A DNA stretch of 60,000 nucleotides from Bugula neritina. Its lineage: Eukaryota > Bryozoa > Gymnolaemata > Cheilostomatida > Bugulidae. The DNA lies in contig OZ037768.1 of NCBI GenBank assembly GCA_964035545.1, positions 18,953,700 to 19,013,699 on the forward strand, in the 5' to 3' direction. The position numbers and the translations under genes are program-made. A model generated the notes under the pieces. The model was given only the letters and a program-made list of their open reading frames with translations. It made no database searches and had not been told where the DNA came from. This document shows, in pieces, positions 1 to 60,000 of the stretch (positions within the stretch are counted from its first letter, which is position 1; every line of letters starts with the position of its first letter).

Positions 1-480
1 TAGTCAAGCTGCAACTTAAATAATGTGCACTAAATACACTAAGTTTGAAGTTGCTTTTCCTTGTATGTTATGCCGACCAAGATAAAAGAATCTATGACAT
101 ATGGTAAAACAGAGTGCTAGAAATTTATTTGTTCGAAGTTGTGTGCACTCGAATAGCAATGTGTACAAATGCTAAAATTTCTATGTGTTTGTGAATGAAG
201 ACTATTAGTACTTGTGCATGCCAACACATGCCTGCAATTAATATTCATTAATTTTATTACAAGAGATAATTTAGTAAATAACAAATTGTTTTTACAATTA
301 ATAGTGACTTAGTATCTGTCAAAAGACACAAAGATTGAAGAACCACCAGGGTGATGAAAAATTATCAACAAAAATCCAAACACTATAAAATAAAGGAATA
401 AAAATGAAAAATAATTTTCTATTAAAAATCAACTGCTACAAGCCAAGAACAAATTTTGATAAAATATATGATTTTAATAT
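1..480. other. AT-rich non-coding sequence
   Basis: No ORF of interest, no recognisable domain and no clear repeat is visible here. It ends at the short tandem repeat that begins near 489. Confidence 0.5.
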
Positions 481-488
481 TAGGCAAT

Positions 489-612
489 AGAGATTAGTAA
501 TGGCAGGTAATGAGAAGTAATGGCAGCTGACGAGTATTAGCGGCAGGTAAGGATTAGTAATGGCAGGTAAGGACTAGTAATGGTAGGTAATAATGATTAG
601 TAATGGCAGGTA
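489..612. repeat. Degenerate minisatellite, about 20-bp unit
   Basis: About six imperfect copies of a unit like GGATTAGTAATGGCAGGTAA run head to tail, with substitutions and small length changes between copies. Confidence 0.7.
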
Positions 613-2030
613 TATTAAACTACTCTCTAACTCGATGGAAGTGTTGCTAGTGGCAACTCGAGACAACTCACCAGTCGTTGGTGTGTAATGGTCAAGATTT
701 GTCCACCCTTCTTCATACTTGCTTAAGGTGCTTCACTTATAATAGAATAAAAATGCAAAACTTCAGAAATATTACAGAACTGTATTTATACTCATTTTGG
801 ACTGGTCACTCACAACTTAATGAAAGAACCCAAAATTAGCATAAGCAAAAAAATTACAAAATAGTGCACCACCTATTACCAAATATTCCATTTTATTTTA
901 TATTACAAATCTGGCTTCACTGCTTTGCAATGTTACGGGCCAAAATCAACTAAAATAGTTAGAAGCTTTTAAGATTGTAACATACTACAGCTATACATTT
1001 TTATATGCAATATTTATTATTTACACCAAATAATATATTAAACATTAGACAGCACTGAAAAACAATATTACAAAATGCTTTATGAAAATAATCTTTTACC
1101 TTCAACTCTTGCTACTTTCATATCAAATTTGAAAAAAATATTTTGCTCCTGCTAACATTTTTAAACTAACCAGGCTTCAATTTGTATCCATGATAAAAAG
1201 CTTCGGGACAAAACACCATCTCATCCCTAGGCCAATGTAAGATCAGTATAGCAGTAAGCTTGCCTAACTTCGTTCCACATCTGTCAAACAAGAACACAAG
1301 CTGAAAATTGACATTAATATAAATTACAGTCTACAGATAATCTAACCGAGAGAGTTATAATTTTAGCAGGCCTAGAAGTGATGCTTCGGGTAGAGTTAGG
1401 GAGTGTTACAATAGACTTTAGTCTAAGGGTAGTTGGGCTCTATGTAAAAAGATAACAAGTTATTTAACCTTGTATTTTTTCAATATAATAGTCAAATTGC
1501 CAGTGGTTGTTTTGTGACAATCACAATTCGGGCATTCATTTTTCTTTTCAAAAAAGATTGCAAGACTCCACTTAAAAATAGGTAACCCATGCTCATGCTG
1601 ACCATGCAATTTTTCAAGCCTAAGGGAATCAAGTAACTCAGTGACTGTAAGCTACACTGTGTAAGACTAAGTAGGATGACACCCACTCCCAGTCACCCTT
1701 GAAATCGAATACTATCAAAATCAAAACGACAATCACAATGACAATCAGTTGATTTAATCCTAATGGTTCAATAAAGATCCCAATGACCATCGCAACGTAA
1801 ATCAAAATGAAAACGTTATCCACACATTTTCAGTGATTTTGATTTAGTAGACTTACAGTTACTCTTACTCTTAGTCTTACTCTTAGCCCTTAGCCTTAGG
1901 AATAGGTGTGATGACCATTCTTATTCTATACAAACACAGAATAATTGCAGACATGATGATGATTTATTCATATTTAATATTTTCCAGTCTCAACTGAATA
2001 TCACTAACAACATCATATGTCTATGATTAT
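613..2030. other. Intergenic AT-rich sequence, no gene recognised
   Basis: Short minus-strand frames at 1492-1686 and 1638-1823 overlap and show no known domain. The second is a low-complexity read-through of imperfect TCAAAATCAAAACG-like repeats, so neither is called as a gene. Confidence 0.5.
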
Positions 2031-2039
2031 ATGACTATA

Positions 2040-2115
2040 TAATATAGTATATACTATAATTTTTATAATACTAATACTAATACTAATAGTAATAGTAATA
2101 GTAATAGTAATAGTG
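2040..2115. repeat. TAATAC/TAATAG microsatellite
   Basis: A run of ACTAAT units turns into TAGTAA units. The same motif recurs at 2620-2660 and 2745-2790, so the block is a simple-repeat neighbourhood. A 103-aa minus-strand frame at 2129-2440 next to it has no recognised domain. Confidence 0.75.
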
Positions 2116-2827
2116 ACCGAGTCAAGTGTCATAATGAAATAAAGAATTTCGCTAGAAGCAGCACTGAGTTGGGGTGACTGAGTACAAAATCTGCGCACAC
2201 TTCGTTGTCCAAACTTATAGTCGCCTGATACTGGAAACCCCACCCGAATCGCTCAACCCTACCAGCTCCAAATATGTGCTGCTTCAAGCAAGTTTTGAAA
2301 ATAAAACGCACGTGTAATGTTTTAGTAGATGATCTATTCTCTGGTTTTACAGAATGAGAGTGTATTGCTACACCACTCGCTGTACGTATTTTAAAACTAA
2401 ACCTGGGTGGTTCCATTTTTTGCTCGTAGCAATGTTTCACTATTTTTACTTAAATAAAGTTTGTTGAACTTCAAGCTCAAATCAATATGAATATGAATAT
2501 TATTATCAATATAAATGTAACAATATCATTAAGATCATTCGCTTATAAGTTATAACAGTATTATGCTATAAGAAATATGTGGTCATAGAAAATATTATTT
2601 GTACTAGTATAATAAATATAATACTAATACTAATAGTAATAGTAATAATAGTAATATAAATATTATTATTAATATTAATTATTATCCTTATAGTTATTAA
2701 TTATTATTAATTTATAATTATTATTTAAATATTAATACAGTATTATTAATAGTAATACTAAGTCTAATACTAATAGTAGCAGTAAATATAATTATAATAA
2801 TTATAATTAATACTTATACTTATAGTT

Positions 2828-2890
2828 ATACTAATACTGATACTGATACTGATACTGATACTGATACTGATACTGATACTGATACTGATA
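2828..2890. repeat. (ACTGAT)n microsatellite
   Basis: About nine to ten clean copies of the hexamer ACTGAT follow degenerate ATACTA repeats. They end 88 bp before the left LTR at 2978. Confidence 0.9.
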
Positions 2891-2977
2891 GTATTAGACC
2901 TAATATAATCAATATCATTAACTACTATTACTATTGTCTATTACTAATCGTTTACCCAGTATGAGTATTAGACTTAG

Positions 2978-3451
2978 TGTTATGGTGGGTTTTACTAATG
3001 TTGAGTATTGTAAACTCACCGAATAATATATATAATTTGGCCTTGGGGTGAGCTCGGGGTCGGTATGCAGTTGCGGGTTGATAGCTTGGCTGCGAGGTAA
3101 CTCCAGCTCCTGTCCGTCTGGTAGGGGTGAAGTTGAGACTCCGGGTTAGAGTAGTTGGCTGGTGGTGCTCCTCGGTCTATGGTCCTGAGCTAGCACTCAC
3201 AAACGTACTCTAACACATTCTAATTAAGTTGTATACATTCTATATAAATATTCTCAATTGTTCCTCAATCAGTCTCAAGTCTCTCCATTCTCCCATTTGC
3301 ACTAGGTTATATAGCTACAACACTCACACAAGCCACACCCACGCTATAAGTAATAATAATGTCAAACTTAGAGTTGTGCACCCCACACACATGCAACAAC
3401 AAGAGATGACAACTACGCATATTTATAATACTTATAAATCCAGATATAACA
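2978..3451 (-). repeat. 3' LTR of the Gag-only retrotransposon (left copy)
   Basis: 474 bp, TGTTATGG..TATAACA. Read on the minus strand it carries a TATAAATA box near its start. The short plus-strand frame at 3229-3489 is only a shadow of this LTR and appears again in the right copy. Confidence 0.93.
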
Positions 3452-6400
3452 TTCTCCGTCACAATAAAAATTTACAGTTCCACCTGTAAATACTTAACTA
3501 GGGGCATTGCGATTTAAGGATAAATATTGCAGTAACAATGTCAAACTATTAGATATGTAATTACTTTAGGACTACTGGACATATTAGAACTTGCAATATA
3601 TCAGACATTGGGTATAGTTGATATTAATAGACGTATTGGAAATTACTACATACATAATAATCTTTATATAATAGCTGTGAGTGTCTACTAGCCTCACAAC
3701 TGTTTAATAAGGCTGTGGGATTTACTACTACTATTGACCAAGTTATAGAATAGGTAACATACAAGAGAACAGCACAGCAAGAATAAGTTCAACTTCTGTC
3801 TATTGAAAGTTGCAAATTTCCCTTTGTTACCCTTTATAAAATAGAGCCCATCAGACAAAATACTATAGACGCATGTATGCTATATATGTATGTATATAAT
3901 ATATATATATATTTTTTTTTTGTAGCGATTGCATCAATTTCTATTCTTTAAATTAAATGAGTTAGCATGACTTAAGTCTGAATTTCATAGTTAACTAAGC
4001 ATTATAAATTAAATCTTAAAATTAAAAATTATGCAGGGTATAATTAAACTACGTAATTGGTAATGATATATAGCCATTTGTACGTGGGTTGTGGCTGTGT
4101 AGCCCTGTCTTCAAAGAAAGTATCAATTACTATTGTTCTAGATTAATGAGATATTATGAGACATATGCAATTTATTTATAAGCTTACTTCCACATTAAAT
4201 ATAATAAACTTTTAATCTGACAGATGTTGCCAGACTAATTATTTTGGTTAATGACTTATTTAATTCTAAGTAGCCCCTCTTATTAGTATAAAATCAGCAA
4301 GGATTAGCATAATTAGTATAATTTATTCTATATACCATCTTTGTAACTATAGTGGAAAAACTGTAGTCTGCAATGCTATACACACAGTAGTAACAACGGC
4401 CTTGTATTATATTCTGTTTATGTAGCACTAAACTCATATCAGCGTTTACTCTAAACTAATTGTATGTGGGACTTGAACTAAGAAATTATAATTAATTACT
4501 CCTGACTTTTAATATTGGCTGTGGTGACTTACATTTATAAGCTTGTATTCAATGCTAATTCCAACTATATACATATCAAGCACATTATATGGCGTGGGAA
4601 AAGGCTATAACGGAGATTGGAGTATGGTGGTACCATTCTATACCAATGTAATATGTGATTAAGGATTAGAGGTCTACGTAGATAAGTGTATTTACTGGGG
4701 CTAGTATATTTCTTTATAAGGATAAGGCCTAACATAATTAATATAATATGATGGCTGCATGAGCCTGCTGCAAACTAAGATGTATATAAATATGGGGAGA
4801 ATGACAATTGATATAGGCAATAGGCCGAGTATCTTTATCACAATAATAGAAATGTCTACAAAGTAAAATCCAGGACCCAAAAGAGAATGGAAACACCTTC
4901 ATCATACAGAGTTGTGTAATATAATATCTCAAGCAATAATTTCAAGCTGTCTTGCTGGGTAAGGCTTACAGCTCATTAAAGTTTATGTTTGGTCTACTAT
5001 TTCCTAAACTGTCTAGTTTGATTCACTTAGAGCCAGCTATCAGGTTAATTAACAAAACTACTTCCCCTTAGATTATCACTAATTGCTTCCAACCTTCAGA
5101 ACTCAACTATGTCAACATTTTCCTAGAGAATGAAAATTAACCTCTGATTACTGCTCCAGCAGCAAGATGATATCAATTAATAAACACTATGAACCTGTAG
5201 ATTCACAAGACTATGGTTGTCATACATATTGAACTTGTCCAGTTCATTGATAATACACATCAGTTAGAGAGTAATAATGGTATGGTGCAGTAGTCACAGA
5301 CGATGACTAATTACTAGCTTGAGTTTGTCAAGGTATATAGGCCCGCATGGTTGGTAATGAGCTTAATAGATGATTACTTCAAGAGAAAATCTTATAAGGC
5401 GATAAGACGTATTATATATTAATTCGATTAGTAGTTTGACTAAATAGTATTGCACTTAGGTATAAGAAGTTTTAATTAAAGTTAACTAGGGCCATAATCT
5501 GAACAATACGTGGGAGTGACTGAGGCTGCACAGGCGGCAGCTAACACGCCCCATGCGCTGCAGTCACATGTAGCAATGCCAGCCCCCACCGGGCTCGTCT
5601 CCACATGTATCATACTAATAATAGAGCTTATATTCTATTTTTCTCTTGAAGAAGTAATTGCAAACAACATTGATCCCTGGTAACTCTTATATGAGTTTGG
5701 TACGCATAACTACAGTATAATATTTTTTATAGCTAGTTTTATTTATGTTTTCAAATAAGTAAGCTCATACTGGATTACTGTCGTATCATACTAAATAAAG
5801 TCATATATTGTCATACGTGAGGCGCCAGCACAAGTTGTACTTAAATGTGTGTCGTGGCCAGGCAGCAGCAGCGCTTCATTAATAGAAAATTCACAACATA
5901 AAATTATATACATATACCCATCACCAACATATAGGAAGTGGTTAGTATTAATTAGCTAGCATGCAGGATAGCAAAATGCACCAGAGTAATGTGCACTCAG
6001 TCTATTTCATACGTCTATGAATTTTAGTCTAGTCAATGTCAAAGTATAGAGCTCTATGGACGTCCAGTAGTAATTTTTGTTTTTTGCAAGGCCTGTAAAT
6101 TTTGTTGTATTTCCGTACGGATTTATGCATGCTGTCGGTATACCATTATGAAATTTTATATATTCGGTCAGTGTCCCATTTTCTGTAGTGATTCTACGTA
6201 CGTGTTGCCCTACTGACGTGTCGTCGTGGCGATATAAATTATACAATTGTTTTTCGATTCGTTTGTTGTTCGGGACAGTTTGTGTTTAAAAGCGCTTTAT
6301 ATAAATATCGTATGTAGCCTATTTGTTGAAGTAGCCTATATATTATGACAGTATACTGTGTAGCCCTAGTTTTTCGATTGAAGTTTAACGTCATTCTGGA

Positions 6401-6454
6401 CGAGCCCTGTAATTCCATAAAATTGTTAGTATATGTGCACATACATTGAATGAT
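3452..6454. other. Internal region of the LTR element without coding potential
   Basis: About 3 kb lies between the left LTR and the tandem repeats near 6455. It has only short frames (79, 74 and 64 aa) with no pol motifs in any frame that I can see. Two GC-richer patches (about 5513-5605 and 5820-5878) interrupt otherwise AT-rich DNA. Large non-coding interiors are known for LARD-type elements. Confidence 0.6.
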
Positions 6455-6640
6455 GGCCTGCAAGCGTCTAACAGCTCGATAGGCTGGGACTACGGAGTAA
6501 ATAGTATATCGAGTTAGGCATTAGTGGCCTGCACATGTCCAGCAGCCGGATGGGCTGGGACTACGGAGGAAATAGTATATCAAGTTGGGCATTAATGGCT
6601 TGTACATGTCCAACAGCCGGATGGGCTGGGACTATGAGAA
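6455..6640. repeat. 71-bp tandem repeat, about 2.6 copies
   Basis: Units begin at 6455, 6526 and 6597, each starting GGCYTG and containing GGCTGGGACTA. They sit directly downstream of the Gag-like ORF in its reading direction. Confidence 0.85.
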
Positions 6641-6721
6641 ACTAATATGGAGATTTATAGAAACTCTTAGGCTGGCTACATAATGGGCTAGTAATTTAAT
6701 TATATAAATACCTATCTAGAT

Positions 6722-8029
6722 CTAGGTACTGAGGGCTTGTATTTGGGCTAGGATATTGTTATTGTTCAGACTGCCAGGGGGAAGAGGGTCAAGTCTGACA
6801 ATAGCTTTTGAGAAGTATCTCAAAAGCTTGTTGGCCAACCTATAAATGTATTTGGTGTGTGGGCCGAATTTTGGCTTACTCAACTTAGGAAAAATTATTT
6901 TGTAATTTCCAAGTAATAGAATACCGTTATGCCCTTGGGTTTGACATTTAACCCTGCCACTTGAGTAGATGTCTTTACCCAGTTTAAAGATAAAAGTGAC
7001 GCCAAAATAAATGCTTGTGATGGTGTACACCAGGTGTTGTAGAGTAGAGAAAAGCATGTATACAAGAAGATATATGGCTGCTGTCACAGGGTGATTGCAC
7101 ACATTAAATACCTTATCAGAGGCTTTTGAGCTTGAGTGAAGGTTGGTTGTGGCAGTCATCACATCCTGATGAAGGCTTGTAGCTATCTTCTCTTCTGGTG
7201 AGACTTTGCTAGTAGGTCGGACTTGCTCTCCAGTAGCTGAACATGGCGGTGCCGATGGACAGCTGGGGTTGATACCTTCTGCCGCAGTGGCACCGTCTGA
7301 GGTTGCAGGTATCTCCGTTGCTGGGTCGCAGTGCTGGGTGCTTCCGGCAGGTTGTGGGATGGAGAATTTGGACTCAGGGGTCTGGATGTTAGATTCTTCA
7401 TCTGTCGGTCTGCACTCTGAACCTACTTTAGTAATAATACTGGCGCAGATATGGCATTTGGTAGGTTTCCTACTCGGACTGTCCACACTGTGCTTATAGC
7501 AGAGTGAGAACAACTCCTCTATGGTTGGTGGATTTTTAAACCTACCTGCCAGTTGTGGCAGCAAAATGTAACTTAGCTCACGGTTACCTACACCAGTAGC
7601 AAAAGTCTCACCTATAATTGTAAGTTTTGAGCCACTATCTAGCATATATAGATTATTGCCCTCATCGATAACTCTACATAAAAAGTCTTCTGTAGACTCA
7701 TGGGCCCTAATATGGAGGTCTAGGAACTTTTTCATCTTTGTAGAGTGGTTCTTATTAAACTTTTTGTCAAGAACATTAATCAGGGTGTCAAATGAGATTT
7801 GGAAATTTGTAGACCTTACAATGTTCTGATAACTTTGTTTTGCATTACCATAGAGACAAAGGCCTAGGAATTTAATACTTTGCTCATCTGTGAGGTTGAG
7901 AACTTTTGCTCGATAGCTAAAATCAGCTTTGGTTCGATACCAATTGTCAGAAATATCACCAAATTGATGAACAAAAGCCCAACTTTTGGGGCATCTAAAT
8001 AAGTGGCACCAGTCACTACATGTGGCCAT
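6722..8029 (-). CDS. Gag-like protein with C-terminal hydrophobic region
   Basis: The ORF is intact (435 aa, ATG at 8029, TAG at 6722-6724) and is the only ORF of the LTR element. Residues about 15-175 look like a retrotransposon capsid region: an aromatic WYRTKADF stretch, a helical LTDEQSIKFLGLCLYGNAKQ segment and a later run on how the product is cut (RAHESTEDFLCRV). A low-complexity Pro/Ser/Thr/Ala linker follows (about 200-300). There is no CX2CX4HX4C zinc knuckle, only KCHICAS near residue 190. The C-terminal third has a long hydrophobic stretch (about 315-355, AAIYLLVYMLFSTLQHLVY..IYFGVTFIF) that could form one or two membrane helices, then a basic tail (YIYRLANKLLRYFSK). The Gag assignment rests on position next to the 5' LTR and on general character, not on a diagnostic motif. 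The membrane region is unusual for Gag and could instead be an Env-like or membrane-anchoring part. Confidence 0.65.
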   Translation of the reverse strand: MATCSDWCHLFRCPKSWAFVHQFGDISDNWYRTKADFSYRAKVLNLTDEQSIKFLGLCLYGNAKQSYQNIVRSTNFQISFDTLINVLDKKFNKNHSTKMKKFLDLHIRAHESTEDFLCRVIDEGNNLYMLDSGSKLTIIGETFATGVGNRELSYILLPQLAGRFKNPPTIEELFSLCYKHSVDSPSRKPTKCHICASIITKVGSECRPTDEESNIQTPESKFSIPQPAGSTQHCDPATEIPATSDGATAAEGINPSCPSAPPCSATGEQVRPTSKVSPEEKIATSLHQDVMTATTNLHSSSKASDKVFNVCNHPVTAAIYLLVYMLFSTLQHLVYTITSIYFGVTFIFKLGKDIYSSGRVKCQTQGHNGILLLGNYKIIFPKLSKPKFGPHTKYIYRLANKLLRYFSKAIVRLDPLPPGSLNNNNILAQIQALST

Positions 8030-8342
8030 TGTGTGACATAAAATGATATAGGCTATTTATATATGAAATTTGTATGAAATTTGTTTGTGTAAGCCTATGT
8101 ATAGTTAATCATTTTTGCTTGCACAATAAATGATATAGTATTTCCACCCCATATTTAAAACAGACACGTCCTCGTGTCAATTTGTGCACAAATCAACAGT
8201 AAGATAAAAACAAGCCACATGAAAAAAACAAATTGGAAAAAACTAACTGCACGGGACTTCTATGGCAGTCTCAACTAATAAAACACACAGATAGACTGAG
8301 AAACTGGAGCGGTGCACGAGAGCGAATGGCACCTCCACCAAA

Positions 8343-8816
8343 TGTTATGGTGGGTTTTACTAATGTTGAGTATTGTAAACTCACCGAATAATATATATAA
8401 TTTGGCCTTGGGGTGAGCTCGGGGTCGGTATGCAGTTGCGGGTTGATAGCTTGGCTGCGAGGTAACTCCAGCTCCTGTCCGTCTGGTAGGGGTGAAGTTG
8501 AGACTCCGGGTTAGAGTAGTTGGCTGGTGGTGCTCCTCGGTCTATGGTCCTGAGCTAGCACTCACAAACGTACTCTAACACATTCTAATTAAGTTGTATA
8601 CATTCTATATAAATATTCTCAATTGTTCCTCAATCAGTCTCAAGTCTCTCCATTCTCCCATTTGCACTAGGTTATATAGCTACAACACTCACACAAGCCA
8701 CACCCACGCTATAAGTAATAATAATGTCAAACTTAGAGTTGTGCACCCCACACACATGCAACAACAAGAGATGACAACTACGCATATTTATAATACTTAT
8801 AAATCCAGATATAACA
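8343..8816 (-). repeat. 5' LTR of the Gag-only retrotransposon (right copy)
   Basis: 474 bp, matching 2978-3451 without a difference that I can see. It is followed at 8817-8820 by the TSD copy TTAG. Confidence 0.93.
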
Positions 8817-8820
8817 TTAG

Positions 8821-9160
8821 TAACAAGGACCAACTTTAAGAACAATTCGCTCAACAATACCAAGTTAAATAAAAATAGTCTCAAATTACTGAATTAGTAT
8901 TACTATTACAATGCCAATCTGCATATCAATTAATGAATTATTATTTTAGTGATGCACCACGAGTGCCAGTTTAGCTATCATTAATACAAAACTTATTTCT
9001 TGGGGTTGCCGCAACCAACTACAATACAAATATGAAATTCAATTACAATATGATTGTCTATGTCACTTACTCATACAGTTACTGATCATTCAAATTGTTT
9101 TGATTTAAGTTTGAGCTGCACATTCACTCATAGTCATTATTAAGTGAAAATAAAGGGTGT
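8821..9160. other. Short intergenic stretch
   Basis: AT-rich, between the LTR element and the hairpin at 9162; no gene seen. Confidence 0.5.
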
Positions 9161-9161
9161 G

Positions 9162-9210
9162 ACTAAAATGGGTGGCCACCGGTGTCGCGGTCCGTGACAC
9201 CCATTTTAGT
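9162..9210. repeat. GC-rich perfect 13-bp hairpin
   Basis: ACTAAAATGGGTG (9162-9174) pairs with CACCCATTTTAGT (9198-9210) across a 23-nt loop that is itself partly self-complementary (GGTGTC/GACACC). The right flank carries a 5-nt duplication, CTAAA read on the minus strand. Confidence 0.8.
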
Positions 9211-9241
9211 TTAGTCATGAGGGAAGCTATAGAAGTACCTG

Positions 9242-9684
9242 TGTTATATCGGGATATGCTGTTTGTAGTTATTGCAACTCACCGAATAATATAATTGGGT
9301 TGTAGCTTTCAGGTGAGCATACAGGCACGAGTTGTTTGACTCGGCTGCGAGGTGACTCCAGCTCCCGTCAGTCTGTAGGGGCATTTGTCTGTGTCTCCGG
9401 GTTGGGGTATTTGTCTGTGTGTGCTCCGCCGTCCGACTTCTTGAGCTAGCACTCACTCACATAGCTTAATACATTCTGCACAATCTTCAATCTCTTCATT
9501 CACGATATCCTTCACTCTCCCTTCTCTTTCTCATACTCACTCCCTTTTATACTTTGCACTTTCATTCAAGCCACACATACACCACACTCACCAATATAAC
9601 TATATTATTTTAATACTGCAGGTCGTCAAACTCTGCTTTCTAGATAGTAGAGATATGAATTGAAAGTATTTATAATCCTAAACA
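9242..9684 (-). repeat. Diverged LTR of the same family
   Basis: It aligns with the 474-bp LTR in order: CAACTCACCGAATAATAT, GGCTGCGAGGTGACTCCAGC, CTTGAGCTAGCACTCAC, CAAGCCACA, GTCAAACT and TATTTATAAT..AAACA. It starts TGTTATAT and ends TAAACA, so TG..CA ends are kept. Flanking tetramers (CCTG and TTAA) do not match, so this is either an old solo LTR with a decayed TSD or one end of a rearranged copy. Confidence 0.75.
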
Positions 9685-10002
9685 TTAATGATTATGTAAT
9701 TCAAATTGTAGGGAGTAAAGTCTAGCTGTTGCAAAACTAAATGTAAATGTGTCTATTCAGCCTATTGATATGGCTGTCTGATGGTAGGACAATGGCAGTC
9801 TGAAGCCCATACAGATAGCAATTTGCAGACAGCCAATATCTATGCCAGCTAAAGTTAGCCACTAAATGTAATTAATAAATTACCACTACAACACCTGGAG
9901 AAAAACGTATATTTTGATCACTGACCAGGCAAAAAATTAGTTAAAATACAGTTCAACTGTATAATTTAATAGCGCTTGTTGGCCTTTTAGATATTGTCTC
10001 AA
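9685..10002. promoter_or_regulatory. Presumed upstream region of the AASDHPPT gene
   Basis: No ORF. CCTTTTAG just before 9991 could be a 3' splice site for an upstream non-coding exon. No clear TATA box stands out. Confidence 0.35.
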
Positions 10003-13000
10003 ATGGATACTCAAAGTATTAAATGGCTAAGATGGGCTTTCAACTGTAAACTTTGGAAGCCAACAGCAGCTGAATGGTTACAAGCTAATAGATGTATACA
10101 AGGGGAAGAAATGCAGCGCATTGAACGGTTCGTGTTTCAATCACCAGCTATAAGTGCAATGGTATGTTTTTATACAAGAAAATGTTTTCATCTTATCTCA
10201 TTCCATGTGATATGCAATTTCAAATAATGCATTTGTGCAAAATTTCAGCTTTAAGGTTTTTATCTATGGTGAAATTTTACTTTAGTTAGCATATTAGTAA
10301 ATTTACTATTGACAAAAGCAATATGGTTTCTGAGCTTGTTTTGTGAAAGAGAGAATGGGAGTAAATATATTTTCCTATTTTCTCTGCAGTGTATGTTAGT
10401 TGATTTGCGGTTGTTTGCATTATGTTTACATATAATAGACAACGTTCATTCATTTGCATTTTAAAAAGTTTATTTTCTAAGATGGGTGTATGCAGCTACC
10501 ACAAAAATATGTTTTATCTACTAAAATAGATAATTGATAGAGCCACTGGCTCAAGGCTAAAAAAAATTGATTTTTCACAAAAGCTTTGATATAATAGTTT
10601 TAAAAACTATGCTTTTTCTAGTTTAAGGGATAGGTATTTACAGATGTTCATCATCTCATCATCATATGTCAAGCAGGTTGACTATCACAGATCTCCGTCT
10701 GCCATTCGTACACATTCTCTATAGCTCATTTTGCTCCAGTCTTTGATATTTTCCATCCATATGACTCCAGGCCTCTCTTTCCTTTGATCTTTGCTTTTAA
10801 TATAGTTCTTTGAATACCATTGTTTCTTATCAAATTTTCAAAATATTGGCATTTTCATTGTACATTAGATTTGATGATTAATCTTTTTATATTTTACATT
10901 TTTACATCTTCATTAGTTTTGTGTTGTGTCCAATATACTCTCATCATTCTTCTACTCACACACTCATTCCTTTAAGTGTGGTCATATAGAAGAATGATGA
11001 AAGTATCCTAGACACAGCACAAAACTAATGAATATATATTATACAGATGTTCATTATATCATATTTGCACCTATACTTGTATATCTTTATAGTCTTTGGA
11101 TTGTCTAAATCTTGTGTTACTCAGGTAGGCAGGCTATTGTTACGGAAAAGTATACAGACTGTTACAAACTTAGAGAACAAGTCAATACACTTTCTTAGAA
11201 CCACCGAGGGTCGACCTTATTTAAAGGATGGAAATGATTTAGATGTAAATGTTTCACATCATGGTGATTGGGTAAGTCCGGTTAGTGTTAGTAATACATA
11301 AGGTTCATCTAATGTAAATACCCTGCATACTGAGCCAAGGCCCAACTGTAGATTTTTTTACACAATTTCTTTGAAAAGAATTGTTGTGGCTGATGAATCA
11401 TACTATAATATTTAGTAGTTTTTTTTTAATATCTTTCATTGTAGTAATTATATGTCCTATATGATATTTCTATTTGCAACAAATAATTTTGGTTGGCATA
11501 AACTGACCAAAAGAATTTTGTTAAATATTTTTTTGTAAATTTTTACTCAAGCATTCACATGGAATATAATTAATTAATTATATTCAATTGTTCTAATAGT
11601 TGATTAATTAATGAATCACAGTATGCTAAAGAGGGCAGGCAACTACTGATGCTTATAGCAGTCTGCATGACTTGGTGTACTTCAAATAGGACTTTTATAC
11701 CTTTGAGAAAAACTGCTTCAGCTATGAAGGAATTTATAGTGCACTTTTATTAGATGCATTTTGCTTACCGTAATGGGCACATTTTGCTATAGTGATAATA
11801 GAAAGTAATTTCATTGAATGGGAGGTTTCTAGTAATAATCAAAAATATGTTTTTTGAACTGCTTTTACAACATTAAATGACTTGCAGAATTTTTCGCAAA
11901 ACATGTTATCTTTAGAACTTTAGAAGCTGCTGGCAATCTGCTCTGTCATTTAATGAAACTACTCAATTTTAGGTGGTCTTAGCCTTAGAAAGAAATCAGG
12001 AAGTAGGAATTGATGTCATGTCTCTGAACCGTCCGATAAACATTTCTATAGAAGAATATTTCCACCTGATGCGCAGGCAGTTCACACCCAGTGAGTGGGA
12101 GCAGATCAAATCAGCAGACAACTCCCTACATGAGTTTTACAGGTGCTCATAATTCTATATGACTTGTTATATTTCACACAGCAGGTGCTTGTTGGTGACA
12201 GCTTAATTACATCTCCTCATTTTTAGAAGCTTATAGCACTACTTGTATTTAACATGGTATTGTAAGGTATTCACCAGAAAAACTATAGGGTTCAAGCCAA
12301 AGCCCTCACGAAATGTTTAATTTAAGAAGTCAAGCCAACACCTCCTTTAAGATTGTCTGCTTTCAGTTGTATTGTGTTGGAGTATTTGCTTGTTTTTGTT
12401 AACTTTCATTTGCAATGAATTTGATATTGCATTTTGAACATACTCTATATGCCATGTGTATAGGTTCTGGTGCCTGAAGGAAAGTTATGTGAAGGCCACT
12501 GGAGTGGGACTCAATTTAGATTTGCAAAAGATTAGCTTCCAAGTAAAAGGTAGATACTAAGGTTTTCTTTTGTTGTGAAGCTTTCTGAATATTGAAACGT
12601 TGACGTACATGGCATTAAGTGATTTTATAGCAATCATTTGTTATAACAAGATAAGAAAAAAAAACTGCTTCTAAATGTTCTTTTTCTCAGTTTCAGATTG
12701 TCTGATTGTAGAAAAGCTGTCTGCCGACTGCTCTGTGATCTCTACAGAGATGAGACTGGATGGTTCTGTTGAGGCCAGTGACTGGCTGTTTGAGGAGAAG
12801 TTGCTGGACTCCAACCACTGTGTAGCTGTTTGCACCAACCCTAGTCCTAGTTCCCTGAGTGTCAGTGCGGTTGGCTCTTCTACAGCCCATTCACTGGATA
12901 ACTATGATACTCTTCAGACTAATCATAGACAAAAGTCGTTTACAGTAATCCCAATATCTGACCTTCTTTCACTAGAAACTATAAACTTTAATGTTGGCAT

Positions 13001-13046
13001 GGATACCTGGAATAATTTTAATAATAAAACCTTTTCTTCCAGGTGA
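10003..13046 (+). CDS. AASDHPPT: 4'-phosphopantetheinyl transferase (AASDHPPT/Sfp type), 5 exons
   Basis: Exons: 10003-10161, 11125-11271, 11973-12142, 12464-12549, 12691-13046; all introns are GT..AG and the join stays in frame to 305 aa (human protein is about 309). The enzyme moves phosphopantetheine from CoA to a serine of carrier domains (fatty acid synthase, mitochondrial ACP, aminoadipate semialdehyde dehydrogenase) in the cytosol. Exon 1 has the family N-terminus (WAFNCKLWKPTAAEWLQA, EEMQRIERFVF). Exon 2 carries GRLLLRK and the CoA-side VNVSHHGDW. Exon 3 carries the metal-binding VGID (D116) and exon 4 WCLKESYVK (E165, K169), the two signature motifs of the superfamily. The ATG at 10003 is chosen because the upstream in-frame codon at 9994 is TTG. 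The exon 3 donor (AG/GTGCTC) is weak but needed by homology. Confidence 0.95.
10911..11030. repeat. Imperfect palindrome in AASDHPPT intron 1
   Basis: Arms of 44 bp (10911-10954 and 10987-11030) match at about 39 positions as inverted repeats around a 32-nt spacer. It looks like a fold-back element or the rearranged end of an older repeat that starts near 10640. Confidence 0.8.
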
Positions 13047-14568
13047 TAGGGTTTTACCTGTTTTGTAGTCATTGTGTAAAGTCCAACCTGTTGGGTTTTA
13101 TTAATTGGGAATATTTTTTTTAAATTATGAAAATTAAAGTTATCAAAAGATTTGCTTACAGCAAATTGAATAATGATATTTTTATTAGCTTCAGTTTTAT
13201 TTTGTCGTATGGATCCTAGTTTTTTTACAAACCTTTTTTTGCTGGAAGTTCTCACTAAAATACAAATGCTACATCTTTGTGCATTTTAAATTTTTGCCAT
13301 TATAAAGAACACAAGTTAGTGAAAAGATATGTACACAATGACCTACATTGTTACCTATAATATAATATAATATTTACTTCTACGATCTAAACTAATGATG
13401 TGGGGCTCATTCAAGTTAAACGAAGTTCTCTTTAATATTTCAACTTCAAACAGTATCTAGCACCATGCTGGTCACTTTCTTTAGAATCTTGGCTTGATTC
13501 TGAATTTAAATATTGAAGTTATGGAGACATACTTCAGTTGAAGGATGTGAATAAAGTACATTCAGGCTAGGCCACCGAAAAAAATTAATGAATTTCCACA
13601 AATCGCTAGGTAATGGATTTGTTTCATAGAAGCTGTTAATGCTAGCAGTATCAGTTACAATATTCATACTGTTTAAACTGCATTACCCTGTCACTAATAA
13701 CAATATTCATAATATTATATGAAAATTTAAATTATAATATAATTTAAATTTTAGTCCCTGATACTGAAAATAAATTGAGATAGATTTTGTAACCATATAT
13801 TTTTGGAAAAATAGAAAAAACACTTTCAGTCAACAACTTTCAAGCAAAAACAAGATTAACAGCACTATTTACATAGACACAAAAACAGCAATATTGTTGA
13901 GGGTGCACAAAAACAGCCCAGGATGGAAGATGAGGTTGAAAAACCAACTTTGATAGTGAATAAAACAGCTAAATTTACTGGCTTATTTCAACTTGTTTAA
14001 ACCAAGAGCTGTACCACGAGACTAGCTCCAGAAAGTGGTTCATGTTATAAAATAGAAAATATCAAAATCAAATGAAAAACTAATAAGGCCTCAGAAAAAA
14101 ACTATTTAGAGCCTAAAACTGCAAGGTAATTTAAATCAATTTTGAATGAGCTTAGTGTTACAGATTTTAAATTTGAGATTTAAAAGTTAAAAAATTTGTA
14201 ATTAGGCACATGTCAGAAATTAGAGAGAAGACAACTTGTGGGCAGATCTATGCCACAAAATATATTAATATAATATAATAATAATAATATATTATGCATT
14301 TATATGCGTGTGGGCGTGTGTATAAATTTCCCGAAAAACTATGCAATATTTGGATTTAAGAAAGATATATCCTGTAAAATTAATTAGTAATTTATAAATA
14401 AAATTCAGGCAATCAAAGTGATTCAAGATATGTTGCACAATATTATAGTATATAACTATCACAGTGTATAAAAATAAAACTATGAATATATTAATTTCTA
14501 TATAAGAAAGAATTTACTCAAAAACATCGAAAGTGCTCAACAGAGAACACTACGGGAAAGAATATTGT
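13047..14568. other. Intergenic region between two convergent genes
   Basis: AT-rich 1.5 kb separating the 3' ends of AASDHPPT (+) and the BBE-like gene (-). Simple repeats occur near 13355-13375 and 14265-14295. No domain-bearing ORF is seen. Confidence 0.6.
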
Positions 14569-17500
14569 TCAGTATAGAAGAAAGATTAGTAAGAGCAGGT
14601 AGAGAGATATCTTATACTGAGTAGCATTGCTCCCAACACACTGTTTACAGGTGAAGTCATTATCAGGGTCATACTTTCTCTTGATGTCAAGGAGTCGGTC
14701 ATAGTTACTTTGTCCCCAAAACTCTTCTTGCCATTCACCAGGATCAAGCGTGTCGTCACACTCACTGAAATACTGACCCTTGGCAGCCACAGTGTTTTTT
14801 ATAATTGCTCCATACCCTGAAAAGGCAACGGTTTTTGTTATTCATATGGTGCAAGTCTGTTCAATATCCTTGGGAGACTATAGTATAGAGGGCATTAGAA
14901 CTCATTAATGTACCAGAGCAGAGCTGGTTGAGGGGGTAACTCTAAAATATGCACAACAAACAGACTTCGGGCGTCAATCATCTGCTATTATTAATCAAAG
15001 AATTATTTGGTTACACAGGATTACTTTGCTCAACAGCATGATGTGATGGCTCACGGGGTTACTAATAATAGAAAAGGGGGAATTATTATTTCCCTCCTTA
15101 GCAGTCTGGATTAAGTCACGGCCTGCGCAGGATAGTGGCACGACCTTATCGAGCCCTCCAATCAGAAGAGACCTTGACTGTATTACTGGGAATAGTTAGT
15201 TCCCGCGTTAGTTAGTTATGACCGGTTAGGCAAGCAATGAACACTTGTGTAAACGGTGATTGTATTCTTTGTCTGGATTATTTAGTTACTATTATATCAT
15301 TCGCATCAAATATATTGTATTATTATTACGTGAGAAACCTGTGAAATCTATGCATTCTCTGGCGCATTGAATTAAGTAGAATCTACACTAATACCCACAA
15401 CAAGATTATACTAAAGTATAACAATATATACATGAGACATACCTGGCAGAAAGTTAAAAGAATAATTTAACCAAAATTCATAGAACAAACTTCAATAAAT
15501 AACTAGTGCACAAATGTACTACTGCAATTTGGATAATAAACAGTGTTTCAGCAACAACGATACATCTACTGAACGACATAATTTAGATGATACTGATCAA
15601 TCTTTGATAAGCCTTACTTTTCACTTGACGAGCATTTCCACCATAAGCTATAGTCCACATTGCATTCCGGAATAATGGATTTACTGCTGTAGCTCCACTG
15701 GAGGTGTTTCTTGTTTGACCTTACGATGCAGAAAAAAAGTTATAATTTTAGCATATTTACTTCATGCACATGTGGCAGTGAAATTAGAACTACTTAGTTG
15801 CTACATAAGTTTTCAACACTAAACCTAAATACATTTGCAGATATTGATAGGTTTAGTCTATATGACTAATTACAAAATGTGTTATTTATATTAATTTAAT
15901 ATCTAACTTATTACAATTAAAATAAAAAAAGTAAGATTATATCATTTATTGAAAAATACAGTGAAAATTATATCCCCACAAAGCCTTCTGCAACTATTTA
16001 AACCAAGTCCCTACATAATCCCAGCATAAACAACTTAGCTCAGATAGAATTTCATCAACACTGTCACAATATATTACCTCCCAGTCTGATGTAGGTGGCA
16101 GACATGGGACTTTGAGCACGGAATGAGGCAGCGTTGAGATTCGATTCTTTTTTGATGAAGTCTTCATTATACTCGGAGCTGGTTAAAAACGTTCCATCCA
16201 TATCCTGAATAAAAATACACTTTATTTATTATATATTATACATTATATATAATAAATAATACACACACATATAATATATGCAGATATTTTACTACAATGT
16301 CCTGATTAAAAATGTACTTAATTTATCATATATAACATATAAATTATAAATATATACTTGTGTGCGTGTATGACTAAAAAATGATTAAATTAATATAATA
16401 TAAGTGGGTCACAGCCAACACTCACCACTTCCTGGTATGTTATGTTGGGTAGAGTCTTCACATACTCATAGAATGTACTGTACTCAGTGAGTGAACAGGG
16501 CCCTGAGAGAAGGTACTCCGATAATTTATCAGACTCAGCTTCCAGTTTGTCAAACCATCTCTGATTTTCTTCAACCGCACCCCAATGGTGGAACACGTAC
16601 TGCAACACAATGGTGGAACACATACTGCAACACAAATGTTGACTTCACTGCATTATTCTGAAAAGACTTTGTACACAACAACCACTTGCCTGACAGAAGT
16701 CATAAACTACTGTTTATGCTTCAGAGATCTGCAAAATTTGCTTATCTTACCAGAGCATAAGCCGCCATTTTACAGGACGGAAATGTGGTATAGCACGTTG
16801 TTCCCGTTAAAAGATATCCACCAAACTCTTCAGGTAAATCTTGCATAACACTGTTCATTCCATTCTTTATTTCTTTCAATGATTTGCCTGGTTGAGCTAT
16901 AATTAGACATATATCTATTAATCAAGAAAAAACACCACTGACACATCTAATTGTAATTTCCTCACCTTTATAATGTATTACAAGAGAGCACCACAAATAC
17001 ATTTAATAATTTCTCCACATAGCTATAATGCGCTACATCTATCATGACAACAGCACAATATAACTCAGTTTTTTCAGCACTTAAAAATGATTATGATGTA
17101 GAAAATCTCAGCTTCTATAAACTGCCAAATTCTTTTTCTATATCTGACCTACAAGATGGCACTCTGCCCTCATTGCATGGCTGTTTGACCAACTCCCATA
17201 TACATACACCAACAAGCTTGCAGTAGAAGAGATAACAACTTGGGGAAACTTACTAACTGTGCTAAAGCTACATATGTATAGAGTATGCTTGCTAGGTGGT
17301 AAATGCAGCTTGTATTTTATAAGAGTTACGACTCCAAAAGTTCCACCACCACCTCCACGAGCTGCCCAAAATAGGTCTGTGTCATCAGATGTTGTAATCT
17401 GAAATACAAAGATGTCAGTAAGTTTGCTCAACTTTTTCCACATATTAAAATAATAGTATTATTTGAAGCTTCAACCCTTACAGTTCCGTTGATGTACTGT

Positions 17501-20328
17501 TTGTAAGTGCCATCTTTGGTGAGAGTAACTAGAGAGAGGTCAGCAAGCACCATCTGTAGCATTAGAACTTGATCCACGCCCAAACCAAGTTTTGGGGACA
17601 CTGGTGAGTGGCCCCCACCCAACATCCACCCTGTCACGGAGACACTAGGCTCAGCTCCACCCATTACAATGCGGTTCACTTCGTCAGCCTATAAGCAACA
17701 AGAAGTGCTAAAAGTGTTCCATTGAGAAAAATACAAATACACAAAACTTTAATCTAATAAAAGCTACTCTTCCAAAATAAAACTTTAAAAATTCCCGACA
17801 TATTTCACTTATGCAGCATTAAAAATTCATATATATATATATTCTAGACTATGTATAAGAATACATAGTTTCACATAAAACAGAGTTAGAATTTTTATGA
17901 TGGCATTTTACTTTACAATGATTTCAAAACTATTCAAACACTCATTGCTATGACGACTACCTGGTTCTAAACAATCTAATCAAAACTTCATTCCTGTTCA
18001 AAGTAAATTCTAATATTGAGAAAGGTATTCTATAAAACCGTTAACAGCACCCTAGAATCACATTGGTGTGGCTGATTACGATTAAGATCCCAAACTCTTT
18101 AACACATGGAAAACTACACACCAAGATTGGCATGGCGTGTTTTTGGCCGCTCTTTTGTGATAATGAGTAAATAAAATTAGTACAAACACCGAACAAAATT
18201 TCAACAGCTCATTACTAGAGTCTACATGTTGTAGAGAGAAAAGTATATTAATTTTCTAGATGTTGCCTGGCAACACATTAGTTGATAAAAATATAGAGGG
18301 TACGCAGTAACTTTCTTGGATACTGAAACTCCTCACAGTACTCACAGCTTTGTACGCCTGCAGCCACCAGACCCCAGGTTCGACAGTCATGCATCCTGAA
18401 GAATGCTCTGGACAACTGAGATTCGTTGATATTTCGTCCATGTAGGCAACACTCAACAGCAGGCAGCCTGGTGCAATATTCCTTCCAATGAATTCGTGCC
18501 CTGCGTTGGAAAGAATTCCTTACTTTTGTCATATTGATCAACTGCATGGAACTAATACGGTCAGCTTCTTAGAGGCTGAAAATTTATTGTAGTAAAAATA
18601 TCCATTGCTGGCTTTATTTTGACAGGTGAATTTTATTACTACCACTTCCCATCTGTCTAAAAATATTATCCTGGAATACCAAGTTCGATGTTGGGGTTAT
18701 GCAAGCATTTATCCTACATAATAGAAACCCAGCTGACTTTTGATTGGACCGGAACATGCTACAAATTATTTCCATGGATAGGATTAGAAAACAGGATTTT
18801 TAATTTTGATGTCACAATAAAAACTTTAGCCGAAAAAATATCCTTAATAAGACTATCAAACGTGTCATGCCACGTATATGTCCAATAAACTTTACTTAGA
18901 GTTATACATTAGGAGAAATTAGAGAAAAATTTTAAAATTGATGTGAAGCAGATTTGGTCAAACAAAAGGGTTGTTCAAGTGTAAGTGACTGTATAATAAA
19001 ATATCCTCAGCTGCATTCACACATGACACTAATTGAAGCAATTTCTTACCAGAGGAAATGATCTTTAAATTTAAGTTGTAATCCTGAGAGAATTTGACTA
19101 CAGCCTGTACATGGCTTGAAGTTCTAACATACACTACGGCTCCAGGTGTTTCGCTGATTCTTCGGTTGAGTACCAAGTTACTGGCTTCAGCCCAGCCACC
19201 ATCCCCTGTGTACAACAAACTGTACAACATACTGTTGAGTGTATAACATACTGTTGAGTGTACAACATACTGTTGAGTGTACAACATACTGTTGAGTGTA
19301 CAACATACTGTTGAGTGTATAACATACTGTTGAGTGTATAACATACTGTTGAGTGTATAACAAACTGTTGAGTGTATAACATACTGTTGAGTGTATAACA
19401 TACTGTTGAGTGTATAACAAACTGTTGAGTGTATAACATACTGTTGAGTATATAACAAGCTGTATGTAGTTTGAGTCTCACTGCTGCTGCCTAAACTCCA
19501 GTTACAAGTCAAGTAATAAACTACCATGATAATCATAATAATATTTCAGGAGCAGCTACATATTATGTTGTAACAAAAACAACATGCAGGTAGTTAGACT
19601 TTCTTGGCAATTATTTTCAGGATTAATCTTAATTTATTAGTTGAGACATTCCAGACTGTAAAACTGAAAAATGTTGGTAGTCGAACCAACTTAGTTGCAA
19701 AACAAAATTCAAAAGACAGCAGAACAATGTGAGTAGCATATCAACTGATGAAATGACATAACATGTGTCACTAGGTGGCAGGAGAAACAGAATAAACTAC
19801 GTAAATAGTATATTCAACAAAATAGGAACAAAATATTTGTATATATTTAGTTCAGATATTTGATTAATTTAGTGTTTAGCAAAAATCAAGAAGCGCATAA
19901 TTTTATGAGAGAAAAATACTTTCAAAAGATCGAAAAAACATTCAACCAGAATTTCACCAAGAACAGAATATAAACTAAGTAGATGGATAACTGAATATAT
20001 GGCTCATTTTACTTAATTTAGTACACACAATATACCTCTAGCTTCTAGTTATTTTTCACAGTTTAGCAGCCAATGTATATAGCTTATTGCATTAAACTGT
20101 TAACATATTAACAGATGTATAAACAACTATCAGATTACAGCAATTATTACCTCTTGTGATAATTTCTATAGATGGGTTTTGTATTCGTAGGTCATCAAAA
20201 TCAGCAAGAGTTGGCCAGCAAGAGTCTTCAGGAGTGCAATAACTTCTGGGGGAAAACTCTTGACCCATGACCAAAGCACTTGATAGCAACAGAATCCATG
20301 TCGCTATGGTAGACAACTCCTGGGCCAT
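14569..20328 (-). CDS. Secreted BBE-type FAD-linked oxidoreductase, 10 exons
   Basis: Exons in transcript order: 20328-20151, 19205-19050, 18500-18346, 17688-17482, 17398-17254, 16896-16751, 16599-16426, 16204-16078, 15719-15618, 14816-14569. The join is in frame to 545 aa with GT..AG throughout. Residues 1-22 form a signal peptide (WILLLSSALVMG). The PCMH FAD-binding domain includes IISSGHEFIGRN; H113 fits the 8-alpha-histidyl FAD attachment residue. Next come EPGVWWLQAYKAV, GWMLGGGHSP and DDTDLFWAARGGGGGTFG. The C-terminal BBE domain (FWGQSNYDRLLDIKRKYDPDNDF) ends the fold. The Cys that makes the second flavin bond in bicovalent members is E176 here (GGAEPSVSV), so one covalent bond is expected. 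A C-terminal NAT site plus hydrophobic tail (YLLLLIFLLY) could be a GPI signal or a membrane anchor. Substrate unknown. Confidence 0.93.
15052..15412. other. Possible solo LTR or other insertion in intron 9 of the BBE-like gene
   Basis: A block of less AT-rich sequence starting TGTGATGG and ending CCCACAACA breaks the AT-rich intron. TG..CA ends are present, but no matching duplication flanks exactly these ends (CATGA left, AGATT right), so this is only a candidate. Confidence 0.3.
16205..16400. repeat. Partial tandem duplication in intron 7 including the 3' splice site
   Basis: TCCTGAATAAAAATACACTT (16202) recurs as TCCTGATTAAAAATGTACTT (about 16299), each followed by an AT-rich tail and then a TG/CA-rich end. 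On the minus strand the second copy holds a decoy acceptor-like ATCAG about 97 bp upstream of the real one. Confidence 0.6.
16584..16633. repeat. 25-bp tandem duplication spanning the exon 7 acceptor
   Basis: Two copies of a 25-bp unit (16584-16608 and 16609-16633) differ at one base. Each contains TTGTGTTGCAG/TA on the minus strand, so two equivalent 3' splice sites lie 25 nt apart. Only the inner one (exon starting at 16599) keeps the frame. Confidence 0.9.
19227..19454. repeat. Minisatellite of 12 x 19 bp in intron 1 of the BBE-like gene
   Basis: Twelve units of ACATACTGTTGAGTGTAYA with a few point variants run without a gap. They start 21 bp from the exon 2 acceptor. On the minus strand each unit reads CACTCAACAG/TATGT, a sequence shaped like a 3' splice site. 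ORFs of 192, 115 and 77 aa over this block are repeat read-through. Confidence 0.95.
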
Positions 20329-21590
20329 TTCTGTACCACAACAAAGTGAGAAATCAAAACGATATGGAGAACAGAATGAAAAACTCAAATACCTAACCAG
20401 GGTTGAAAGCCAGGTTATTATGAAAAGTATACAATAAATTAAGTTAACAATGACCATTGGTTACACTGGGAAATGCTTGCAGATTTTAATGAGATTTTAG
20501 TAAATCCCATTTGTGACAATGTATTGGGATAAAACATTTCAGGTAGATCAAACTGCATAGTGCATAGAATAGTATATTATTCTAATGATTGCTATTGTTT
20601 GAAGAAATGCATGTAGGTGGGTATTGACCACAGTGTTCAATTTCATCACAGGATAAAAACCATGAACCAAAAAGCTAAGTGGGAAAAGGTTTACATTTCG
20701 AGGTAAGTGCAGTAATGAAGAAATTGAGAAAAGCCTGTGTTCTAGATTAGAAATGTAGCATAAGGAGTTATGTTCCTACAAGAACTTCAACCGTGCCCCA
20801 AACCAAAATTTAATAATGAAACTAAAGAACTTAGGCTATCTCAATTTTTCCACTACTGCTCCTAAATGTACATTTCAACCAGCACCACACCAAGTAAAAT
20901 AACAATCTCTGAGACCTGTTATAAAAGTGTGGTAAGAATAATTGCTAGAAAGATAAAACTTTCTAGCATTAGTTTCATATAGAGTTTAGTTTTTAAATAT
21001 ACTAGAACTGAAGTTATAAGCTAAGCAGTTCATCACTAGCTTAATATAATATTTTACTGAATTAAAAATGAGTTGATATAAGTTAAATGTTTGCCCCACC
21101 TTCTATAAGGAGAGCTTGTAGAGTCTAGCCACCAGTTGTGTTCCCCAACTTCAGTGTGAGCTAGCAATTGAAATTCAACTCACTTATGTAGCTAGGATAC
21201 TGAAAAACAAGTTGCATTGGACTAGTAATATTTGCATATAAAACATCACATGAGCAGTCTTATGCATGCATGCGGTTTACTGAGCAGTCAATAACTAATA
21301 TCATGTGAGTGGCTGAATGTTTAGAAAGAATACCTGAATACAATACATTAACATAAGCTATTCATATTGACAAAGTCATATGACTATGCTGTGGAAAACG
21401 TGACTATAATTAGCTGTAACATGACCAACTGAATATTGCACATAAGACTATGTGTGGATGTACATACAAACACATATGTTAATTTTAGTATTTAATTGTA
21501 AAGTCTTTCCTGCTGACTTGTGAACAATTATCTAGACAAAATATTTTCATTTGCACAGGGTACAACATAATCTTATTAACTTCAACTAAA
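20329..21590. other. Upstream region of the BBE-like gene, no other gene seen
   Basis: About 1.26 kb of AT-rich DNA. Promoter and 5' untranslated parts of the minus-strand gene should lie here, but no element can be named from sequence alone. Confidence 0.5.
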
Positions 21591-22076
21591 ATGAAGAGTG
21601 TTTGTTGCCAACCCCTTCTCCCTATACTTATACTAGTACAACTACCTATGTTTGCGGGTAATCCATTGAAATACCAGGATAGGAAAGTGGCCTTCAGTGA
21701 GGCTTACAACCTCTCCAAGAGCTCAACAGGGCAAAAAAGGCTAAAACTAAGGCAGTATGTAGATGGCAGAGCCTACAAGGTTATTCAGGGCTTTTACAGA
21801 CAAAAAACAGAAAATTTCTGAGGCAGCTTGGGCTAAACTAGACGATGGATATGGGAAAGGGAAAAAGTAAGAGATACGTACTTAGACAAACTCAAAAACT
21901 GGCCAAAAAAACAGGGAGATGCAGGAGCCTTAGGAGACTTTATTGATTGGCTTGAATCAGTTGACGGCCATGATGCAGACATCAATCCCAACACAAAAGC
22001 AGCTAATAAGAAGGTAATAGTAAAAATCCCAAATAAACTCAGGGATAGGTGGGCTGACGAATACACTAGATTATAA
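21591..22076 (+). pseudogene. BEL/Pao retrotransposon gag fragment (DUF1759-like)
   Basis: The frame from ATG 21591 reads VQLPMFAGNPLKYQDRKVAF and LRQYVDGRAYKVIQGF, matching the typical LPxFxGxPLxW..F and L..yl.G.A...I.G order of Pao-type Gag (DUF1759). After the stop near 21821 another frame carries EAAWAKLDDGYGKGK, and after a shift near 21868 a third carries YLDKLKNWPKKQGDAGALGD, IDWLESVDG and a basic segment up to TRL at about 22073. Protease, RT and LTRs are not seen nearby. This is a short, frameshifted relic. Confidence 0.75.
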
Positions 22077-22184
22077 AGGGATACCGAGAGAGTTCCTCCG
22101 CTAAAAAGTTTGTCAAATTCCCATCGCACCACTATGATATAGCCCAGAAGTCTTTACAAACACACACCACACGCACACACATAT

Positions 22185-22421
22185 CAGGGTTGGGGTCAAT
22201 TGCATATGAATATAATTAATTACAATTACACTTTTATACATCAATTACAAATTACATTCAATTACTTGAAAAAATGTAATTGGTCCAGCACCTCGACTAG
22301 CTTCGCTATTGTGCATATGGACCCTCATCACTGATTTTTTTCTATTTTTCAACCTATGACATAAACTACTATTTGATGAAAATACAAACAAACAAACAAA
22401 CAAATTACAATTACCCCAACC

Positions 22422-22424
<3 letters not shown>
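22185..22424. mobile_element. 240-bp hAT-type MITE
   Basis: It starts CAGGGTTGGGGTCAATT and ends AATTACCCCAACCCTG, so the ends are inverted repeats. The first 12 bp equal those of the hAT element at 25711. Internal TAATTACAATTA-type sequence is also shared with that element's subterminal zones. The flanks ACACATAT and ATATATAT are a plausible diverged 8-bp TSD in an AT run. Confidence 0.8.

Positions 22425-22464
<40 letters not shown>
22425..22464. repeat. (AT)n microsatellite
   Basis: About 18 AT dinucleotides adjoin the right end of the MITE. Confidence 0.9.
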
Positions 22465-22467
<3 letters not shown>

Positions 22468-22571
22468 ATGCTCTGTTTTAAACTTTGAGCTCTTTTTAGC
22501 AGCGCACTATATCTCACAGTCATATTAAGGCTCCTTTTAGTTGAGCTCTCTTTATAGTATACTGCTACATA

Positions 22572-24666
22572 ATGAAACAGATAACATTTGACTACTCTAC
22601 AAAGAATATACCACTTCCATCTCAAAAGGACTACATACTACATCTGATACGCCAAATTGAAAATCTCTGTAAAAGAATGAGATGGAGAGCTTACTTCTTC
22701 CTCCATCCAGAGGCTAAAGCCGAGCAAAAAGAAACTTATGGATTTCAATCTAGAAAGGCTCTACCCCAGATCAGTCAATTACTCAGTTTTGAGAAGCGTA
22801 TGCAAAACTTTATACACAAAATAAAGTTTAGGAAAGTTAACTGTGTATTTCAACAAAAGCTTCTTGAAGATATCAGAAATAAAATAGACTGCGCGCAAGT
22901 AACTATACCTGCGGACAAAACATCAAACTTTTATGAGACGATTCCTGATGCCTATAATAAACTTCTCCATGATAATATCACTTCGTGCTATCAAAGAGAA
23001 GATAATTCCACACCAATGAACATCAGCAAAGAAGCAAAAGATATTGCCACAAGCCTCAAGTTAGCAGACCGAATCAACGTCACTGCAGAGAAGCACGCAT
23101 ACATAACTCTAAAAGACCATAAATCCAACTTTGAGACTACACCATCATGCAGACTGATAAACCCATCAAAACCAGAGTTAGGTAAAGTAAGTAAACATAT
23201 ACTTGAGAACATCAATTCTGCTATTGCCTCCAGACTATCACTGAATCAATGGGAAAACACCCAAGCTGTCCTAAACTGGTTTAATAATATTATGGATAAA
23301 AACAACTACTCTTTCATCGAATTTGACATTGTCAACTTTTACCCTTCTATTACAGCCAAGCTCCTCAATGCAGTATTAAACTTTGCTTCGTCTTACATTA
23401 ACATCTCCGAAAGCGACCGAAACATTATGCATACAAAAAAGTCGCTACTCTATAACACCAATGGTGCGTGGAGTAAAGCGAATACCAATAGATTATTCGA
23501 CATTACAATGGGGAGCTACGACGGAGCGGAGACCTGTGAACTGGTGGGTTCGTTTATTCTACACCTGATCACAGCGAAACATGGCTATAATTTCGGATTA
23601 TACCGAGACGATGGCCTTGGAATGATAAAGGCGCCAGCTAATTCCATAGAGTCAATAAAGAAAGACATATGCAACATATTTAAGCAAGAGGGCCTAAAGA
23701 TCACTATTGAAGCAAATAAGAAAGTGGTAAGTTTTCTAGATGTACGCTTAGACCTGTATACTGAGAAATATAAACCATTCAACAAACCAAACAATAATCC
23801 TACATATGTGCATATTAAATCTAACCACCCGCCCTCGATACTGCACAACATACCTGACTCAATTAACAGAGGCCTGTCATCAATTTCAACAGACACTACT
23901 AGCTTCGCCGAATGCACACCATTATACCAAGAGGCCCTAAAGAAAAGCGGATATAACCATAAACTCAAATTCCACCAACAGACAAGGGAAAACCATTCTA
24001 ACAAAATCAACCGCTGGAAGCCCATAACCTGGTTTAATCCGCCATAGAGCCGTAATGTAGCCACAAATGCAGGCAAAGAATTTATGAAGATAGCACGGGA
24101 AGAGTTCCCACACAACCATGCCCTTAGTAAAATATTCAACAACAAAACCTTAAAAGTCAGCTACAGCTGCATGAAGAATGTACGGTCTATGATAAGAGAC
24201 CACAACAAAAAATTACTACACCAACAGGAGAATGTAAATAATCCATGCAACTGCAGAAATAAGAATCTGTGCCCACTCAATGGTGACTGCAGATCAAAAG
24301 CTCTAATCTACCAAGCCGCTGTCTCCTCTAACAACCATACAGAAACATATGTTGGACTAACTAAAGGTGAATTCAAATTTAGATATCATAACCATATAGC
24401 CAGTTTTAAACACAATAGTAAACGCAACTCTACTGAGCTCAGTAAATATGTCTGGACTTTAAAAGACAAGAATATGGATAACAATATACAATGGAGAATT
24501 TTAAAACATGCTCGACCGTGCAATAAAAACTCCCCCTCTGCCACCTATGTTTATGGGAGAAATACTTCATAGTATATAAGCCAACATACCCTTCTTTAAA
24601 CACCAGAAGTGACTTTATTTCTACATGTAGGCATGCACGGGCATTTGTTTTAGAAAGCATTAGATG
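22572..24666 (+). pseudogene. Penelope-like retroelement copy 1: RT plus GIY-YIG endonuclease
   Basis: From ATG 22572 one frame runs 491 aa to TAG 24045-24047 and continues in the same frame past it to 24572; the last part shifts frame near 24535 and ends near 24666. N-terminal: KRMRWRAYFFL, IPADKTSNFY. RT core: ITLKDHKSNF, CRLINPSKPELGK, motif [28 protein letters not shown], motif [11 protein letters not shown] with the catalytic DD, then SFLDVRLDL. After the stop come KVSYSCMKNV, the Cys cluster CNCRNKNLCPLNGDC and a GIY-YIG nuclease (ETYVGLTKGEFKFRYHNH). RT with C-terminal GIY-YIG is the hallmark of Penelope-like elements. One nonsense codon and one frameshift are the only breaks noted, so the copy is fairly young. 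Confidence 0.88.
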
Positions 24667-24772
24667 AGCTTTTTATAATCTACACATTATGCTTACCAGC
24701 CTATTTTAAATATAAACCCGCCAGCTTTTCACTATATAAATCGCATCATGTATTATATTCTTTAGTAGATTT

Positions 24773-24834
24773 AAACATTTTGTCTGAAGAGTGTATATAT
24801 TAACACGCATGAAACTATTAGTAATAAAATGTTT
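24773..24834 (+). ncRNA. Type I hammerhead ribozyme in the 3' region of Penelope copy 1
   Basis: Core CTGAAGA (24784-24790) and GAAA (24811-24814) are intact. Stem I is 9 bp, AAACATTTT (24773-24781) with AAAATGTTT (24826-24834). Stem III is a minimal C-U/A-G pair closing a 3-nt loop, followed by the cleavage triplet GTA (cut after 24823). Stem II (GTGT with GCAT) is weak, with wobble pairs, so activity may be reduced. Penelope-like elements are known to carry such ribozymes. Confidence 0.8.
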
Positions 24835-24864
24835 TATCAAATTTAACTGTGACATTTTAACTCT

Positions 24865-24982
<118 letters not shown>

Positions 24983-25111
24983 GTATGCTGATTGTCAATC
25001 TAGTTGGAGTTCCAGCAAAGTAAAGTGCTCGATATCACGGGTGACAGAGCTAATATAGTGTAGTGTGTTCAGATTGTTAATGATACATATATATTTTTTT
25101 ATTTAAAAAAT

Positions 25112-25162
25112 CTTACACGACTATATAGTTTCGTACAGTAAACTGCACTCGTCAGGTGTTAG
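25112..25162 (-). ncRNA. Hammerhead ribozyme, left arm
   Basis: Exact mirror of the ribozyme at 25504-25554, read on the minus strand: stem I CTAACAC, core CTGACGA, stem II GTGCAG/CTGTAC, GAAA, stem III CTA/TAG, cleavage triplet GTC. Confidence 0.88.
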
Positions 25163-25503
25163 ACTAAAAATAAATAAAATCTATGAAGCATACCGATTAT
25201 TCAAATTTTTACATAAAGAAAATTATCATGCTAAACACAACGTAAAACGAAATGCAAACATAGTAGTGGATTTGGTGTTATCTATTAATTAATTAAATTG
25301 CTCTTTTTCTAAAGGATTAGACTATAAAAGCTAGATGTTTGATGGAAAGGTTAATTTATAATAGGTAGTACTATGGTTGAGAGTTGTTAGTATTGTTATG
25401 TGATGTTGCCCAGGTAGTGCTTACGTGCATGTCTGCATGTGGATAAAATTTCATTTCTGTTATTAAGGGAAGATTTGCTTCATAGATTTTATTTATTTTT
25501 AGT

Positions 25504-25554
25504 CTAACACCTGACGAGTGCAGTTTACTGTACGAAACTATATAGTCGTGTAAG
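25504..25554 (+). ncRNA. Hammerhead ribozyme, right arm
   Basis: Core CTGACGA (25511-25517). Stem II GTGCAG (25518-25523) pairs with CTGTAC (25528-25533) around TTTA, 6 bp with one G-U. GAAA is at 25534-25537. Stem III CTA (25538-25540) pairs with TAG (25543-25545). The cleavage triplet is GTC, cut after 25547. Stem I CTAACAC (25504-25510) pairs with GTGTAAG (25548-25554), six of seven positions. All core bases needed for catalysis are present. Confidence 0.9.
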
Positions 25555-25710
25555 ATTTTTTAAATAAAAAAATATATATGTATCATTAACAATCTGAACA
25601 CACTACACTATATATATATATATATATATATATGAAGAGCAAAATAAAAAAACCAGTGGTGTCACATTTTTAAATTTTTTGAGTTATGTGCACTTTCATG
25701 TACTTTGAAG

Positions 25711-28706
25711 CAGGGTTGGGGTAATTTTAATTTGTAATTGGTTGTAATTAATTAAATTTTTTCAAGTAATTAAATGTAATTTGTAATTGATGTAGGAAAA
25801 TGTAATTGTAATTAATTACTTATCTAATGTAAATGATTTTTACAATTACTTTATAGTTTCATATCAATTACTTTGTCGTATTTTTAACTCTTAAAAACTG
25901 TTTATACCTTTTTTACCATGGCTACTGTATAATAAAAAGTTCAAACTAATTCAATGTAGCATTGCATCACTCTACTACTCACTCTTAAGAATTCCCAGTG
26001 CATGTGGATCCCTAGAGTGAGATTGCATAACTTATATTTGTCTTTCGTGAGATTAAAGGAGGTTATACACTATTTACCATCACGATATAGGTAGATTTCA
26101 GCATTAGAAGAAGTTGTGTTAACATGTCAAGGCATGGCTAATTAATAGGCACAGGAGGTCAATTTAATTTAAAGTTTTCACTAGTGTGAAATAAGAACAA
26201 AAAATGTGGTCCATGTGTCAGAAGTTAACGGGCTACTAACACCTAAAAGGTAGCCAGCAAAAGAGGTGCTGGAACAACATTACAAAACCCACTTATCTCC
26301 ATTGAAAACGTACCTTAATGTAAGCTTTCACGATCCACCTTGCCCTTGAGTGAAGAAGTTCATTATATATTGAGAATTCTCCAAGCTAAGATTGCAGTTC
26401 TAACAGCATGACTCAAGTTTGGGACCACTTTATTTTACCTGAAGGTTATGACAAGAGCGAGAACAACCTTAAAGCCAAATGCAAACATTGCTTATCCTCC
26501 ATCTCAGGATCCAGAGAAGCAACATCCAACTTTGTGATAAATTTAAAAGTAAAGTTTGACCATTTATACATCCTATTAATATCTTAGTTCTACACATAAT
26601 GTTACCACATTGGCTGACTGAGTTTATCTGTTATTTATTTTTATGAATATGATGACATAAGTTAGACATTAGATATATATACACATGTATATATATAACA
26701 GCTTGTCTAATAGACAAGCTGTTTTATATATCTGTTCAAAACAAAGCAACATGAATTTATATATGGCTTAAATATTTAACTCTGGCTGTCTGCACTTTGT
26801 TTTCACAGAGGAAGCATGAAGATGTCCATTTGTCACATAAACCAGCCACCATAGCCGCCTGTCAGCCAACTTTAAACTCATTTGTTGTACCAATCAAGAA
26901 GTACGGGCCTTGTGATTCACGGCAGAAACTGATGACAGATCTTTTGGTGAAGACAATTGCTTGTGACTTGCTTCCACTTTCTTTTGTGGAGTGAAAACTT
27001 CAGCAGCCTGATGCAATTGACAGAGCCTTGTTACACTATGCGCAGCCGGAAGCACTCAACTATCAACCTTATCCCAAACAAGGTCAAGGAAATAGACAGC
27101 ATATTGCGGGCAAAACTGAAAAATATTTCAGTGTGTATTACTGTGGACATGTGGTCCAATCGACAGATGAAGGGGTTTATTGGGACTACTGGTCTTTACA
27201 TCCTAAACTGGACCCTTCAACCTGTCATGCTAGCCTGCTCTCGTTTTCAAGGCCGTCACACAGCAAACCAGACCAGACGCTAGCATGCTTTGGAATTGAT
27301 GAAAAGGTTACGAATATAATGATTCATAATGTATCAAACATGACTAAGGCATTTGGCTTACCTGGGTTTGAAAGCATAAAAGATGAGGAAGGAGTCAAAT
27401 AGAGATGACAGAATGAATTATGAGGAAACAGGTGTGGAGCATGATCCATGCTTTGCACATACACTACAGTTAGTGGTGAAGGATGGACTTAAGCAAGCTG
27501 GGTCTATAACTAAGGTTCTTTCTAAAGCAGCTCACATTGTTAGTTTTATAAGGCGATCAACTTTAGCCACTGACATACTTGAATGTGAGCGAAAAGTTCA
27601 AGCTGCAACCTGCACTAGATGGAATTCATAACCGTTGATGATTCGTTTTATCTTGCAAAAAATTGCAGACCTTGGTTGCCCAAAACTATTAACAAATGAT
27701 CGTAAAACCCTGGATGATGTGTGTGATATACTTGTGCCATTTGAAAAGGCAACACATGCAGTGCAGGGTGACCAGGGTGTCACATCTAGTTTTGTAATTA
27801 TTATCATGCATTCGTGGGACAAAACTCTAACTGGTGGAGATGGCACAGAAGTACAATTGCCAGTTTGTGTTGGTTCTGCAAACATCTTTTATGAGGCGAA
27901 TGGCGTACGAGAATAAGGAAGTTTTTCTCCTGGCAACAACCCTTGACCCTCGATTTAAACTAAAGTGGTGCCAGGGGTTAGAGTTGGAGAAATAGACAAT
28001 TGATCTAGTGCACAAAGCTGCTCGGGTGGTCACAGTTAAAGGAGCTTTTATTGAAGAAACAGAGCCACATGCAAAGAAACCAAAACCAGATGGTGATTTC
28101 TTTGACTTTTTCCTTGAGTCACAGCCAGTAGCCAATACTCCATCATCTAACGCAAAGAAAGAAGTGGAGGAGTATCTTGCTGCCCCCTCCTGAAGAGAAC
28201 CAAAGACCAAATGACTTTTTTGGGGAGGGGGAGGGTGAATGATTCAAAATACCCGCATTTGGCTACTCTTGCTGCCAGGTACTTAGCAGTGCCAGCCTCC
28301 TCCGCCTCTGTAGAACGGTTGTTTAGGGCCAGAGGAAAAAATTTTCAGGCCTGATAGATGTTGCCTATTAGATCATGTGTTTGAAAATCCCATGTTTCTA
28401 AAATGCAATGGACATTGGTAAATAGAGCAAATGACCTCTTCATTATTATCAAGTAAAACAATTAATATAAATTTTATGAATACAAATAATTGTGACTAAT
28501 GGTGTGGTTATTGAAATTAAAAAAATGATGAAAATACATAGTTATTCTTTCTGGTTTGGTGTCAAAGTAATTGTAATTGTAATTAATTACGTTGCAATGT
28601 AATTGTAATTAATTACATTTGGTTTCAACTGTAATTGTAATTGATAAATGATCATGTAATTGTAATTGCAATTAATTACATTCATATGTACTTGACCTCA
28701 ACCCTG
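25711..28706 (+). mobile_element. hAT DNA transposon (2,996 bp)
   Basis: The ends CAGGGTTGGGGT and ACCTCAACCCTG are inverted repeats. The perfect 8-bp TSD CTTTGAAG lies at 25703-25710 and 28707-28714, the length typical of hAT. TAATTACAATTA-like subterminal repeats fill 25720-25870 and 28565-28690. The transposase inside is broken. Confidence 0.97.
26408..28440 (+). pseudogene. BED-finger hAT transposase (ZBED-like), broken
   Basis: Exon 1 (26408-26548) starts MTQVWDHFILPEGYD and has the first zinc pair CKHC. An intron 26549-26808 (GTAAAG..CACAG) is followed by RKHEDVH, the His pair of the BED finger. Later pieces in changing frames match hAT order: CITVDMWSNRQMKGFIG (catalytic D), LACSRFQGRHTANQT, VSNMTKAFGLPGFE, EHDPCFAHTLQLVVKDGL, TRWNS, AATTLDPRFKLKW and a decayed C-terminal dimerisation zone near 28240-28330. 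At least five frameshifts or stops separate them, so no active protein is made. Confidence 0.9.
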
Positions 28707-28714
28707 CTTTGAAG

Positions 28715-28947
28715 CCCATAGAACAACATGCAGTAGGTATAAAATTGGAAAATCAGTGTTGTCCAATGAAAAATAGCATTTAAAAACAAGCTCCAATGAA
28801 ATATCAATATATGTCTATGTCTCCAAATGAAACAATCAGCTATGTCCATTGTTCAGCCAATCACATTGCACAATGCACAACACTGCAGTCTGCAACATTA
28901 TTTCTTGTTAGGTTAGTAAAAAGTGGTTGAGTGGTAGCAACATTGTT
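28715..28947. other. 5' flank of the DDE-like transposon gene
   Basis: Non-coding sequence between the hAT TSD and the ATG at 28948. It continues the outer transposon sequence broken by the hAT insertion. Confidence 0.5.
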
Positions 28948-30696
28948 ATGGCAGACTCTTGTTAACATCCAGTTTTAACAGATAAACCTAGGAAAAGACA
29001 ATCTAAAGGGAGTGCAAAAAAACAAGCAAAGAAACAGAGAGTGTGTAGTCATAAAACTGGTGAAGACTGCCTGTGTAAGAAGAAGCGCTTTGAAAAAGTG
29101 AGTCTAGTAGAGAGGCAGAAACTCATCCGACTTTAATGAAAAGTACACCACCAAGAACCAACAAGATGGCTACTTATCTACACTTATAAAAGTTTGTGAC
29201 ATAAAAAGAAGGCCTAGAGGTGGAGATCAAACTAAAGCTAACCCTCATAACCACACGTACATGTATAGGGTCAGAACAAAGAATGATGGCCAATGCAACA
29301 TCAGCAAGAAAATAGTCTGCCTCAAGGCTTTCATATCCTTGTTTTGCAGAACTTTGGAGCGATTAGAGACTATCAGGAGATCATTGATACAAACAGGTGA
29401 GTCAGATCAAATTTACGTTTTGGACTTTTGACCAAACTGATTCCTATTTAGCCTCTGAAGTCATCTCACAAGTTCAGTTAGTCTACATTTTTTCAAGTGT
29501 GTCAGCTGAGTTAAGTATTGGTGTACTACTAGTAATAAATTACTATAGAAAATATGATGAAATCTCTAGTAACGCCAAGCAAACTCTGATGCTTAATAAT
29601 AATGAATTTTGCATAGAAAACTGACTTTTCCAAAATCGTTTAGTGCTTATGTTTGGAAGAGGGTGCCCACACCCAACTCCCACTATACCTTTAAATGAGC
29701 TGTTTTATTTGATAGGGCATCCTCTGCAAGACGGAAGAGGTAGACACGACAATCGACCACATTGGCTCTCAGATTATGCAAAGCAGGCAGTCCTTGACCT
29801 CATCAAAACGTACAAAAGCCGCACTTCACATTACTCAAGAGAGTTTTCTCGGCGACTCTACCTCCCACAGGAGCATAACATCACAAAAACGCGCACTTTA
29901 TTTCAGGATGCACATCTTCAAAATGATGTTGGCTATGAAATATACCGTAATCTGGTTAATGGAAACCTCAACATTTCATTTGGGAACCCACGGAAGGATA
30001 CCTGCTCCACATGTGATGAATTAGTCTGCTTTGACGAAACTGTTGCCGGTAAAGATTCAGATGAAGTAACATCAATGATCAATGACTTCATTAAAAATCA
30101 TCTATCTCGAGAGATTGTTGAGCTAGAACTGTTCTGTGATGGGTGTGCCGAACAAAACAAAAATTACACACTTGTTCGATATTTTCACTGGTTGGTACAT
30201 GAACAAAAGCGATTTAGCAAAATATTTTTAGGCTACCCAATCCGTGGTCATTCCTATATGGAATGTGATAGACATGAACGCTGTGAACTGCAAGTCTGAT
30301 GTAGATCTTCCATCTGGCTGGGTTGATATATTTCAAAATGCCTGTAAAAACCCAACACCGTTTAATGTAATCCCTCTCAATGCTGCATCATTTCTTAACT
30401 ACACTGCTCACCTAAAACCAAGATATAAATTCAACTGTCCTTTAAAGACTCGACCCATGCTTCAACTGTTTACCTCAGCAAATGAAGACAAGCGTGCAGT
30501 ACTGCACAGAGATTCCTGGAATGGCGTGTATCACGCAAGCATCATTTGTAAACTTTCAGGAGCCTGTCATTTGCCACCACTGACCCCTATAAACACTAAC
30601 CCACTACCAATAAGAAAGGTAAAATACGAAGACCTGTAGGTGCTGAAGCGTTTCTGTGATGCTGACAATAAAAATCTTTATGATGATCTGAAATAA
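28948..30696 (+). pseudogene. DDE-like transposon protein (CDGCAEQNKN family), lightly damaged
   Basis: Exon 1 (28948-29396) begins MADSC, meets a stop after five codons, then reads a basic stretch (KPRKRQSK..KKQAKK), a Cys-rich motif (CSHKTGEDCLCKKKRF) and, after a +1 shift near 29130, NHTYMYRVRTKND and KKIVCLKAFISLF. The intron 29397-29715 (GTGAGT..GATAG) joins RRSLIQTG to HPLQDGRGRHDNRP. Exon 2 has SHYSREFSRRLYLP, CSTCDELVCF and FCDGCAEQNKNYTLVRYFHW..FLGYPIRGHSYMECDR, a pattern of acidic residues and QNKN/RGHS that resembles RNase H-fold (DDE, DUF7869-like) proteins of transposons. A shift near 30265 leads to DLPSGWVDIFQNA and ends KYEDL, stop, VLKRFCDADNK. Superfamily unnamed; assignment partly from memory of similar proteins. 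Confidence 0.65.
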
Positions 30697-31083
30697 ACTG
30701 AGACCGTTGATAATGATGAACTCTAAATACCAACATTTTATGCTTATGAGTGTACATTTTTGTTACTTTCACATAATATAGGCAAATAAAATAAAATTTA
30801 TGATAGTATAACAACAACCTGCAACATGATTTTCACATGGAAAGGAAAAAATAGGAGATGTCCATATAGAACATGGAGGTGACATCAGCAACATTGTGCC
30901 ATGAATTATACTTCAACATAGAAAAATTCTTGCTCACATAGAGCAGAAAGTATAGGACTAAAATGGAGCATGTAGTTTAGTGCACCGCAGTAGTTGTTGG
31001 CTAGCACTAGAGTCAAAAATTTAAAAATTTCCAAGTTTTCTATTCCTAAAAAGTGGCACATCACTGGTTTTTTTCTTTGTGCT

Positions 31084-33140
31084 GTGTATATTGATGTTTG
31101 CATCAAGTTGACCACCATGAACAAGCACTTATTTATTGTGTTTGATCTCGTGGAATTTTATCCTTCTATATCTTTAATATTGCTATCAGATGTTCTCGAA
31201 TTTGCCAGTTCGCATACTAGAGTCAGCAACCATGAAAGGAATATTATAATATTGCATAAAAAAATCTATACTGGTGCATGACAAGTTTTGGGGTAAAATA
31301 TCATCAGATAATTTGTTTGACGTCACTATGGGCTTGCAGGATGATGCTGAAAAATGTGAACTAGTCGGCTTATTTTTATCAAGTGCAATCTCAAAAAATT
31401 TTAAAGCTAATATTGGACTATATCGAGATGATGGGCTAGGAAGAACAGACCTCAAACTTCAATTAGCTGAAAGATTGAAAAAAGATCTCTGCACATTATT
31501 TCAGTCACACGGTCTAAAGATCACCATAGATTTTAACATCAAAACAACCGACTATTTAGATGTTACCTTAGATCTGGTCAAGAAACAATACAGACCATAC
31601 TCTAAGCCCAACAACATTCCTCTGTACGTACACAAAGAGTCTAATCATCCCTATAGCATACTAAAAAATATACCAGAATCCATAAATCGCAGACTTTGTG
31701 ATATATCTACTAATGAGACCATTTTTAATAATGCCATCAAGATGCGTTGGCTAAAAGTGGACATAACTATCAGCTCAAATACAGAAACTACACAAACAGC
31801 ACCAATACGACATCAAACCTACACGACAAAGACGAATCATCTGGGACAAACCGTTCTATAGTGGTAATGTAAAGACCAAAATCGGCTCCTTATTCTTCAA
31901 GCTAATAAAAGATGTATTCCACAGCAAACACACATTACACAAAATATCTAACAATAACACACTGAAACTCAGCTACAGTTACTGCGCTAGCTTAGAGCAA
32001 ACCATTACTGCCCACAACAAAAGTGTTGCTAATTGTAACACTGCCTCTACATCACAGGCAGGCTGCAACTGTTGAAATGTAGAAAGGTGCCCGCTACCAG
32101 GATAATGCACAACTCCAAATATGATGCACCAGGCTAATGTATCTGTTCCATCAAACAATACTGTTGAAACATATGTAGGATTTTCTTCTACTACATTCAA
32201 GCCAAGGTATTACAACCGCCTTGCTTCCTTCACGCATCCGACCAAGTGCTTACAAACTGAGTTAAGCAAATACATCTGTGTAGCGTTTTGACCATTCCTC
32301 ATTGTATTACACACTACTACATTGTCTTAACTTTTGCTCAATCCATTCAAATCATCGCCTGCTGTGGCACAGGACAATTCATCACCATTCACTCATACTC
32401 ATTTAGCTACTCACTTAGTCATAGCTTTTTAAACCACTGATAGGTTTGTATTCACTATTTAAATGCAATGATTCTTGCGACCACAATAGCTGTCAGCATT
32501 TTTTAGCTTGTAGCCAAAAATTATAGCAGCTGAGTTGTTTTATGCTTTCATGCCAGTCTGATGCGTTTCTCCACTGACTGTATTATAGTTGTCACTAGTC
32601 ATTTTTTGACTCTGTACATGATACATATAGATATTAAACCTTTCACTATTACAACCTTATATATTCAATTCTAACTCTTCCCAGGAAGGGTAATAGAGGT
32701 ATGTTGAACATTGTTATGCAACAATTTTGTAATGTGTTATGTTTCATTTTTCTTGTCATCAATGTCTTTATCAAATTGTATTATTGTAGTTTCACGTTGG
32801 ATTTAATAAACATCAGCAAAACTCCAGCAGTGCAACCTATTATTAATAAACTGGGGTTGAAGTTACAATCTGGTCTTTAAAAGACAGAGGCCTGGATTTC
32901 ACAATTTCCTGGAAAATTCTTAGAAAAGCTCAGCCATATAATAACATCACTAAAAGCTGTCAGCTGTGCTGATGGGAAAAATATTTTATTCTGTACAAGC
33001 CACGGTTGTCTTCTCTTAACAAGCACAATGATTTTTTATCTATATGCAGGCATAGCAGGAAATTCCTACTCAAGAATGCTGTGACATAGCTAATTACATC
33101 CAATGCTACCTGTGTGTTATATTTTAATCTTCATGCTTTA
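31084..33140 (+). pseudogene. Penelope-like retroelement copy 2, 5'-truncated
   Basis: It starts inside RT (MNKHLFIVFDLVEFYPSI, motif A), shifts frame near 31275, then reads [40 protein letters not shown] and KPNNIPLYVHKESNHP to 31740. More shifts lead to WDKPFYSGNVKTKIGS, KLSYSYCASLE and the GIY-YIG part (VETYVGFSSTTFKPRYYNR, ELSKYI). A solo LTR (32279-32867) cuts it there. WSLKDRGLDFTISWKILRKA, CQLC and RKFLLKNA follow after the LTR. The upstream part was lost at the edge of the DNA transposon ending near 31082. Confidence 0.85.
32279..32867. mobile_element. 589-bp solo LTR inside Penelope copy 2
   Basis: It begins TGTAGCG and ends GTTACA (TG..CA, TGTA/TACA inverted ends). The 5-bp TSD ATCTG is at 32274-32278 and 32868-32872. 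Removing it joins the two halves of the GIY-YIG frame at the point where copy 1 is continuous (SKY / W.LKD). An AATAAA signal lies near its right end. Confidence 0.85.
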
Positions 33141-33191
33141 TTCTGTGCATATATTCAGTTTTACCATATTATATAGTTGAGAGCAATCATG

Positions 33192-33256
33192 ATGACAATT
33201 TTATCTGACAGGTGCACTATATTTTAGTGTACGAAACTATTAGTAATAATTGTCAT
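33192..33256 (+). ncRNA. Degenerate hammerhead ribozyme of Penelope copy 2
   Basis: Stem I ATGACAATT (33192-33200) pairs with AATTGTCAT (33248-33256), 9 bp. Stem II GTGCACTA pairs with TAGTGTAC, 8 bp with one G-U. GAAA is at 33233-33236, stem III C-U/A-G, and GTA precedes the cut site. The core reads CTGACAG rather than CTGANGA, two changes that should block cleavage. Stem I differs in sequence from copy 1 yet still pairs, so the fold was under selection. Confidence 0.75.
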
Positions 33257-33295
33257 TTTTTTAATCAAATTCTATTTCATTTTTTTAAATATATA

Positions 33296-33900
33296 TATGA
33301 GCAGGAAGCTTTCATCACACTAAAAGACCACAAAGAAAAATTCATAAACAAACCAACTTGCCGCCTTAGAAATTCCTGTAAACCAGAAATAGGAAATATC
33401 AGTAAACAAATCTTAGACCGGATAAACAACAAAATTCTTACAAAAACATACTTAGACCAATGGAAAAACACCACTGACATAATAAAACGGTTTGAAAGAA
33501 TTGACAAATAACACCAACACACATTTACTTCATTTACCCTTCGATTTCCCAAACCTACTTGAAATTGCTCTAACTTTTGAATCGAAATTGGATACAATCA
33601 GCAAAGACGAAATAGAAATAACTGTAGATGCAAAAAAGTCACTACTCTTCAACTACAAAAATGCGTGGGGGAAACACAACCACAACCTCTTCGACGTGAC
33701 AATGGGAGGGTACGATGGCGCAGAAACATGCGAACTAGTTGGAGCGTATATTTTAAACTTAATAACACAAAAACATGACAAAAGCTTTGGCCTGTACAGG
33801 GATGATGGCTTAGGAGTCTCCAACAAAACACCAAACGAAATAGAAAAAATGAAAAAGGATACATGTAAAACATTCTCTGAAAATGGCTTAAAATAACAAT
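33296..33900 (+). pseudogene. Penelope-like retroelement copy 3, RT fragment
   Basis: EAFITLKDHKEKFINKPTCRL and GNISKQILDRINN open the fragment; a stop and shift near 33511 remove motif A. From 33590 the frame reads [32 protein letters not shown] and [10 protein letters not shown] to NGLK near 33895. It has a (G)12 run at about 33937 just after it. The sequence to about 34115 has a short ORF without a recognised domain. Confidence 0.85.
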
Positions 33901-34421
33901 CGATGCAAATAAAAGTTTCTAGATAGGTGAAAACGGGGGGGGGGGGGACCCGCTTATTACACAGGATAAATGAACGTTGCCATGACATTAATTCAAAAGT
34001 ATATCAACATATCTCCCCAACTAACCACAGAAGCATATCAATAGACAACGGAACAGTTCTGAATCAGTCATTTAAAGGAATCCAACATCGAAAATTAGCC
34101 GAAACTCTACATTAAACAAATAAAACCTCACCTTGATAAACAAAATTACTCCATACCACTCAAACTATACCAATAAGTTCTACACTACTCAACTTTTACA
34201 CACTTTTCACTATTCTATGTTGCTTTTATATGTGGATATTTATATTTCTTTCAACTCGAATTTATTTTTATGCAAAGAAATCAGTAAAAATTTTGACTCA
34301 TAATATAAAAGACAAGATTGTCTCCCTCAGTTTAAATAATTTGTAATTACTGCTACTTTGTGTCATGCACAGTTTTAAACGCAGCGTGATAACTTTTGAA
34401 TTTTCATAATTCATTATTACT

Positions 34422-34449
34422 TTGAAGATGGGCACAGTGGTGTCCGAAA
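34422..34449 (+). ncRNA. Hammerhead-like core, uncertain
   Basis: TTGAAGA, a 6-bp hairpin GGGCAC/GTGTCC and GAAA follow in hammerhead order downstream of copy 3. The first core base is changed, there is an extra U before stem II and no convincing stem I or III, so it may be a relic or an unrelated hairpin. Confidence 0.3.
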
Positions 34450-34479
34450 TATTGGTTATTTATTTTGTTTAATAAAGCA

Positions 34480-36300
34480 ATAAAACCACAATGTTTCTGG
34501 TATATTTATTCATAACTAGATTGCTAGCTTCCAAAATATACATATATATATAATTTCTTTGAGCAGATAAACGATTCCGCCATGAGGGATAATTTTAAAT
34601 CTCTGCCAATTAGATAATTCTGGGTTTCTGCATGCAAAGACTGATAAATAGCTGAAAAAGCACTAAGGGTTTTGGTGCAATTTAGCACAATCTACTTATT
34701 TGAAGTGAGATTCTCATAAATGATACTATTAAAAATGAGAAGATAACCAGCCTTGATCTGCCGAACGACCTGAGATGAGCCCTGTCAAAATTCGAACCAG
34801 GCTTAAATAAGCAGGCACAAAAACGCAGCTGCAGCAATCACATTGATAATTGAAATGCTGCTGTGTTTTCTATAGGTATAATAGTATTAAAATCCTCATA
34901 TTTCCATGAAATCTAATAGAAAAAATATAGACTTGTTTCCTACACTATTACCACCTTCAAATGTGCATATAAACTGCTTTTCCAAAAGGGGGAAGTTATT
35001 AAGAAAAATTCATAAAAGGGGAATGGCATGAAAAAGGTGGAGTACCAGTGGTACTGATAAAATTGCAGACTTTTAAACAAATCAGGCATATTTATAATAT
35101 ATAATTACTACAACAGCTTTATATAATGCCTCTTTAACACCCAGTAGGCTCTGCTATAAAATCATTTTGCCTAATTTTTTAGGAACATATCCATGTTTTT
35201 GTGGTGTTCCAAGATAAAACATTTGGTGAGAGCATTATTTAACATCATTAGACTATTTAAATTTCTATGAATACTGGATAATTTTCAGTAAATAGCTGCT
35301 ACAATTGAATAAAAATAAGATCAAATCTGCGCTTGCTAAAGAAAGTTGAACAAAATTACTGGGCTCCTCCAATGAATTAAAAAACCTGACTGTACACTTG
35401 TACCTGAACTTTGGCAACAAGATGTTGGATTCAAGTACAAAACCGAAATTTGAAAGAACTTCTTGTAAAAAAGGGATGACCAAACTTATTCTCCAACTGG
35501 GTACTAAAATCAAGTGAGTTAAAATAGAAACATTAAATTGGGGTTTCGATTAGCAGCACAGTTTTCAATTGTTTGACTAAATTTACAACACAGGAGCTCT
35601 ACAGCAGCAGCCAGTGAAATTCGAGACGAAAGGACCACATATTTTTGCAATGAAGGAAGAGTAATTTTGTAAGAAAACTACATAAACCGAAGGTGCTAGG
35701 TGCTTACATTTCATGAAATCATTTAAAATTCAATGTAGAGAGTAATTATGACAGTCAGTGCTGACTACTTATTATTCCATTATTATTTACATATTTTCAC
35801 CTAACTTATTCCAGAAATCAATTAGCTGCTTGCCTATTATTACTAAGATCGTAAATATTGTAAAATTCTGCAGATATTACTCTATCACATAGAAAATTCA
35901 AATGCTGCATAAAAGAGAAAAATGGAAAACTGCCAAGTGCAGCCAAAAAACTATACGGATGTCAACAGCCTATTTACATTTGTGATCAGTGTGAAAAAGC
36001 TTGCTCATCCTGAAAATGTCATGTGTGGTGGGGGTTTAGGCAATAGAAGAACAATTCCACACATCCAGCTCAATTTTGCCTAGAAAATTTTTATGACCAA
36101 GGCTAATGAAGAGATTTCCAATTTAAACTTCAAACAAGAAAAAGGCAAATTCAATACAAGAAAACAAATTTGCCAAATTGAAAGTTTTCAACTGTCTCAT
36201 AAATTGTCATCTAATGGAAGGAATTGACGAAAACATATTGGATAATCTGCTTAGTATAGTTAACAAATGGAGCATTTATTTGTTTAAATATTGTGCAGGC
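34480..36300. other. No gene recognised
   Basis: AT-rich DNA with one 82-aa minus-strand frame at 35265-35513 that has no recognised domain. No LTR, TIR or RNA gene stands out. Confidence 0.5.
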
Positions 36301-36311
36301 TGAAAATGTTT

Positions 36312-36768
36312 CTGTTTTCAGAAATGGCAACTCTGTCTTCTTTTCAGCCCGCTGTAATTGATGTTAACTCTCATCATAAAAAAAAAGAAACCATTGTGCT
36401 CAGAAGTGATGACGGAATAACATGGGAGGATTACAAGTAGCTGCGCAATGATGTTCTCAAAACAGTGAATGAGAGCCTTGGCAACCGGTAACAAGTAATA
36501 ATATTGGTTCGCAACGACTGTTTCTTTAAAATTTTGAGTTGTTTTTAGAAATGGCAACTCTGTCTTTTTTTCAGCTCGTTATAACTGATGTTAACTCTCA
36601 TCATGAGAACAAAAGAAAGCATTGTGCTCAAAAGTGATGATGGAATAACATGGGAGGAATACAAGGAGCTGACCAATGATGTGCTCAAAACAGCAAATGA
36701 TAGCCTTGGCAACTGGTAATAACTAATAATATAGGTTCGCAACAACTTTTTTAAAATTTTGAGTTGCC
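36312..36768 (+). repeat. 227-bp tandem duplication containing exon-like ORFs
   Basis: Two units, 36312-36540 and 36541-36768, are about 85 percent alike. Each has TTTTCAG or TTTTTAG followed by AAATGGCAACTCTGTC, then a coding-like stretch (IVL(R/K)SDDGITWE(D/E)YK and NDVLKT.N.SLGN) and ends GGCAAC(C/T)G/GTAA, like an internal exon with acceptor and donor. Unit 1 has a stop (YK-stop-LR); unit 2 needs a frame change after the histidines. No family is recognised. Confidence 0.55.
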
Positions 36769-36769
36769 G

Positions 36770-37715
36770 ACACCCTTCAATTCATCTGTTTTGAAGATTT
36801 TGTTTATGGCTCAGCACTCAATGCTTCTTCACTGGATGATTTGCTGGAATTATAATTTTGACTTCAATCTTTTGCTTGATCAACATGTTTTGCATGTCTA
36901 TAAGTAAACTAATCTTCATTTATAAGCAGTCTTCAGTACAAACTTATTTGATGGCTTTTGCAAATAATAGTAATAGGCAATGATGAAAAATATTAAACTA
37001 TCTTCTTTTCACACTTCAAATAGCAAAATTACCAATGTAATATTTTTATCCAGACACGAAGACTAAAATATGTAAAGCTTGCATAATAGCATTACAAAAA
37101 ACATGTACAAATGATAAATCTAATATATGCAACATACTTCTTAAGCATTGAGCTTTTAGCTGAAAAAAAGATTCACTGGGGTGATCACAACATTTTCAAA
37201 ATATTGTTCCATAATCTCAAAAGAGAAAAAAAGGTCAAGAAAGAAAAGGGAAAAAACTTGATCTGTAAAGTTGCTAAAACTGTTGCACATAATATTTTTG
37301 AAGGAAGATAAATTGTCATACTCTTTTCCACTTTATTTTGAGTTGTGCTTTCAATACTATAAGCGTCAGTGCTTTATACAGTCATTATGTTTTTGTTTTA
37401 ATTTTAGTGTTCTTTCAACATCGGAAAGCATCGAGAACATATTTGACTGCTGATTTGATGTCAAAAAACTTGAAATCAATAAAATTTCAAAACACTGATA
37501 TATTTTAAAATTTGGTTAGTCTTTACTAAGGGTTTTTTAATACTTGTTAAGTCTTCGCAACTTATTTTAACATCTTATCTATAGCTATCTATTACCAGCA
37601 CTTGCTCTGTAATTATATACATTTGATTATGTAATAATATATGTATAATATAAAACGGCATTTGCGTGTTTTTTGTGCAAATATTTTTGAGGGCAACAAG
37701 AGCGAATTGTAGAGA
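36770..37715. other. No gene recognised
   Basis: AT-rich; short frames at 37111-37311 and 37271-37453 lack domains. Confidence 0.5.
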
Positions 37716-37724
37716 AAACCACAG

Positions 37725-37960
37725 CTGATCAATTATTCGACATAACAATGGGAAGTTATGACAGAGCAGGCCTGTAAATTTGTTGGCACATTCCTCTTAC
37801 ACCATGTGACCAGTAAGCATGGCCCTAATATCGGTTTATGCCAAGATGATGGCTTAGGAACTTTAAAAACGTCAGCTAAAACCATTGAAGCTACAAAGAA
37901 GGCCACATGTAACAACTTCAAACACATGGCTACGAATAAAAATTGAGGCAAATAAGAAAA
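37725..37960 (+). pseudogene. Penelope-like RT fragment (copy 4)
   Basis: About 235 bp with DQLFDITMGSYD, then after a shift CKFVGTFLLHHVTSKHGPNIG and CQDDGLG, which aligns to the YRDDGLG motif of copies 1-3. It ends near KIEANKKTVN. Only the RT palm part remains. Confidence 0.85.
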
Positions 37961-37974
37961 CTGTGAATCCACCT

Positions 37975-38370
37975 CAATCTCACTAACAGAAACATAGCTG
38001 GAGGTGGCGTTGATGCCTATGTTCAACAAATTACAAAGTTGATGAAATTGCTTCAACATGTCAAGCCGTACGCTGATTTTTAAATATAGCTTCGGGTAGA
38101 GAACTTTGCTTTATCTTGTTGGTCTATCGACCACCAAATAACAGATATAAATGTGATACCTAGCTTACTTGATAAAATAAACAAAACTGTGGATATTTCA
38201 GAAAACAATCTACTAATATGCTGTGACTTTAATCTGCCGAGTTTTGATATAATATATATACATATATATTTCAGTGTGCATCAAAACTCCCTGCTATCAC
38301 CTTTGCTATTAGACGATTATCAAATTTTGGTCAAAAAATATTGCAAAGACAGAATTATTGAAGATGTTTT
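37975..38370 (+). pseudogene. LINE endonuclease fragment (APE type)
   Basis: Pieces in several frames read NRNIAGGGVDAYVQ, LLVYRPPNN, SLLDKINKTVDISENNLLICCDFNLPSFD and LDDYQILV. GGGV, YRPPN and (G/C)DFNLPS.D are the usual APE endonuclease blocks of CR1/L2-like LINEs. It adjoins the Penelope fragment directly, so one may have inserted into the other. Confidence 0.75.
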
Positions 38371-38793
38371 TACTAATTATAATATTATAATATTAGTTAT
38401 GGGTTGATACAGTTTTACTTGTAAATTGAATGTATAACTAATATGGCACCCTTCCGTATAGATTTAGAAAATACGTTATTTTCTCATTGCACCTCCCTCT
38501 TTGCTAGTGGTATATCCCTTTTACCAATCTGCTTGTAACTAAATATTACGATTGGACACACTTTTGCCTAGATGTGTATATATGGATTGTTGAACCGTAA
38601 CAACATGTTACCAAACATTAAATTTTCTTAAATGCATTTCAATTTAGAAAGATGAGTAAATACACATGTTTTATTTTTATTTTTAGAACTATAACAAATG
38701 CTGTTACAAGCTACAACTCTTTCTGCTTTTGTTAGTTTTCATTACTTACTTTGTTGCTGTAATTTGCTATAATCGTTCCATTTTCAAGTTTCT

Positions 38794-39357
38794 AATGACG
38801 GACAATGCTGAATCCGAACTTGATAAGTATGTAGTTGATGAACTTTCTTTAAATTCCCTTATCAAAAATGGCCATGTGATAGCATTTATGCTTGCTCAAA
38901 ATCGAACAAGTAACAAATTGAAAATTGCAAGTGATTTCTTTCAGACTAAATTCAGTATTCATGGATGTAAAAATCAAATTCGTATTGTCTTTGATAAATA
39001 CAAATATCTCAATAAAAGTAATGGAAGAGCTAGTGGCTTAAAATTATTTAAATTCTATTCACAGGTATTTTCACCTAATTTAGTTGCCTTGCCACAAGAA
39101 GAAGCCATTGAGTCTACGACTGTTCGACCCATACTAACTGTGTCAGCAGAAAGCCATACATTATAACGAAAAGAAACTTTAGAACTAGAGTCAAAATTGA
39201 CTGAAAGCTTAAAACACAACAGGCTGCTTAAAATTAAGGCTAACACTTATTATAGACGCTATAGGCAAATGCTGCGCACACTCGCCAACGTAAACAAAAC
39301 GAAAAACAGTTTAAAAAAAATTATTAAATGCTTGCATCAATCAGCTTGGGGCGATTG
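38794..39357 (+). pseudogene. Unassigned ORF pair with coiled-coil-like tail
   Basis: From ATG 38794 the frame reads MTDNAESELDKYVVDELSL, QNRTSNKLKIASDFFQTKF and GRASGLKLFKFYSQVFSP, stops at 39164-39166, and goes on in the same frame with a charged helical stretch (RKETLELESKLTESLKHNRL, YYRRYRQML, KTKNSLKKIIKCL) to TGA at 39355-39357. A TTTTTAG acceptor-like site lies at about 38685. I do not recognise the family. The basic helical tail would suit a DNA-binding or transposon accessory protein, but this is only a guess. Confidence 0.4.
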
Positions 39358-40020
39358 ATGTTTGGGCAATAAATTGTAAGTTTGTTGTGAGTTCACGGTG
39401 TATATATATATATAAAATATTTTAAACTAACGCAAGCTAGCTACAAATAGTATCACCTGCTTGTTTAGAAATAATTAAAGCAGTGTTATTGCTCTTGCTA
39501 TCCAATACTAGTTCCATTAGGCATTTCTATTTTTTCCTCTTGTCAGCATAAAATACTACCTTTTCACGCAGCAAATAGGGTAGGTTTTGGGGGAAAATTT
39601 TTTTGTGCATCATCTCGAAATTGAGCTTGTCCTATGCTTAGAATTAGTAAACCCATATTGCTTTGCGTTTTGGTCATGCTTGGCTGCTGCTGTTTACGTA
39701 CCATATAGGTAAACTGCAACAGAAAAATTGACACTTGATTTGCTATACGTAATACAAAAGTCCAGCTTTGGATATGGTGTGAGGCTGTAGCATTAGTCTA
39801 TGTCCCAATAGCCGTTTGGAATCTTGCTGTTAGTGATGCTATGTTTCATATCTTCGATAGGTTGTCAAATAGTGTTTCAAAATGCTGGTGGTTGTATTAT
39901 GAGCCTCTATATAAGTGGCACCTGTCTTTTCATTTTTTATATAATACCCATGCAGTAGTTTCTATTAAATTGGATGCATCAAGTGTGATATAGAGCAGCT
40001 CCAGTTTAGTGACGTTGCTG
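39358..40020. other. No gene recognised
   Basis: AT-rich sequence upstream of the Gypsy integrase frame; it may hold unrecognisable parts of the same retrotransposon. Confidence 0.45.
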
Positions 40021-40024
40021 TCAT

Positions 40025-40788
40025 ATGTGTCATTTAGATGGCACTGAATCTCTTGTAACTATTGACAGGTACTCCAAATGGCAAGCATGCTACATGCTCA
40101 ATAGTATAAAATCCAGTGAGATTATAGAACTGCTTAAAAGGCAATTTGTTGATTTTGGTCGGCCTGAAGTTGCGTTCTCAGATAATGCGTCATATTTTGT
40201 TCCATATGAATTTCAACGTTTCTTGGAAGATTATAAAATCAAACATGTAACTGCAAGTCCGTACCATAGCGAAAGATCAGGTTTAGTGGAAAGAATGAAC
40301 CAGACTATAAAAAGTTGCTTGACCAAAGCCAAACAGTCAGACCATTCATTATTTGATGTGCATCACACTTTGAGAAATACACCAATTAGTAGCCAACTAC
40401 CCTCCCCTGCAGTCTTATTGCAATTCAGGCATCTCCGTGATAACTTTAAACAAAAAAAACCCCCAACACATTGAGTTGCCGACAATTTACAGTCTATTCA
40501 GAATGGGTAGAAGGAAAAATAATTGAGTATGCTGATACACCTAGAAGTTTTTATATCAAATTCAGAGATGATATGGCACTACGAAAGAACCAAAGCCAAC
40601 TAAAAGTTAGGAAATTAGTTACACCACCTGCTCAAGCTGCCTTAATTCCTAGTATTCCATATAGGCCAACCTCTAACACCCCCCTTGACCTCACCCCTAA
40701 TACCCCTCAGAGCCAAAGCAGAATACTTAATGAACCAACAGCCCACAATGGCAATCAAACCCACAATACAACCACTGGGAACCACTAG
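40025..40788 (+). pseudogene. Gypsy/Ty3 integrase fragment
   Basis: HLDGTESLVTIDRYSKW, DFGRPEVAFSDNASYF, FQRFLEDYKIKHVTASPYHS and SGLVERMNQTIKSCL form the integrase catalytic core with the D..D..E residues. After a shift near 40474, WVEGKIIEYADTPRSFYIKF and LRKNQSQLKVRKL match the post-integrase segment, followed by a Pro/Thr/Asn-rich tail. Protease, RT and the 5' LTR are absent upstream. Confidence 0.88.
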
Positions 40789-41098
40789 GTCAGGGCTAAG
40801 TTCAAAATTCCTCGTAGGTATGGAAATGGATTGACATAATAATTAGCTAGTAGATATAGCACAGGCAGATTATAAAGTGCCATACCAATGCCCTATATAC
40901 TAAAATCTGGCTACCCTTGAAAGCAGTATCCACCAGGTCATTTTGCTTTAATTTTGTTTGTATATAAATATGCTATTGTAAACCAATTTCATGTAATCAT
41001 ATATCATCTATATTCTATGCACTGGTGTGACTGACATTTTTACATTATTGTATTCTTTCTGAAATAATAAGTTTTATTGGGTGTTTTGTAACCTTCAT

Positions 41099-41376
41099 CA
41101 AAAGGAAGGAGATGTCATACGTGTCCTTTAGTATGGCACCATAACTAGCCAAAATGTGTGTGGTATTACTACAATGTTATGTGGTGTCATTTAGGATGGC
41201 ACCAGGACTAACTAATATGTGTGCATCACCGTCACAAGCTCATCTGTTGTTGTTTGACTGTACAATGTACTGCATTTACTTGTTTGTATTTTGACATTAT
41301 TATCATATTTTATAAGTAATACATTTATTCTATCATTGGAAATACTTCGCAATATTATATACCCAGCAATGTAACA
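41099..41376 (+). mobile_element. Polypurine tract and 3' LTR of the Gypsy element
   Basis: AAAAGGAAGGAGA (about 41099-41112) directly precedes TGTCATACG (41113), and a TGT..ACA unit ends at 41376 (GTAACA), 264 bp. The spacing behind the integrase frame is right for a Ty3/Gypsy 3' end. The LTR holds an internal repeat (ATGGCACC..CTA.C.AA.ATGTGTG, twice, about 75 bp apart). Confidence 0.75.
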
Positions 41377-41658
41377 GTTGCGTCCTTAGTAGCGTCCATA
41401 AGTTAGCTAGCTACTTTTTGAGTACATTATGTATGACACAACGTCACACTAGCCTCCTCTTTGCAAGAGCTGGTTTGTTAACTTTTTGATGCAGTATCTT
41501 CTTCCTCCAGAGACTTATTTTTGGAATAACCAGTAAAAATAATAAACATACTTTGAAAAATTTTTTGCGATGAATCACACTAATTTCCCATTATGCAGAC
41601 ATGTATTTTTATGGTATTTTGCTCATTTTTGAAATTTCACTGCATTACCTAGTAAAAG

Positions 41659-41706
41659 TGATCGGGTGTACCTCAAGGGTCGGAACTGCGGCCTTTGCTC
41701 TTCTTA
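41659..41706 (+). pseudogene. Tiny LINE RT motif B fragment
   Basis: SGVPQGSELRPLLFL is read in one frame and stops at once. It equals the VPQGSVLGPLLF block of LINE reverse transcriptases and has no neighbours from RT. Confidence 0.6.
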
Positions 41707-41968
41707 TAACTGTCATGGCGGACGCACGCCAATTTTAAAAATTCTTAAATATTGAAGCAAAATTTAAAATTTTTTCTAGCAAACTGTGCGAACAAAGAGG
41801 TTTTTAGTGGACAAAGCTAGTTTAAAATTCTGCCTCTAAAAACAGTGTGTTATAAAACAAAAACCTTCAACTTTCACCTTTTAAATTAAACTTTTAATTA
41901 AATAAAATAAAAAAAAATAAATATTTGAAATAAATTTGGTTTTGACACAAGCTCAAACCAAATTTACA

Positions 41969-42877
41969 ATGTCTATTTCCGAGACCTTCCCAATTTTAGG
42001 CAAAAATGAAGATGTTGATCGCGGTTGTAAAAGAAAAAAAAAGGAAAACAATGTTTGTGCTAATTGCAGTAGTGATGAATGCAATGTTCAAATAGCAAAC
42101 AAAACTTCACAAAAATGGATCTCATGTGATAAGTGCACTGAGTGGTTCCACGGAATGTGTCAAGAACTGCAAGCGAGTGATGTGAATGCAGTCATAAAAC
42201 TGGAGAGCTTTGGCGTAAAATGGTTTTGTACTGCATGTAGGTCCAAAATCAATGATACTAACAAATCAGTCGATGTCGTTGAAAATGCTGGTGTTAGTGC
42301 GCTCGCCAAGCTAAACAATATTGAACAAATGAAGCAAATCACTCAAACATATGCTGAAGCAGTCAAAACAAATAATGAAAAGGTACAAAAGCTGGAAAAC
42401 ACTTTTGAGAAAGCCCTAGATGAAACATGCAGAAATACCCAGAAAGCTGTCGCCATCAATGTGTCTGCACAAAAGTTGATCGCTAAAAATTATGCATTAA
42501 ACGAGGTTGAGATAAAAAAAAACAATGCCATACTGTATGGCATTGAGGAACAAGAAAACATAACAGCAATCCAGCAAGTGGAAGAGCTCATGAGACTAAA
42601 ACTCTACCTGCGATGTCCAGTGCCTGCCCAAGCGTTCAGACTTGGAAGAAAACTGTCTAATAGGCCAAGACCAATAAAACTGCATTTCCAAGACGAGTCC
42701 TCCAAATGGGATTTTATAAAAAGAACTAACTCAAAAGACACCAGAAGCACAGGAATTTTTTGTAAAAAATTGATACTAGCAAGGAAATCAGAGACCTGGA
42801 ATATGCCTTACGTTTCGAGATTAAAAGGCTCAGATATGATGAAACTGGTGCAAATGTTGATATTCAATATCGCATAA
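41969..42877 (+). CDS. LINE ORF1 protein with PHD finger
   Basis: ATG 41969 is used because the upstream in-frame start at 41936 is TTG. About 302 aa. A PHD-type zinc finger (CANCSSDECN, WISCDKCTEWFHGMC, WFCTAC) lies near residues 40-100. A helical coiled-coil-like stretch follows (about 115-190), then a segment with NNAILYGIEEQE and AFRLGRKLSNRPRPIKLHF, the RRM-like region seen in LINE ORF1 proteins. It binds RNA and DNA as part of the retrotransposition particle in related CR1/L2-like LINEs. The last 25 residues look shifted relative to the expected KEIRDLEYAL-type end. Confidence 0.85.
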   Translation: MSISETFPILGKNEDVDRGCKRKKKENNVCANCSSDECNVQIANKTSQKWISCDKCTEWFHGMCQELQASDVNAVIKLESFGVKWFCTACRSKINDTNKSVDVVENAGVSALAKLNNIEQMKQITQTYAEAVKTNNEKVQKLENTFEKALDETCRNTQKAVAINVSAQKLIAKNYALNEVEIKKNNAILYGIEEQENITAIQQVEELMRLKLYLRCPVPAQAFRLGRKLSNRPRPIKLHFQDESSKWDFIKRTNSKDTRSTGIFCKKLILARKSETWNMPYVSRLKGSDMMKLVQMLIFNIA

Positions 42878-42959
42878 GAAACCTGAAAATTAGGAAGCAG
42901 GTCTCCTCGGGGGACTGGGTTTCTATGAGTCCTGCATCCCGTCTCTTCGATGCCACGCA

Positions 42960-45013
42960 AACAAACAAAATGGACAAATAAAACTGTTCCTTGCCAATGT
43001 AAGATCTGCAAAGGGTAAGTCCTCTGACATAACTGCATCAACTTATGACTATAACATTGTATGTCTGACCGAAACGCACCTGGACGACTCGGTCCCAGAC
43101 CACTGTATTATTGAATCATCAAACAAAATAACGTTTTGAAATGATCGTAATATCCACGGAGGAGGAGTCCTTATAGCTATTGATCGCAAACTAAAACCAA
43201 AAAAAGTTGACATTGATATTTTAACAGAAGAATTTCTCATAGTAAGCTTTGAACCTAAACTATTCTCTGCTGCTACTACAGACCGTATACTCACATGCAA
43301 AACATGCAAAAACTTCAAACTATTCTTGGAAACATATGTAGGAAATTTCCTGAACACGAACTCATATTAGTAGGAGACCTTAACTTGCCTGGTATTGATT
43401 GGACCCAAAAAAGACTCAAAAACTGTTGTACACACAAACAAATACACACAGAGTTCCCGCATATTCTGAGTGAGTTCATGCTGGAGCAATTAGTAACGGA
43501 TCCAACCCATGTGTGAGGCAACACACTTGACTTAATCTGCACAAATGCTCCAGGTCATGTTGTGAAGACTGAAATCTTCCAACCTGGCCTTATTGATCAC
43601 CATATCGTAACAGCTACTCTAAAACATAACACATCAAAAGTTGCAATAAAAGAAGAGCACACTATCAGGCTTTACAAAAAAGTTGATCAATTGTCTTTTC
43701 ACCAGGACATGCTACAGCTAAGTAAGGATCTAGAGGAAATGGACGACCCAAATGACATGTGGCTACTTTTCACCAGAGTGTTGAAAGAGAGCATTGAGAC
43801 ACACATACCCACAAAGAAAGTTTATTACAACGAAAACCAGCCCTGTTGGTTTGGTAAGAAAGCTCAAAAACTAGTAACCAAACAAAACAAGACTTACAAG
43901 AAATACAAACAAACTGGAGATGTCTTTTTCCTCAGCAAATACAAACTCGAAAGAAGAAACACCCAAAAGGAAATCAGGCGTATAAAGATAAGTTATCTTA
44001 CGCATAACATATGTAGTCCTCTTGCTAGGGGAAATTCTAAACCCTTTTTTAAGCACTTGAAAACTATGAGACAACAAACATCTATATCCCCTATCAGTCT
44101 ACTATGCGACAAGAACCAGATCACTGAGGATCCTAAAAAAAGCGCAATCCTACTAAACGAATTTTTTCGAGATCAATTCTGTCTAGATCATCAAATTCAG
44201 GACATACCACCACTGACTACAAACAACAAAGATGTAAAGATAACTCAAAATGGTATATGCAAACTGATCACCTCTCTTGGAAATGGGAACACACCAGGGC
44301 CGCATGGTATTCGAAAGCCGGACCTCATGATCGACATCCCAGCAACTGCTGATTGCCTCAAAAAGATTTTCTATGCATCCCTAAAGGTAGGGAAGCTCCC
44401 ATATCAGTGAAAAATTGCTCACATTACCCCAATTCACAAGGGAGGAGAAACGAACCTTGTAACTAACTATCGCCCCATTTCTCTCACATCTATACCATGC
44501 AAGATGATGGAACATATTGTTCTTCACTGCTTAAATGAAAAGCTGGACAAAATTCTTCACAACCGGCAGCATGGTTTTCGCAAAGGTATGTCCTGTGAAA
44601 CACAGCTCTGTGCCACCTACCACGACATTGCCAAATCAGTGGAATCTTCATATGCAACGCATGCTATCATCTTAGATTTTAAAAAAGCTTTTGATAAAGT
44701 CCCTCACTCCCTGTTGCTACAAAAGCTAAGACAGATTCCTGACCTATCCCCTCTCTTAGCAAATTGGATACAAGATTTCATAACACAGAGAATGCAAAGT
44801 GTTGTGATTAAAGGAAATATCTCCACTCCCTGCATGGTCACACCTGGTGTTCCTCAAGGATCTGTTCTTGGACCGATTCTTTTCCTATTATATATAAATG
44901 ACCTACCAAAAGCACTTACCTGCAATGTAAGCCTCTACGCTGCTAAATCCAAACTCTACTGCGACAGTTTTCTCCCACAAACCATATGTGACTTGAGGGT
45001 AACTAAGAACTAA
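42960..45013 (+). pseudogene. LINE ORF2: endonuclease and reverse transcriptase with internal deletion
   Basis: APE endonuclease pieces: YDYNIVCLTETHLDDSVPDH, RNIHGGGVLIAIDRKLKP (stop TGA in between), LILVGDLNLPGIDW, then GNTLDLICTNAPG and GLIDHHIV after a stop at 43514. From 43562 a 282-aa frame holds KGNSKPFFKHLK-like linker sequence and NGNTPGPHGIRKPDL. After TGA 44408 come NYRPISLTSIPCKMMEHIV, motif A AIILDFKKAFDKVPH and motif B TPGVPQGSVLGPILF. At LYINDLPK..NVSLYA the catalytic ADD block is missing; the frame jumps to CDSFLPQTI, the extreme C-terminus of this family (compare NSFLPRTVRE in the minus copy). So about 250 residues were lost without breaking the frame. Confidence 0.9.
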
Positions 45014-46797
45014 CAACCAAAATCAGCGAAATGCTGTAAAATCTAGTCACTCTGAAACACACTGTTTTGTTATAAAGAGGCATTCTTTTTTCTGCACAAT
45101 TTGAATTTGTGATCCAGAATGTACTATGGACGTCGAGCAAGTATCGAGTAAGTATCTAACATTTACATTCATCATTATATTTATACCAAAGTTACTCATT
45201 ATGATTATTATTAATAAATATTAGTATAGTTATAACTTATAAGTAGTGTAAGTTAATCATAATGTTATAAGGCTAAGCAATATTAAAATTTAAATTTATT
45301 ATACAAATAATAATATGAAGATGAATATCAATATGATTATGATTATCATTATGAATAAATAAAAAAATTCTTTAAAAATTTCACAAGGCTATGAAACTAA
45401 AATTGTAGATGCTTATATCAGTGTAATTCAATTAGATTAAAAATACATTTTTACATACCACTGCCGTTATCAGAATCACTACCAGTACTAGGTTTATCTT
45501 CAATTTCAATTTGACTTTTAGTCGCAATTGCGATTCGGATTGTCGTTGGGCTTGGTTGACTTTGAGCTAATTGCTGCATAAACCTAACGTGGCTTTTATT
45601 GCAAACATTATTGGTTCCATTTTAGATTTTGAAATTGTTTATTGCTTTCAAAAGTATCGTTAATTGAGTCAGAGTAACAAGCTGTAGCAGTAGAGGTAGT
45701 AATGACATTACCATTATGCCATTAACTATATGACCAGTCACTCGCATGTACCGCGCGCGCCTAGATAGTTGCAGAAATTAAAATAGTTAATAGGCCAATC
45801 AGAGATCTCGTCTAATCAGGCAATCAGAAATCACCTAATAACTAGATGTGGAGCCATAGACATTTCCCATCAGGTGTGGGGGGGGGGATACTCGTGTTCT
45901 GTAAATTCAAGTTTTTGTGTGCCCACTAATATGTACGTGAAAAACGCAATATTTTAACCAAAGCACACTTCCACATTTTCAAAGCACGTGCCTTTCAGTT
46001 TGCGGATTTCATTTACGTATGACTTATGAGTATGACCTTAAAGTTGAAGTGGAACCAGCAAAACTAAAACTGTATAAGTATACCTGTCGAAATACCTGTC
46101 GAATTCTTCTTCACACTGGACAACCCAAATGGGTCGAAGGGGTGTGCCACATTCTTAACCAAAATTTACATTTTTAGGTCAGTAATCAGTAAGACTAAGT
46201 GTGCTTAAAACTTAACTAGTTTGCAGTGGAGTCAGAACAGGTAAGGTTAACCTGTCTGTGGTAAGTATGCTGTATTACATTGTGTTGCTGTCTGTTATTG
46301 AGGATTTAATCTTCATGTCTCTGATGGTTTTTGGTAGAAAACTATTGTGATAAAACTGAATCAAAATATGACAGACTAAGACTTGTGAGTTGTGACAGTA
46401 AGTGAGTAAGAAAATGTAATCGTAAGTCAAAGTGAAAGTGTAACGGCTAAGTTATAGAATACTGTAAATCAACTAAATGTAATGCTAATACTAATAGTAA
46501 TACTAATTACTAAATTACTTATTAGTTATTAGTAATTATAAATTAGTAATTAACTAAGGTAAAACTAGTCACTAGTCTAATCTAATGTAAATGAGTGAAA
46601 CTTAAAGTTATTCATATTGTTAATGTTAATTATTTTGATTTTAATTTTACATCTTCGTCTGTAGGAAGTACTAAATCCTGGAGAAAGCGGTACTCCTCAA
46701 GATTTAAATGTCTTAGCCAGCATATTAGCAATAAGTGCCGCCCATTGTGCGACCAAATAAATGTATACAAATATAAATACTGAATTATGTTTATAAC
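45014..46797. other. Intergenic sequence with weak exon-like pieces
   Basis: Two stretches look coding but stay unassigned: minus-strand MQQLAQSQPSPTTIRIAIAT (about 45454-45590) and plus-strand EVLNPGESGTPQDLNVLASI after a TCTGTAG acceptor (about 46664-46760). A (G)9 run lies near 45880. AT-rich repeats (TAATACTAA) lie at 46480-46530. Confidence 0.3.
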
Positions 46798-48760
46798 TTA
46801 GCCAATATGAATAAGACTTTTCAATTCTCTGACAGTTCTGGGAAGGAAGCTGTTGAAGTATGCAGAGGTTTTAGCATATATTGATGTTGGATCGCCACGA
46901 AATGCGGCTCTAATCACTGTAGTATTAACATCTTTTCGCCGCATCAGCTCATCATATGAGGATACAAGTGCTCTATGATTTTCTCCATGTGAGAGAAGCT
47001 GGATCAACAGAGAGTGTCTAGATTTTTTACGTCTCTCAGCAAGAGTTTCTAGCTTCAAATTCGCTCGCTCTTCCGAGATACTGACTCTTCCCCTAAGGCT
47101 TGAAATGAAGCGAATTGCTTTATTCTGAACCATTTCAATATCTTTAGACAGATACCCCAGAGGTGAATCCCAGACAGTAGCAGTGTATTCAATATGCGCC
47201 CTACAGAGGCTTGCGTAAGCCAGTAGTTTGGCACCTTGCGGAGCATTATGGAGCGTTCGGTTAATCATACCCAGCTTCTTTGTGGCTTTTAGTATGACTG
47301 AGTAGACATGCTTATCAAACTTAAGATTGGATTGCAATGTTACACCCAGATATTTTGTCTTTTCAACAATCGACAGTGGAACGCCATCAAGAGAATATGT
47401 TGCTGTTGGTGAGTTGGCAGTGGCATTAAATGCTAGAATAGAACACTTGTCAATGTTGAATGACATACACCAATTTTTAGCCCAGTAATGCAAAGCGTTA
47501 ATATTAGTTTAGAATTTTGATTTCTCAAGAAAATCATTGACTACTTGATAGATTAGGGTGTTGTCTGCGAAAAGACTAATACTACAGTTCACTAGTTCTG
47601 GAAGATCGTTAATATATGCAAGGAACAATGTAGGACCAAGAAAAGATCCTTGCGGATCACCTGATGTAACTAATAGTTCAGAAGATAACTGTTTTTCTAG
47701 TATTACCTTTTGCTTTCGATCCAGCAGAAAGTCATGAATCCACATTAAAATTTGGTTGCTAACTTTAGGAATCTTATAAAGTTTTTGCATAAGCAATTTG
47801 TGGGGGACTTTATCGAATGCTTTCGTAAAATCTAGCACAAGTGCATGAAGTGTGTCCTTCATCAACGCTTCTGACAATTTCATGGTAAGTACTGCAAAGT
47901 TGGGTTACACAAGAAAGTCCTCTCCTAAAGCCGTGTCGCCTGTTATATAATACATCATCTAAAGCAAGATTCAGATGGTGTAAAACTACATGTTCTAGAA
48001 GCTTGCAGCAGATACTGGTGAGTGAAATTGGTCTATAGTTGTTTGGTTGATCAACAGCACCACGTTTATGTAAGCGGGTAACATGAGCTATTTTTCATTC
48101 AGGTGGAAGTTTGGAGCTGTTGAGTGACACTTTGAAAATACTCGAAAGACATTTAGCCGTCATGATAACAAGATCTTCTTTCCTGATCCCATCATGACCA
48201 GGGGATTTGTCATTTTTTAAACCATTGAGTAGCTTGATGATACGATCCACTAAAACATCAATGCACATAGGAGATCCAGAAGCATAACTGTTAGCGCCAT
48301 CTAGCAAATTTTCTTTACAGTTATTTAAAATATCAGCGCATTGCCTTGGGTCTTCAGTATAATTGCTGTCCATTGTAATTAATTTCATTGGTGGTTTAGC
48401 AGAACCTTGGGACCATTTTAAATGTCTATAGAAGGGTTTGTCGTTTCCGGATTCAAGAGGTTTGCAGATGTGATTAGAGATGTAATCTCTTTCTATAATC
48501 TGAAGTTCAGCCTTGTGAAAACATCTCTCTGCTTTGTATTAGCGCAAATAAAATTAATGAGTCTTGAGTAGCTTTGAATTTATTGTAAGTTCTGCGGTGT
48601 TTGGTTACAAGTGTCCTTGCAGTTTTGTTGAACCAGTAAGGTTAATCAGCAGCTTTGGCCTGTACATGTTTCACAGGAACAGATACATCAACAGCAGCTC
48701 TCAGCTCATTGGTAAAAAGTTGCCACATTTGTGATACATCATTCATTTCTGATAATTTAA
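46798..48760 (-). pseudogene. LINE ORF2, second copy (RT and C-terminus)
   Basis: Order on the minus strand: ELRAAVDVSVPVKHVQ and TLVTKHRRTYNKFK (48740-48540), KNDKSPGHDGIRKEDLV (48220), NNYRPISLTSICCKLLEHV (48020), motif A ALVLDFTKAFDKVPH, motif B LLVTSGDPQGSFLGP, motif C SLFADNTLIY where the second catalytic Asp is Asn (47570), then MHYWAKNWCMSFNIDKC and KYLGVTLQSNLKFDKHV to the terminal NSFLPRTVRELKSLIHIG (46798). At least four stops or shifts break it. It belongs to the same family as the plus-strand copy at 42-45 kb. Confidence 0.92.
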
Positions 48761-50440
48761 GGTTTATGTTCGAGTTTATCATTATGATTATGCTTTCATC
48801 AGTTATGAGGCTGGGCCATCAGCCATCAGACTCAATTAATCAATATAATTGTCAGATCATGAAAATGACAAGTATTTTATTTTTTGCAGAGTAGATACCG
48901 CATTTATTTTAATACTTATACTAATAGTAATATAAATATAGTAATAATTAAAATGCCAATAATATTAATAATTGTAAAAAAGTTTATAAGTTGGAGGAAA
49001 ACTAGTTGACATTAAGGGTAGGTCACGTTTCATAAACAGTTGTTTTAAAAATAACACTATCCCATTGTTATACTTATTGTATGCTTATTACTATTAGATC
49101 TAGAACAGCTGCAAGCCTCACTCAAATTTATTGGCACCAAAGGTAAATGATGCAGACATGCCTCATGACAACTCTTACAGTTCTTTTGTCACAAACCATT
49201 CTATTGTGTTCGAATTAGATCTGGGATAGCTGAAAGTCTTACTTACTCTTATTGGCATCACGTAAATCATGCCGTGGAAAAGGACCCCCGAGTCCTTTGC
49301 TTTAAGCTACCTAAATAAGCCACCTAAAAATGTAAACGTGGTACATACAGAAAAAAAAGATAAACCAAAGAGGCGCAGATGCCAAATGCCATCAGGACTT
49401 GCTCCTAATTACTGAGTGTATGAAAAGGCCACAAGGAGTTACAGACACATTGTGGTGCCCCTGAGCTGTCAGCAAAACCACCGAATGACTAACAGCTGTT
49501 TTCTCATTCTTCGACCCATGTGCCCTAGCACTGGTAGATCAATCAATGATTTTAGCAAAGCTCTAATATCAGTTATTGAGTTTTTTGTCATGCTTTGTAT
49601 TTTAGTGTGCACTCTATAGAAATATGAAGCAGTAACTCGCCCATTCCTAGCTTCATACCATGTAGCATTGTCGCTTTGCCCCCTGGTTTCCTTTTTCTAT
49701 TTTGTTCAAATCTACCACAGGAAGTTTTTTCTGTAGAAACTCTTGTACTGTGCCACAGCTCTTGGCAATAGATGTAATACTTATTATGTTTGTTTCCTGC
49801 AAAGGAATAGTTTCCACAGCCTTCTTTTTTGCTACAATTAATAAATTTATGGGTAGAATTCTTCGAAATAGCGCGCGTGTGTATGTGTGTGAGAGAAGAA
49901 ATTATTGGCAAATATGTATCTATATTATCAACATTAGCATTGTTATATACCACGAAAAGTATGCTTGTATCAAATAATCGATCTTATTGCAAGTGTAGTA
50001 ATGGAAACAGCTTATTAGAGACTAATATAAGCAACACTATAATACAACTTATGAGGAATCATTTAAAAGTTGAGTAGCCTAAAGTAATAATAAGCTGCAT
50101 TAATACCTATATTACCTGGCAAAAACATTACAGCAAAAATAATCATGCAAGTTTTTAAATCATATGTTTATAAAAAAATTATAGCTGTGCATATTTTAAC
50201 AATTAAAATAAACCAAAACTCAGCAATTTTATGTTATAATTATAACACAATTTCAATGCATATACTAAGTAATTCGTTATATTAATACATTATATAATAT
50301 TACATAGTATAACTACTGCTTATAAACTACAAAAGCTTGCATGTAGCAACATTCTGTTTACCTTGCAGTATTTAGGTTTTTTTAATTCTATATCTTGTAC
50401 TGGAATGTACAGCTGCTTCGCCTTTTCATACTTTTCGTAG
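48761..50440. other. No gene recognised with confidence
   Basis: AT-rich. A minus-strand 121-aa frame at 49588-49953 (TSCGRFEQNRKRKPGGKATM) and its neighbours in other frames could be an old transposon protein, but no motif decides it. An approximate direct repeat (TTAGATCT.G.A.AGCTG.AAG) recurs near 49095 and 49213. Confidence 0.4.
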
Positions 50441-51049
50441 AAAGATTGACTGCATCAATATTTTCAGTTCTACTTTGAATATTTCCCCATCGCGGCTTTG
50501 CAAGGCAATGATCGACATCTTTCAATAAAAAGTATTAGACGCTTTTCATACATCTTAATCTTATACATACGTTATGAAGCTCAGAAGTGCACTACTCGTG
50601 TTATTTATATCATGAATATAACTATGAACATGAAGTGCTTGTACAAGAAAGGCTTGATAGCTCTAGCCTGAATGCACTTTCCAATTTAAAAAGTAATGCA
50701 GCGATGTAATTGCAAGTTTGGCCTAATCTAAAATTAAAATTATAAACTTTGTCTATTTTTTAAAGCTTCTACTACAAAAAATGTATAAATTAGTATTTAA
50801 GATTAAGATATCATTCCTCTTACTCAGCTACGAAAAAGCAGAATTCTGGAATAACTGTGGCTGAATTTTTTTCTATCATAGTCCATTAGTTGTGTAGTGT
50901 ATCATTCAGTCTATTGTTTGGAGTGCAAGTAGACCTTAGATAAAACACCCAACTATCTTTTCTAGTTTTATGAACACCTCCTGAAGGAACCCATTATAAA
51001 AATATGAAAATCCTTTTCCAGTTTTGTATGAAGTTAGTGCATCAGTTGC

Positions 51050-51420
51050 CAAATTTTATCCGTGTTTCAATAAAAGTTGTACAATTTCTACATAAGAAAC
51101 TGGTGGCCACTGGCTACTACCCTCTCTCATTACTTTATTCACAAAGCCTAGCTGGGTTAATATGTAGAGTTTTGTAATCCATTTTTCGTAATGGTACTTG
51201 CTGCTTTGCTCCAGGCTTTTCAGGCATTTGGTTGTTATAAAGAAAATATACCCAAACACTAAGCTCATTCTCTGAACCAGTAATCTTGTAACCTTTTTCT
51301 GCACAGGTCGGTCAGAGCTTCAATATCCCAAGTTTTAATTTCTGTTAACGCTATCAGATTATCTTTTTCTAAGTTGCAATTATTAGTTTAATTAGTAGGC
51401 CTATTCCTTTTAGAAAGTAC
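51050..51420 (-). pseudogene. SAP-like/WPPVxY-domain fragment (array copy A)
   Basis: Pieces ITGSENEL-like, KCLKSLEQSSKYHYEKWI and SSQWPPVSYVEIVQLLLKHG lie downstream of the transposase half in the same orientation. The intact first part is seen in copy B. Similar segments occur near the N-terminus of uncharacterised invertebrate proteins that also carry SWIM or YqaJ domains; that link is from memory and uncertain. Confidence 0.4.
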
Positions 51421-51479
51421 AGAGCAGCTACGTCACTTTTGTCAACTACCAACCCTTGAATGACATTATCCATTCAGCT

Positions 51480-51736
51480 GGGGCAGAAGGTGGCTTTAAA
51501 TACAGTAGTTGTAAGACAACCCACAGCGTATCGACGGTGCCCTAGATGGCTTGAGATGTTGATGACCGCCCAAGGCTACAGTGAGCATCTAGGTGATATA
51601 ATGTCAATGCCAGCTTCAAGCTAGCTTCTAATGCATTTTGCATAATAGTGTATTTCTTTGTGATGTAGGGCTGTAGTAATGACAGCAGGTAGTCGAAGTT
51701 TTTAAGAGTCATCCGAAAATATTTCCTGCGCCTCAT
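51480..51736 (-). pseudogene. Harbinger-type transposase N-terminal half (array copy A)
   Basis: MRRRKYFRMTLKNFDYLLSL, LQPYITKKYTIMQNALEASL, LTLYHLDAHCSLGRSSTSQ and, after a stop, TLWVVLQLLYLKPPS..AEW follow the HARBI1 pattern (FRM..FD.LL..v.P.I.K, R.al....rLa.tL..La, hy.lGrsT.s, ylk.Ps..EW). The catalytic DDE half is missing. Confidence 0.75.
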
Positions 51737-53528
51737 TTACCCTCTAGCGGGTTAAAACTTGTTGCTCTATTAGTAATAGTTCCGGCTTGCTTGGAGCTAA
51801 CACTAACTCATGGTTGTGAATGTGGCCCAGACTTGCTGGTTATCACCCAGTCAGTCTAATGGCGATCACTCGTTCTGATTTAAAAAAACATAGTGAAGGG
51901 TTGAATGCTTTCCTGCTTAGGTGATGATTGGTGTTATCTCGTGCAACCCTTCTCACAGCGAGTGGTAGTTTGTCACAAAGGTCACCAAAGTGAAAACTTG
52001 TTAAGTAAAGGTGATGTACTTTACCTTATTGACTGTAGCAATTCTCTACAGCGATTAGCGATGTTACATCTTCCTTAACGAGCCTTATTTTTTCCATTTT
52101 GACATACGCTTGCTGAACACAGAATGGCACATATCTGAATTTCTACTATTCAAGCAGTTTCACATACATTTATAGGCATTTGCCTGGTAAATTTCTTTTA
52201 CACTCTTCAAATCTTGCTTGAGGTTCTAATCTTTTTCTTCCGGGTCTGGTTTTTATTAAATTTATACAAACTTGTTGAGATAATTTTCATCCATATTCTA
52301 TGTTTATGATAAAATACTAACACTACCAGTAACTTTTTGTTATTCAATTGTTCAAGAATAGTCAATCATTTTCTTTCTCAACATTGAACTGTAAATTGTG
52401 GTGCGGTTTTACCATTGTTTCATCGTGGTAGGTTTTCTGTTGGGTTATTGTGCTCACCTTGGATCTCCGCAAGTTGAATGAAAATTTAAGCTATTGGCTA
52501 TTTCTACGTTTGATCTTTTAGCTGTTCCATTTGTTTTCCTATTTTAGTTGGTTGTTTTTTTATTAATATCAAAACGTTTATTTGCAGCAATGACTGATTT
52601 ACTATTAGGTATTAAGTTGTCTTTTACTGTAACAGTTTTTTTTCTGTGTTTACTCTATATTTCAACTATAGAGACTTGTAAAATTCATTTTTTCAGTCTT
52701 TAAGCATGTTCATAGCTCTCATTTTCTTGAGACTTTGCACATAGAAAAATGGACTGCTTGATTATCTCTATTTCTGCTTTGAAAATTTCCTTATCGGAGC
52801 TTTGCAAGGCAATGATCGACATCTTTCAATAAAAAGGATTTGACGGTTTTCATACATCCTAATCTGATACATCATTATGAAGCTCAGAAGTGCACTACTT
52901 CTGTTACTTATATCATGAATATAACTATGAACATGCCATGCTTGTACAAGAAAGACTTGATAGCTTCAGCCTGAATGCCCTTACCAATTTAAAAAGTAAT
53001 GCAGCTATTTTATTGCAAGTTTGGCTTAATCTAAAATTAAAAGTATAAACTTTTTTTATTTCTTAAAGCTTCTACTACAAAAATGTATAAATTAGTATTT
53101 AAGATTAACGTATCATTTCTCTTACCCAGATACAAAAGAGCAGAATTCTGGAAGAATTGTAGCGAATTTTTTTCTATTTTAGTCCATTAGTTGTGTGGTG
53201 TATCATTCAGTCTATTGCGTGGAGTGCAAGTCGAGTTTATATGACACAGAGAACTATCTTTTCTAGTTTTTATAATAGAACACCTCCTGGGGGAACCCAT
53301 TATAAAAAATATAAAAATATTTTTCCGGTTTTGTATGAAGTTAGAGCATCAGTTGCCAAGTTTTTTCCGTGTTGCGATAAAAGTTGTATAATTTCTATAT
53401 ATGAAACTAGTGGCTACTGGCTAATACCATCGTTCTCATTACTCCGTTTACTAAGCTTAGCTGGGGCAATAATTGGGACTACAGCATTATGTAGAGTTTT
53501 TTAAATTTATTTTTCGTGATGCTTCTTA

Positions 53529-53738
53529 CTACGTTGCTCCAGGCTCTTCAGGTATTTGATTGTTATAAAGAAAATATACCCAAGCACTAAGCTCATTCTC
53601 TGAACCAGTAATCTTGTAACCTCTTTTTCTGCAAAAGTCTGTCAGAGCTTCAATATCCGAAGTTTTAACTTCTGTTAAACCAATCAGATCATCTTTCTTT
53701 AACTTGCAATTATTAGTTTGATTAGTAGGCCTATCCAT
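53529..53738 (-). pseudogene. SAP-like domain ORF (array copy B)
   Basis: An open 69-aa frame: MDRPTNQTNNCKLKKDDLIG, LTEVKTSDIEALTDFCRKRG, YKITGSENELSAWVYFLYNN. The helix-loop-helix pattern with L..L...CR.RGY..TG...EL..RV is SAP-like, that is, likely DNA binding. Copy A has the same segment with more damage. Confidence 0.5.
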
Positions 53739-53819
53739 TTTAAAAAGTACAGAGCAGCTACGTCACTTTTGTCAACTACTAACCATTGAATGACCTTCAT
53801 CCATTCAGCTGGGCTAGAA

Positions 53820-54075
53820 GGTTGCTTTAAATATAGTGGTTTTAAGACAACCCACAGCGTATCGAGGGTGCCCTAGATAGTTTGAGATGTTGATGACCGG
53901 CCAAGCCTATAGTGGGCAGCTAGGTGATGTAGTGTCAATGCCAGCTTCAAGCTAGCTGCTAATGCATTTCGCATAATAGTGTCTTTCTTTGTGATGTAGG
54001 GCTGGAGTAATGACAGCTAATAGTCGAAGTTTTCAGAAGTCATTCGAAAATATTTCCTGCGCCTCATTTACCCTC
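53820..54075 (-). pseudogene. Harbinger-type transposase N-terminal half (array copy B)
   Basis: This repeats copy A with differences: MRRRKYFRMTSENFDY, stop, LSLLQPYITKKDTIMRNALA, LTLHHLAAHYRLGRSSTSQT, stop, LKPLYLKQPSSPAEWMK. It is closer to the family pattern (HYRLGRSST) than copy A. Confidence 0.75.
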
Positions 54076-55639
54076 CAGCGGGTTAAAACTTGTTGCTCTA
54101 TTAGTAATAGTTCCGGCTTGCTTGGAGCTAACACTAACTCATGGTTGTGAATGTGGCCCAGACTTGCTGGTTATCACCCAGTCAATCTAATGGCGATCAC
54201 TCGTTCTGATATAAAAAAACATGGTGAAGGGTTGAATGCTTTCCTGCTTAGGTGATGATTATTATTATCTCGTGCAACCCTTCTCACAGCGAGTGGTAGT
54301 TTGTCACAAAGGTGATCAATGTAAAAAACTGTCGTAAAGTAAAGCTGATGTACTTCACCTAATTGACTGTAGCAATTCTCTACAATATTGCCAAAACCTA
54401 TTAGCGGTTTTACATCTTCCTTAACAGGCCCTATTTATTTCGACATACGCTTGCTGAACACGGAATGGCACATATCTGAATTCCTACTATTCAAGCAGTT
54501 TCACATACATTTATATGCATTTGCCTGGTAAATTTCTTTTACACCCTTCAAACCTTGCTTGAGGTTCTAATCTTTTTCTTCCGGGTCTGGTTTTTATTAA
54601 ATTTATACAAACTTGTTGAGATAATTTTCATCCATATTCTATGTTAAAATACTAACACTACCAGTAACTTTTTGTTATTCAATTGTTCAAGAATAGTCAA
54701 ACATTTTCTTTCTAAACAGTGAACTGTAAATTGTGGTGCGGTTTTACCATTGTTTCATCGTAGTAGGTTTTCTATAGAGTTATTCTGCTCACCTTGAATC
54801 TCCACAAGTTAAATGAAAATTTAAGCTCCTGGCTATTTCTACATTTGATCTTTCAGCTGTTCCATTTGCTTTCCTATTTTAGTTGGTTGCTTTTCTATTA
54901 ATAACAAAATTTTATTTGCAACAATGATTGAAATACTAATAGGTATTGAGTTGTCTTTTACTGTAAACGTTTTTTTTTTCTGTGTTTACTTTATATTTCA
55001 ACTATAGAGACTTGTAAATTCCTTTTTTTCAGTCTTTAAGCATCTTCATAGCTCTCATTTTCTTGAGACTTTGCACATAGAAAGATAGACTGCTTGATTA
55101 TCTCTATTTCTGCTTTGAAAATTTCCCCATCGGAGCTTTGCAAGGCAATGATCGACATCTTTGAATAAAAAGGATTTGACGGTTTTCACACATCCTAATC
55201 TTATACATACATTATGAAGCTCACAAGTGCACTACTCGTGTTATTTATATCATGAATATAACTACGAACATGTAGTGCTTGTACAGGAAAAAAATGATAG
55301 CTCCAGCCTGAATGCACTTCCCAATTTGAAAATTAATGCAGCTATATGATGGCATGTTTGCCCTAATCTAAAATTAAAAGTATAAACTTTGTCTACTTTT
55401 AAAGCTTCTACTACAAAAATGTATAAATTAGTATTTAAGATTAAGATATCATTTCTCTTACTCAGCTACAAAAGAGCAGAATTCTAGAATTGTGGCTGAA
55501 TTTTTTTCTATTTTAGTCCGTCAGTTGTGTAGTGTATCATTCAGTCTATTATTTGCAGTGCAAGTAGACTTTAGATAACACACCAAACTATCTCACCTAC
55601 CACTTTAAGATAAACAATCTATAGTTTTAAAGGTTAGGT

Positions 55640-57680
55640 TAGGATAATTAACAATCCTTCTGTAGCAGTATCTGCATAAACACTTACACGTGCAACATAA
55701 CTTGTTTCCTCACCATCATCACCACTGTCATTCGCACTACTCTCACCATTATTAGAATCAACCATCTGCACTAAATCATGATTTTCTTCTGCCTCATCGC
55801 AAAACTGTTTCATGAGAGCAAGCTCTCTCTGACTCTTTTAAATAGTGCTGACAAGTACACTGGTATGCTGCATTACAAAGATATTATGAATAACTATTTG
55901 AAAGCATGAAATCAGCATGTGTTTTAATTTATAAAGCAATAGTGTTAGCGTAAGAGTGCAAAGTTGAAACATGTAAGGTTTACAGAGAAATAGGAAGTCA
56001 CAATATCATTGTTAGCCATGTATGAGTTTAGAAAGTTTTAGAAGTTTTATTAGTGTAAGCAAAGCAGTAAAATTTGTCAATACTTATCTGAAACTTGTTC
56101 TACAAAACAAATAAAAATTGTTCGAGAATACAATGCTTTAAGAATACAATTCATATAACTAACCAGGATATATGAAGGAAATCCATAAATTGTAGCATCA
56201 TGCTAGCAATCACCCTCAACACAATAGCGGGATGATCTTTATGGAAGAGATGAGTTGCTACCTTGCTTGGCTTGGTGAAGACGCTTGACCTCAGCAACTC
56301 CACATATGTCTATCGGAGTTCTATCAATTTCATGATGAGGAACATATAGCATGGCGTTTTCAATGACCAGATTGGATTTCTACATCACCACTATCTCTCA
56401 ACAGTTTGAAAACATCGAAAGCATCATTTATCGTGAGATGTTGAGCCCGGATCAGCCTATCAAGTTTCCCTTGCACTACTGCCGATTCACCATCTGCCTC
56501 TCCTTTCCCATGCCTGCTACCAAAGAAATTCCATGTGACATTGAATGGAATGTTATATGACTGTTCGATGTTATGCATTGGCAGTTTGCTCTTGTATTGA
56601 GCTGCACAGCCATCAGACCACATAGCAACATCTGTAACTTTTGGGTATAAAAGATTGTAGGTGTGATCCTAATACTGTCATGAAGTGTTGCACAGCATAT
56701 GCGTCATGTTTGAGGTCATTGGAGATGATTACTAATGAGTCACGTTTTACAGTAGCATTTGATGGAAAAATTAAAACAAATGGGTGAATTGTTACTGATT
56801 TATGACAGTAGTAAGCAGACTGGGCCTCCGCAAATTGTCCACACATAATTTTCAGCAAAGTCAGCAACAACTACTACCTGTCCAGACTTTAATGATGCTT
56901 TACATTTGGTAAATGCAGAAAATTGCGAGATACAGTTGTAAAGGTGGTATGTAAATGTTTTTAATTGACTATACAACTCATTTGCTAACTCCCATCTCTC
57001 TCCTCTTGCAACTACTTTTCGTATTCGACAAATCTCTTTTTCATTGATGTATTCAGTCACCTTCGACCATTTAATGTATGATAGCTTCACACAGTCATCA
57101 TCTTGACTCCATTGTTGAAGTAGATCATTTATTCTGCCCACTCCACAAAGGCTGCATTTCCCGTCGATATGCGGAAAAGAGCGCAAGCTGCACACAGTGG
57201 CTTTGGTGGTCTCTACCTCATTTGATAAGTCCAGTGGTATATTGATGAGGCTTTTTGCTGCTGAAGGTTGAATAGCAGCAAGCAAGCTTTTTATATTGTC
57301 ACATGTGTCACAAAGACATTGCAGAGACTTGGATGCACTCATGAGTGACGTCACAAGGCTTCAACTTATCAAAAGTGGTCTTTTTGGTAGAAACCTCCGG
57401 ATGTTCAGTCTTATAAATGTCAAAAACATGTTGCCTGGAAAATTTAAGTACCCTGAGTATATTCCCTTTGCGTTGTTTATTCAGGTAAGTTGTCATTACT
57501 TGGTCACTGTAATAAAAAATCCTAACAGAGTCAACAACTTTCAGTGGTGTCAGATTCTTACCTTTTTGTGATATATAATGAAAGCGGTTCCTAGATATCT
57601 TTATGCATTCGCTTACTGCTGACTTATTACAGCTGGCAAGTTTTTTAACCAACACTTTTTCAACTGTCGGCTATAACTTG
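55640..57680 (-). pseudogene. Second DDE-like transposon gene (SDGCAAQYKSK family)
   Basis: Minus-strand frames in order: KKLASCNKSAVSECIKISRN (57650), RKGNILRVLKFSRQHVFDIY, then CLCDTCDNIKSLLAAI (57300), CSLCGVGRINDLLQQW, GQVVVVADFAENYVW (56870), the shifted AQSAYYCHKSVTIHPFVLIF, KRDSLVIISNDLKHDAYAVQ, MWSDGCAAQYKSKLPM (56620), NVTWNFFGSRHGKGEADGES and LDRLIRAQHLTINDAFDVFK. A shifted tail has MLYVPHHEIDRTPIDICGV and an acidic end (SSANDSGDDGEE, 55720). DFAEN, SDGC..Q and GRHGKGEAD-type blocks suggest an RNase H-fold transposase; it differs in context from the gene at 28948-30696 but shares the DGCA.Q.K core. Several frameshifts and stops. Confidence 0.6.
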
Positions 57681-57699
57681 ATCCTCATTGTCATTCACG

Positions 57700-58040
57700 G
57701 TTGACATAGTCCCTAGCAACTTTGACTCAGTTGAATCAACTGGGCCAGAGTTGACTGATAATAGACCCGTTTCCATAGTTAGGTATACTAGGTCTATATG
57801 AACTTACCTCAAACTTGGTATTCTTAGACATACTCAACGTTTGAGATAATTAGTACAGAGATTTATTGGCACGTCTACCTTTGACAGCGTCAGTGTAAGA
57901 AAAGGCTGAACAGCGTGTTCGTTGCACATGACTGGGGCACTTCAAAATTGGCGGGTTAATTCCGCCCACTTTCTCTACCGAGCACACATGAGTTAGTTGT
58001 TTAACAGATTGCTAAATTTAGCTTGTCTATCATAATTTAA
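57700..58040. other. No gene recognised
   Basis: Sequence between two decayed elements; no frame or repeat identified. Confidence 0.4.
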
Positions 58041-58059
58041 TTTCTGTGTGGATTTGACA

Positions 58060-59363
58060 ATGTTAAACTTTTTTGAATCATTTGTTTGTCATTGTTCTTT
58101 GGATAAAGGGTCTTCAAATCTCTAGGATGAGTGTCTGGCAGCACTCTACCTTGTAGTGCAGCTAGTGATGGCATTTTATCACTTATTGAAGTATTTCCTA
58201 AATTTTTCACGCTATTCTAAAATGTTTGGCCTTCAGCTTGGCATCTTTTTAGCAAAACCTTTGTGACCCTATCATACCTTTTAGGGCATCCATTACTTGG
58301 CAGATACCCTGGTAAAAATGTGAAATGCCCAATACCTTGTTCATTCAAAAATCTTTTGAACTGTAGACTAGTAAACTGTGGCCTATTATCACTTTCTAGT
58401 ACACTCTCAATGCCAAACTTGGCAAATGTTTTCTCAAACTTTCCGTCTTTAATTGCTCAATATTTAACCACATGCTTAAGTAATCTACAATTAGCATTGA
58501 ATCATTACCATCCAAAAACAACAAGTTAGGGTTCTACTGTATGAAAGGGTATTTTAGTGTTTTGTTTTTTGTTTTGCACTGTTGCTCAATTTTTTCTCTA
58601 CATTGCATGTATGGCTGAATTATTTCCTTAATTTGATTGTTCATGCCAGTTTTAAATACTGCTGTTTTTGCCAATACTTTTATTTTTAACAATATATTGA
58701 TGTCATTTCTGTAGCTTTTGCAAAATCCTCGTTTGTTTTGATAGATACTACCAGTCTTGACTAACAAATAGAAATGCATCACAAATTCCAATCTCATAGC
58801 ACCATAGCCAATTTCTTCTCATCAAAACTGCATAGTTTTTTATCTGGTAGCCATTCATTAAATACAAATAGTTTGAGTGCCTGCAGTTCTCTGTTGCTCA
58901 AAACTGCTTGCTTGTTTTCTGCTGTAATTTGAGCAGAGCAAAATATGATTTCAAGATCAAATTCTGCGACATTTACAAATGCTTCTATTTCATGATAAGA
59001 TGCTGTACTCAGCATATCTCTGTTAAACTGCCTAGGATCTATGCAACGTCCTATTTGATTGTTAGGCTATTCTGCTATTGCAGAGGGTGAAACCCAACCT
59101 GCAAGCTCATTGCATTTTTGAATAGTTTCTAATTTTTCAAGCCTACCAAGCTCAGCTTTTACTTTTGGTTTTACATTCATGGCAACATGCCTAACATCAC
59201 ATACTACTGGTTTAGCCTCCGGTCTTAGTGTTATGTGGTGTTCTATGTTCAGTTTTCCAAACCCATCAAAAACATCCTTGAATTTTTCAACTATCAAATT
59301 ACTGCTATCTACCTGTTCTATCTGTTCTGGTTCTATTAGACCAAACTGCATGGTAGTTGGCAA
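58060..59363 (-). pseudogene. Gypsy/Ty3 pol relic: RT start fused to linker and integrase
   Basis: Minus strand in order: VEKFKDVFDGFGKLNIEHHI, LRPEAKPVVCDVRHVAM and LEKLETIQKCNELAGWVSPS (59310-59070, the beginning of Gypsy RT), then ASYHEIEAFVNVAEFDLEII and NRELQALKLFVFNEWLPDKK (59010-58860, the linker after RNase H), then the zinc-binding/LFWPGM-like GMNNQIKEIIQPYMQCREKI (58650), FLDGNDSMLIVDYLS (58510) and SDN.PQFTSLQFKRFLNEQG (58400-58330). The RT palm and RNase H between 59067 and 59015 are gone, so the fusion is a large deletion. Many stops. Confidence 0.85.
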
Positions 59364-59439
59364 GCTTAAATTATGTGTGTATTTTCAGTGGTTATATAGA
59401 ACTCAGATTTATAGTTTTAAAAGGTTTTAAAAGCAGTGA

Positions 59440-60000
59440 TGTTTGTTTGTTTCTTTGTTTTTATTTTGTCATAGTAGGGAAAAAATTAATTGAGAAAAAA
59501 ATAAACAAAATGACAGGGCCTATGGCGCAATAGCACTGTAGCTAGTCGAGGCACCGAGCCATGAATGGTTGACAGTTATATAAGATTTTTGTTTAGGTTT
59601 TTGGAAGTTTTAGCAACTTAAAAAGTATTATTTTTTTATCTGGAAATTTGCCATTAGATGGTCTCTCAGGGCAAGTTTGAAACCAGCCTCCCTCCCCACA
59701 GCACGAATAGAACTAGGCAATTTATTCCATAGCGTCGAACATTGGAATTCCACTCTTCGTTGACCTGCAGCAGTTGATGATGGAGGAGTTTGTAGGCTGA
59801 ACTCTGAAAATCTTGTGGGATAGTTATGTGTGAGATGTGTTAGTTGAGAATAGTAAAGTTTATGTGAGAGCAGTATTAGTTTGAATTTGTGTAGAGTGTG
59901 AATAGGCATGATTGAAGAACTAAGAAACAGTGGTTTAGATGGGGAAAGGTGATGCTTTTTATATATAATTCTCAGTATTTTCTTTTGCAGTAAATGTAGT
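59440..60000 (-). pseudogene. LINE 3' end: C-terminus and tail, continues beyond the window
   Basis: The frame is open from the window edge (LQKKILRIIYKKHHLSPSKP) through IMPIHTLHKFKLILLSHKLY, THNYPTRFSEFSLQTPPSST, GQRRVEFQCSTLWNKLPSSI and FKLALRDHLMAN to a stop at 59628. This is the usual C-terminal end of Jockey/CR1/L2-like LINEs. Past the stop the strand ends in an A-rich tail with AACAAAC-type repeats near 59435-59470. Whether the full element is intact cannot be told from this window. Confidence 0.85.

Follow-up and report, generated by a model that had tools for sequence, protein, structure and literature searches.

A hammerhead-bearing palindrome in a 60-kb stretch of Bugula neritina DNA as a truncated, probably double-ended insertion of a Penelope-like element

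The stretch of 60,000 nucleotides of Bugula neritina DNA analysed here (the window) contains a palindrome with a hammerhead motif facing outwards in each arm, and the question raised by this locus is what kind of element leaves such a structure behind. The initial annotation had proposed a compact, self-contained unit without any ORF and of a type not yet described. Comparison of the window with itself bore out the perfect palindrome: the arms, at 25053-25190 and 25476-25613, are 138 nt each, 100% identical in inverted orientation, and 285 nt apart. The extent first given to the unit, 25053 to 25613, is correct for the arms, but the insertion reaches further left and includes a 72-nt tail. Nor is the unit devoid of coding sequence, since its minus strand retains the final 27 codons, with the stop, of the ORF of a Penelope-like element (PLE). 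Features are collected in Table 1.

Table 1. Features of the palindrome and of its left neighbour (window positions; reference positions are those of the longer copy L040)
Feature	Position	Strand	Remarks
Family-B PLE	22545-24868	+	RT/endonuclease ORF 22545-24572, one in-frame stop; ends in the (TA)n tract common with the family-A insertion
Family-B hammerhead-like motif	core 24784-24823	+	11-pair stem I, GTA cleavage triplet, weak stem II
(TA)56 tract	24869-24980		Insertion target and left flank; also 3′ flank of the family-B PLE to the left
72-nt tail	24981-25052	-	Outermost part of the minus-strand PLE segment, at its tailed (T) 3′ end; same tail at 77 genome junctions
Minus-strand family-A PLE 3′ segment, contains left arm 25053-25190	25053-25479	-	Reference 2561 down to 2135; 98.1% to L040
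Left hammerhead motif with stem I	25110-25163	-	Predicted cleavage between 25119 and 25118
Last 27 codons and stop of PLE ORF	25396-25479	-	Same residues in L040 sequence
4-nt overlap where both segments meet	25476-25479		Mapping on L040
Plus-strand segment, the right arm	25476-25613	+	From reference 2424 to the N (tail-less) 3′ end
Right hammerhead motif with stem I	25503-25556	+	Predicted cleavage after 25547
(TA)12 tract, right flank of the insertion	25609-25633		Repeat annotation of the window

The arm corresponds to the 3′ region of an ORF-bearing PLE family (family A), so that the suspected link with Penelope held, and the unit is almost certainly a truncated PLE insertion. In L040, a longer family-A relative from the same genome, the ORF is on the same strand, just upstream of the arm and its ribozyme motif. 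It shares 50.8% amino acid identity over 449 residues (RT) and 46.3% over 162 residues (endonuclease part) with the family-B ORF of the window. The latter aligns with proteins of ~700 aa having in common PADKT, YRDDG, a cysteine cluster and TYVGLT..FK.R, motifs which we take to be those of a Penelope-like RT followed by a GIY-YIG endonuclease. Scans of the PLE ORFs against Pfam, NCBIfam and PDB sequences named no RT or GIY-YIG domain, and the canonical order of RT then GIY-YIG is assigned by homology only. By the definition of PLEs in PMC3846280, their terminal repeats can be inverted and one of them can bear a tail; such repeats are found here, as are AT-rich targets. Of 30 listed outer ends, 29 adjoin a TA run, either immediately or at a distance of up to 2 nt, and the left end of L032 does not. 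The protein matches included a PLE homologue from Watersipora subatra; together with a weak match of a 135-aa query to Bugula neritina (78% identity over 27% of the query), it hints at a bryozoan host. Many of the protein matches (P0001-P0120) were full-length PLE homologues of ~700 aa encoded on short contigs of just 2.2-3 kb, which may represent repeats that can be assembled only one unit at a time.

Hammerheads were searched on both strands of the window with a custom type I descriptor, 40 Markov-1 shuffles serving as background. Three matches were obtained, against none in the shuffles: plus-strand core 25511-25547, minus-strand core 25155-25119, and the plus-strand family-B motif at 24784-24823. 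The intact, outward-facing cores described in both arms were thus recovered as putative type I cores with three stems, stem I being open. By eye, stem I of the arm motifs has 4 bp and 3 bp separated by an A.A mismatch, stem II has 6 bp and a TTTA loop, and stem III has 3 bp and an ATAT loop. An Rfam scan of the window reported no family at gathering score, and a relaxed scan of 24900-25800, with E up to 5, no hammerhead family. In the minimum-energy fold, stems I and II form, the core GAC pairs with GUC, and stem III is missing. Because the Rfam models miss them and energy-only folding leaves out stem III, we consider the arm motifs good candidate hammerheads, not proven ribozymes. The fold predicted for the whole 561-nt RNA is the 138-bp arm duplex, as had been suggested (-269.3 kcal/mol, z -29); since this duplex dominates the prediction, the window copy, if transcribed through, would probably not cleave. 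Among aligned arms, minority letters made up 0.84% of the ribozyme core (3/357 cells) versus 0.99% of the rest of the arm (21/2117), so the core is about as variable as the remaining arm and no selection on the ribozyme was seen in the dispersed copies. Two other loci (L052 439-655 and L051 486-718) each contain two hammerheads within a short palindrome, with hardly any distance between them, and are more compact than the unit of the window.

To place the window copy among its relatives, the 215.8-Mb assembly containing the window was searched. The single arm gave at least 41 matches, as 40 of the 161 candidates were scored; the 40-nt ribozyme core, when 3 mismatches or fewer were allowed, was found at 115 places versus 0 for a reversed control. 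Copies in twenty 10-kb stretches, the window and six short loci were mapped on L040, those in the stretches and the window by masked BLAST. Their segment pairs end outward at a common 3′ place (reference 2555-2561), and their inner ends vary. The genome search that had been suggested therefore did reveal dispersed copies with common outer 3′ ends, but with inner ends and sizes that differ, and the 561-bp unit is not what moves. Outer ends are of two kinds: T ends carry the further 72-nt tail, N ends run straight into TA. The window copy has its T end on the left, its N end on the right, and inner ends at reference 2135 and 2424. As the target is (TA)n, a target-site duplication is not readable. 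In the other copies the segments are joined by short overlaps or short filler, and some of the joins form an exact or almost exact palindrome (inner ends 2442/2442 in L051, 2446/2447 in L052). Seven mapped copies are single-ended (L039, L040, L041, L045, L047, L048 and L050). An array on C9 (L032/L033, C9:2728150-2738187) contains double-ended units ~2.58 kb apart with common inner ends 805/2208; the interior of its first unit is flipped compared to the others, pointing to recombination of inverted arms.

When up to 3 mismatches were allowed, junction patterns retrieved 77 T and 78 N sites, against 0 and 1, respectively, in the controls. Neighbouring family-A sites less than 12 kb apart were outward in 43 cases, inward in 2, ++ in 4 and -- in 1. 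Double-ended insertion is not the sole outcome, given that 69 of the 155 sites (37 N, 32 T) were unpaired. The junction patterns missed a further pair, L038, where one side shows only the tail and the opposite side an N end. After two more pattern searches, family A amounted to 161 sites and 44 outward pairs, of which 42 combined one T with one N end, 2 were TT and none NN; 22.2 mixed pairs were expected, and 42 was reached in 0 of 200,000 label shuffles. A similar rule was observed for family B, whose ends either pass directly into TA or carry a ~58-nt tail, the latter seen in one copy: its 46 sites formed 14 outward pairs, 13 mixed and 1 NN, and 597 of 200,000 shuffles reached 13. These pair counts were made on site lists transcribed by hand and include duplicates and arrays; dropping the likely segmental duplicates (C3:16088736 with C3:16243132, which have the same spacing and variant, and C8:658842 with C8:2042962) would remove one mixed pair from each family. 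An outward pair of another sort, 621 nt apart, was noted on C6, between a family-A N end (C6:2026894, minus strand) and a family-B N end (C6:2027515, plus strand); in this case, RNAs of two different elements may have contributed to one double-ended insertion.

Variant CACTACACTATAT is present at 1 of the 77 T junctions and 1 of the 78 N junctions, both being the window's own arms, in agreement with the recent or shared origin put forward for them. Arms were compared in 14 mixed pairs, setting aside L031, L054, L038, gaps, the length-variable run 2505-2532 and part of the L034a left arm. Together, mixed pairs differed at 28 of 3930 sites, and the two TT pairs at 6 of 342. Five of the 14 were clearly closer than other copies: L042a (3/1302), L035/L036 (2/705), L046 (1/114), L056 (1/245) and the window (0/102), the arm differences of L042a and L035/L036 being below those of every other copy in the same stretches. 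Two were in between, and seven were not closer than other copies. A one-sided Wilcoxon test on ranks gave p 0.015. A common template is thereby supported for some of the pairs, and would fit one RNA molecule or two transcripts of one gene alike.

We propose that the unit is probably a double-ended, 5′-truncated insertion of a hammerhead-bearing PLE in a (TA)n tract, a reading supported by the existence of the longer, ORF-bearing L040, the excess of outward pairs, the mixed labels, the TA flanks and the closeness of the arms in some pairs; that no more than 5 of the 14 mixed pairs are clearly closer than other copies counts against it. The anatomy of the copies, their outward pairing, the T/N rule and the flanks are direct observations; from them we infer cutting of both strands, priming, the join, and the use of one RNA for both ends. 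The TA tract would be cut on both strands, and each 3′ end, terminating in TA, would prime reverse transcription of the element RNA, one primer at a distal start site, yielding the tailed end, the other at a proximal start site 72 nt upstream, yielding the tail-less end. Both cDNAs would run inward, stop at reference 2135 and 2424 and be joined over the 4-nt overlap, and the product would be two outward copies of the element 3′ region, hence two outward hammerheads. Both ends adjoin ACATTATAT-type sequence, with which a TA-ending primer could pair at either end. If a start site were usable once per RNA, a single RNA serving both ends would yield the rule of one T and one N end, and the exceptions would be two-RNA events. 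The TT pair L043 speaks against this reading of the TT pairs, as it has a private variant in both arms. That there were two separate initiations, one from each strand, appears likely to us; for both having taken place on a single RNA molecule the chances are about even. LINE-1 twin priming is similar in that a pair of primers acts on a single retrotransposon RNA, with an inversion as the result. In that process the second priming is internal and it is the 5′ part that becomes inverted, whereas here both cDNAs would start in the 3′ end region, so that this region is doubled and faces outward.

Doubling of the 3′ region could also be obtained from a single initiation, if the antisense RNA or first cDNA folded back and was copied into a head-to-head inverted repeat, which is the explanation given for inverted PLE copies in the Discussion of PMC3846280. 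The palindromic or nearly palindromic joins of L051 and L052 fit such self-priming, and arms would then be copies of each other, as in L042a. Simple fold-back, however, predicts like outer ends, and these are unlike in 42 of 44 pairs in family A and 13 of 14 in family B. Moreover, a hand tally of the 16 mixed pairs with both inner ends mapped showed that the longer arm is tail-less in 6, where the tail of the shorter arm cannot have been copied from it; interior flips such as that of the C9 array could blur this argument. We therefore hold self-priming to be unlikely. Two separate single-ended insertions in opposite orientation, or a local inverted duplication whose arms gene conversion kept alike, seem less probable still. 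Single-ended copies do exist, and the C9 flip suggests that arms recombine, but separate insertions would give all orientations and labels, against the 43 outward versus 2 inward neighbours and the nearly constant T/N composition that were counted.

Perfect arms at one place would fit an assembly fold-back artefact, which we find hardly credible for the window locus, and a lone local inversion is unlikely as well: the same design is found at tens of places in the assembly, where the junctions differ and the two outer ends do not match. Equally improbable is a stand-alone non-autonomous unit, MITE-like or retrozyme-like, moving as such with its hammerhead inverted repeats. Many dispersed copies with common outer ends would suit it, but the outer ends differ by the one-sided tail, size and inner junction vary from locus to locus, and longer copies carry an ORF. 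On the same features, two known classes were rejected. A MITE or TIR DNA transposon is a fixed unit with matching terminal inverted repeats, and the copies have unlike outer ends, variable size and variable junctions; a metazoan non-LTR retrozyme consists of tandem direct repeats without an ORF, and the copies are inverted, the longer ones ORF-bearing. Double-ended insertion of a PLE explains the hammerhead-bearing palindrome and its outward pairs without a new kind of element.

The nearest known systems are two canonical endonuclease-bearing PLEs, Pen2a of Adineta vaga (PMC3846280) and Poseidon of Anolis, PAc (PMC11167929). Common to them and to the Bugula families are an RT/endonuclease ORF, head-to-head inverted pseudo-LTRs (pLTRs), an optional tail at one end, AT-rich targets, a hammerhead near the RT start sites, and two start sites bounding the tail. 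The tail is 72 nt here, versus 31 bp in Pen2a and 30-40 bp in Drosophila virilis Penelope (quoted in PMC11167929), and the targets are (TA)n. The start sites here adjoin ACATTATAT, which could pair with a TA primer, whereas the PAc start site is described as not homologous to the cut DNA (PMC11167929). With respect to the hammerhead, the minimal motifs of PLEs and Terminons described in PMC7761336 are likewise of type I and in the PLE terminal region, usually without helix III, whereas a 3-bp helix can be drawn here. Metazoan non-LTR retrozymes (PMC7229834) resemble the window copy in their type I hammerhead, AT-richness and want of a complete ORF; they are tandem direct repeats of ~150-450 bp, whereas the copies here are inverted and derive from an ORF-bearing element.

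Inverted pseudo-LTRs, one of which may be tailed, insertion into AT-rich targets and hammerheads in PLEs have already been published (PMC3846280, PMC11167929 and PMC7761336), and the window copy is one truncated member of such a family, not the undescribed unit it was taken for. The contribution made here is the counted T/N rule, made genome-wide here, unlike in the available work on Pen2a and PAc, and its reading as two-ended priming; no earlier statement of the rule or of a both-strand model was found in the literature searched, most subscription papers lying outside its scope. In the available sections of PMC11167929, both strands are cut and extended in vitro by the anole PLE protein, which initiates at two neighbouring internal sites that delimit the genomic tail; these results favour the mechanism proposed here. 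The same sections describe no start-site difference between strands and do not link the sites to inverted pairs, and both points count against it. Additional steps of PLE insertion are considered there as yet to be validated. The nearly exclusive T/N pairing in two families argues against simple self-priming, joins inverted pLTRs, optional tail and in vitro both-strand activity into one testable event, and so makes this open mechanism accessible to test. More tentatively, at somewhat less than an even chance, PLEs may integrate by one symmetric event, in which a self-complementary TA tract is cut on both strands and a single RNA molecule is primed from both ends, at one start site each. Paired start sites would then exist so that one RNA seals both ends of the break, and the classic inverted pLTR, tailed or not, would be the mark left by target-primed reverse transcription at two ends rather than by self-priming.

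As the hammerhead is upstream of both start sites, its cleavage would sever them from the element body. RNA cut in this way was considered as insertion template and rejected: with the start sites downstream of the cleavage site (reference 2495/2496), it would leave insertions ending at 2496, and no mapped inner end falls there, the nearest being 2492 (an extra segment in L051) and 2503 (L031). Nor did the list of family-A neighbour pairs contain any with the ~122 nt spacing expected of two arms ending at the cleavage site. In the anole system, ribozyme mutants still inserted in vitro (PMC11167929). The hammerhead perhaps serves in the processing of longer transcripts.

Further PLE fragments are present on the plus strand of the window at 31120-32276, 33299-33893 and 37715-37968, with 37-69% amino acid identity in pieces to the family-B ORF; the hammerhead descriptor gave no match beside them. 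At L044 (3200-4701), a PLE ORF close to that of window 31250-31858 (76-82% amino acid identity) is directly followed by a family-A arm, perhaps a chimera made by template switch. Elsewhere in the window, an exact 476-bp direct duplication (2978-3453 and 8343-8818) and a direct repeat of ~2.87 kb with 88.6% identity (50438-53259 and 52742-55593) were also observed.
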